Position numbers and translations under genes: made by a program
Notes under the pieces: generated by a model
Told to the model about the DNA's origin: nothing
Database searches by the model: none
The model's input: the letters and a program-made list of their open reading frames with translations, nothing else
Assembly: GCA_947258795.1 (NCBI GenBank)
Contig: CAMYJU010000025.1
Location: 1-42,688 of the forward strand
DNA length: 42,688 bases
Reading direction: 5' to 3'
Origin: an uncultured Gammaproteobacteria bacterium
GTDB lineage: Bacteria > Pseudomonadota > Gammaproteobacteria > DRJJ01
Shown here: one piece after another, positions 1-42,688 of the stretch
Position numbering within the stretch: the first letter of the stretch is position 1
Layout: each line of letters begins with the position of its first letter

Positions 1-106
1 GTACCTGTCATTCAAGTTCAAGGGTGGCAACAAAGGTGACAAACTCAAACTGAGCTGGGTCGACAACAAGGGCGAATCCAGTTCCACTGAAGTCACCATC
101 AAGTAA
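1..106 (+). CDS. soxZ: SoxZ C-terminus (partial, first copy)
   Basis: The window opens inside this gene, and the last 34 codons are read in frame from position 2 to a TAA at 104-106. The fragment (YLSFKFKGGNKGDKLKLSW, then DNKG, ending EVTIK) is the terminal beta-sandwich strand region of SoxZ. SoxZ partners SoxY in the periplasmic carrier that holds sulfur intermediates during thiosulfate oxidation. About 22 of 34 residues match the end of the complete SoxZ encoded at 855-1169, so these are diverged copies rather than a recent duplication. A strong terminator follows at 129-162. The upstream partner lies outside the window. Confidence 0.88.
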   Translation, partial: YLSFKFKGGNKGDKLKLSWVDNKGESSSTEVTIK

Positions 107-128
107 TTCTGCCATCCGGCGGAAATGC

Positions 129-162
129 AAAACCCGTATCAGCTTGCTGATACGGGTTTTTT
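129..162 (+). terminator. Rho-independent terminator after first soxZ
   Basis: A perfect 12-bp inverted repeat (left arm ACCCGTATCAGC, right arm GCTGATACGGGT) is preceded by A residues and followed by a run of six T. It lies 25 bases past the soxZ stop codon. It separates the first soxZ from the second soxYZ pair, which therefore probably has its own promoter. Confidence 0.93.
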
Positions 163-180
163 AATGCCCGAACCAGCGAC

Positions 181-202
181 AATTGCAATGATTGTTGCAA
201 TT
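181..202. promoter_or_regulatory. Inverted repeat upstream of soxY, candidate operator
   Basis: AATTGCAA (181-188) and TTGCAATT (195-202) form a perfect 8-bp inverted repeat with a 6-base spacer. It lies in the AT-rich 190-bp gap between the soxZ terminator and soxY and has no T-tract. Size and position suit a dimeric repressor such as an ArsR-type sulfur regulator. The regulator is inferred, and I could not pick a convincing -35/-10 pair in this gap. Confidence 0.35.
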
Positions 203-353
203 TGCACCTGTTTTTCCATGAACTTTTCGATTACTTTTTATAAGTGTATGAATTAATTAAAAAAACATTTTTGGTACGGGAATTGCCTTTAAAACCAGAC
301 AGACTACGCTGATTTACACGTTTTTTTAACTTATTTGCTAAGGAGTCAACTCG

Positions 354-827
354 ATGCATAATCCGAACCGACGCACCCTGCTCAAGGGTACCCTGACAGC
401 TGGAATCGCTGTCGTCGCGGCCGGTGCCGGCTTGCTGAAGCCGCACACTGTGCTCGCAGCCTGGCCAAAAGCCGCTTTTGAGGCAAAGGGAATGGATAAC
501 GCCACCAACGCCCTGCTGGGAGGTTCCAGCGCCACAGCAAGCAAAGATATCAAGATCAAGACCCCCTCGATTGCTGAAAACGGTGCCGTAGTCAACGTTG
601 CCGTTTCCTCAACGCTGCCAGGCGTAGAGTCTATCAGCATCCTGGTTGAACAGAACGGCAGCCCGCTGGCAGCCACTTTCGACCTGAACCCGCGTACCGA
701 GGCCTACATCAAGACCCGCGTCAAGGTTGCCAAGACATCCGGCATCGTTGCGATGGTCCGTTCCGGCGGCAAGATTTTTAGCGCCCGCCGTGAAGTCAAG
801 GTAACACTCGGCGGCTGCGGCGGCTGA
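354..827 (+). CDS. soxY: SoxY sulfur carrier subunit (second locus)
   Basis: SoxY is the periplasmic protein that carries sulfur substrates on a C-terminal cysteine while SoxAX, SoxB and SoxCD or other enzymes process them. The 157-residue product has a twin-arginine signal (RRTLLKG at residues 6-12 followed by a hydrophobic stretch), so it is probably exported folded, together with SoxZ. It ends in GGCGG, the flexible swinging arm with carrier Cys155. Length and both termini are typical of the family. The start is supported by AAGGAG at 340-345, eight bases before the ATG. soxZ follows after 27 bases, so the two are one transcription unit. No soxXAB or soxCD lies beside it. Confidence 0.95.
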   Translation: MHNPNRRTLLKGTLTAGIAVVAAGAGLLKPHTVLAAWPKAAFEAKGMDNATNALLGGSSATASKDIKIKTPSIAENGAVVNVAVSSTLPGVESISILVEQNGSPLAATFDLNPRTEAYIKTRVKVAKTSGIVAMVRSGGKIFSARREVKVTLGGCGG

Positions 828-854
828 TCAACAAGCATAACGAGGTATAAGACT

Positions 855-1169
855 ATGGCTAGTACAATTCGACCACGCGCCTGGATGAAGGACGGTGTTA
901 CCAACGTCAAGGCACTGATCAGTCACCCGATGGAAACCGGACTGCGTAAAGACAAGGCCAGCGGCCAGATCATTCCGGCACATTTTATTCAGGACCTGAT
1001 CGTAACCCATAACGGCGAGCAAGTACTGCACGGCTATCTGGGCCCTGCCGTTTCCAAGAACCCGTTCCTGAACTTCAAGTTCAAAGGTGCTAACAAGGGC
1101 GACGCCCTGACCATTAGCTGGAACGATAACAAGGGTAAAAGCGACTCGCTGGAAGTAAAAATCAATTGA
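855..1169 (+). CDS. soxZ: SoxZ sulfur carrier subunit (second copy)
   Basis: This 104-residue protein is full length for SoxZ, the cysteine-poor partner that forms the SoxYZ heterodimer. It has no signal peptide, as expected, because SoxZ is carried out with the Tat-exported SoxY. Recognisable family segments are the RPRAWMKDG start, HPMETGLRKD, the PAHFIQDL strand and the closing FKFKGANKGD...SWNDNKG block. An A-rich, GAGG-containing ribosome-binding region precedes the ATG. It forms an operon with soxY and ends before the terminator at 1204-1238. It differs in roughly one third of the comparable residues from the SoxZ at the window start, which suggests distinct SoxYZ pools. Confidence 0.95.
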   Translation: MASTIRPRAWMKDGVTNVKALISHPMETGLRKDKASGQIIPAHFIQDLIVTHNGEQVLHGYLGPAVSKNPFLNFKFKGANKGDALTISWNDNKGKSDSLEVKIN

Positions 1170-1203
1170 TGTAACAGTTTTCGCATTGCTGCACCATGCG
1201 ACT

Positions 1204-1238
1204 AGCGCATAATCCTTATGGACTATGCGCTTTTTTTT
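1204..1238 (+). terminator. Terminator after soxYZ
   Basis: AGCGCATA (1204-1211) pairs with TATGCGCT (1224-1231), with additional TCC/GGA pairing near the loop, followed by eight T. It is 34 bases past the soxZ stop. A start codon for the next gene at 1196 would lie inside this terminator, which is why I favour a later start. Confidence 0.9.
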
Positions 1239-1300
1239 GCCTGCTGCACGGCCTGACCCGGATAAACACCCGTCCAATGGATATCTTATATACTTTATTA

Positions 1301-2275
1301 ATGAAGGATGATATCGAGAACAAACTCCACAAACGCCTCGGGCGTGTACACGCACGGCAACGCCTGGGCATCGAGTCTGACAAGGAACGCCATATCTTCG
1401 GCGGTGGCCTGAATTTTTTTCATCCGGAAAACTGGTATTCACTGGCCGCAATCTTGCGCTATACCCTGAAACTAACCGGACTCTATTATCTGGGTCAGCG
1501 CAACACCAGACGCCTGCGCGTGGTTCACAACTCACTTTGCCTGCCCGGACTGCCCGGGGCCTTCGAGGGCTACACCATCCTGCATCTGAGTGATTTGCAT
1601 GTCGACATGAACCAGCAAGCCATGCGGCATATGACCAGCATGATCAGTGAGATGGATTATGACCTGTGTGTATTGACCGGCGATTACCGCGCCAGGACCT
1701 TTGGCGCGATCGATGCCACCATCGCCGGCATGTCGCAGGTCGCACATGTGATCGACAAACCGGCGTTCGCGGTACTCGGCAATCATGACAGTATCCTGAT
1801 GGTGCCTGAGCTGGAAGACATGGGCTTTCGCCTGTTACTGAATGAATCGGTCGTGCTGGAGCGCGGTGAGGAACAAATCTACCTGGCCGGTGTGGATGAC
1901 GCGCATTATTTCAGGGTGGACAATATCCAGAAAGCGCGCAGCAATATCCCGGAGGACGCACCGTCGTTGTTGCTGTCACATACGCCGGAGATCTATCAAC
2001 AGGCTGCACACGCCGACTTTAACGCCTATCTTTGCGGTCACACCCACGGTGGACAGATCTGCATACCGGGTGGTTACCCGATCACGCTGGATGCAAAATG
2101 TCCGCGTTACATGGGTTCGGGTAGCTGGCAATACCACACTATGCATGGCTACACCTCGGTTGGCGCCGGCTCGTCTATCGTCAACGTACGCTTTAACTGT
2201 CCCCCGGAAATTACCCTGCACCGGCTCACTGCAGGCACAAAATCACAACAAGGGTCATCGGCACAGCGGCGATAA
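1301..2275 (+). CDS. Calcineurin-like metallophosphoesterase (YkuE/LpxG-like)
   Basis: A metallophosphoesterase with all the dimetal-site blocks of the family in order: HLSDLHVD, TGDYRA (in place of the usual GDxxD), LGNHDS, LLSHTPE and CGHTHGGQ. The group includes YkuE-type and UDP-2,3-diacylglucosamine hydrolase-type enzymes that act at the membrane on nucleotide-lipid or phosphodiester substrates. The actual substrate cannot be told from sequence. The N-terminal 75 residues include a moderately hydrophobic stretch (YSLAAILRYTLKLTGLYYLG) that could associate with the membrane. Start choice: an upstream in-frame ATG at 1196 falls in the soxYZ terminator. Those at 1277 and 1301 are plausible and neither has a good ribosome-binding site. 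The gene converges on the minus-strand operon, with five bases between stop codons. Confidence 0.82.
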   Translation: MKDDIENKLHKRLGRVHARQRLGIESDKERHIFGGGLNFFHPENWYSLAAILRYTLKLTGLYYLGQRNTRRLRVVHNSLCLPGLPGAFEGYTILHLSDLHVDMNQQAMRHMTSMISEMDYDLCVLTGDYRARTFGAIDATIAGMSQVAHVIDKPAFAVLGNHDSILMVPELEDMGFRLLLNESVVLERGEEQIYLAGVDDAHYFRVDNIQKARSNIPEDAPSLLLSHTPEIYQQAAHADFNAYLCGHTHGGQICIPGGYPITLDAKCPRYMGSGSWQYHTMHGYTSVGAGSSIVNVRFNCPPEITLHRLTAGTKSQQGSSAQRR

Positions 2276-2280
2276 GTCGC

Positions 2281-2757
2281 CTAGTAGGGACGCTTTCTGA
2301 CATGCAACGCAAACAGTACGCGTGACAGCAGCAACTCCACAACGATAAATCCGGCCACTACCAGGAACACCATACCCCAATCCAGTCCGTATACCTGTTT
2401 GCAATACAACAGCGGTAGCAGGGCCTCCGGTATCTGGTCCAGGCCAAGAAACCTGCTGCTTGACGGCCTGCCCAGGCGACGCTTGATGAAACTGGATAAC
2501 AGGTCACCACACATCGCGAGTGTGGCAATAACAATACCCATCAAAAAACCAAGACCCATCAGACCTGAACACAGGCCGGTCAGCAGCAGTGCAGCAAGTA
2601 TGCCGCGTACGGTTTTGGAAGGACCAAACAGCGGCTGCCCATACAGTTGGTAACCACGGTCCAGCGGCATCGCCAGACTGTCGCCGAACAGCTTCATAGC
2701 GATAATCGGTGCACCGTTGGCGATACCCAGTAAAAACAGTATTTTCAGTTCCAGCAT
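2281..2757 (-). CDS. CDP-archaeol synthase-like membrane protein (CarS/DUF46 family)
   Basis: A small polytopic membrane protein with the CarS/DUF46 signature region: GAPIIAMKLFG, the LFGPSKTVRG block, a GDLLSSFIKRRLG segment with catalytic-type acidic and basic residues, and SSRFLGLDQIPEALLP. Archaeal CarS makes CDP-archaeol from CTP. Bacterial homologues belong to the CDP-diacylglycerol synthase superfamily, and their substrate is generally unproven. I use the ATG at 2757. An upstream TTG at 2823 would add 22 residues and overlap the preceding gene by 31 bases, and either is possible. It is the last gene of a minus-strand group with the 2793-4067 membrane protein and the SGNH esterase. Confidence 0.78.
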   Translation of the reverse strand: MLELKILFLLGIANGAPIIAMKLFGDSLAMPLDRGYQLYGQPLFGPSKTVRGILAALLLTGLCSGLMGLGFLMGIVIATLAMCGDLLSSFIKRRLGRPSSSRFLGLDQIPEALLPLLYCKQVYGLDWGMVFLVVAGFIVVELLLSRVLFALHVRKRPY

Positions 2758-2792
2758 CAGGTACGCCGATACCCTGTGGTTAATACGAGCAC

Positions 2793-4067
2793 TCAGATCT
2801 GAGGGGTACGACTGTTCAACCAACCCGGCAACAGCTGGCTGACTACCTCTGCCTTGTTTACCAGGTGGGCCGTAGCGGGTTTGTTGAAAATAGTTTGCCA
2901 GTCCGGTGCCTTGCTGTCTGCGACAGCGGCAAGATATTGCTCCAGATCATGGGCGTCAGAGATACCACTCAGACTTTTGAATTTCTCGTAGTCTTCAATA
3001 CCGAAGTGATTATACAGCCAGGCCTGGCCAGCCCAGGAGCGTAATTGCGAATAGGAGAACCCGGTGCGCAGTGCAAGATCCAGCCAGCAGGCATTGGCCA
3101 TATTGTCGAGGTTATCAAATCCTTCACGGTTCAGGCGCATCTCATGGCTTTGACTCATGCCGGACAGGTTGTTCAATGGTATCGATTTGTATTCCTCGCT
3201 TTTCATACCGAGGCCCAGGCCCTTGTTGGCAATCTTGGTCAACAACATCAGGCCACGGCCCGGAAAAAACCCGATGAAAAAACTGAATATTGGAATCAGG
3301 CTGGTACCCGTTTCTTCAGCCTTGCCGGACAAATCAAGCATGTAGGAAGATGTGTCCGCAAACGCAAATGACAAAACCAGCGCCAGGATACTGCCGGTCA
3401 TCATACGGATTGCACTGGACACGAAAATATTCGGCACCAGGTCCAGCGTGTAGTAGCTGCGTACCATGTGCCCGATCAAATAGGTATAGGCGCCGGCAAA
3501 GCCGTACATAAACGCGGTCAGGCTGATCATCAAGCGGGTCACATAGGCCGTATCACCAGTGATGTACTGATACATGTAAGGGCCCAGCATCAGGAAGTTC
3601 GCGCCCTTGTTGAAATCGACGCCGCTTAATACTACACCTGCTTCGGGCGCTACCAGCGGTACCGGTTTAAACAACAGGAATATCGATACGCCAAATATAA
3701 CTACCGAGGTCAGCGTGATAATACTGCCGATGTAATTCCGTATCCGGAATGATTTGTCGATAGTCTTGTGTATATAGTCACGGTTTTTGCTGTATTCATC
3801 TTCTGTCAATTCGGTTTTGACCGAACGGATTTTTTCTTCCTTCATCCTGACCACATAGAATATTGTGATGACAGGGACAATCAGGATTGCGAACAGTGCA
3901 AGCAGCAGGTTGTATTGAAAATAAGTCGGATCAAACCATGTCGCCGGCTGCAAAAACATCGCACCTGGCTGGCCTGTCAGGTAAAACATTTCAATCACGC
4001 CGTATACCAGGCCCGAGACCAGGGCCACGCCAAATGCAACACTGAGGTATGACATTATTTTTTTCAT
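2793..4067 (-). CDS. Polytopic membrane protein of unknown function
   Basis: I do not recognise a named family. The protein of about 424 residues has two N-terminal hydrophobic helices, then a charged cytosolic-type linker (KTELTEDEYSKNRDYIHKTIDKSFRIRNY). Four or more further membrane segments follow, and then a soluble C-terminal domain of about 150 residues. That domain contains helical pairs rich in Leu, Trp and Ala (NACWLDLALRTGFSYSQLRSW, then WLYNHFGIEDYEKFKSLSGI) that recall helix-hairpin-type protein-interaction modules. A GTG at 4076 is an alternative start. I prefer the ATG at 4067 because a GGGTGA lies just upstream of it. It sits between an SGNH esterase gene (gap about 25 bases) and the CarS-like gene, so a membrane-lipid role is conceivable but inferred only from position. 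Confidence 0.75.
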   Translation of the reverse strand: MKKIMSYLSVAFGVALVSGLVYGVIEMFYLTGQPGAMFLQPATWFDPTYFQYNLLLALFAILIVPVITIFYVVRMKEEKIRSVKTELTEDEYSKNRDYIHKTIDKSFRIRNYIGSIITLTSVVIFGVSIFLLFKPVPLVAPEAGVVLSGVDFNKGANFLMLGPYMYQYITGDTAYVTRLMISLTAFMYGFAGAYTYLIGHMVRSYYTLDLVPNIFVSSAIRMMTGSILALVLSFAFADTSSYMLDLSGKAEETGTSLIPIFSFFIGFFPGRGLMLLTKIANKGLGLGMKSEEYKSIPLNNLSGMSQSHEMRLNREGFDNLDNMANACWLDLALRTGFSYSQLRSWAGQAWLYNHFGIEDYEKFKSLSGISDAHDLEQYLAAVADSKAPDWQTIFNKPATAHLVNKAEVVSQLLPGWLNSRTPQI

Positions 4068-4091
4068 CTGCGTCACCCGTATTTTTATTTG

Positions 4092-4703
4092 TTATATTGC
4101 GCCAGTCTTTCTCATCAGTTCGTAGATGGATTCAGCAATCAGTCCGTAACCCCTGGAATTCGGATGTATCGGATCCGATTTTAATGACGGTTCAGATAAT
4201 ACATCAGCAAGTATCTGGTCCTCTATAGGAATATTATAGTCTTCGGCTATGGTTTTATAAAACCCATCACTGGACAAGAATAAACCGGGTCTTGGCACAC
4301 CAATCAATATCACACTGACACCACGCTGTCGCACATGATGGATCATGTTGCGGATGTTCTGATCGAGCTTTGCACGATCCAGTTTTCTGATCATGTCATT
4401 ACCACCATGCGCAATGATGACCAGTTCGGGCTGAACATCATCCAGCAAGGCAGGCAGGCGTTTCAGACCCCGGTCACTGATCTCGCCCGGTACGCCGCCA
4501 TTAATCACCTTTCTGTTGATCAGACTGGCCAGTACACTGGGATAACTGTTTTGCGTGCTCGCTCCGGTACCGGCGGTGAGGCTATCACCAAACGCCAGCA
4601 CCACTCCCTGCGCGGACAGTGGCTGTATCTCGGGATGCGTACTGGAGCAGGCAACCAGCATCACTGACAACAGAAAACCTGCCAACCAACTTATGTTCAT
4701 CAT
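4092..4703 (-). CDS. SGNH/GDSL esterase lipoprotein (TesA-like arylesterase)
   Basis: An SGNH-fold hydrolase of the TesA/arylesterase group, which cleaves ester or thioester bonds. All four sequence blocks are visible: FGDSLTAG with the nucleophilic serine, the block II glycine in NGGVPGE, GGND, and DPIHPN with the catalytic Asp-His pair. The N-terminus is a lipoprotein signal (hydrophobic run ending LVACSS), so it is probably anchored to a membrane and faces the periplasm. The start at 4703 puts the hydrophobic segment right after the first residues, and an ATG at 4718 is also in frame. It is the first gene of the minus-strand group, upstream of the unknown membrane protein and the CarS-like protein. 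Confidence 0.87.
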   Translation of the reverse strand: MMNISWLAGFLLSVMLVACSSTHPEIQPLSAQGVVLAFGDSLTAGTGASTQNSYPSVLASLINRKVINGGVPGEISDRGLKRLPALLDDVQPELVIIAHGGNDMIRKLDRAKLDQNIRNMIHHVRQRGVSVILIGVPRPGLFLSSDGFYKTIAEDYNIPIEDQILADVLSEPSLKSDPIHPNSRGYGLIAESIYELMRKTGAI

Positions 4704-4934
4704 ACAGTTTCCATACAACTTATGTGTTAACCATCATGTCCCTTATTATTACTCTGGTCTTAAAATATTTATATAAATATGGGTATGAATAATTATCTGC
4801 GCATAGTGTGTACGCTGTCACTTTTCGAACAAACTTTTATCAGTTTCTCCTTGCTAAACATAATTCATCTACTTACTATTTTTTTCGCTTTCAATAAAGC
4901 ATAAAAACACACAGCTACTAAGGAGAAAACCATA

Positions 4935-5480
4935 ATGGATATTATAAAATTTTCGACCCGACTGATCCCGTCTGTCTTGCTTGGCTTGATGCTGATCACA
5001 ACAGCAAATGCCGGTGGACTGGACGCTGGCACACAGGCCAAGATAGACGCCTACAAACAGAAACTCGCAAACTGGGCACAGGACCCCGATGTGGTAGCCG
5101 CCGTCAAGAATGCCAACCTGAAGGGCACCAAGATGGACAATCCCACCTGGAAGTCCATGAACAAGTCCGATGGCAAGGTTCTGAGTTATCAGAACAGCCC
5201 TGCCGGCAAAAAGCTGAGCAAGTGGAATGAAGACAAATCCCTTGGAAAATTATTCATCCGCGACAAGAAAGGCAACTATGTTGCTGGCAGCAAGAAACCG
5301 GCTATCTATAACATCGCCACGCGTCCTGCGTTTACCAAGGCCAAGCCAGGCCTGGGCTGGAATTCAACCAAGGTCAAGCCTGACCCGACCACTAACCTGG
5401 CCAGCATTCAGGTTTCCTACCCGGTTATCAGTGAAGGCAAGAAAATCGGTGTAATCCACACCAGTGTCATCGTCGAGTAA
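4935..5480 (+). CDS. Secreted Cache/PDC-like sensor-domain protein
   Basis: A 181-residue protein with a cleavable signal peptide (hydrophobic core LIPSVLLGLMLITT, cleavage near ANAGG) and no further membrane segment, so it is periplasmic. The body reads like a single Cache/PAS-like ligand-binding fold: helical N-terminal part, then FIRDKKGNYVAGS, AIYNIATRPAFTKAKPG and a closing strand pair (IQVSYPVISEGKKIGVIHTSVIV). In this fold the last strands, with polar or modified ligands bound above them, are characteristic. No kinase, methyl-accepting or cyclase part is attached, so it would have to work as a free binding protein or partner of another receptor. AAGGAG sits 10 bases before the ATG. It stands alone, divergent from the esterase operon. 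The family assignment is by pattern only. Confidence 0.72.
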   Translation: MDIIKFSTRLIPSVLLGLMLITTANAGGLDAGTQAKIDAYKQKLANWAQDPDVVAAVKNANLKGTKMDNPTWKSMNKSDGKVLSYQNSPAGKKLSKWNEDKSLGKLFIRDKKGNYVAGSKKPAIYNIATRPAFTKAKPGLGWNSTKVKPDPTTNLASIQVSYPVISEGKKIGVIHTSVIVE

Positions 5481-5503
5481 AACGACGGAATCATATCCGC
5501 AAT

Positions 5504-5530
5504 ACCGGTTGCCCGCACTGCGGGCCCGGT
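5504..5530. terminator. Hairpin between convergent genes
   Basis: GCCCGC (5511-5516) and GCGGGC (5520-5525) pair around a 3-base loop, and ACCGG/CCGGT extends the stem beyond a two-base bulge. The hairpin lies between the convergent Cache-like and TerB-like genes, where a bidirectional stop signal is expected. It lacks a clear T-tract on either side, so termination is likely but not certain. Confidence 0.45.
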
Positions 5531-5560
5531 GATTGCGGGTACTCTCATCAGTACCACCCA

Positions 5561-6043
5561 TCAGCCTGTCGATAGCCCGGAAAGTCGATCAAGCACCTGC
5601 CGGGTATCCAGCCCGAGCTTGTCCGGATCCACGCCTAGCATTCCACACAGGGAAATGATCTCGATGTGTTCGACCAGGCTGACATGGCCGTCGCTTTTAC
5701 CAATAGCCAGACATAAATTAATCAGTAACTCGGCGGTATCGCTATCCAGCGCTACTGACCTGATCACCGCCAGCGCCTGCTCGTGTCCCTGCTTGGGTGA
5801 TGCGAGGATACTATCGGTAAATTCATTGAACAGGTTCACGCCTTCATGTGGGTCAAATATTTTCAGGCTCTCCAGGGTTTCCATAATCTGGTCCACCCGG
5901 ATACGTTCGCTGAATGTCACCTCGCCTTCAGACGCTGCGACGATCGCGCAAGCCGCCATGGCCGCTTCCAGAAAAGGCCGATTGTGACGTTTTTCCGAAC
6001 TGGCATGATACATTTCGATAAAGCTGGCAATTATCCCTGACAT
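5561..6043 (-). CDS. TerB-like tellurite-resistance-family protein
   Basis: A 160-residue all-helical TerB/DjlA-N-like protein. Two acidic helix-loop segments typical of the fold are visible, AASEGEVTFSERIRVDQIM and AIGKSDGHVSLVEHIEIISLC, which in TerB form a metal-binding (possibly calcium) surface. There is no signal peptide, so it is cytosolic. It stands alone: no terC, terD or terZ gene is nearby, so tellurite resistance should not be inferred. Proteins of this group commonly act as small interaction or stress-related domains. The ribosome-binding region AAGGTAACCTC precedes the ATG. Confidence 0.8.
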   Translation of the reverse strand: MSGIIASFIEMYHASSEKRHNRPFLEAAMAACAIVAASEGEVTFSERIRVDQIMETLESLKIFDPHEGVNLFNEFTDSILASPKQGHEQALAVIRSVALDSDTAELLINLCLAIGKSDGHVSLVEHIEIISLCGMLGVDPDKLGLDTRQVLDRLSGLSTG

Positions 6044-6219
6044 GAGGTTACCTTGTCTGTCCTGTTGTTTGTTTGTATAGCATCAAATTGCCAATGAAGT
6101 ACAGTTTCGACGGTCCAGTCCGGCAGACCACCCGCCTACGTCCAAACCACGAAACTGGCACGTGGACGGCCGATGCTGTATCGTTGTTTACCTCTGTAAG
6201 CAGTTGAATATTACTGAAT

Positions 6220-7878
6220 ATGCTACGCCCGTCTCAAATTATCCGAGTTGTCCATATCAACATGGTGCTGGTACGCCACGGGCTGGACGAGCTGATCTTT
6301 GCGACCCACCTGTTACGTCCGGTACGTTTCCTGATGTATCTGGCGCCGTGGTACTGGGTACGCGACCGTAGCCTGTCGCGGGGCTTGCGTATCCGTCGTA
6401 CACTGGAGGATCTGGGACCGATATTCGTCAAGTTCGGCCAGATCCTGTCCACCCGCCGTGACCTGTTGCCTGATGATATTGCAGAAGAACTGATACGCCT
6501 GCAGGACCAGGTGCCACCATTCGATCCGGCACAGGCACGCCAGATCATCGAGCAGTCATTCGGCAAGCCGGTCGGTGAACTGTTTGCATCGTTTGATGAA
6601 CAACCGCTGGCCTCGGCATCGATTGCACAGGTGCATGCGGCGACCATGCATGACGGCCGTGAGGTGGTGGTCAAGGTACTGCGTCCCGATATCGAACCGG
6701 TGATACAGCGCGACCTGGACCTGATGTACACCATCGCCGCTCTCGCGGAACGTTTCTGGAAAGACGGCAAACGTTTGCGCCCGGTCGATGTGGTCGGTGA
6801 ATTCGACAAGGTCATCCATGATGAACTGGACCTGGTACGCGAGGCGGCCAATGCCACCCAGTTGCGACGCAATTTCGAAGGCTCGGCACTACTGTATGTG
6901 CCCAGGATAGACTGGGATCATGTGCAACAGAATGCGCTGGTCATGGAACGTATCTCGGGTATACCGATCGGTGATATCGCCAGCCTGCACACCGCCGGCA
7001 TCGACATGAAGCGACTGGCCGAAAATGGCGTCGAAATTTTCTATACCCAGGTGTTCAAACATAATTTCTTTCATGCCGACATGCACCCGGGCAATATCTT
7101 TGTCGCCGATGACGGTCACTATATCGCGGTCGACTTCGGCATCATGGGTTCGCTGACCGAGGCCGACAAGCGTTACCTGGCAGAAAACTTTGTCGCGTTC
7201 TTTAACAGTGACTACCGCCGGGTCGCGGAATTACATGTCGAATCCGGCTGGGTGCCGGCAGGCACGCGTGTGGATGAATTCGAGTCGGCGATCCGTACCG
7301 TGTGTGAGCCGAACTTCAATCGCCCGCTGAAGGAGATCTCGCTCGGCCAGGTGTTGTTAAGACTGTTCCAGACCGCGCGACGATTTAATATGGAAGTGCA
7401 GCCGCAGCTGGCCCTGCTGCAAAAGACCCTGCTCAATGTCGAAGGACTGGGTCGCCAGCTCTATCCTGACCTGGATCTGTGGTCGACAGCCAAGCCATTT
7501 CTTGAAAGCTGGATGCGCGAACAGGTCGGTCCGCGCGCTTTCCTGCGCCAGGTACGCAACAACATCCCGGTGTGGACCGAAAAGCTGCCGGAGTTGCCCG
7601 ACTTGCTGCATCGCTATCTGACCGAAAATACCTCACAACCTGCGCAGGGTGACAGTGACCGCGGAGCGATCGAGAAACTGCGTAAGGAGCTCAGGCGCGC
7701 GCAGCAACTGACGCGCATGACAATAGCCGGTAGCGCATTACTGATCAGTGCCTTTATTATTCTCGCGCTGGATAACTACGCCCCGGCGATGATTTACGGT
7801 GCACCGGTACTGAGCTGGATACTGGGCGGTCTCGGCGCGAGCGTGTTAATCTCGGGCCTGCTCGGTAACGACGACTGA
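6220..7878 (+). CDS. ubiB: UbiB, ABC1/ADCK-type atypical kinase for ubiquinone synthesis
   Basis: UbiB is an inner-membrane ADCK-family ATPase needed for ubiquinone biosynthesis. Family landmarks in this 552-residue protein are the KxGQ motif that replaces the kinase glycine-rich region (KFGQ at residues 71-74 with STRRDLLP after it), an alanine-rich nucleotide loop (ASIAQVHAA), FHADMHPGNIF with the catalytic loop near residue 287, and AVDFGIMG near 303. Two C-terminal hydrophobic helices (residues about 500-548) anchor it to the membrane. Length is standard. The usual neighbours ubiE and ubiJ are not here. It converges on the yajL gene. Confidence 0.95.
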   Translation: MLRPSQIIRVVHINMVLVRHGLDELIFATHLLRPVRFLMYLAPWYWVRDRSLSRGLRIRRTLEDLGPIFVKFGQILSTRRDLLPDDIAEELIRLQDQVPPFDPAQARQIIEQSFGKPVGELFASFDEQPLASASIAQVHAATMHDGREVVVKVLRPDIEPVIQRDLDLMYTIAALAERFWKDGKRLRPVDVVGEFDKVIHDELDLVREAANATQLRRNFEGSALLYVPRIDWDHVQQNALVMERISGIPIGDIASLHTAGIDMKRLAENGVEIFYTQVFKHNFFHADMHPGNIFVADDGHYIAVDFGIMGSLTEADKRYLAENFVAFFNSDYRRVAELHVESGWVPAGTRVDEFESAIRTVCEPNFNRPLKEISLGQVLLRLFQTARRFNMEVQPQLALLQKTLLNVEGLGRQLYPDLDLWSTAKPFLESWMREQVGPRAFLRQVRNNIPVWTEKLPELPDLLHRYLTENTSQPAQGDSDRGAIEKLRKELRRAQQLTRMTIAGSALLISAFIILALDNYAPAMIYGAPVLSWILGGLGASVLISGLLGNDD

Positions 7879-7906
7879 AGGGAACAGCACGGGCCTGCTG
7901 CCTGAA

Positions 7907-8461
7907 CTAACTGCGTACCAGGCCCTGCTCGACCTCGTCCCGCTTTGCCTGGCCAGACAGCGACTCGATCAGGGTTAACGCAAAGTCCATTGCGGTCCCC
8001 GGCCCGCGTGAGGTAATCACCTTGTCATCGCAAACCACGGCCGATTCCTGCTGGATCGCCAGCCCGGGCACCTGCATGGCCTGCAGCACCCCCGGATAGG
8101 CGGTGGCCTGCCTGCCGTCGAGCACACCGGCAGTCGCCAGTACCTTTGGCGCCGCGCAGATGGCCGCGACCCAGGATTGTTGCCGGGCCATGGAGGTAAT
8201 CAGTGACTGGATACGCGCGTCATTATTCAGGTGGTCGGAGCCGGGCATACCTCCCGGTAGCACCACCATGTCGTATTCGTTTTGCAGTGCCTGGTCCAGT
8301 GGCATGTCCGGCACCAGCACCGTGCCACGCGAGGCCTTGACCGGGCCTTCCTGCAGACCGGCACTGACCACCTCGATACCGGCGCGGCGCAACAAATCGA
8401 TAATGGTTACGGCTTCGAGTTCTTCACAGCCTTCTGCAAGGGGGACCAATACGCGTGCCAT
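7907..8461 (-). CDS. yajL: DJ-1/PfpI family protein (YajL-like)
   Basis: A 184-residue DJ-1/PfpI superfamily protein closest in pattern to YajL, which is linked to repair of glycated proteins and oxidative-stress protection. The nucleophile-elbow cysteine is Cys102 in AAICAAPKVL, and the acidic partner region GCEELEA lies near residue 14. LPGGMPG and SRGPGTAMDF complete the family pattern. The start at 8461 has AGGAG about ten bases upstream. A longer open frame reaching 8548 would only add a proline- and histidine-rich sequence with no family match. The first 55 bases overlap the end of the yibQ-like gene in another frame, which implies coupled translation. Confidence 0.9.
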   Translation of the reverse strand: MARVLVPLAEGCEELEAVTIIDLLRRAGIEVVSAGLQEGPVKASRGTVLVPDMPLDQALQNEYDMVVLPGGMPGSDHLNNDARIQSLITSMARQQSWVAAICAAPKVLATAGVLDGRQATAYPGVLQAMQVPGLAIQQESAVVCDDKVITSRGPGTAMDFALTLIESLSGQAKRDEVEQGLVRS

Positions 8462-9246
8462 ATCTGGTGGCTCCTGTGTTTGCGGCGCTCGATGATGCTG
8501 GCCACCGGTACCAGCCTGACCCCTTCCGACGCCAGTGTCGGCAACCATTCGCTCAGCACCTGCATGGTATCGATATGCGGGTGACCTATCGCCAGGGCCG
8601 TGCCATGCCTGCGCGCCGCCTGTAACAATCGTCTGAGCTGGATGCGTATCGCCTGCGGTCGCGGGTCGTGGTCCAGAAAGACATCGCGGCGGGTACTGGG
8701 TATGCGATGGGCGCGGGCTGCCTGTAATGCAACTGTAGCGGCCGTGGTGCGACTGTCAACAAAGTACAGCTGACCACGCTGCTTGACCGCATACATCAGC
8801 CAGTCCATCGCCTCGGGACGCTGGGTCAGCAAGCTGCCCATGTGATTGTTAATACCACTGACATGCGGGATGCTGGCCAGATCGTTCAGCAGGGTATTGT
8901 GCATGTCCTGCCGGCTCATATTGCTGGTCAGCGCGCCCGGCTCCAGCAGGTGGCCCTGTTCGGACTGCATAGGTAAATGCAACAGTACTTCCTTGCCATT
9001 TCGGTGTGCCTGCCGGGCAATGGCTTTGGCATAGGGGCTGTGTGGCAGGATGGAACAGGCGATCGGGGCGGGTAGCGTCGCGACCTGGATACCGCGTTCA
9101 TGCTGCATGCCCAGATCATCGATAATGATCGCAATAATCGGATCCGGGTGTTGCGCGGCAACGGCGGTCTGGGCTGAAAACAATACCAGCAGGATGGTAT
9201 GCAGCCACGCACGGCAGCGCATGATGGCCTCCCTGGCCGTCATCAC
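8407..9246 (-). CDS. yibQ: YibQ-like divergent polysaccharide deacetylase
   Basis: A secreted divergent polysaccharide deacetylase (DUF610) of about 280 residues. After a signal peptide (LLVLFSAQTAVAAQ) comes the diagnostic IIIDDLG strand with the metal-binding aspartates, then LHLPMQ, GINNHMGS with the paired histidine region, FVDSRTTA and AIGHPH. The substrate is unproven and the family is assumed to act on cell-wall or other polysaccharide. It is part of the conserved gpmI-envC-ctpA-yibQ order and starts 24 bases after ctpA. The start could also be the ATG at 9222. Its end overlaps yajL by 55 bases, and the C-terminal tail (WHAYWSPLQKAVKNSKP) may be a lineage-specific extension. Confidence 0.92.
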   Translation of the reverse strand: MMTAREAIMRCRAWLHTILLVLFSAQTAVAAQHPDPIIAIIIDDLGMQHERGIQVATLPAPIACSILPHSPYAKAIARQAHRNGKEVLLHLPMQSEQGHLLEPGALTSNMSRQDMHNTLLNDLASIPHVSGINNHMGSLLTQRPEAMDWLMYAVKQRGQLYFVDSRTTAATVALQAARAHRIPSTRRDVFLDHDPRPQAIRIQLRRLLQAARRHGTALAIGHPHIDTMQVLSEWLPTLASEGVRLVPVASIIERRKHRSHQIWHAYWSPLQKAVKNSKP

Positions 9247-9270
9247 TGGTCAAGACACCCTGGAGTCAGA

Positions 9271-10590
9271 TCAGGGTGCGAACTGTCTGGCGATATTGAG
9301 CCCCTTGAGCAGGTTAAGGGCTTCGAACAGCTGGTAGTCTTCCTGGGCCAGTTTTCCTGCCTTGTCTTCATCATCAACCTTGTTGTTGTTTTTTTGTTCT
9401 TTGCCATTTCCATTGGAAAGGTGACCGCTCAGATCCTTTTCCTTCAAGGATTCGATTACCGGTTTTTCCACTTCCGTTACCTGGCGCGGTTTGACCGCGA
9501 TGTCCGGCTCGATCCCTTCGGCCTGGATAGAACGGCCATTCGGGGTAAAGTAACGGGCAGTGGTGAGCTTGATTGCCGTACCGCCACGGGCCGGCATGAT
9601 GGTCTGCACCGAGCCCTTACCAAAGCTGCGCGTGCCCATCACGATTGCACGCTTGTGATCCTGCAGCGCACCGGCAACAATTTCGGATGCCGATGCCGAA
9701 CCACCATTAATCAGGATAACCAGCGGTGAGCCGTCCAGTATGTCTCCGGGCGCGGCATTGAAACGCAGCTTGGAGTCAGTCACACGTCCTTCAGTGTAGA
9801 CGATCAGGCCCTTGTCCAGAAACGCATCGGATATCTGTACGGCAGCGCTCAGTACGCCACCCGGGTTATTACGTAAATCCACTATCATGCCCTTGAGCGG
9901 ACCATCGTATTGCTTCTTTAGCGCGGTGGCGGCCTTGGCCAGGCTCGGTCCGCTATTGGACTGGAACTGGGTGACCCGGATATAGCCAAAACCATCGTCC
10001 AGCATACGGCTTTTTACACTAGTCACCTTGATCACCGCGCGGGTAAGGGTCAGCTTGATCGGCTTTTCCTCGCCTTCACGAATAATGGTCAGTACGATCT
10101 GGCTGCCGGGCTTGCCGCGCATGATCTTGACCGCATCACCCAGTGACTTGCCTTTGACCGGCTCGTCGTCCAGGCGAATGATCAGGTCACCAGCCTTCAC
10201 ACCGGCGCGTTGCGCAGGGGTGTCATCGATCGGCGAAATCACCTTGACGAAACCGCCTTCCATGCCGACCTCGATACCCAGGCCGCCGAACTCACCGGTG
10301 GTGCCGATCTGCAGGTCCTTGAATTCTTCACCGTCCAGGTATGAGGAGTGCGGATCCAGACCTGATAGCATACCGCGGATCGCGTTTTCCAGCAGTTGCT
10401 TGTCGTCCACTTCCTCGACGTAATCATTCTTGATCCGGGTATAGGCATCCGTGAACGATCGCAGGGCTTCCAGCGGGATCTGGCTTTCTTCAAGCGCACG
10501 ATTGGCGAACACACCGCTGCCGATACTGGCGCTCAGACCCAGTACAACACCCAGACTGATGGTTGCAAAAAACCTTGATTTGCTACTCAT
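9271..10590 (-). CDS. ctpA: CtpA carboxyl-terminal processing protease (S41)
   Basis: A periplasmic S41 serine protease of 439 residues. An N-terminal hydrophobic segment (FFATISLGVVLGLSASIG) acts as signal or anchor. Next comes a helical substrate-gating region, a PDZ domain (about residues 90-180, GGLGIEVGMEGGFVKVISP and DLIIRLDDEPVKGK), and the protease core. The core has nucleophile serine in NGGSASASEI near residue 300 and the general-base lysine in SFGKGSVQT about 25 residues on. The C-terminal 60 residues are charged and low-complexity (NGNGKEQKNNNKVDDEDK). Such enzymes trim periplasmic proteins including peptidoglycan hydrolases, consistent with its place between envC and yibQ. AGAGAGG precedes the start. 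Confidence 0.95.
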   Translation of the reverse strand: MSSKSRFFATISLGVVLGLSASIGSGVFANRALEESQIPLEALRSFTDAYTRIKNDYVEEVDDKQLLENAIRGMLSGLDPHSSYLDGEEFKDLQIGTTGEFGGLGIEVGMEGGFVKVISPIDDTPAQRAGVKAGDLIIRLDDEPVKGKSLGDAVKIMRGKPGSQIVLTIIREGEEKPIKLTLTRAVIKVTSVKSRMLDDGFGYIRVTQFQSNSGPSLAKAATALKKQYDGPLKGMIVDLRNNPGGVLSAAVQISDAFLDKGLIVYTEGRVTDSKLRFNAAPGDILDGSPLVILINGGSASASEIVAGALQDHKRAIVMGTRSFGKGSVQTIMPARGGTAIKLTTARYFTPNGRSIQAEGIEPDIAVKPRQVTEVEKPVIESLKEKDLSGHLSNGNGKEQKNNNKVDDEDKAGKLAQEDYQLFEALNLLKGLNIARQFAP

Positions 10591-10923
10591 TCAAACCTCT
10601 CTTTCTGCTGATATCAGAGCCACGCAACCGGTAAAGTAACTGATTTTGCAGTGGATTAGGCTCCAGTGGCGCTCTATCGTCTATATCGGCATCTTTCCTG
10701 AAAAGATTATGGCAGGCCAGCAATTCCGTCTGCCAGTTGACTACCGCTCTGGCTGCTGATCAGCACCGCAAGGCCCGTTCCAAATGGACCCGGAAACGGT
10801 ACCCTCGACTGTCCGAACCGGCAGCTTTCCTTATATCTATGATCGCAACATAGCACAGATGTTCCAGTTCAGGAAACAAAAACCCGCCATCTAACAGGAT
10901 GAATTCCCTGTTTTGTGCGCTGT
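10591..10923. other. Intergenic region between ctpA and envC
   Basis: This 333-bp gap interrupts an otherwise tightly packed minus-strand cluster. I see no open frame with family resemblance. A short inverted repeat (AACAGG at 10893-10898, CCTGTT at 10907-10912) lies just past the envC stop. Reading on the minus strand, GGCGGGTTTTTG follows it. This might be a weak terminator. ctpA probably has its own promoter in this gap. Confidence 0.5.
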
Positions 10924-12162
10924 TTATGGTCTGGCTGCGGTCCGCGCCAGACGCGGCTTGCGGCGTGAACTCCAGCGCTGTGGATCCACCGGTTGACCCT
11001 GTTTGCGAATTTCGTAATACAGGGCGCTGCGGCTCTGGCCACCACTGTCACCCACACTGGCAATCACCGTGCCGGCATCGACCCACTCGCCGACCTCCTT
11101 GTACAGGCCCTGGTTATGGCCATACAGGGACATATAACCCTCGCCATGGTCAACGATAATGAGCAGGCCATAGCCACGCAGCCAGTCAGCAAATGCGACC
11201 CGGCCATGCGCAACGGCGGTGACCGCTTCGCCATGGTTAGCGCTAATCAGTACGCCTTTCCAGCTACCACCGTGACTGCTGCGACGCTGACCATAGCGGG
11301 CGCGCAGACGTCCCGCCGTCGGCCAGGGCAGGGCACCCTTGAGCTTTCTGAATGGCCGCTGTCGCTGTCCGGCTTGTCGAATATCCTCGACCGGGGCGCT
11401 GAGCTTGTTGATATCCGACAGCAGCTCCTGTAAGCGCCGTTCGTCTTCGAGCAGGCGATTCAAAACCGCCTGCTTGGTTTTCAGTTTGCGATTCAGCCCG
11501 ACCAGCAACTTTTTGCGTTGCTTGCGTTGTTTTTTCAGTTCCGAACGGGACTGCTTGCGCGTTTGCAGCAACCGCTGCAGGCCTTGCTGACGGCTACTGA
11601 TCTCCTGCTCAACGACCAGTAGACTTTCCAGCTGTTCCCTGACGCTGTTGATATTGCGCAAGCGCGCCTGGTTCAGGTAGTCGTAGTACACCAAAACCCG
11701 CTGAACACTGCCCGGTTCGGACTGGCTGAGCAGTATCTTGACCTGTTCCTGCCGGCCCATCGCGTAACGTGCGCGCACCTGGGTGGCCATCAGGTTGCGC
11801 TGTTTTACCAATTGTCTGCGTTCCTGCTGTTGCCGTGCCTGGAGCTTCTGCAACTCCTTTTTGGCACTGCGACTTTCGCGGCGCAGGCGCCGCAGTTCCC
11901 GGTTGATGCGACCAATGCGGGTTTCCGTCTTCTTCAGGGATTGCTGTGCGTTGTTACGCCGGTCACGTGTACCCTGCACATCTTCGCGCACGGTCTCGAT
12001 TTTTTTCTGCAAGGCCTCCAGTTCGGTTGCCTGATCCTTCGCGGCACTGGCCGTTCCGCAAACCAGCAGCATCGCCACAACCAGCAGTTGCTGAAGTCGA
12101 ATAGAAAGGTACTGGGTATTAGCGGACTTGCAACAGGATGTGACGCAGGGGTCCGTGATCAT
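10924..12162 (-). CDS. envC: EnvC-like murein hydrolase activator (degenerate M23)
   Basis: A 412-residue periplasmic activator of cell-division amidases. Order of parts: signal sequence ([15 protein letters not shown]), a long Arg/Gln/Lys-rich coiled coil (residues about 45-275), and a C-terminal LytM (M23) domain (about 285-400). The LytM zinc ligands are missing: WKGVLIS stands where an active enzyme has its first His, YGHN occupies the usual HxN position, and ALYYEI replaces HLHFE. This is as expected for EnvC, which activates AmiA/AmiB-type amidases and does not cut peptidoglycan itself. Its start overlaps the gpmI stop by four bases (ATGA), so the two are translationally coupled. Confidence 0.93.
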
Positions 12163-13709
12163 TCCGCTTGCAGTTCAATCAGATTACGACCTGTCATCTC
12201 GATCGGCTGGTCGATGTCCATCAGCGTCAGCATACTGGGCACGATATCCGCGAGACAGCCCTTGTCCTGCAGCGTGGCCGGGCGGCCCACGTAGATCAGA
12301 GGCACCGGGTTAATGGTATGGGCAGTATGTGCCTGGCCAGATTCCTGGTCGCTCATTTTCTCTGCGTTGCCATGATCTGCCGTAATCAACATTTCGCCCC
12401 CTGCAGCCATGATCGCATCATATACCCGTGCCAGACACTTATCCAGCACCTCGATAGCCTTGACGGTCGCATCGATTTTGCCGGTATGACCGACCATATC
12501 CGGGTTGGCATAATTGCAAATGATGACGTCATATTTACCGGATTCGATCGCCTCGATCAGCTGGTCGGTGAGTTCCGGCGCAGCCATCTCCGGCTGTAGA
12601 TCATAGGTCTTGACCTGCGGGGACGGCACCAGGATCCGGTCTTCTCCCTCGAACGGTGTCTCGACACCGCCATTGAAGAAAAACGTCACATGCGCGTATT
12701 TCTCGGTTTCGGCGATACGCAGCTGGCGCATACCACGCTGCGCCAGTACCTGACCGAATACCTTGTTCATGCGCTCGGCAGGAAAAGCCACCGGAATATT
12801 GAATTCAGCACTGTATTCGGTCAGGCTGACAAAGCGGCCCAGCTTTGGCTGGTATTCGCGTTCAAAACAGTCGAAGTCCGACTCAATAAACGGCCGCGTG
12901 ATCTGCCGGGCACGATCAGAGCGGTAGTTCATGAACATCACCATGTCGCCATCTTCGATGCGTATCGCTGTCTCACCGTCAGCGACAATACTGGTCGGCT
13001 GCACGAACTCGTCGGTCTCGTCACGCTCATAGGCCATAGCCAGACCGGTCTCGGTATCCGCTGCGCTGAAACGCCCCTTGCCCTGGGTAAGCAGGTCGTA
13101 GGCCGCCTTGATACGTGGCCAGCGGTGATCCCTGTCCATCGCATAATAGCGCCCGACCAGTGACACGATCCGGCCACCGCCTATCTCGTCAAAAACCGCC
13201 TGCATGGCCTGAATGGAAGCCTTGGCACTTTTCGGCGGGGTATCGCGGCCGTCCAGAAAGGCGTGCACATAAACCTTTTTTGCACCGCGTTCGACCGCCA
13301 GCTTGACCATTGCGAAAATCTGGTCCTGGTGGCTATGCACACCACCCGGTGACAGCAGGCCGAGGATATGCACGGCCTTGTCGTCTTCGATGGCCTGATC
13401 GACCATATCCGTCAGGGTCTGGTTGGTGAAAAAACTGCCGGTGCGGATCGCGCGGCTGACACGGGTAAACTCCTGATATACCACGCGACCGGAGCCCAGG
13501 TTCAGGTGGCCGACTTCGGAATTCCCCATCTGGTCACCCGGCAGGCCGACAGCAGCGCCCGAGGTCCGGATCAGGGTGTGCGCATACTGATCCCACAGGC
13601 GGTCCCAGACCGGGGTATCAGCGGCCATAATCGCGTTACTTTCCGGGGATTCACTATAGCCCCAACCATCGAAAATGATCAGTGCTATGGGCCTTTTACT
13701 CACCGACAT
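12159..13709 (-). CDS. gpmI: 2,3-bisphosphoglycerate-independent phosphoglycerate mutase
   Basis: A glycolytic/gluconeogenic enzyme that interconverts 3- and 2-phosphoglycerate through a phosphoserine intermediate and two manganese ions. The 516 residues are full length. Asp14 lies in [10 protein letters not shown], the phosphorylated Ser64 in [12 protein letters not shown], substrate-binding residues in [10 protein letters not shown] and GRYYAMDRD, and a metal site in [11 protein letters not shown]. It is the first gene of the minus-strand gpmI-envC-ctpA-yibQ cluster, and a short palindrome lies 46-60 bases upstream of its start. Confidence 0.97.
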
Positions 13710-13754
13710 ACTGTACTCAATCCTGAAAAACCATATCCATTGCGAGCTGGATGT

Positions 13755-13769
13755 TTAGACATAGTCTAA
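13755..13769. promoter_or_regulatory. Palindrome upstream of gpmI
   Basis: TTAGAC-ATA-GTCTAA is a perfect 6-3-6 palindrome, 46 to 60 bases before the gpmI start. It lies in the 316-bp gap between gpmI and the divergent ArsR-type gene. It could be an operator or part of the promoter. No factor can be named. Confidence 0.3.
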
Positions 13770-13866
13770 CCTGTTTTGCCTTACTCTGACGAGCGCCAGA
13801 ACAGACCTTGAACCGCGGATATGACAAAAATGTTAATAAAGTGGCTGCATAAACATAGTATTATTG

Positions 13867-13911
13867 TATAATGTTCCACTAATAAAGACATCCATTTTAA
13901 AAAACTGGATG
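13867..13911 (+). promoter_or_regulatory. Possible promoter and operator of the ArsR-type gene
   Basis: A consensus TATAAT stands at 13867-13872, but no good -35 hexamer lies at the right distance. Seventeen bases downstream is an inverted repeat, CATCCA (13889-13894) and TGGATG (13906-13911), around an A/T-rich 11-base spacer. That is where an autoregulatory ArsR operator could block transcription. The leader to the ATG would be about 145 bases. Confidence 0.35.
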
Positions 13912-14025
13912 CAGGTACGCTAGCATTTACACGAGTCACAGCAAAAAATATGGACATTTGCGTGATTTTCATTGTTAAATGTCAGGGTGTTCGATAGATA
14001 CCTAACAGCAATAGCAGGCAAGCTC

Positions 14026-14346
14026 ATGAATTCTGAAATCGAACTGCTGATGACCCAGGACGACGATATCGAACGTGCGTCCCGCTCACTGAAAGCCATG
14101 TCCCATCCGTTACGCCTGAAGATCCTGTGTACACTGGGTGATCGTGAGGTAAGCGTACAGGACATCGTAGAGCACGTCGGTACATCGCAAAGCAATATTT
14201 CGCAGCATCTGGCTATCCTGCGCGACAAGGGCATACTTGCCTCTCGCAAGGATGCCAACCGGGTGTATTACCGGGTCGAGGACCCGCGCACCCTGCGCCT
14301 GATCGGCATGATGCGCGAAGTATTCTGTAGCACCGGTATCGGCTAA
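14026..14346 (+). CDS. ArsR-family regulator, SqrR/BigR-like persulfide sensor
   Basis: A 106-residue winged-helix ArsR/SmtB repressor (SHPLRLKILCTLGDREVS, recognition helix TSQSNISQHLAILRDKG, wing ASRKDANRVYYRV). Two cysteines are present, Cys35 in KILCTL and Cys101 in REVFCST, 66 residues apart. SqrR and BigR repressors, which sense sulfane sulfur by forming a polysulfide bridge, carry their two reactive cysteines in the same two places with the same spacing as I recall it. The metal-site ELCV(C/G)D motif of arsenic or zinc sensors is absent. I chose the ATG at 14026 because the upstream one at 13972 adds 18 residues unlike the family. A rhodanese gene follows, fitting control of sulfur metabolism. 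DNA targets are unknown. Confidence 0.82.
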   Translation: MNSEIELLMTQDDDIERASRSLKAMSHPLRLKILCTLGDREVSVQDIVEHVGTSQSNISQHLAILRDKGILASRKDANRVYYRVEDPRTLRLIGMMREVFCSTGIG

Positions 14347-14478
14347 GCCGTCCAGGCTGGTCAAGCCGGCTGCTCACTACGCAGGTTGTCCGTCCTGCCA
14401 GTGGCCTGTATTCCCTGATGAGTATATACTCCTTGCCTCACCCACTTCCGGTTAAGAAAGATTAAGGTATCCTGATCC

Positions 14479-14904
14479 ATGTCGCAGTTGGCTGAATTTA
14501 TTGTCAATCACGCATTTTTAAGCACCATGTGGGCCGCACTGGTGGTCATGCTGCTGCTCGGCGAGATCCGTCGTCTGAACGGTGCGAGTTCCAGTGTCGG
14601 GCCGGCCGATGCCACACGTATGATCAATCATGACAATGCCGTGTTACTGGACGTACGTGAAGACAAGGAAATCACCGACGGAAGCATTATCAATTCAGAG
14701 CATATTCCGCTGACCCAGCTGGACGCGAACATCAAGCGCCTGGAAAAATTCAAACAGCGGCCGATTATCGCCTATTGCCGTAGCGGCAGCCGTTCCAACA
14801 GTGCCGCTGCGAAACTACGCAAGCAGGGTTTCGACAAGGTTTATAATCTGCGTGGCGGTGTCATGGCCTGGCAACGCGAGAATCTGCCCCTGATCAAGAC
14901 TTAA
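14479..14904 (+). CDS. yibN: Membrane-anchored rhodanese (YibN-like)
   Basis: A 141-residue protein with one N-terminal membrane helix (residues about 12-28) and a single rhodanese domain. The active-site loop is CRSGSRS with Cys100, preceded by VLLDVREDKEI and followed by GGVMAWQ. This is the YibN architecture. In related genomes yibN stands beside secB and gpsA, as here. Rhodaneses move sulfane sulfur between donors and acceptors. The anchored domain should face the cytoplasm, because the charge pattern after the helix (EIRR) is positive on that side. The grxC gene usually found between yibN and secB is missing here. Confidence 0.92.
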   Translation: MSQLAEFIVNHAFLSTMWAALVVMLLLGEIRRLNGASSSVGPADATRMINHDNAVLLDVREDKEITDGSIINSEHIPLTQLDANIKRLEKFKQRPIIAYCRSGSRSNSAAAKLRKQGFDKVYNLRGGVMAWQRENLPLIKT

Positions 14905-14966
14905 TCACGGACGTTGATACAAGCTGACGCCCGCAACCGTTCCATCATTTGAAGACAGATACTGAT

Positions 14967-15437
14967 ATGAGTAATGAAGACACCGCTGCCGTTGATGCAC
15001 AGCATGAATTTGCGATACACAATATCTACCTGAAAGACTCTTCGTTTGAGTCGCCGAATTCTCCACAGGTATTCAGAACCAGCCCGAAACCCTCGATACA
15101 GCTGACCCTGGGCGTCACCCATAACGAACTGGAAGACGGCGTATTCGAGGTCGTGCTGAATGTCACCGTGGATGCCAAGGAAAAGGAGGCCACCACCTTC
15201 CTGATCGAGATCCAGCAGGCGGGTATCTTCACTGTGAAAGGTTTTGACGAAGCGGGTATCAACTCGATGCTCGGCATATTCATTCCAAATATGCTGTTTC
15301 CATACGCCAGGGAAACGGTTTCCAGTATGGTCACTCGCGGCGGTTTCCCGCCGTTGCTGCTGGAGCCGGTGAACTTCGAAGCGCTGTATGCACAGAATCA
15401 GCAGGCTGCCAAAGAAGGGTCTGAATCAACCCACTAG
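14967..15437 (+). CDS. secB: SecB protein-export chaperone
   Basis: SecB is a tetrameric cytosolic chaperone that holds precursors unfolded and delivers them to SecA. Family pattern: FAIHNIYLKDSSFESPNSPQVF at the N-terminus, LEDGVFEVVLNVTV, QAGIFTVKGF, and the conserved FPYARETVSSMVTRGGFPPLLLEPVNFEALY at the C-terminus. I start at the ATG at 14967, giving 156 residues. An ATG at 14949 is also in frame, and neither has an obvious Shine-Dalgarno. gpsA begins 16 bases after the stop, as in other Gammaproteobacteria. Confidence 0.96.
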   Translation: MSNEDTAAVDAQHEFAIHNIYLKDSSFESPNSPQVFRTSPKPSIQLTLGVTHNELEDGVFEVVLNVTVDAKEKEATTFLIEIQQAGIFTVKGFDEAGINSMLGIFIPNMLFPYARETVSSMVTRGGFPPLLLEPVNFEALYAQNQQAAKEGSESTH

Positions 15438-15453
15438 TACGGGTATCGCCACG

Positions 15454-16467
15454 ATGGGTGCCAAGCAAACCAATGCCTTTGCAGTGATCGGCGCAGGATC
15501 GTGGGGTACCGCGCTGGCCATCCTGCTGGCCGGAAATGGCCTGCCCACCCGTCTCTGGGGTCACGAAACCGACCACATGCAGCGCCTGATCGAACAGCGC
15601 CTGAACCAGGAATTTCTGCCGGACATCCGCTTTCCAGACCCGCTCGAACCGGTCATGACCCTGGATCAGGCCGTGGCGGACGTTACCGATATACTGATCG
15701 TGGTACCCAGTCACGCATTCCGTATCGTACTGGAACAGGTCACGAGCCGGATCCAGCCCGGTATGCGCGTGGTCTGGGCGACCAAGGGCCTGGAGCCGGG
15801 CAGCAACAAGCTGCTTAGCGATATCGCCGATGAAGTGCTGCCATCCACCACACCCACGGCCGTGCTTTCCGGACCAACCTTTGCGATGGAAGTGGCAACA
15901 GGTTTGCCAACCGCGCTGACCGTCGCATCGCACGATGCCGACTATGCCGCAACCCTTGCGGACTTGCTGCACAACAACACCTTCCGCGCCTATACCAGTG
16001 ATGACATGATCGGTGTGCAGATCGGCGGTGCAGTCAAGAATGTGATGGCCATCGCCGCCGGCATCTCCGACGGACTTGGTTTTGGTGCCAACAGCCGCTC
16101 GGCACTGATCACCCGTGGACTGGCTGAAATCATGCGCCTGGGTACTCACCTGGGCGGCAAGGCGGAAACCTTTATGGGCCTGGCCGGACTCGGCGATCTG
16201 GCACTGACCTGTACCGACAACCAGTCGCGTAACCGACGCTTTGGTCTCGCCCTGGCACAGGGGATGAGCACCGAGGAAGCACTGCAATCCATCGGCCAGG
16301 TGGTTGAGGGACGCCAGACCACCTATGAGGTCTACATGCTGGCCCAGCGCCTCGGTGTCGACATGCCGATTACCAACGAGGTCTACCGTATCCTGTATGA
16401 AGACATGGACCCGCACAAGGCGGTAACCGATCTGTTCAGTCGCGAGCAAAAACCCGAAACGGCCTGA
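15454..16467 (+). CDS. gpsA: NAD(P)-dependent glycerol-3-phosphate dehydrogenase
   Basis: GpsA reduces dihydroxyacetone phosphate to sn-glycerol-3-phosphate, the backbone precursor of phospholipids. The 337 residues carry the Rossmann motif (AVIGAGSWGTALA), the substrate region VLSGPTFAMEVA, the catalytic lysine in GGAVKNVMAIAAGISDGLG, and the FMGLAGLGDLALTCT signature. The ATG at 15454 matches where homologues begin. A longer frame to 15388 runs back into secB. It overlaps nothing and directly abuts the PP-loop gene. Confidence 0.97.
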   Translation: MGAKQTNAFAVIGAGSWGTALAILLAGNGLPTRLWGHETDHMQRLIEQRLNQEFLPDIRFPDPLEPVMTLDQAVADVTDILIVVPSHAFRIVLEQVTSRIQPGMRVVWATKGLEPGSNKLLSDIADEVLPSTTPTAVLSGPTFAMEVATGLPTALTVASHDADYAATLADLLHNNTFRAYTSDDMIGVQIGGAVKNVMAIAAGISDGLGFGANSRSALITRGLAEIMRLGTHLGGKAETFMGLAGLGDLALTCTDNQSRNRRFGLALAQGMSTEEALQSIGQVVEGRQTTYEVYMLAQRLGVDMPITNEVYRILYEDMDPHKAVTDLFSREQKPETA

Positions 16468-17541
16468 ATGATGAATAGCGTACCGACACAAGCGGACGAA
16501 CGTCAGCGCAAGGCCGTTGCCCTGATTTCCGGCGGTCTGGACAGCCTGCTCGCCGCCAGGGTCATGCTGGAACAGGGTATCCATGTCGAGGGCATCAATT
16601 TCTTCACCGGATTTTGCGTCGAGGGACACACCCACGCGATCCGTAAGAAGGACCGCGCCAAGCCCAAGCGAAACAATGCACTATGGGTCGCGGAACAGCT
16701 CGGCATCAAGCTGCATATCGTCGATGTGATCGAAGAATACAAATCCGTACTGCTGAACCCGAGTCACGGTTACGGCGCCAACATGAACCCGTGCCTGGAC
16801 TGCAAGGGTTTTATGGTGCACAAGGCGCTGGATTGGATCAGAGAGCACAATTTCGACTTCATTATCACTGGCGAGGTGATGGGGCAACGCCCGATGTCAC
16901 AGCGCAAGGATACCATGCCGGTGGTCGCACGCGAATCCGGTGCCGGCGACCTGCTGCTCAGACCGCTGTGTGCACAACATCTGCCGCCGACCCTACCGGA
17001 ACGCGAAGGCTGGGTCGACCGCGACAAACTGCTCGATTTCAGCGGCCGTTCGCGCAAGCCGCAAATGGCCCTGGCCGCTGAATACGGCTTCGAAGACTAC
17101 GCGACCCCGGCCGGTGGTTGTTGCTTCCTGACTGACGCGAATTACTCGCGCAAGCTGGTCGACATGTGGCAGGCGCGCGGTAACCGTGAATACGAACTCG
17201 ACGACATCATGCTGCTCAAGGTCGGTCGACATGTGCGCCCTAGCCCGCGCTTCAAGCTGATCATCGCGCGTGAAGAGGGCGAGGTAAAATTCTTGCAAGG
17301 CTATGCCTATCGCTACCCGACATTAAAAGTGACCAGCCACAGCGGACCGATTGCACTGCTCGACGGCACCCCGACGCAAGACGATGTCCAGCTAGCGGCA
17401 CGAATCGTCGCGCGTTTCAGCAAGGGCCGCAACGCCGACCAGGTGACGGTCGATCTGCACCTGCCAGGCGATGACCAGGCACAGCAACTGGTGGTCACAC
17501 CGATGCCGCCGGAACAGATATCGGAGAGCTGGTATATTTGA
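16468..17541 (+). CDS. PP-loop ATP pyrophosphatase, tRNA-thiolation-like
   Basis: A 357-residue PP-loop enzyme related to MnmA/ThiI-type sulfur-transfer enzymes. The P-loop-like motif SGGLDS is at residues 21-26. A CxxC is at Cys109/Cys112 (NPCLDCK), in the place where MnmA has its first active cysteine, and a Cys pair Cys218-219 (PAGGCCF) is near MnmA's second. The C-terminal part (KVGRHVRPSPRFKLIIAREEGE) looks like a separate small module. The enzyme probably adenylates a substrate and adds sulfur, for tRNA or a sulfur-relay role. Three or four cysteines around one site could also hold an iron-sulfur cluster. The following gene encodes TusA, a natural sulfur donor. I cannot assign the substrate. 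Confidence 0.8.
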   Translation: MMNSVPTQADERQRKAVALISGGLDSLLAARVMLEQGIHVEGINFFTGFCVEGHTHAIRKKDRAKPKRNNALWVAEQLGIKLHIVDVIEEYKSVLLNPSHGYGANMNPCLDCKGFMVHKALDWIREHNFDFIITGEVMGQRPMSQRKDTMPVVARESGAGDLLLRPLCAQHLPPTLPEREGWVDRDKLLDFSGRSRKPQMALAAEYGFEDYATPAGGCCFLTDANYSRKLVDMWQARGNREYELDDIMLLKVGRHVRPSPRFKLIIAREEGEVKFLQGYAYRYPTLKVTSHSGPIALLDGTPTQDDVQLAARIVARFSKGRNADQVTVDLHLPGDDQAQQLVVTPMPPEQISESWYI

Positions 17542-17596
17542 TGCCCACCCTGACATTTAGTACGCTTCCGTTTGCGGTAATCCCGTAAAAACAACT

Positions 17597-17830
17597 ATGG
17601 CCAATTTCCAATTAGACGCACGACGACTGTTATGTCCGATGCCGGTTATCCGTACCCAGGACCGCGTTGCCGAACTCCGGACCGGTGACGAGCTGACGAT
17701 CACCTGTACCGATCCGGGTGCCGCACAGGATATCCCGGCCTGGTGCAGGCTGAATGGCCATACCGTCCTGTCTATCGAACACGATGGTGACGAATTAATG
17801 ATTACTGTACAGGTAGGAACCGAATCATAA
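17597..17830 (+). CDS. tusA: TusA-family sulfur carrier protein
   Basis: A 77-residue TusA/SirA-like protein with the signature LLCPMPV. Cys13 is the persulfide-bearing cysteine and the CPxP motif is intact. TusA proteins pass sulfur to tRNA-thiolating enzymes, molybdenum-cofactor enzymes, or, in sulfur oxidisers, the Dsr/sHdr oxidation machinery. It lies 55 bases after the PP-loop gene and 29 before the cation transporter gene, on the same strand. Two further cysteines (near residues 38 and 51) are not part of the family motif. I cannot tell whether this is the housekeeping TusA or a dissimilatory one. Confidence 0.92.
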   Translation: MANFQLDARRLLCPMPVIRTQDRVAELRTGDELTITCTDPGAAQDIPAWCRLNGHTVLSIEHDGDELMITVQVGTES

Positions 17831-17859
17831 ACACACAGGCTGAACAAACGCTGGCCGAT

Positions 17860-19008
17860 GTGCGCTACCAAGAGGCACGCAAGGTCACCATTATCGGCTC
17901 GATTGTCGACCTGCTGCTCGGTGTGGCCAAGGTGGTGATCGGTTATACGGCGCATTCACAGGCCCTGATTGCCGATGGTGTCCACTCGTTGTCTGACCTG
18001 GTCACCGATGTGATGGTGCTGTTTGCGGCCAAGCATGCCAGCAAGGGTGCCGACGAGGACCATCCGTATGGCCATGCGCGTATCGAAACCGTTATGACCG
18101 TGATCCTCGGAACCGTGTTGACCTTCGTCGCGATCGGCATCGCCTACGAGGCCATCGAACGCATGTTCCATCCGGAGCAGTTACTCAAGCCAAGCTGGCC
18201 GGCACTGCTGGTTGCCGGCATTTCCATCCTGTCCAAGGAAGGCATCTACCATTACACCATGAATGCGGCGCGACGCCTGCGCTCCAACCTGTTACGCGCC
18301 AATGCCTGGCACAGCCGCAGTGACGCGATCTCGTCGGTGATCGTGGTGGTCGGTGTGGCCGGTACCATGGCCGGACTGGACTACCTGGACGCAGTGGCCG
18401 CGGTTGGTGTGGCGGTGATGATTGCCAGGATCGGCTGGGATCTGGTCTGGAACAGCCTGCGCGAGCTGGTCGATACCGGTCTGGACGCAGACCAGATCGA
18501 GACCATCAAGCAAACCATCAACGGCGTCCAGGGGGTACGCGGCCTGCATTTTCTGCGTAGCCGGCACATGGGTCCGGACGCGCTGGTAGATGTGCACATC
18601 CAGGTGGAGCCACGTCTGAGTGTGTCCGAAGGCCACCAGGTCAGTGAAACTGTACGCCAGGCCGTGATCGACAGTGTTGACGATGTCACCGATGTACTGG
18701 TACATATCGATCCGGAAAACGATGAACTCGGTCCACCTTGCGATGGCCTGCCGATGCGCAACGATTTATTATTACAGCTGCAACAACGTTGGCAGGATAT
18801 CGAAGGAGCCGATAAAATAGACGACGTGACCCTGCACTACCTGCATGGTCAGATACATATTGATATCCAGATACCCCTGGCTGCTGTTAAGGATATAACT
18901 CAGGCCCGGCAAATAACCAGTCAAATCAGCCAGGCCGTCAAGGAGATCAATCCGGTAGGGGAGGTCCAGATTAACTTTTTTGATCGCCCAAATATGGTGC
19001 AAAAATAG
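17860..19008 (+). CDS. Cation diffusion facilitator transporter (MMT1/FieF-like)
   Basis: A CDF-family divalent-metal/proton antiporter of 382 residues. About six membrane segments occupy residues 1-200, with the metal-site motif HSLSDLVTD in helix 2, DEDHPYGHARIE after it, and HSRSDAISS in helix 5. A cytosolic dimerisation domain follows (VRGLHFLRSRHMGPDALVDVHIQVEP ... VHIDPE). A second, extra C-terminal stretch (residues 300-382) repeats a similar beta-alpha pattern. The open frame has only a GTG start at 17860, 29 bases after tusA. It probably exports iron, zinc or manganese. The gene end contains an NtrC box that belongs to glnA. Confidence 0.9.
   Translation: MRYQEARKVTIIGSIVDLLLGVAKVVIGYTAHSQALIADGVHSLSDLVTDVMVLFAAKHASKGADEDHPYGHARIETVMTVILGTVLTFVAIGIAYEAIERMFHPEQLLKPSWPALLVAGISILSKEGIYHYTMNAARRLRSNLLRANAWHSRSDAISSVIVVVGVAGTMAGLDYLDAVAAVGVAVMIARIGWDLVWNSLRELVDTGLDADQIETIKQTINGVQGVRGLHFLRSRHMGPDALVDVHIQVEPRLSVSEGHQVSETVRQAVIDSVDDVTDVLVHIDPENDELGPPCDGLPMRNDLLLQLQQRWQDIEGADKIDDVTLHYLHGQIHIDIQIPLAAVKDITQARQITSQISQAVKEINPVGEVQINFFDRPNMVQK
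18985..19001 (+). promoter_or_regulatory. NtrC-binding box for glnA
   Basis: CGCCCAAATATGGTGCA agrees with the enterobacterial NtrC consensus (TGCACTAAAATGGTGCA) at 13 of 17 positions, with a perfect right half. It lies inside the last codons of the transporter gene, about 106 bases before the start point predicted from the sigma-54 promoter, a normal enhancer distance. Confidence 0.65.
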
Positions 19009-19072
19009 TGCGTCCTGGGCGATGCTGTACCATTTAGAGTTCAAAAGCTGTTGATATTGCAGTACTAAGCAA

Positions 19073-19087
19073 TGGCATAGTTCATGC
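19073..19087 (+). promoter_or_regulatory. Sigma-54 promoter of glnA
   Basis: TGGCATAGTTCATGC has the -24 GG and -12 GC dinucleotides at exactly the spacing of the sigma-54 consensus TGGCAC-N5-TTGC. Transcription should begin near 19099, 74 bases before the glnA ATG. With the NtrC box upstream this predicts nitrogen-regulated expression. Confidence 0.8.
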
Positions 19088-19172
19088 TTATTGATGCAAT
19101 ATCCTGGAAATAAGACGCCGCAAGGCAATTTGTAACTTTTTATAATGATAGTGATCCAGAGGAGTGACCTCA

Positions 19173-20582
19173 ATGTCCGCAACCAAAGTAACTAAAATGT
19201 TGAAAGACAACGATATCCGTTTCGTTGATCTGCGCTTTACCGATACCTTGGGCAAGGAACAGCACGTTTCCCTGCCTTCCGCACAAATCGATGCCGGCTT
19301 TTTCAAAGAAGGCAAGATGTTTGATGGTTCTTCTATCTCCGGATGGAAGGGCATTAACGAATCAGACATGATCCTGATGCCTGATACCGCTACTGCGGTC
19401 GTGGATCCGTTCTGCGAAGAACCGACCCTGAACCTGCGTTGCGACATCGTTGAGCCTGACACCATGAAAGGCTACGAACGTGATCCTCGCTCGATCGCGA
19501 ATCGTGCCGAGGCCTACCTTAAATCAACCAAGATAGCCGATACGGCATACTTTGGCCCAGAAAACGAGTTCTTTATCCTGGACGACGTACGCTGGGGTGC
19601 CGACCTGGCTGGCAGTTTCGTCAAGATCGATTCTGAAGAGGCCTGCTGGAACACAGAAAAGGTCTACGGCGATGGCAACATGGGTCACCGTCCGACTGTC
19701 AAAGGCGGTTACTTCCCGGTACCACCGGTCGACAGCCTGCAGGACATCCGCTCCGCGATGTGTCTGGCGCTGGACGACATGGGCCTGGTAACCGAAGTAC
19801 ACCACCACGAGGTCGCCACTGCCGGCCAGTGTGAGATCGGTGTCGGCTTCAACACCCTGGTCAAGAAGGCTGACGAGGTCCAGATCCTGAAATACGTGGT
19901 GCAGAACGTTGCCCATGCCTATGGCAAGACCGCAACCTTCATGCCCAAGCCAATCGTCGGTGATAATGGTAACGGTATGCATGTGCATTCATCACTGGCC
20001 AAGGCCGGTAAAAACCTGTTTGCTGGCAAACGCTATGGCGGCCTGTCTGACCTGGCGCTGTACTACATCGGCGGCATCATCAAACACGCGCGTGCAATCA
20101 ATGCATTCGCTAACGCGTCTACCAACAGCTACAAGCGCCTGGTACCGGGCTTCGAGGCACCGGTTATGCTGGCATACTCTGCCCGTAACCGTTCCGCTTC
20201 GATCCGTATTCCATACGTGATGAACCCGAAGGCACGCCGTATCGAGGTACGCTTCCCGGATTCAACCGCCAACCCGTACCTGGCTTTCTCGGCAATCATG
20301 ATGGCCGGCCTGGACGGTATCAAGAACAAGATCAACCCGGGCGATGCGATGGACAAGGATCTGTATGACCTGTCACCGGAAGAAGCGGCTGACATTCCGA
20401 CCGTAGCCTCTTCTCTGGAGCAGGCGCTAGAGGCACTGGATACCAATCGTGGCTTCCTGACCGCCGGCGACGTGTTCTCCACCGATATGCTCGATGCCTA
20501 TATCGACCAGAAGATGGAAGAAGTCACCCGTCTGCGTATGACCACGCACCCGGTTGAGTTCGATATGTACTACAGCCTGTAA
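19173..20582 (+). CDS. glnA: Glutamine synthetase type I
   Basis: GlnA makes glutamine from glutamate, ammonia and ATP. It is a dodecamer in the cytosol. The 469-residue protein has the class-I blocks [47 protein letters not shown] and the substrate loop around NRSASIRIP. The adenylylation tyrosine lies in [11 protein letters not shown], so activity is probably tuned by GlnE. AGAGGAG at 19158-19164 decides for the ATG at 19173, and the GTG at 19164 overlaps the ribosome-binding site. A sigma-54 promoter and NtrC box lie upstream and a strong terminator follows. Confidence 0.98.
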
Positions 20583-20603
20583 GCACAGTCTTTCGAGACC
20601 AGA

Positions 20604-20630
20604 AAGCCCCCGTATGGGGGCTTTTTTTTA
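20604..20630 (+). terminator. Terminator of glnA
   Basis: AAAGCCCCC and GGGGGCTTT form a 9-bp stem with a GTAT loop, followed by a run of T. It begins 22 bases past the glnA stop codon. Confidence 0.95.
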
Positions 20631-20755
20631 CCCTGCTGCCCGCCGGATTCCCGCCAACCGGCTTCACAAATCAGCTCCTGGATGGCGTGCAGGCTATGCA
20701 ACTCCTTCAAACTATGGCAGTCTAAGCGTTCAGGATGAGATGAACGAGGTTCACT

Positions 20756-21304
20756 ATGATCAGGGCCATCAATACACTGGTTTTACTGTTCACATGTATC
20801 GCTGCAGGCAGCCTGTCTGCGGAAATCTACCGAACACAGGATGCGGAAGGCAATATCATCTTTACCGATACACCGGTGGAGAAAGCCGAAAAGGTCGAGC
20901 TGCCTGATGTCACCACGTTCAAATCACAGCCCTACCAGAAGATTACACCCGGCAAGAAAGCGCCCGCCGACCCGGCAAAGACCTACAAGGTCACGCTGGT
21001 ATCACCGGCCGACAAGGAAACCGTGCGTGACAATAACGGTAATATACCGATCGAAGTGGAGGTCTCGCCTGCCCTGAAACGTGAACACGGCCACCAGCTG
21101 CTGGTCTGGCTGGATGATCAAAAGCCGGTACGCTTCACCACCAGCCGCTATCAACTGAGTAATATCGATCGCGGTACACATACCGTGTCGGTCAAGGTGG
21201 TCGACGGCCGGGGCAAGACACTCAGTGCTACCCTGACCCACGAGGTCTATGTCAAACGCCATTCCGTGAATTTCAATCCACGGCCTACGCCCAGAACAAA
21301 TTAG
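20756..21304 (+). CDS. DUF4124-domain secreted protein
   Basis: A 182-residue exported protein. The signal peptide (TLVLLFTCIAAGSLSA) is followed by the DUF4124 pattern AEIYRTQDAEGNIIFTDTP (residues 22-40). A linker rich in Lys and Pro leads to an immunoglobulin-like beta domain (residues about 75-165, VTLVSPADKETVRDNNGNIPIEVEVSP ... GTHTVSVKVVDGRGKTL). The biochemical role of DUF4124 proteins is unknown. A DUF4124 gene between glnA and ntrB is, from memory, common in Pseudomonas-like and related genomes. GAGG lies a few bases before the ATG. Confidence 0.88.
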   Translation: MIRAINTLVLLFTCIAAGSLSAEIYRTQDAEGNIIFTDTPVEKAEKVELPDVTTFKSQPYQKITPGKKAPADPAKTYKVTLVSPADKETVRDNNGNIPIEVEVSPALKREHGHQLLVWLDDQKPVRFTTSRYQLSNIDRGTHTVSVKVVDGRGKTLSATLTHEVYVKRHSVNFNPRPTPRTN

Positions 21305-21355
21305 CCAATCCAGGCATCCGCCTATGGTGGGTTGCCGTACACCACGGGCAAAACC

Positions 21356-21390
21356 GGGACATCCATTAACTAATGCACTATAATGGTGCA
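21356..21390 (+). promoter_or_regulatory. ntrBC promoter with overlapping NtrC box
   Basis: TGCACTATAATGGTGCA (21374-21390) matches the NtrC consensus at 16 of 17 positions, with both half-sites perfect. Its centre contains TATAAT (21379-21384), and GGGACA (21356-21361) lies exactly 17 bases upstream as a fair -35 hexamer. NtrC bound here would cover the -10 element, so autorepression of ntrBC is expected, as described for the E. coli glnL promoter. Confidence 0.75.
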
Positions 21391-21577
21391 TAATAATCTG
21401 ACTGGGCACCATCGTACAACATTGTTGCTGGCCAGCCTGCCAGGAATTTCCATTTTCCTATCAGGTTTTTCGTTGGCAAGGTATTGTTTGTCTTAGAGAT
21501 TTGCCTGTGACCCCGAAATTGCTCTATTTCGGTACATGGTTCATGATATCTGGATTGGATTTTGCAGGGTAAGCGCT

Positions 21578-22651
21578 ATGTTGGTTAATTTACGCAAATC
21601 GAGCACTCTCCCGCAGCGTGTACTGGAAAACCTGAATACCTGCATATTGCTCACCGATCAGGACATGCAAATTGTATATCTGAATCCGGCTGGGGAAATG
21701 CTGTTCCAGCTCAGCAGTAAAAAGGCCTGCCAGCGTAAGCTGACCGAGCTGATTACCGGCCCGTTCGACCTGCTCCGTCATATCCAGAACGCACTGAAAT
21801 CCGGCCAGCCGTTCACGCGCCGCGCACTTGAGCTGGAACTGTCTGGCCAACGGCTGTTATCGATTGATTGCACGGTCACGCCAGTCGAGGAGGCCGGGCG
21901 TACCGAGCTGCTGATCGAGCTGCTCAATGTCGACCGCCAGATTCGCATCAGTAAGGAGGAGAGCCTACTTGAACAGGGTGATGCCTCGCGCGAGCTGGTG
22001 CGCAGCCTAGCTCACGAGATCAAGAATCCGCTCGGCGGTATCCGTGGTGCGGCGCAGCTGTTGCAGAGTGAGCTGCATTCGGAAGAGCAGAAAGAATACA
22101 CCCAGGTGATCATTGCCGAGGCAGACCGCATGCGCCAGCTGGTCGACCGTATGCTGGGCCCGAATGCGGTACCGCATAAACAGCAAGTGAATATCCATGA
22201 GCTGCTGGAACGGGTACGCACACTGGTGCTGGCTGAAACGCAAAAAGGAATTGTGATTCACCGCGATTACGACCCCAGCATCCCGGATTTCTCGGCCGAC
22301 CCGGATCAGCTGATCCAGGCGGTGCTGAATCTGATACGAAATGCAATGCAGGCACTGGATGACAGCGGTGAGATCACCCTGTCCACCCGTGTACTCAGAC
22401 AGTTCACCATCGGGCGCACCCGCCACAAGCTGGTGCTGGACCTGAAGATCATCGATAACGGTCCCGGTATTCCGCCGGAATTGATCGAACGGATATTTTT
22501 ACCCATGATTACCGGCCGTTCCGACGGCACCGGTCTGGGCCTGTCGATCGCCCAGTCACTGGTCAATCGACACAATGGATTAATCGAATGCGACAGTAAG
22601 CCCGGTTATACCGTGTTTAATATCCTGTTGCCGCTGGAGCTAGAAGTATGA
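21578..22651 (+). CDS. ntrB: NtrB nitrogen-sensing histidine kinase
   Basis: NtrB (GlnL) phosphorylates NtrC under nitrogen limitation and, with PII bound, dephosphorylates it. The 357-residue cytosolic protein has a PAS domain (residues about 10-115, LENLNTCILLTDQDMQIVYLNPAGE), the H-box with His146 in SLAHEIKNPLGGIRGAAQLL, and the ATPase domain with NLIRNAMQAL, DNGPGIPP and GTGLGLSIA. I use the ATG at 21578. The frame extends to 21536 but homologues begin near the later one. The stop overlaps the ntrC start by four bases. An NtrC box covers the probable promoter. Confidence 0.95.
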   Translation: MLVNLRKSSTLPQRVLENLNTCILLTDQDMQIVYLNPAGEMLFQLSSKKACQRKLTELITGPFDLLRHIQNALKSGQPFTRRALELELSGQRLLSIDCTVTPVEEAGRTELLIELLNVDRQIRISKEESLLEQGDASRELVRSLAHEIKNPLGGIRGAAQLLQSELHSEEQKEYTQVIIAEADRMRQLVDRMLGPNAVPHKQQVNIHELLERVRTLVLAETQKGIVIHRDYDPSIPDFSADPDQLIQAVLNLIRNAMQALDDSGEITLSTRVLRQFTIGRTRHKLVLDLKIIDNGPGIPPELIERIFLPMITGRSDGTGLGLSIAQSLVNRHNGLIECDSKPGYTVFNILLPLELEV

Positions 22652-24072
22652 GTCAACAACCACACGTCTGGATTATCGACGATGATCGATCAATACGCTG
22701 GGTACTGGAAAAGGCACTGAGCCGTGCCGATATGCGCGTATCCAGTTTTGAAGACGGCAACAGGATATTGCAGCAGCTCGAGAAGGAGCAGCCAGAGGTG
22801 ATCGTCAGCGACATCCGTATGCCTGGTATTGACGGAATCGATTTGCTGAAGCAGATCCAGGACGCCTATCCATCGATACCGGTAATCATCATCACCGCAC
22901 ACTCAGATCTGGACAGCGCGCTACAGGCCTATGAGGGTGGTGCGTTTGAATATCTGCCCAAACCTTTCGATACTGATGACGCGGTGGCACTGGTAGAACG
23001 GGCCCTGCAGCACCGGCGCGAGGCCGATAAGTCCAGTCAGGTTACCGAACTGGATACCCACGGTGAAATCATCGGCAAGGCGCCGGCCATGCAGGAGGTG
23101 TTTCGGGCGATCGGGCGTCTGTCGCGCTCCAATATCACGGTGTTGATCAATGGCGAATCCGGTACCGGCAAGGAGCTGGTCGCCAAGGCCCTGCATCAGC
23201 ACAGCCCGCGCTCAGACAAACCGTTTATCGCGCTGAATATGGCTGCCATCCCGCGTGACCTCCTTGAATCAGAGCTGTTCGGCCACGAACGTGGCGCGTT
23301 TACCGGTGCCCAGACCAAGCGCGAAGGCCGCTTCGAGCAGGCCGATGGCGGCACGCTGTTTCTGGATGAAATCGGCGATATGCCGGCCGAGTTGCAAACC
23401 CGTTTACTGCGCGTACTCGCGGATGGCGAATTCTACCGGGTCGGCGGGCATACACCGGTCAAAGTCGATGTGCGCATCATCGCCGCCACCCACCAGGACC
23501 TGGAGGCGCGTGTGCAGGCCGGTGAATTCCGAGAGGACCTGCTGCACCGCCTGAACGTGATTCGCATTCACATACCGGCGATGCGCGAACGCCGCGAAGA
23601 TGTCGAACTGTTGTCCAACTTCTTTCTGAAAAAGGTTGCCAGCGAACTGGATATGGAACCCAAGCTGCTGCGTCCCGAGGTGGTCAAATACTTGATGACC
23701 CTGACTTGGCCCGGCAATGTGCGCCAGCTGGAAAACGCATGCCGCTGGTTGACGGTCATGTCCAGCAGCCGCGAAATCCATATGAGTGACCTGCCACCGG
23801 AACTGCTGGATACTACGGCGGCTACACCATCAGGCGGTGAAGACTGGCAGGCCTGCCTGAAACGTTGGGCCGACCAGGCGCTGTCCAACGGTGAAACCAA
23901 CCTGCTCGACACCGCCACACCGGAATTCGAACGCATCCTGATAGCTATCGCGCTGAAGCACAGTGGCGGGCGCAAGCAGGATGCCGCACGCCTGCTGGGC
24001 TGGGGCCGCAACACGCTGACCCGCAAGATCAAGGAACTGAACATCGGCGATGCCGAGGCCAGATCTGCCTGA
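22648..24072 (+). CDS. ntrC: NtrC sigma-54-dependent response regulator
   Basis: NtrC activates sigma-54 promoters such as glnA when phosphorylated. In its 474 residues are a receiver domain with Asp11/Asp12 and phospho-acceptor Asp55 (VSDIRMPG), an AAA+ domain with Walker A GESGTGKE near residue 169, the sigma-54-contacting GAFTGA loop near 217, Walker [12 protein letters not shown], and a Fis-type helix-turn-helix at the C-terminus ([21 protein letters not shown]). Nothing is missing. It is coupled to ntrB by an ATGA overlap and converges on the GGDEF-EAL gene with 27 bases between the stops. Confidence 0.97.
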
Positions 24073-24099
24073 GCATCGGCCGCTTTTCAGAACAAGCGT

Positions 24100-26115
24100 C
24101 TAGACCGGCACAGCCTCGTTTTCATCCTGTTGCAGGCTGATACCCTGTTGCAGGAACTGCTGCATACTGTACACGTCGCAGGGCTGTGCCAGGTAAAAGC
24201 CCTGCGCATATTCACACTGACGCCGTTTCAGGTAACACAATTGTGCCGCGGTTTCGACACCCTCGGCAATCACCTTGATATTCAGGCTGTGCGCCATCGC
24301 AATAATCGCGTCTATGATGCGTGCATTGTTTTTCATATGCTTTTCTTCAGACACAAATGAGCGGTCGATTTTCAGACTATGTATCGGCATATCACGCAGG
24401 CGCGCCAACGACGAGTAGCCGGTTCCAAAGTCATCGATATACAGCCTGATACCTAGCTCGTGTAATTGATTGAGTATGGACATACCCTGTTCGCTGTCCT
24501 GCATGATGGTTGACTCGGTTATCTCCAGGCCAAACATCGACGCGGGCAGTTCATGTTCCTGCAAGACCTGTTCGATAAGATCGACCAGGCCCGGCTGATG
24601 CACCTGCCGAAGTGACAGGTTAACCGCGACATTAATGTCAGTAAAACCAGCCCGGTACCAGGTTGCTGCCTGGCTGATCGCATTCTTGACCACCTGGCTA
24701 CCCAATTCGATAATCATGCCGGTATCTTCTGCCACCGGGATGAACTGCTCCGGAGTCACCTCGCCCAGTTCAGGGTGATGCCAACGTAACAGTGCTTCAA
24801 CAGATTCGACACGTAGGGTTTGCAGGTTGATGGTCGGCTGGTATACCAGGCCCATACTGCCTGTATCGATCGCTTCACGCATCGCGTTTTCCAGTTGCAA
24901 CCGTTGCATGATGCGCTCATTCATGTACGATTCGTAAAAAACAAAGCAGTCGTTACCCTGTGATTTGGCCTGATACATCGCCATGTCCGCGTTCTTCAGT
25001 AACACTTCCGCCTGCATACCGTCCGTCGGGAACAATACGATGCCAATGCTGCCTGTTACGAAAATCTGGTGTCCGTTCAGGCTGAACGGTTCGCGTATCA
25101 CCGACAGGAGATGATTGGCCTTGCGATGTACACTATCAAACGCGCTGTCGTTATCCGCCTCGTTATCCAGGATCACGGCGAATTCATCACCACTCATGCG
25201 TGACAGGGTTTCCGTTTCTGACAGGCAACGGTCGAACCGGTGCGCCAACTGTTCCAGCAACAAATCACCCAAGTCGTGGCCGAGTGAGTCGTTAATGGTT
25301 TTAAAGCGATCAAGGTCCAGGTACATCACTGGCAGTACCCGGCCGGATGTCCTGGCTGCCTGCATCTCTTCATTCAGGCGCTTCATGAATAATATGCGAT
25401 TGGGCAGGCCGGTCAGGGTATCGTAATGGGCCAGGGAATGAATCTGTTGTTCATAGACCTTTTTATCGGTGATATCGTTACCAATGGAGAGGATCTCGAT
25501 TTTTCGGCCGCGTTCATCCATTACCGCCTTGTTGGTCCAGGCAATCCAGGCGCGGCTGCCGTCTTTCTTGATATTCTGGTTTTCATTGTGCTTGTAATCT
25601 TCCGGATTCCGGCAGATATCATCAATCATATACACCAGGTCACGGCCGGTCACCTCGGTGGCCGGTACGATGGTGTCCAGCACGCTATGGCCGATGATCT
25701 CGTGTTCGGAAAAACCGAAAAACTCCAGCGCGTATGGATTCATGAAACGGATAATGCCCTCGGTGTCCCAGCGCAGAATAATACTGTTTGCGCTCTGCAC
25801 CAGTTGTTCGTAATTCTTGTAACTGCGCCGTAACTGCCCGGTCTGTTCATGAAATTGCAGCTTCAGTGATTCATGCGATTCGAGCAGGCCCTGCCTGACC
25901 ACATCGGCCTGTTCACGCAGCCGCGTATAGGATTGATGAAAACGCCGGTAAGCCAGCAAGGCACACACGCCGACCAACAGGCCAAGGCTGACCATCGGCA
26001 GGACCAGCCCATAGTGTGCGTCCAGCACACTGCCAAACACGGCAAACAACATGATCGGCACAAGCAATACCATCATGCAGATTAGCTGGAATCGTTTTTC
26101 AGATATTAATTTCAT
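24100..26115 (-). CDS. PAS-GGDEF-EAL cyclic-di-GMP protein
   Basis: A 671-residue inner-membrane protein with two N-terminal membrane helices (about residues 10-55) and almost no periplasmic loop. A coiled coil, a PAS domain (about 100-220, SANSIILRWDTEGIIRFMNPYALEFFG), a GGDEF domain (about 230-395) and an EAL domain (about 415-655) follow. The cyclase signature is SGDEF rather than GGDEF, a variant often still active. The EAL domain keeps VEALLRW, NLSL, EITES, DDFGTGYSSL and EGVET, so phosphodiesterase activity is expected. I see no inhibitory-site RxxD that can be called with confidence. The gene stands alone between ntrC and pyrD. Confidence 0.93.
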   Translation of the reverse strand: MKLISEKRFQLICMMVLLVPIMLFAVFGSVLDAHYGLVLPMVSLGLLVGVCALLAYRRFHQSYTRLREQADVVRQGLLESHESLKLQFHEQTGQLRRSYKNYEQLVQSANSIILRWDTEGIIRFMNPYALEFFGFSEHEIIGHSVLDTIVPATEVTGRDLVYMIDDICRNPEDYKHNENQNIKKDGSRAWIAWTNKAVMDERGRKIEILSIGNDITDKKVYEQQIHSLAHYDTLTGLPNRILFMKRLNEEMQAARTSGRVLPVMYLDLDRFKTINDSLGHDLGDLLLEQLAHRFDRCLSETETLSRMSGDEFAVILDNEADNDSAFDSVHRKANHLLSVIREPFSLNGHQIFVTGSIGIVLFPTDGMQAEVLLKNADMAMYQAKSQGNDCFVFYESYMNERIMQRLQLENAMREAIDTGSMGLVYQPTINLQTLRVESVEALLRWHHPELGEVTPEQFIPVAEDTGMIIELGSQVVKNAISQAATWYRAGFTDINVAVNLSLRQVHQPGLVDLIEQVLQEHELPASMFGLEITESTIMQDSEQGMSILNQLHELGIRLYIDDFGTGYSSLARLRDMPIHSLKIDRSFVSEEKHMKNNARIIDAIIAMAHSLNIKVIAEGVETAAQLCYLKRRQCEYAQGFYLAQPCDVYSMQQFLQQGISLQQDENEAVPV

Positions 26116-26246
26116 AGCCTGGCATTCTGTCCCCCGGTGTCTGATGCCATTTATTTGTCATTAATTATTATTTAAAGCAATTTTCGTACCTTAAATCAGC
26201 GTACTCGGTCTGCCACTCACCGTCACCCGGCACCCAGCCCGCCATA

Positions 26247-27191
26247 TCAGCTATTTAGCGTTAGACTGCCGGTAATCTGTGCAACGGACATCAGCTCATG
26301 TTGGTCCAGGTACTGCCTGATGCCGTCATTTATTTTTGTCAGTATATGCGGATCGTAAAACAGGGCTGTGCCCACCCCAACGGCCGAGGCCCCGGCAATC
26401 AGGAATTCGATCGCATCCTCAGGCGTGGTCACCCCCCCCTGACCAATGATCGGGATATTATGCTCGCGGCATACCTGGTAGACCTGGTGCACCTTGAGCA
26501 GCGCGATCGGCTTGATCGCCGGACCGGACAGACCGCCCTGGTTATTGCCGATCACCGGGACACGCTGGTCGATATCGATGGCCATGCCCATTAGGGTATT
26601 GATCACGGCCAGACCGTCCGTACCCGCATCAATACATCTTCGTGCATTTTCGGCGATATCGGTCTGATTTGGCGATAACTTGGTGATAAGTGGCTTGTTT
26701 GTCGCGTTGCGGCAGGTCTCAACCACGCGTGCCGACATGTCCGGATCATTGCCAAATGCAACGCCACCTTCCTTCACGTTCGGGCAGGAGATATTGATCT
26801 CGATCGCATCAATCGGCGAATCATCGAATCGCCGGGTGACCTCATGGTACTCCTCCACCGTCGAGCCGGACACATTCGCAATAAAGCGGGTCTCGCTAAA
26901 ATCGAGCTGCGGCAGGATGTTATCGACCACGTGGCCGACACCCGGATTCTGCAGGCCGATCGCATTGAGCATGCCGGCCGGGGTTTCATAAACACGGTGC
27001 GGTTGGTTGCCCAGACGCGGCTCCAGCGTGGTGCCTTTTAGGCACACCGCCCCGGCATCGCGGTTGCTGAATCCTTCCACTCGGGTGTATTCCTCACCGA
27101 AACCGACACAGCCGGACAGCAATACCAGCGGCGTCACGAAGTCCAGGCCGCAGAATTCGACCCTCAGCTTGTCCTGATTATTCTGACTCAT
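26247..27191 (-). CDS. pyrD: Dihydroorotate dehydrogenase, class 1B type
   Basis: This FMN enzyme of pyrimidine synthesis has 314 residues and the class 1 pattern: LLSGCVGFGEEY near the start, GLQNPGV, the active-site cysteine Cys136 in NISCPNVKEGG, KLSPN, NTLMGMAID and GQGGVTTPEDAIEFLIAGASAVGVGTA. Cysteine rather than serine as the catalytic base, and the absence of an N-terminal membrane helix, separate it from the quinone-linked class 2 enzyme usual in Gammaproteobacteria. Class 1B enzymes need the iron-sulfur flavoprotein PyrK to use NAD, and no pyrK is nearby. It could use another electron acceptor, or pyrK may be elsewhere. A true class 2 copy may also exist outside the window. Confidence 0.87.
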   Translation of the reverse strand: MSQNNQDKLRVEFCGLDFVTPLVLLSGCVGFGEEYTRVEGFSNRDAGAVCLKGTTLEPRLGNQPHRVYETPAGMLNAIGLQNPGVGHVVDNILPQLDFSETRFIANVSGSTVEEYHEVTRRFDDSPIDAIEINISCPNVKEGGVAFGNDPDMSARVVETCRNATNKPLITKLSPNQTDIAENARRCIDAGTDGLAVINTLMGMAIDIDQRVPVIGNNQGGLSGPAIKPIALLKVHQVYQVCREHNIPIIGQGGVTTPEDAIEFLIAGASAVGVGTALFYDPHILTKINDGIRQYLDQHELMSVAQITGSLTLNS

Positions 27192-27464
27192 CTAGCGTGA
27201 AACGATACGGAATCCGGATATGTAACACAAGACCAGATCGTATTTTTCATCAAGACGCAGCTGTGAGCATGTAGATTACTCAGAACGGTCAAAGTAAGGC
27301 CGAGTGGAACTGGTACTACAGTGGACAAGTTCTAGAATGACGTCATTTCTCATGAACAAGACTGACATTTATTGTAATTAAAGTTCTAGCCATTATTTAA
27401 ATAGCAATTATTTCAAAAATGACGTATTAATTAACTAATAATCCATAACATAAAAAGGAATTCT

Positions 27465-30400
27465 GTGGCGTCACCAAGCAAAAAGCGAATTAAGAAGACA
27501 GATAGCCGCAAGAAAACAAGGGCTGCTTATAAGGGTAGGGGTGCAATTGATTATCCCATTGTTGGGTTAGGTGCTTCCGCAGGTGGTCTGGACGCCTTTA
27601 AAAGGTTCTTCAATACCATGCCCTCTGAGAGCGGTATGGCCTTCGTGTTAATACAACATCTCGATCCTTCACACGAAAGCATTACCGCTGACCTGCTGGC
27701 CAGGCACACAGTTATGAAAGTAGCACAGATCGAGGACTCAACGCCGGTTGAGGCTAACCATGTTTACGTTATCCCACCCAACACAGACCTGACCATCGAG
27801 AACGGTGTTTTGCACCTGATTGAGCCTGTTCAGCGCCATGGCATGCGCCTGCCGATCGACTTCTTCTTCCGGTCAATGGCCGAGGACCAGCAGGAAAAAG
27901 CCCTGTGCGCCATCTTGTCCGGTACTGGTACAGATGGCACGCTGGGTCTCAAGGCAATTAAAGGGAATGGTGGCATGGTCATGGCCCAGTCTCCCGAGAC
28001 GGCGCAATTCGACGGTATGCCGCGCAGTGCTATCGATACGGGTATGGTCGACTATATAGTGCCTGTTGATGAAATGCCCGATATCCTGATCAAGTACGTT
28101 CAACACGCTCATGAATTATTGAGACCCGGTACGATTGTGACCGCACCGCCTGATCAACTGGGTTTGATTCTTGCAGCGCTCCAGTTGCACACTAAATACG
28201 ATTTTCACTGTTATAAAAAGGGTACCCTGATGCGTCGTATCGAACGACGCATGGGGCTCAAGCATCTCGAGGATATTACAGATTATGCGCATATCATACA
28301 GAAAGACGAACAAGAGGCCATACAGCTTTTCAAAGACCTGTTAATTGGTGTCACGGGTTTCTATCGTGAGCCGGAGGCATACAAGCTGCTTGAGAAAGAA
28401 GTGATCCATACGATAGTGCGGGAGAAAGATGATGAGGAGCCGATACGCGTCTGGGTTCCTGGCTGTTCAACGGGAGAAGAACCTTATTCGATAGGCATCC
28501 TGTTTCTAGAGCAGATCCAGGCGAAACAAAAGCATTGCCCATTACAGATCTTTGCGTCAGATATTGACGAGCAAGCACTGACAGTTGCACGAGCGGGCAT
28601 CTATCCGGTGAACATTGCAGCAGATGTATCCGCTGTACGCTTGCGGCAGTTTTTCAATAAACGGGATGAGTTTTACCAGGTCGTAAAGCAACTGCGCGAT
28701 ATCGTCGTGTTCGCTTTGCAAAACCTGATCAGAGATCCGCCGTTTTCAAAACTGGATCTGATCAGCTGTCGAAACCTGTTGATATACCTTGAACCTGAGG
28801 TACAGAGGAATATTATTTCCTTGTTCCATTTCGTACTCAATGATGATGGCTTCCTGTTTCTGGGAAGTTCAGAGACGATTGGACAACATGAGGACATGTT
28901 CCAACCTGTTTCTAAAAAATCCCGCCTATACCGGCGTATCGGGCCAAAGCGGCGAGATAAGCTCGATTTACCCTTTGCAAGCGGTCTAGAGAAGCTTGTT
29001 AGTGCCGGGCATAGTCTTCTAGCGAGACCTACCGAGCCCGCCAACCTTGGGAAAATAACCCAGCAATTACTGCTGGGGCGCTACGCACCATTTGCAGTAT
29101 TAATTAATCGCAAGTACGAGATTCTGTATCTTTATGGCCAATCTGGTCCCTACCTGGAACTGACCACAGGTGAACCAAGCCAGGATCTGATGGCCATTGC
29201 CCGCGAGGGACTACGCAGTAAGCTCCGGGCCGCAGTACAAAAGGTCACTAAGAATGAGCAGGAGATCGTGATCAAGGCACGGGTCAAACGCGCCGGGACC
29301 TATTATCCTGTTCGACTTACGGTATTGCCGGTCGAGGCACCAGCGGTAGCCAAAGGGCTGATAGTTGTCACCTTCGAAGATATAAAAGTAGCTGCTATAA
29401 AAGTTTCCGAGCTGGACAAGGAAATGGAGGTATCTAACGAGACATTAGTGCGTCAGCTGGAAACCGAACTTAGTGAAACCCAGGATGACCTGCGAAGCAG
29501 TGTAGAGGAGCTGGAGGCCTCCAACGAAGAACTAAAGACTTCCAACGAGGAAGTTTTGTCGATGAATGAGGAGCTTCAGTCGACCAACGAAGAACTTGAA
29601 ACCTCCAAAGAAGAACTTCAATCCCTAAATGAAGAACTAACAACAGTCAACAATCAACTTCAGGATAAAGTAGAGGAATTAGCATCGACCAATGATGATC
29701 TGTCTAACCTGTTAAGTAACACCGATATCGCCGCACTCTTCCTGGATCCACAGTTCCGCATCAAGCGCTTTACACCGTCCACCACCAAACTATTCAATTT
29801 GATTGTTTCGGATGTGGGTAGACCGATAGGTGATATCTCCCACAGGATCCGTAACATGACCTTGCTGCAGGACGCCGACACCGTGTTAACGAATCTGACG
29901 CCTATCGAAAAGGAGGTGCACAATGAAAATGGTGAGTGTTTTATCATGCGCATTCTGCCTTTTCGCACAGAAGACAACATAATCGATGGTGTTGTCGCTA
30001 CGTTCGTTGATGTTACACACCTCAAGCAGGCTGAACAGTCACTAGCCAGATCAAAAGAGCGTGTTGAACTGCTGCTTAAATCAACTGGCGAAGCGATTTA
30101 TGGCGTTGATGAGAAGGGATATTGCACTTTTGTTAATGACAAACTTCTGGAACAACTGGGATTTACCTCGGATGAGGTGCTTGGTAGTGCTGTACATAAA
30201 TTGATCCACCATACCCGTTCAGATGGTTCGCTCTATCCCTGGGAGGATTGCTTCGTTTATCACTGTCTTAAGAATGGTGTCAGCGCCAAGGGTGGTCATG
30301 ACCTTGCATGGCGCAAGGACGGCACATCGTTCCCGACCCTGTATTCCGTGGAACCAATTATAGAGCGCAAGAATGTAACCGGAGCTGTAGTTATATTCAG

Positions 30401-31727
30401 AGATATGACTGAAGAAGTAGCAATCTCTAGCAAGCTTGATCATCTGGCGCGACACGACTCATTAACAGGACTGGTTAACCGGCGTGAATTTGAAGAGCGA
30501 CTTGGTCGTGTACTTGAAAGTGCCAAACATAACCAGACTGGGCATATATTATGCTACCTCGATCTGGATCAGTTCAAGGTGATTAACGATACTTGTGGGC
30601 ATCTGGCGGGAGACGAATTACTACGGCGGATCGCCGGCTTGTTAGGAGAACACGTCAGGAAGCGGGATACACTGGCTCGGCTGGGTGGCGATGAATTTGC
30701 TGTGCTACTGGAACACTGTGATCAGCATGAGGGAACGCGTGTTGCCAATAGCATGCGTGATGCAGTTGCGGATTTTCGATTCCAATGGGAAGGTAAGACC
30801 CATACAGTCGGTGTAAGTATTGGTGTGGTTTCTATTTCAGAGAATGCCGGTGATATAACCGATGCATTAAAAGCAGCCGATGCTGCCTGCTATGCAGCGA
30901 AGGAGAGTGGCCGTAATCGCATACACGTCTACCATGAGCAAGACACGATACTGGCGACAAGGCACGGGGAAATGCAATGGGTTGCCCGTATCAACAGAGC
31001 GCTGGAAGAAAATCGCCTGTACCTCACACTTCAAGCGATTGCATCTGTCAATGGTGGTAGCGGTAGTAATATCTCGCACGAAGTCTTGCTGCGCATGCTG
31101 GACGATGATGGAAATGTCATTCTGCCAGAGGCGTTTCTTGGTGCTGCCGAACGCTACAATCTCTCAGTCAAGCTGGACCAGTGGGTCATCAGCAGGATAT
31201 TTGATTGGCTTTCCAAGAATCCAGAGAAACTGAAGCGTGCAGCCTTCTTCACTATCAATTTATCCGGACAATCGCTGGGAGATGAAGATTTCCTGAACTT
31301 TACGATAACAGAACTAAAAAAGTATCAGGTGCCTCCCGAGAAAATTTGTTTTGAAATTACCGAAACTACAGCAATTACCAATCTCACTAGTGCCAACCGT
31401 TTTATGCATGCCCTCAAACAGTTGGGATGTGTTTTCGCACTGGATGATTTTGGCAGCGGTTTATCATCATTTGGATACCTCAAAACACTACCAGTAGAAT
31501 ATCTGAAAATCTCCGGTTTATTTGTAAAGGATATGCTGGACGACCCCATCGACCTTGCCATGGTGAAATCCATTAACGAGATTGGCCAGGTAATGGGCAA
31601 AAAGACGATTGCGGAATACGTCGAAAATAAGGAAATCCTAGCGCGATTGAGTGAATTAGGCGTTAATTATGCACAGGGCTATCTGATCGGAAAACCTGTA
31701 CGACTTGAAGATGTGAAGTTTAATTGA
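27465..31727 (+). CDS. CheB-CheR-PAS-PAS-GGDEF-EAL signalling fusion
   Basis: A 1420-residue soluble fusion. Order: basic N-terminus; CheB methylesterase (about 30-215, Ser38 in GASAGG, QHLDPSHES, GTGTDGT near 155) without a receiver domain; CheR methyltransferase (about 225-495, GVTGFYREPEAY, PGCSTGEEPYSIG near 328, SCRNLLIYL near 436); coiled coil with NEEL-type repeats (about 652-752); two PAS domains (about 755-860 and 867-985); GGDEF (motif intact near 1074); EAL (about 1170-1418). The EAL signature is changed to HEVLLRM and EGVE to EYVE, so phosphodiesterase activity is doubtful, though DDFGSG remains. The start is GTG with AAGGAA upstream. No receptor or che gene is adjacent. It may link receptor methylation chemistry to c-di-GMP. 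Confidence 0.92.
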   Translation: MASPSKKRIKKTDSRKKTRAAYKGRGAIDYPIVGLGASAGGLDAFKRFFNTMPSESGMAFVLIQHLDPSHESITADLLARHTVMKVAQIEDSTPVEANHVYVIPPNTDLTIENGVLHLIEPVQRHGMRLPIDFFFRSMAEDQQEKALCAILSGTGTDGTLGLKAIKGNGGMVMAQSPETAQFDGMPRSAIDTGMVDYIVPVDEMPDILIKYVQHAHELLRPGTIVTAPPDQLGLILAALQLHTKYDFHCYKKGTLMRRIERRMGLKHLEDITDYAHIIQKDEQEAIQLFKDLLIGVTGFYREPEAYKLLEKEVIHTIVREKDDEEPIRVWVPGCSTGEEPYSIGILFLEQIQAKQKHCPLQIFASDIDEQALTVARAGIYPVNIAADVSAVRLRQFFNKRDEFYQVVKQLRDIVVFALQNLIRDPPFSKLDLISCRNLLIYLEPEVQRNIISLFHFVLNDDGFLFLGSSETIGQHEDMFQPVSKKSRLYRRIGPKRRDKLDLPFASGLEKLVSAGHSLLARPTEPANLGKITQQLLLGRYAPFAVLINRKYEILYLYGQSGPYLELTTGEPSQDLMAIAREGLRSKLRAAVQKVTKNEQEIVIKARVKRAGTYYPVRLTVLPVEAPAVAKGLIVVTFEDIKVAAIKVSELDKEMEVSNETLVRQLETELSETQDDLRSSVEELEASNEELKTSNEEVLSMNEELQSTNEELETSKEELQSLNEELTTVNNQLQDKVEELASTNDDLSNLLSNTDIAALFLDPQFRIKRFTPSTTKLFNLIVSDVGRPIGDISHRIRNMTLLQDADTVLTNLTPIEKEVHNENGECFIMRILPFRTEDNIIDGVVATFVDVTHLKQAEQSLARSKERVELLLKSTGEAIYGVDEKGYCTFVNDKLLEQLGFTSDEVLGSAVHKLIHHTRSDGSLYPWEDCFVYHCLKNGVSAKGGHDLAWRKDGTSFPTLYSVEPIIERKNVTGAVVIFRDMTEEVAISSKLDHLARHDSLTGLVNRREFEERLGRVLESAKHNQTGHILCYLDLDQFKVINDTCGHLAGDELLRRIAGLLGEHVRKRDTLARLGGDEFAVLLEHCDQHEGTRVANSMRDAVADFRFQWEGKTHTVGVSIGVVSISENAGDITDALKAADAACYAAKESGRNRIHVYHEQDTILATRHGEMQWVARINRALEENRLYLTLQAIASVNGGSGSNISHEVLLRMLDDDGNVILPEAFLGAAERYNLSVKLDQWVISRIFDWLSKNPEKLKRAAFFTINLSGQSLGDEDFLNFTITELKKYQVPPEKICFEITETTAITNLTSANRFMHALKQLGCVFALDDFGSGLSSFGYLKTLPVEYLKISGLFVKDMLDDPIDLAMVKSINEIGQVMGKKTIAEYVENKEILARLSELGVNYAQGYLIGKPVRLEDVKFN

Positions 31728-31801
31728 GACTGTGAAATCGGACCTGAAAACACATCACAAGATTAGAATATATAATTCTCTCACATGGTTTTTTGACAGG
31801 A

Positions 31802-32439
31802 TTACATACCGCACTCCAAACGCAAGTAGTCCTGCAGTGTGCGTCCTTCTACCAGTGTAAATTTCAGGTCCAGCTTTTCGACACATTGCATACGGTCCAA
31901 CCTGAAATGCCTGAAGGCGTCACGTAATTCGCACCAGCCAACCAGGGTCCAGACCTTGCCCCAGTAAAATACGCCCAGCGGCTGCACGATACGCCTTGAT
32001 GTCTTGCCGTCCTCACGTGTGTAGTCGATGCGGATTTTGCGTAGTTCCCTTATCGCCTTGCGGACAACCAGTAACTGCTCACCCGCCATGCCTTCCATGG
32101 GGAAATCCGGAACGATAATTTCCTGTTTATCGAATTCCAGCTTGAGCTTGTCAGGTACAACGCTTTCGATCTTTTGCAACGCAGAGTGGGCGGCGCGCGC
32201 CAGGCCTTTGTCGGTCCTTCTGCATTGAACATCAGCGGGGGCAGGTGAAAACCGCGTAACAGACGATAACCCTGTCCGGCCTCACCGGTAATCGGCACCC
32301 CTGATAAACTCAGGTCCTGGATATCGCGATAGATCGTGCGTTCGGAAACCTCGAGTTCTTCAGCCAGTTCATGCGCAGTGATGACCCGCTCGTGATGCAG
32401 GTTCTGTACGATCTGAAACAGCCTGTCTGCACGACGCAT
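31802..32439 (-). pseudogene. Frameshifted HTH-WYL transcriptional regulator
   Basis: This locus encodes a YafY-type regulator broken by a frameshift. The 5' part starts at the ATG at 32439 (MRRADRLFQIVQNLHHE) and gives the helix-turn-helix with VSERTIYRDIQDLSLSGVPI and the GYRLLRGFHLPPLMFNAEG linker. The 3' part, in another frame, picks up at KGLARAAHSALQKIESVVP (near 32215) and continues through the WYL core (RKIRIDYTREDGKTSRRIVQPLG...WTLVGWCELRDAFRHFRLDRM) to 31802. Between the halves the usual stretch of about 15-20 residues is missing, so the lesion is a small out-of-frame deletion around 32210-32235. A WYL-only product from a TTG at 32179 is conceivable. It immediately follows the DUF2461 gene. 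Confidence 0.75.
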
Positions 32440-32440
32440 G

Positions 32441-33133
<693 letters not shown>

Positions 33134-33141
33134 AACGGTGT

Positions 33142-33534
33142 CTATCCCTGACAGGTGTAGGTAATCAATGTCAGCATAGCACCTTGTGGGTCGCTGATCA
33201 CGGCAAATCGCCCTACATTCGGGATATCACGTGGCTCCAGAACAATTCTGCCACCCAGCTGTTTTGCCCGTAATATCTGCTGGTCGACATCATCTACCGT
33301 AACATAGGCGCCCCAGCTTGGAGGCATCCCATGATTTTCTGACGGGATGGCCATCATGCCGCCGACCTCGCGCTCACCTGCCTTGAGCATGGTATAGCTG
33401 CCTTCCGGGATCTCCTCGTCAAACATTTCCCAGCCGAATAGTTCACCATAAAAGGCCTTGGCACCGTTGACGTCACTGGTCATGAGTTCATTCCAGCTAA
33501 ACGCGCCATGTTGCTTCATTGCTTCCTGATCCAT
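33142..33534 (-). CDS. VOC-family (glyoxalase-fold) protein
   Basis: A 130-residue protein of the vicinal oxygen chelate superfamily. A paired beta-alpha-beta-beta-beta pattern is visible (FSWNELMTSDVNGAKAFYGELFGWEM, then AYVTVDDVDQQILRAKQLGGRIVLEPRDIP and FAVISDPQGAMLTLI). Members include glyoxalases, dioxygenases and antibiotic-binding proteins, and this subgroup (27-kDa-antigen-like halves) has no settled substrate. GAGGAG lies just before the ATG. It is the first gene of the VOC-DUF2461-WYL operon, and a palindrome lies 56-81 bases upstream of it. Confidence 0.88.
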   Translation of the reverse strand: MDQEAMKQHGAFSWNELMTSDVNGAKAFYGELFGWEMFDEEIPEGSYTMLKAGEREVGGMMAIPSENHGMPPSWGAYVTVDDVDQQILRAKQLGGRIVLEPRDIPNVGRFAVISDPQGAMLTLITYTCQG

Positions 33535-33589
33535 AGTTATCTCCTCTTGATTTTGAATTGTCTTGATGGAGAGAACAGACTAGCAAGCC

Positions 33590-33615
33590 CCTCCTGACAG
33601 CGTTATGTCAGGAGG
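33590..33615. promoter_or_regulatory. Palindrome upstream of VOC operon
   Basis: CCTCCTGACA (33590-33599) and TGTCAGGAGG (33606-33615) are a perfect 10-bp inverted repeat around GCGTTA. It lies 56-81 bases before the VOC gene start and has no T-tract, so it reads better as an operator than a terminator. The natural candidate to bind it is the operon's own WYL regulator, now broken. That link is inference. Confidence 0.4.
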
Positions 33616-34139
33616 TTTCAGCAGGAAGGAAAATTATTCCAGTCACCACTTATGCCTGATATTCACGAATCACCTCGGTTATTATCAGAGAAGTGAAAAT
33701 ATGCATCAGATATCTCTACTCACCTTATTATATATCCCTTTTACTTGGCATGGGCTTGAATTCCTGTTTAAAAAAACAGGAGATAATATAAAATTAAAAG
33801 TTAAATCAATATATTATGAAGTAATCTGGTCGAAGCTGATCAAGGATTCTGAAAATGATTAAAAAGTAATCACCTAAAACCAGGATCTGTGATCATCTTG
33901 CGCCAGAATATGCATCACGCTAATACACGCTATATTTGTTTTAGTATTATCTATATTATTTAAAGAAATCTAAGAATTCGTTGGGGGCGTTCAAATATCC
34001 ATCTTGCCAAGAATAAGAACGACTTCCCTGACATTAAAGCGGCGGCAACATAATGACACATCGAAATTAATAGATAAAAAAACAACGTTTATCTAATTTA
34101 AACGCCTTATATCATCAGAGTTGATTTATTCAAACAAAT
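33616..34139. other. AT-rich intergenic stretch
   Basis: About 520 bases of AT-rich DNA separate the VOC operon from the PEP-binding gene. The only open frame worth noting is the small one at 33701-33862, listed separately. I see no transposase remnant, attachment site or tRNA end here, although composition changes sharply at this point. Confidence 0.5.
33701..33862 (+). CDS. Possible small protein, unknown
   Basis: A 53-codon frame starting at an ATG gives MHQISLLTLLYIPFTWHGLE followed by a basic stretch (KKTGDNIKLKVKSIYYE) and an acidic end. The first 20 residues could form one membrane helix. There is no clear ribosome-binding site and no family I recognise. A longer version starting at 33605 would begin inside the palindrome at 33590-33615, which argues against that start. 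In AT-rich DNA such a frame could be chance. Confidence 0.22.
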   Translation: MHQISLLTLLYIPFTWHGLEFLFKKTGDNIKLKVKSIYYEVIWSKLIKDSEND

Positions 34140-34973
34140 ATGAAAACAGTAGGTTTTTTACAAGAAGTCGATCCAAACAAAAGTGGCGGCAAAGGTAAAA
34201 ACCTTATTACGCTCACTGTTAATAATTTTCCGGTTCCTCCGGGGTTTGTCATCACCACCGATGCTTATTCTCAATTCAAGCACGAAGCGCGGATACCTGA
34301 GTCAATCAAGAATGAAATTGAAATTTGTTATAACAAGCTTATTGATATAACCGGTAATAGAGTTGTCGCCGTACGCTCATCCGCCTCCGCTGAAGACACG
34401 GCAAGCTCATCCTTTGCCGGTCAATATGATACCTATCTCAACGTCAATACTTTAGATGAGCTCCTTGGGCATGTTATAGATTGCTGGCACTCATTGTTTA
34501 GTGAAAGATCCGTGCTTTACAGAAAAAGGATGAATATCCCTGATGACTATCTAACAATGGCCGTGGTCGTCCAGACAATGCTTGACCCTGAATCAGCAGG
34601 TGTACTTTTTACAGCAAACCCCTATACCATGGATAAAAACGTGATGCTCGCCGAAGCGAGTTGGGGCTGCGGTGAAAATGTCGTATCAGGCAGCGTGACA
34701 CCGGATTATTTTGAAATCGCAAACAATGACTCATTTGAAATAATCGCAAAAAGAATTGGTTCAAAAGTAGCCTTGCCGGATAACTCAACAGCAGTATCAG
34801 CCGACCAACAGACGACCTTTTGCATTGCTGAAAATCAGTTAAAAGAGTTATGTGAAATAGGAAAAAAAATAGAGTCCATGTTTGGCAGACCACAAGATAT
34901 TGAGTGGGCATTAGCCGATGACCACTCATTTTACATACTGCAATCGAGACCAATTACCCGGTTTGTGGATTAG
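34140..34973 (+). CDS. Stand-alone PEP/pyruvate-binding (PPDK_N) domain protein
   Basis: This 277-residue protein equals only the N-terminal ATP-grasp domain of PEP synthase or pyruvate phosphate dikinase. Visible landmarks are the GGKGKNLITL loop near residue 17, VPPGFVITTDAY, RSSASAEDTASSSFAGQYDT (residues 79-98), MLDPESAGVLFTANP, EASWGCGENVVSGSVTPD and the closing DIEWALADDHSFYILQSRPIT. The domain is complete to its last strand, but the phosphohistidine and PEP-binding domains are absent. It could charge a separate histidine-domain partner, or be a remnant that kept its frame. DNA here is about 35% GC in a sampled line, unlike the upstream core genes. The SGNH gene begins 27 bases later, so they are probably co-transcribed. 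Confidence 0.85.
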   Translation: MKTVGFLQEVDPNKSGGKGKNLITLTVNNFPVPPGFVITTDAYSQFKHEARIPESIKNEIEICYNKLIDITGNRVVAVRSSASAEDTASSSFAGQYDTYLNVNTLDELLGHVIDCWHSLFSERSVLYRKRMNIPDDYLTMAVVVQTMLDPESAGVLFTANPYTMDKNVMLAEASWGCGENVVSGSVTPDYFEIANNDSFEIIAKRIGSKVALPDNSTAVSADQQTTFCIAENQLKELCEIGKKIESMFGRPQDIEWALADDHSFYILQSRPITRFVD

Positions 34974-35000
34974 CAAGTCTACTCGGAGGTAAGGATAAGC

Positions 35001-36167
35001 ATGAAAAATTGGCATTTAACACTTCTCAGCATTGTTTTTGCTCTAATCATCACGGAAGTCGCAGCACGTGTCTATATCATGATTACCTGGCCCGAAGAAA
35101 TAGTATACGCATATACTCATCACGAAGAAGAGAAAGGACGCTACGCAAGTCACCCCTACCTGCCATATATTCTAAGAGCCAATCATCAAACAGCAAATGG
35201 TAAATACACAAACAACAGCTATGGCTTTCGCGGCAGTGAATTTCAAATAAATAAGCCGGAAGACGTTTTTCGCATTATCGCCATTGGTGCCTCGACTACG
35301 TATGGGGTCGCAAATTCGGACACAAATACTTATCCTGCCCAGTTGGAAAAAATTATTAGTGAAAATGGCATTCTCAATGTTGAGGTCATAAACGCAGGGG
35401 TGACAGGATATAACACGACGGAAACCTTCATAAACTTCTACTTAAGGGTTTTAAACCTTGCACCTGACATGGTGATATTCTACCAGGCGAGAAATGATGT
35501 TTTCCCTCAGGCCTTTAACAATTTTACGCCTGACTTTCAGCATTATAGAGAACGGGATTACAGCTTCACTAATGCGAACTATATTCATAAATATCTATTC
35601 AGAGTCTCTTACCTATTTATGTGGTTAGCGACCCGGGGAGACGGTAATTTGGGCTGGTCGAAGACGGCGGAAAACCCCCACTATGGCTCAGTACGGTTTG
35701 AAAACAAACCAGCAAACAAGGAGGTTATCGAGAATTTAGCGAACGACCAAGGACTGGCTACGTATCAAAATAATGTGGAGTCGATCATTTTATTAGCAAA
35801 GGAACAAGGGAATATGGATGTTGTTTTATCAACATACGCTTTTCTAAAAGAGAAGTACAGCTCCGGTATAATTCCAAGGGACGAATCGATTCTCTCCGCT
35901 ATCGATAATCACATCAAGAAAGAAAACGAAATCGTCAGAAAGCTTGCCAACAAGCATGATCTCATATTGGTAGATATAGCCAACGAACTTTCCGGCAACC
36001 TGCGAGACTATTTAATTGACGACTGCCATTTTAACGACAAGGGGCAAGAAGCAAGAGCAAGACTTATTTTTGATAAGATCAAAGCATTCATGATATTGAT
36101 TTTTAAGTGTTATCAAGTTTTCTGCATAGCATGTAGATTGCGGTGTTATATGGGACACGAGCAATGA
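35001..36167 (+). CDS. Membrane-anchored SGNH hydrolase
   Basis: An SGNH/GDSL-type hydrolase of 388 residues, with an N-terminal membrane anchor (LTLLSIVFALIITEVAARVYI). Block I is GASTTYG with nucleophile Ser98, block II contains the N in NAGVTGYN, block III is ARND, and the catalytic Asp-His pair is in DDCHFNDKGQ near residue 340. Relatives with this long N-terminal arm are often encoded in polysaccharide or O-acyl modification loci, where they remove or transfer acyl groups at the membrane surface. The last 25 residues (AFMILIFKCYQVFCIACRLRC...) are hydrophobic and cysteine-rich and unlike the family, so the 3' end may be altered. GGAGGTAAGG precedes the ATG. It follows the PEP-binding gene. 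Confidence 0.85.
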   Translation: MKNWHLTLLSIVFALIITEVAARVYIMITWPEEIVYAYTHHEEEKGRYASHPYLPYILRANHQTANGKYTNNSYGFRGSEFQINKPEDVFRIIAIGASTTYGVANSDTNTYPAQLEKIISENGILNVEVINAGVTGYNTTETFINFYLRVLNLAPDMVIFYQARNDVFPQAFNNFTPDFQHYRERDYSFTNANYIHKYLFRVSYLFMWLATRGDGNLGWSKTAENPHYGSVRFENKPANKEVIENLANDQGLATYQNNVESIILLAKEQGNMDVVLSTYAFLKEKYSSGIIPRDESILSAIDNHIKKENEIVRKLANKHDLILVDIANELSGNLRDYLIDDCHFNDKGQEARARLIFDKIKAFMILIFKCYQVFCIACRLRCYMGHEQ

Positions 36168-36245
36168 TTATAAAAGGGGTTTTTCAAAATATTATAGTTG
36201 AATAGCTTTTAAATTAGCTTGATAATACTTCTTTAAGGAGGAGTT

Positions 36246-36800
36246 ATGTTGCATATTATACCAATATTTTGTGCCGCATTGTTACTTACAAGTTGCGCCA
36301 CATCTTCAACAAATACTCTTGATACACACCATAGCGACAAATCAAATTCTGTACTGGCCAAACAATATCTGAACTATTTCGACCAGCAAAGTTTACCCTA
36401 CATGAAACCGATAGGCTGCAGTGCAAAAGCCCCTTGCTCTCTTACTGCTGATTTTAATGATGATGGCATTGTCGATTATGTAGGGCTGTATGAGTATTCA
36501 GGTCCTACGGAACGGATTGGGGCCAACTATTTGGACCTCGTGATTCTCTATTCCACCAAGGACTCGGCTCAACCCACCCATCAGATTTTTCGATATGTGG
36601 GAGCTATCGACAAGAAGAACCAGGTTCTGGTCAAACTAGAGAGACAAGAGGCGGGGGAGATGCAGCTACCGCTGGGGACTATCACGTTGAAACGTCCAGC
36701 CATTAATGTGCGACGAGATGGCCAGGCGCCAGGCGCCTACTTTCCGACTTACTATTGGACCGGAACGCGGTTTGTATCAATCGACAAGTCGGACGATTAA
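36246..36800 (+). CDS. Lipoprotein of unknown function
   Basis: A 184-residue predicted lipoprotein (lipobox LLTSCA, modified Cys17). After a polar linker comes SLTADFNDDGIVDYVGLYEY, an FG-GAP/dockerin-like acidic loop (around residues 66-83) that may bind calcium. Two short beta-rich stretches and a terminal YYWTGTRFVSIDKSDD follow, the last resembling the TGxxF...D ends of bacterial VCBS-like proteins. I recognise no named family. The ribosome-binding stretch AAGGAGGAG lies only three bases before the ATG. GC rises in the second half. It stands between the AT-rich pair and the large convergent gene. Confidence 0.7.
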   Translation: MLHIIPIFCAALLLTSCATSSTNTLDTHHSDKSNSVLAKQYLNYFDQQSLPYMKPIGCSAKAPCSLTADFNDDGIVDYVGLYEYSGPTERIGANYLDLVILYSTKDSAQPTHQIFRYVGAIDKKNQVLVKLERQEAGEMQLPLGTITLKRPAINVRRDGQAPGAYFPTYYWTGTRFVSIDKSDD

Positions 36801-37192
36801 CCCATTCTGACCACGAAGAGAGGCCTACCACCTTCCTCTGCATCGCTTCTCCACCACGGTTGCGGAGGGTCATCGCTATGAGTAAATGCTCTCCCACCCA
36901 AACGGTTCAGCATGGTGGCCATGCTCAGTGCCACGGGCGCTGCTTCGAGTCAACTGATCAAAGCCTTCTGACTTGAGAGACTCAGCCAGCATATCTCACC
37001 ACCACCGGGATAGGCGATCTCCGATTACACAAGGACTTAGGACGAACTCGGGCCAAACGAGAGACTCCATCACCTTACTCATCAGCCTAAGGGTGTTTTC
37101 GGTATTCAACGGTCATTCTTCTGCTCAGCACTCACCAAGCTGCCACCTCTAGCGGGCACGAGACATTCTCGTGCCCGCATTGCAGGATGACC
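36801..37192. other. Intergenic region with a strong hairpin
   Basis: This 392-bp stretch between convergent genes has no open frame that I can relate to a family. Near its right end GCGGGCACGAGA (37152-37163) and TCTCGTGCCCGC (37167-37178) form a perfect 12-bp inverted repeat with a 3-base loop. The T-tract expected of a terminator is missing on both strands. It may still stop transcription of the large minus-strand gene, or be the end of a degraded mobile element. Confidence 0.5.
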
Positions 37193-40100
37193 TTAAAACG
37201 AGGCCAACACGCCTAGTTGAAATTGATCAAAATGCAGACTGTCTGAAGCCGTCACCGCCTTGTGGTAATTGTATGTGGCCTCAAAGGAATAACGGCCACT
37301 CAACGGAATATTCAGCCCGATTCCGACATTCAGTCCCCCTTCCACATCACCGGGATCGAAAGCATAGAGCCCGCCCCCGCCATTTACAAATACCCGCATC
37401 GGCGACGTGGGGTTGAACGTATACTTGAGATTCGCCCCCACCGTCAGAAGATTTATGTCCGAGTGCCCGTCGCTTCCGTCAAAATTCGAGAAGCCCAGCC
37501 TCAGATCCCAGGCGAGATTGCGGTTGAGAGGATACAGGAGGTCAAGGTTCACAGTGGGGCCAGCATCCGTTATATCATCCAAGTCACCAAACGGACGGAC
37601 GATCCCAGCATGTAGGCTCTTCAGGGGCTTCGACAGCTTACCATCCAACTTCTCATCTAAACCAAAGTCCGTGCTCGCTTCACCCACCGTGACCGTGACC
37701 TGTACATCTTGCTCGTCGGTGGACAGGGGAACGATCACGGTTTGTGTGTAGCTGCCGTCCAGGTTGTCGCGCAAAGGACCAGAGTCCCTCCCGCCCGTGA
37801 CTGCAACGGTAATGAGCCCGCTGTACCCCGGCCCTAAAAAGTTGCCGTGGGGGTCTTTAGGGGTGACCCGGACATCGAATCGTTTATCATCGTCGCTCGC
37901 TAAACGCACAACATTAATCTCAATGGTCTCCGGTGTGGGTTGGACCGATAAATAAGCCTGGATCTGGTGTTCCCGCCTAAAGTTATTGCCATTGTGGGTG
38001 GGACCCTTGGCCTGGAAGTAGAATGAGTAGGTCCCTTCCTTTCGCGTGTCCGAGAAGCGATTCGTGTAGATTCCATCAGCGCCCGTCGCATCGCCATGGC
38101 TGCCATCATCAAACAGCCGAAGTGTGCGAGGGCCCTTTTGACTGGGAAACGGCACCTTGGCAATGTCGGTCAGATACAATCCCTTGCGCACAACAGGCGC
38201 TAATGCTTCGGCGCCTTTCTGGGCCGGGATCTGCTTGAGTTGTTGCGGACTCACAGCATGAGTCGATAACCAATTCCCTCGCCCATCCTCGGGGGCCGTG
38301 ACGGTGACCGTCACATCAGTCAGGCCAAGGATCGGCCTCCGGCCTTCCCGTAATTCCGCCGTCAGGGTCACGGTATCACCCACGACGTGCCCTGCACGAT
38401 CCAATCCGGCATGCAATTTCAGTCCTGAATCCATTAGAACACTGTACATGAAGGGTTCGGTCTCTTTAGAGCGTTTACTGTGATTGATTATCTCCAGTCG
38501 CCACGGATCTGGGCCAATGCGGCCCGGTACCCTCAGCGCCTCTTTCTGCACCGCCATGATCTGATAAGAGGCGCCGTGGACAATCTTCACACCCGGATAA
38601 AATTCCGAGCCGGGTGGCGGAATCTGGTTGCCACTGGAGTCAAACACCCGAAAAGAGAGCAGCTGGTGCTGGGGTGTTGCCCAGCTCACATGAAAGGTCA
38701 CTTGCCGGTCATGCTCGGTGACCTGTACGGGAAAGGACTGAGCTTCCCCGGCTGCGATACGTCCGAAGGGATCCACCGCAGCCTGAAGGCCTAAAACATC
38801 GCCGATAATTTTATTATACACAGTCGCTAATGCGGTTGGTGGGCTCCATGCAGTCGCATTGCCAGCAGAAGCCGCGGAGGTGGTCGCATCAAAAAATTGG
38901 CTATCTAGCGCGAGACCGCTTGGACGGGTTTCGTTGGCCAGTTCTTTGAGAAGGGGAATGTCTACCTCGACGGTATTGCCAAAAGCCACGGAGAAGATGC
39001 GGGTGTTGGCGTCTAAGGAAGCAAGCAAATTGGTAATAGGGGAATCACCTACTGTAGCGCGACTAGGCACATTGTGGTACCCATCGCTGAGGAGCACCAC
39101 CGCCCGACAAGTCTGGGTGTTGAGCATATTCTCCGCCGTCTCCACTCCCGCCACCAAAGGGGTTCCCCCACCGGCTGTCAAATTGTCGATCTCGGCTTTG
39201 GCGGTCAAAATATTGGAAGCTGTATCCACCTCTAACCCAAAAACCTCACTGGCAGCCCCGCCGAACTTGGCAATCCCGATATTGACGATCCCGGGGTCTG
39301 GAGGAGCCAGTTGCATCAGGTCAAGAAATTGCTTTGACGCTTCCTGCGCGAAGCCCAGACGCTGCTGGTTAGGGGGAACACCGGGAGTGCCATCAATCGC
39401 CCAGCCCATGCTGCCGGAGACATCCTGCAACAGCACCACGCTCGGCCGTAAAATTGGGTCTAATTTATAATTTGTGATGGTTACATCTGAGGCAGTGCCA
39501 TCAACCATTGCACTTGGACTCGTACTCGTATTGGGAGTGCCCACGGTGCTCCCAATCGGGGAAAACGTGTCAATAGTTAGCGTATTGGCAACCGTATCAA
39601 ACCGCATGATCCGCATATTGCCAGAATTATTTTGCGGCGCGCCATAGTTTTGGTAGTTCGACATCAGGGCGTCCACGCGACCCATACATGAAGAACGGGC
39701 ACTATCAGCGATACCTGCGACACTTTCCCCGGGATTGATCCTCAACCATTTCTCCCCCCGGCAATGCCCACTCAGCATCATGAACAGGTTCGGGTTGTCG
39801 CGGAGTTCATTCCAGAGCTCTTGGCCAAAATTGCCGAAATTAGGATCCGCACTATTACATGTGGATCCTTGGGCAAGAATAAAATGAGCCGTAATGATAG
39901 CTCGACGGTCAGGATACTGTTTCAGTAACCCATCCGCCCAGTCACTTACTGTGTTAAGAGCATCTTGCGAGTAGACCAGATTGATGGAGATAAACTCTAT
40001 ACCTCCGGCCGACTGAAACAGCGTGTAATTATTCTCGTTTCCCCCTCCGGGTCGAACCCCGCCATGATAGGCTTCGGCTCCATATCCAGAAGGGCCTGCA

Positions 40101-40591
40101 CCAAATAATGGGCCCGTATTTTCTGGACCAGCACCATTATAGTCATCCGGATCCGCCAGATCCTGGCAAAATCCGTTTGGGGGATCACCTGCACCCACCT
40201 CATCAAAGTCATGGTTGCCAGGAACCACCCCGTGGGGAATTCCTGCCGCTCGTAGAATCTCCATAGCATCTGTCGCCCTTTGCCATTCCGTTGAACCAGC
40301 ACTGCCACCGGAGTCGCAGTAATTATTAGCGACTAAATCACCCAGGTGAGCGACATAAATAATCGGATGTGGATCGCCAGCAGTTCCACCATGGGTTCGG
40401 TTATCCCGAATCCAGGTTGTTTGCTGTGTAAACGTGTTAGGAACGTTAGTTGACGCTGAATAGTATTGTGTATCCGGCAGCACTGCGATCGAGAACTTCT
40501 CCGCTCCGGCAGGCACTGCCCATAGCAGAGCCCAAATCACAACCCCTCCTAGACACAACGTCAAGGTTGTGCCTGTGTTGCTGTGCACCAT
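37193..40591 (-). CDS. Secreted phosphoesterase-VWA-outer-membrane-barrel fusion
   Basis: A 1132-residue protein with a signal peptide (VVIWALLWAVPAGA). Residues 32-345 are a calcineurin-like phosphoesterase with all ligand blocks: Asp40 in LPDTQYY, Asp85 in HLGDLV, GNHDFD at 125-130, His236 in AHF and SGHCRG at 274-279. Residues 383-600 are a VWA domain with complete MIDAS: DVSGS (390-394), Thr477 in GGGTP and Asp503 in LLSDGYHN. Residues 640-970 are beta-sandwich modules, with an acidic FDDGSHGDATGADGIYTNRF (827-846) and DPHGN...DNLDGSYTQ. Residues 985-1132 are an amphipathic beta-barrel ending in Phe, as BAM substrates do. Start: AGGAGGA, six bases before the ATG. I infer the barrel anchors it and the rest faces outside or the periplasm. 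Confidence 0.82.
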   Translation of the reverse strand: MVHSNTGTTLTLCLGGVVIWALLWAVPAGAEKFSIAVLPDTQYYSASTNVPNTFTQQTTWIRDNRTHGGTAGDPHPIIYVAHLGDLVANNYCDSGGSAGSTEWQRATDAMEILRAAGIPHGVVPGNHDFDEVGAGDPPNGFCQDLADPDDYNGAGPENTGPLFGAGPSGYGAEAYHGGVRPGGGNENNYTLFQSAGGIEFISINLVYSQDALNTVSDWADGLLKQYPDRRAIITAHFILAQGSTCNSADPNFGNFGQELWNELRDNPNLFMMLSGHCRGEKWLRINPGESVAGIADSARSSCMGRVDALMSNYQNYGAPQNNSGNMRIMRFDTVANTLTIDTFSPIGSTVGTPNTSTSPSAMVDGTASDVTITNYKLDPILRPSVVLLQDVSGSMGWAIDGTPGVPPNQQRLGFAQEASKQFLDLMQLAPPDPGIVNIGIAKFGGAASEVFGLEVDTASNILTAKAEIDNLTAGGGTPLVAGVETAENMLNTQTCRAVVLLSDGYHNVPSRATVGDSPITNLLASLDANTRIFSVAFGNTVEVDIPLLKELANETRPSGLALDSQFFDATTSAASAGNATAWSPPTALATVYNKIIGDVLGLQAAVDPFGRIAAGEAQSFPVQVTEHDRQVTFHVSWATPQHQLLSFRVFDSSGNQIPPPGSEFYPGVKIVHGASYQIMAVQKEALRVPGRIGPDPWRLEIINHSKRSKETEPFMYSVLMDSGLKLHAGLDRAGHVVGDTVTLTAELREGRRPILGLTDVTVTVTAPEDGRGNWLSTHAVSPQQLKQIPAQKGAEALAPVVRKGLYLTDIAKVPFPSQKGPRTLRLFDDGSHGDATGADGIYTNRFSDTRKEGTYSFYFQAKGPTHNGNNFRREHQIQAYLSVQPTPETIEINVVRLASDDDKRFDVRVTPKDPHGNFLGPGYSGLITVAVTGGRDSGPLRDNLDGSYTQTVIVPLSTDEQDVQVTVTVGEASTDFGLDEKLDGKLSKPLKSLHAGIVRPFGDLDDITDAGPTVNLDLLYPLNRNLAWDLRLGFSNFDGSDGHSDINLLTVGANLKYTFNPTSPMRVFVNGGGGLYAFDPGDVEGGLNVGIGLNIPLSGRYSFEATYNYHKAVTASDSLHFDQFQLGVLASF

Positions 40592-41082
40592 GCGTCGTCC
40601 TCCTGAGCGTTGTTTCGCTATGTATAGATTTTTTGTCTATAACTTCTTCCGAATCCTTCGAAGATAAGTTAAACACAAGAATGCGCATAAATACAGAAAT
40701 GGATTCCTCTATCAATGACACCGCTGCGCTCAACAGCGCCAACGCCGTGAGCGCGGAATTTTAGCAATCAATTCGTATACTCTATCGATGCATAAAACTT
40801 ACTTAACCAGCCCTAGAAATTTCGTCTAAATAGTTCAACAATTCATCTTGAATATCTTAGTTAGCACTCATCGATAGTGTCAACCTCCTCAGAGGTCTAA
40901 TCAACCTGCCTGCACGTTGAATAATGCGAAATCTAACAATTTCTAATTGTTCAAATTGTCCCAATACTGGGCGTTTTTTTGAGTAGTTCTTGTGGTGCTA
41001 GATGCGATCATCTGTAGTTCACGCAACAAGTTGTGAGCGAATGTAGTGCAAATAAAATAGGCTTGGTTGCTTCGCCAGGTAT
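40592..41082. other. Intergenic region upstream of the fusion gene
   Basis: This stretch holds the ribosome-binding site and presumably the promoter of the large minus-strand gene. I found no convincing gene. Short open frames here either overlap the signal-peptide region of the large gene or lack any start signal. From about 40775 the DNA is AT-rich. The fragment of a second phosphoesterase begins at its right end. Confidence 0.5.
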
Positions 41083-41341
41083 TGCCGCGGTGAAAATGGA
41101 TTACGCGCACCAGTAGTGATGCACAACGTGCTTGCATGGGTGACGTAAATTTGATGTTATCAAATTATCAAAACTACAGTAATACGGGATCTAATAATGA
41201 TTCGGGTTACTTGAGAGTCATAACTATCGATACCAGTTCAACTAGCAAAAATGTAGCCGTTGAAACTTATTCTCCATGGATTGATAGCCCCGATCCACAT
41301 CTTGGCTCCTTAATACTACTTTTGATTCCGCTGGTTTTTAG
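41083..41341 (+). pseudogene. Remnant of a second phosphoesterase
   Basis: The translation SDAQRACMGDVNLMLSNYQNY, then GYLRVITIDTSS and ETYSPWIDS, matches residues 297-345 of the fusion protein on the other strand (ADSARSSCMGRVDALMSNYQNY ... MRIMRFD ... DTFSP). Just upstream, CRGENGLR in another frame corresponds to CRGEKWLR, so one A appears lost near 41095. At the end NTTFDSAGF followed by TAG is read in yet another frame. Nothing remains of the N-terminal domain. It is the decayed C-terminal part of a related phosphoesterase gene. Confidence 0.72.
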
Positions 41342-41406
41342 GAGGGATTACCCATCTCTAGGCCGACTTTTGGCGTTACATGGTCGAAGTCGAGATCTCC
41401 AGCTAG

Positions 41407-42279
41407 TCAGGATCCGAAAAATTTCTCTTCGAGCTTCAGCCGCAGCAGGCGCGCATCAAAGAAGGGAAGCTGGAGCTCGAGAGCGACGGCTTCCCCCTGG
41501 CCCTCGAAGGACCAGCTTCCTGCGGGTGCCCGCACCCAGCTGGGTGCTGCAACCGTGTAGCTCCGCTCCCCGACGGTCAGGCTTCCTGATCCCGCCAACA
41601 AAAGCATCCAGGTCTCCCCGTCGTGCTCGTTCGAATCGAGACGACCTGTGCCGCGCCGTAAGTCAGTGGGAATGCCGGGGAAAACCTCGATGGCACCACT
41701 CCACGGTGACCCACCCCGTCTCGCCCACTCGGGCAATGGGTCGGAGCGCGGCGGACCGGAGTCGGCCCACGGGATCACCAGGAAGTCGTCTTCGGTGATC
41801 GTCATATTTTCGCGCATGTTCCCCCTGAAGGGGGGCGATTGGAGCACGAAACACCAAGCCGACTCGTCCCCGACGTTCGTGTACTCGTGCACCTGGCCCG
41901 GAGGCGAGTACACAAGGTTTCCTGAATCGAGGATCTCCTCGCGGATGAGGGGCTCGCTCTCACCGGGCAGCTTGCGAAGGCCACGAACGCGGACCTTCCC
42001 GCGCAGCACGGCGACGAGCTCGGGCCGGACTGGATGTTGGTGATACTTCACCACCTGCTCAGGACGGATGTGGTGAATCCAGGCCTTCAACATGCCGTTT
42101 CTCTCCGATAGCTGCTTCCAACCGCCGTCGATTACCTCGATCGGAATCACTTCGGGCTCGAGTGAGCGACCGACCGGAAGCCAACCGAGGCGGGCGAGGC
42201 CTGCCACGAACAGGCCAACTCCTAGCATAAGCAGGATCACGACCGCTACCATCCAGGTCCTGGCACTCGAGTTCGTCAT
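41407..42279 (-). CDS. Membrane-anchored double-cupin protein
   Basis: A 290-residue protein with one N-terminal membrane helix (MVAVVILLMLGVGLFVAGLA) and two cupin-like halves. The first has the metal-type pattern KYHQHPVRPELVAVLRGKVRV followed by SPPGQVHEYTN. The second (DGETWMLLLAGSGSLTVGERSYTV, then PSWVRAPAGSWSFEG) lacks the histidines and is probably structural. Function is unknown, and cupins of this kind may be enzymes, binders or isomerases. GGAG five bases before the ATG at 42279 supports this start over 42327. A sampled line is 70% GC, well above both the AT-rich flanks and the core genome, which suggests a different donor. Confidence 0.78.
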   Translation of the reverse strand: MTNSSARTWMVAVVILLMLGVGLFVAGLARLGWLPVGRSLEPEVIPIEVIDGGWKQLSERNGMLKAWIHHIRPEQVVKYHQHPVRPELVAVLRGKVRVRGLRKLPGESEPLIREEILDSGNLVYSPPGQVHEYTNVGDESAWCFVLQSPPFRGNMRENMTITEDDFLVIPWADSGPPRSDPLPEWARRGGSPWSGAIEVFPGIPTDLRRGTGRLDSNEHDGETWMLLLAGSGSLTVGERSYTVAAPSWVRAPAGSWSFEGQGEAVALELQLPFFDARLLRLKLEEKFFGS

Positions 42280-42688
42280 CAATTCTCCGGGTGGTATTTG
42301 CTCCACTCGTTTTTTGACTGGAAACATCCGGACTCACCTGATAATTAGCTTCATAACAAGATTGTAAAATATAAAGTTAATCCAAGCTAGTAGAGGTCAA
42401 TATCAGATTATCTATACTTTTATCTGAGTTTTCATGAGGCGGTTACTAATGCAAGACGAAATTAATAAGACTCAATTATAAAGCGGTGTTTATGCACTAC
42501 CTGGATTTAGTTACAATCATATATCATTGATTCATATGTTTAATGCGAGATGTTGAAAGGGAATTATTTCGACGCCACTTCCAGTATATAAAAGAAAATA
42601 TGAATTTGGCGCGCTTAAATAGTCAGTGTTTGTTTGAACACTAAGTTTTTTTCCATTTTTTGATTTAGTCACTTCAAAATATCCATTT
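42280..42688. other. AT-rich non-coding end of window
   Basis: About 400 bases, strongly AT-rich after 42340, with no open frame I would call a gene and no recognisable RNA or repeat. It may contain the promoter of the cupin gene and the 5' flank of the next gene outside the window. Confidence 0.5.

Follow-up and report, generated by a model that had tools for sequence, protein, structure and literature searches.

The window, by which we mean the whole stretch of 42,688 nucleotides that was analysed, contains at 37193–40591 on the reverse strand a single uninterrupted open reading frame which runs from an ATG to a stop codon and encodes 1132 amino acids. The features of this gene and its surroundings are listed in Table 1. 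The predicted signal peptide is hydrophobic and, by inspection, ends in AGA/EK. A first-pass annotation made from the sequence alone had read the protein as a phosphoesterase, a von Willebrand factor A (VWA) domain with a complete metal ion-dependent adhesion site (MIDAS), a series of beta-sandwiches and a BAM-type outer-membrane barrel, and this domain reading proved right by Pfam, the MIDAS residues and structural models. The HMM domain search which it had suggested returned the barrel, the VWA domain, an Invasin-D3-like module and a choice-of-anchor X motif, with Metallophos just under its cut-off.

Table 1. Features in and around the gene, with positions in the window.
Feature	Residues	Position	Strand	Basis
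Convergent neighbour with FG-GAP-like stretch		36246..36800	+	Sequence
Eight-stranded outer-membrane barrel, plus stop codon	990–1132	37193..37624	-	PF13505, AF2 strands, fold match
Invasin domain-3-like Ig domain	888–968	37688..37930	-	PF09134
Second beta-sandwich	~736–880	37952..38386	-	NF041940
Beta-sandwich after VWA (boundaries approximate)	~561–735	38387..38911	-	Alignments
VWA domain	385–560	38912..39439	-	Pfam VWA_2 and MIDAS
Calcineurin-like phosphoesterase (MPE) head	31–360	39512..40501	-	Pfam, ligand blocks, AF2 model, fold matches
Signal peptide	1–30	40502..40591	-	Hydrophobic core and AGA cleavage motif, by inspection of sequence
Shine-Dalgarno AGGAGG, 7 nt 5' of ATG		40599..40604	-	Sequence
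Degraded further phosphoesterase copy	equivalent to 295–345	41112..41276	+	39% identity, 2e-5; six-frame reading

The N-terminal head carries its ligand blocks in the order D40-x-Q42, G84-D85, G125-N126-H127-D128, H236 and G275-H276-C-R278, which follows the pattern of the metallo-dependent phosphatase superfamily (DX[H/X], GDXX[D/X], GNH[D/E], H, GHX[H/X]). The AF2 model of the head (pTM 0.76) shows the alpha/beta/beta/alpha fold of this superfamily, and its closest structural matches are all metallophosphoesterases (Z 15–18, rmsd 3–4 Å). The Pfam family Metallophos matches residues 75–236 slightly under its cut-off (1.5e-3); a paralogue in the same genome, 47% identical to the head, lies above it (6.2e-7). 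Since this paralogue passes the cut-off and the model matches metallophosphoesterases, the assignment is firmer than the Pfam score of the head itself would indicate, and the head is, by sequence and model, a metallophosphoesterase with a correspondingly predicted activity. The assignment of a substrate from the fold was rejected, as Mre11, ADPRibase-Mn, Lmo2642, SMPDL3A and GpdQ tie as matches and thereby span nuclease, nucleotide diphosphatase, phosphodiesterase and sphingomyelinase-like structures; the present evidence does not discriminate among nucleotides, DNA and teichoic-like polymers, the substrates put forward by the first-pass annotation. A sequence search of solved structures with the phosphoesterase profile gave no match. 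In a phage collection, one match of 24% identity was found, to the head only.

The head is followed by the VWA domain (VWA_2 at residues 385–504, 1.4e-9), in which the DxSxS motif, the distant Thr and the distant Asp of a MIDAS are all present at the positions listed by the first-pass annotation (D390, S392, S394, T477 and D503). The beta-sandwich modules of the middle region, likewise part of that annotation, are borne out by alignments and by the NCBIfam model NF041940, which matches the choice-of-anchor X motif DDGSHGDATGADGIYT at 824–857 in the second sandwich (1.6e-10); residues 561–880 are assigned by alignment and profile, and the AF2 model gives them no resolved fold. Invasin_D3 (PF09134) matches the window protein under its cut-off (1.9e-5). 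Prediction of the whole chain, which had been put forward as a check, succeeded in part: the eight-stranded barrel was modelled well, while the VWA domain and the middle region came out poorly (mean pLDDT 50, from an input alignment of few sequences).

The C-terminal barrel ending in Phe is upheld by several lines of evidence. OMP_b-brl (PF13505) matches residues 1004–1132 (3.7e-11), AF2 predicts a closed fold of eight amphipathic strands at 990–1130, and the model superimposes on NspA with a Z-score of 18.7 and an rmsd of 2.2 Å over 145 residues. The absence of a barrel at residues 985–1132 would have spoken against the annotation; a barrel is predicted there. The chain ends in the aromatic-terminated beta-signal QLGVLASF and begins with the signal peptide identified by inspection. 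The hydrophobicity alternation of the barrel strands was matched by only 17 of 5000 shuffles, yet it is not specific to the barrel, since other predicted strands of the chain score equally high, and the fold match is therefore the stronger evidence. The same barrel was also observed on VWA-less passengers in the genomes G167 and G317.

A search with the whole protein revealed relatives of residues 382–1132 which lack the phosphoesterase. A profile of this region, here termed the chassis, was run against two sets of genomes. In the first, which comprised 369 genomes of the class, 12 had matches at an E-value of 1e-10, some of them through single domains only; in the second, with 398 genomes, it matched the window genome and gave three VWA-only matches. 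A few further chassis were found among relatives of the matching genomes. Searches of a plasmid collection (with the chassis as protein query) and of viral contigs (with the chassis profile) returned no relatives, and a genome of the same genus (G001, 81% complete) contained no copy. The heads borne by the chassis are diverse. Subtilase heads (Pfam 4e-37 to 5e-25) occur in G052, G309 and G756, each with a barrel, and in G340, which has cadherin-like repeats and a transmembrane (TM) helix. A trypsin-like head is found in G290 with a TM helix (9e-15), and tyrosinase heads, with no anchor seen, in G023, G036 and G766 (5e-31 to 2e-24). Weak Pfam matches point to BNR/Asp-box propeller heads in the barrel-anchored G276 and G752 (1.6e-5 and 3.6e-5) and a lipase-like head on a TM-anchored chassis in the window's own genome (G000:C6; 0.017). 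Heads without a family match are carried by L007 and G101, both with a barrel anchor, and by G284, whose head has a CxxCH motif and whose chassis ends in a TM helix; G750 is an almost headless chassis with a TM helix. In total, eight full-length members have the barrel (the window protein, L007, G052, G309, G756, G276, G752 and G101) and five a single C-terminal TM helix (G000:C6, G340, G290, G284 and G750).

On comparison of these predicted proteins, residues ~378–1132 constitute a reusable chassis which bears different heads and either of two anchors, and the arrangement in the window is one member of a head-varying VWA chassis family rather than a one-off fusion. The exchange is clearest in G052, G309, G276 and G000:C6, whose chassis are 40–60% identical (anchor excluded) and group together at 99/98. 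Their heads are two subtilases, a propeller and a lipase-like domain, respectively, and their anchors three barrels and one TM helix. Judged from their sequences, this group shows that different heads and anchors occur on closely related chassis; the number and direction of the swaps lie beyond the few sequences available. The window chassis is nearest to that of L007 (43%), and the two heads show no sequence relationship. A survey of the same domain order in other genomes, which had been suggested by the first-pass annotation, thus came out both ways: the chassis recurs with other heads, and the MPE head on the chassis was found only in the window among the genomes searched. Across 12 aligned chassis, the only change in the MIDAS columns is one Asp to Glu exchange, and with 16 members these columns are still invariant or nearly so. 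Invasin-D3 matches occur in eight of these 16 members, with L059 above the cut-off, and the NCBIfam model hCaCC matches five of them, the window match being weak and located after the VWA domain (2e-4 to 4e-4). At the position of the beta-sandwich which follows the VWA domain, L059 matches Hemicentin GBD-like. As the same chassis carries different enzymes and either anchor, its conserved role probably lies in docking, and the head would be a tool that can be exchanged.

The surroundings of the gene bear on how the head may have come to the chassis. Stand-alone MPE genes are common, and one paralogue lies on contig C27 of the same genome (G000:C27). The degraded phosphoesterase copy next to the gene comprises 51 residues and contains no catalytic blocks. 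The sole paralogue in the genome of the FG-GAP-like neighbour adjoins the stand-alone phosphoesterase on C27 and is also convergent with it. Because of the C27 gene, the remnant copy and the two FG-GAP-like genes, both of which converge on a phosphoesterase gene, the locus appears to have been duplicated, and a chassis would have either joined one copy or disappeared from the other. At third codon positions, the GC content of the head (0.48) is below that of the chassis (0.61), which would be in line with separate histories of the two parts, although the step falls at codons 250–300 and away from the join, and neighbouring codons are non-independent.

Both ends of an eight-stranded barrel lie on one side of the membrane, and the C-terminus of BAM-inserted barrels is periplasmic. 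The eight predicted strands and the periplasmic C-terminus together imply that the head should face the periplasm. The protein is thus best explained as an envelope-anchored phosphoesterase on a head-swapping VWA chassis with a periplasm-facing head, a reading to which we assign a probability of about one half. According to this explanation, the chain would be exported by Sec, as the signal peptide suggests, and, judging from the fold, beta-signal and signal peptide, the barrel would be inserted into the outer membrane by BAM. The topology would then leave the ~950-residue N-terminal part suspended in the periplasm from the inner side of the outer membrane. By analogy with CLCA proteins, whose VWA domain acts on a partner channel via its MIDAS (PMC11231702), and with complement factor B/C2, the VWA domain may dock through its MIDAS metal on a partner protein or polymer. 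The Ig-like modules could, again by analogy, space and orient the enzyme, and the two-metal phosphoesterase would act beside the docked target. Weighing against this explanation are the occurrence of the MPE head on the chassis in the window genome only and the poor modelling of the middle of the chassis; VWA adhesins and most of the head types, moreover, are more familiar from outside the cell.

The latter point speaks for the surface-tethered protein envisaged by the first-pass annotation. Here the N-terminal part would be moved outside via BAM during barrel folding or by another export route, the barrel would hold the enzyme on the cell surface and the VWA domain would grip a polymer, a mineral or a host. 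The subtilase, trypsin, tyrosinase, Asp-box propeller and lipase-like heads are typical of extracellular enzymes, as are the VWA and Invasin-D3-like modules of adhesins, and the barrel-bearing members begin with a signal peptide by eye, with the exception of L034, whose start is not resolved. However, eight strands place the N-terminal part on the same periplasmic side as the C-terminus, and an OmpA-type barrel has no open pore through which a passenger of this size could be exported. Those relatives which combine a signal peptide with a TM anchor would, unless they are processed, likewise present their heads on the periplasmic side. Surface display is judged less probable than a periplasm-facing head. 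A bolder proposal would see in the family a general Gram-negative enzyme-display platform, in which the chassis takes almost any head, its end is exchangeable and the OmpA-type barrel brings a ~950-residue N-terminal passenger to the surface by an undescribed route; this we regard as unlikely.

It could further be argued that the head is a non-catalytic module which serves in binding or as a structural element. The annotation had stated that all phosphoesterase metal-ligand blocks are present, and the five blocks are indeed found, but two textbook metal-ligand histidines are replaced, with D40-x-Q42 standing for DxH and G275-H276-C-R278 for GHxH. The superfamily consensus permits X at both of these positions (PMC3407115). 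An equivalent of Q42 is found in every homologue which covers the position, and position 278 is variable among relatives. Because the consensus allows the substitutions, the glutamine is common to the homologues and position 278 varies, the two residues look like a subfamily trait, and decay is disfavoured. Moreover, D85, N126, H127, H236 and H276 are conserved among the head homologues and kept here, which makes a non-catalytic head improbable.

Still less probable is a third alternative, in which the C-terminal barrel is no anchor but a soluble eight-stranded cargo barrel of type 11 secretion, by means of which the protein would cross the outer membrane. Type 11 secretion does combine variable heads with a C-terminal eight-stranded barrel (PMC12282271). 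Such a cargo was rejected as the first choice, as the barrel matches the transmembrane barrels of OmpA, NspA and OmpW as well as PF13505, and the SlipAM (PF04575) secretin was not found in the genome, a weak negative since the search was silent in control genomes too. In addition, the barrel bears a BAM-type beta-signal which is common to its relatives. Pfam recognizes OMP_b-brl and no TbpBBD/lipoprotein-C family in this region. Finally, an assembly join that fused separate phosphoesterase and VWA-barrel genes into an artefactual frame, a possibility which the annotation had itself raised and to which the third-position GC contrast and the single-genome occurrence of the fused form might point, is hardly credible and was rejected: the junction is in frame and exactly at the domain linker, both halves are complete and unbroken with good start signals, the GC step lies within the head and away from the junction, and the same VWA junction point is used by other heads in many independent and unrelated assemblies.

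In the literature searched, of which coverage was partial, no description of the exact MPE-VWA-sandwich-barrel arrangement was found, which agrees with the statement of the first-pass annotation that it is not known as a described protein. As far as searched, the non-peptidase heads (phosphoesterase, tyrosinase, propeller and lipase-like), the subtilase and trypsin heads and the exchange of an outer-membrane barrel with a TM helix are likewise new. What appeared to be an odd fusion would thereby become a testable rule, by which a metal-dependent docking module is kept and the catalytic head and the anchor are exchanged. The chassis would offer a natural scaffold to place enzymes at the envelope, and it raises a sharp topological question, namely on which side of the membrane an eight-stranded barrel holds a large passenger that precedes it in the chain.

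Several known systems share parts of this architecture. Residues 985–1132 resemble OmpA, NspA and OmpW in their predicted eight-stranded fold (Z 17–19), but these proteins comprise only the barrel or add to it a periplasmic domain at the C-terminus, whereas ~985 residues precede the barrel in the window protein. Classical and inverse type V autotransporters also combine a passenger and a barrel in one chain; the window barrel differs from theirs in having eight strands and no pore for export. Invasin and intimin are unlike the window protein, whose passenger is N-terminal. A classical (type Va) autotransporter was rejected, as it requires a twelve-stranded barrel with a helix in the pore and eight strands are predicted. 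The head has its closest counterparts in secreted DxQ metallophosphoesterases of Bacteroidota and Verrucomicrobiota and in the stand-alone G000:C27 paralogue, which share the same blocks at 35–47% identity over the head but lack a VWA chassis or barrel, several being part of other multidomain proteins. The NCBIfam choice-of-anchor X proteins share the motif at 824–857 above cut-off, and the chassis does switch anchors; that model, however, covers 37 residues only and is silent on heads and on a barrel anchor. Complement factor B/C2 likewise unite a MIDAS VWA and a hydrolase in one chain, and the chassis profile matches their VWA, but they are animal serum proteins with the VWA domain before the protease and no anchor, and the likeness is one of working principle.

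The CLCA proteins (CLCA_N, VWA, DUF1973 and FnIII) come with a hydrolase head, a MIDAS VWA and beta-sandwiches, as in the window protein, and with a membrane anchor in some members. The window protein differs from them in having a phosphoesterase as its head in place of the N-terminal CLCA_N (HExxH) metalloprotease; CLCA_N (PF08434) had no match in its own genome, and none exceeded the cut-off in the first set of 369 genomes from the class. Homology of the chassis to CLCA beyond the VWA domain would rest on the weak hCaCC match. In the CLCA literature consulted, no mention was found of the heads borne by the chassis, of an outer-membrane barrel or of an Invasin-D3-like module. A 2013 survey of this family describes two cases of head swapping, in which Peptidase_M10 and CHAP replace the protease (PMC3650047). 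The rule proposed here would extend this idea of head swapping in CLCA proteins and account for scattered bacterial VWA proteins.

The small FG-GAP-like gene occurs in just two copies genome-wide, both of which are paired convergently with a phosphoesterase gene, and this pairing may be functional. Elsewhere in the window, the stand-alone pyruvate phosphate dikinase domain adjoins a GDSL lipase-like gene.

Features of the window and of related sequence stretches (L-numbers) from the genomes read
Feature	Location	Strand	Remark
Third phosphoesterase copy, degraded fragment, 51 residues	window 41112-41276	+	shortly upstream of studied gene, opposite strand
Small FG-GAP-like genes	window 36246-36800; L002 2667-3338		each convergent with a phosphoesterase gene
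Pyruvate phosphate dikinase N-terminal (ATP-binding) domain, stand-alone, 277 aa	window 34140-34973	+	
CheB, CheR, PAS, GGDEF and EAL domains fused in one 1420-aa protein	window 27465-31727	+	
Passengers without VWA, same barrel as studied protein	L039 3465-5861; L040 3249-5678		
VWA chassis with choice-of-anchor X	L042 3707-6844		
Tyrosinase-VWA proteins	L041 3066-5924; L049 469-3111; L066 2020-4815		
Trypsin-VWA protein	L038 2028-4973		TM helix at C-terminus
Subtilase heads	L018 6488-10852; L034 4007-7957		Glu at catalytic Asp position

Among the relatives, the Glu of the subtilase heads lies in the motifs VGVFEPTH and IGVLEYQH, while their His and Ser motifs are seemingly intact, both as read by eye only. 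In the three tyrosinase-VWA proteins, unlike in the barrel members, neither a signal peptide nor a membrane anchor is evident. The trypsin-VWA protein, with its TM helix at the C-terminus and likewise no N-terminal signal peptide in evidence, has a tail-anchored look. One of the two VWA-less barrel proteins shows a weak CBM9-like match. The head of the choice-of-anchor X protein bears a CxxCH motif, and its Cys-rich C-terminal TM segment is reminiscent of sorting tags such as MYXO-CTERM.
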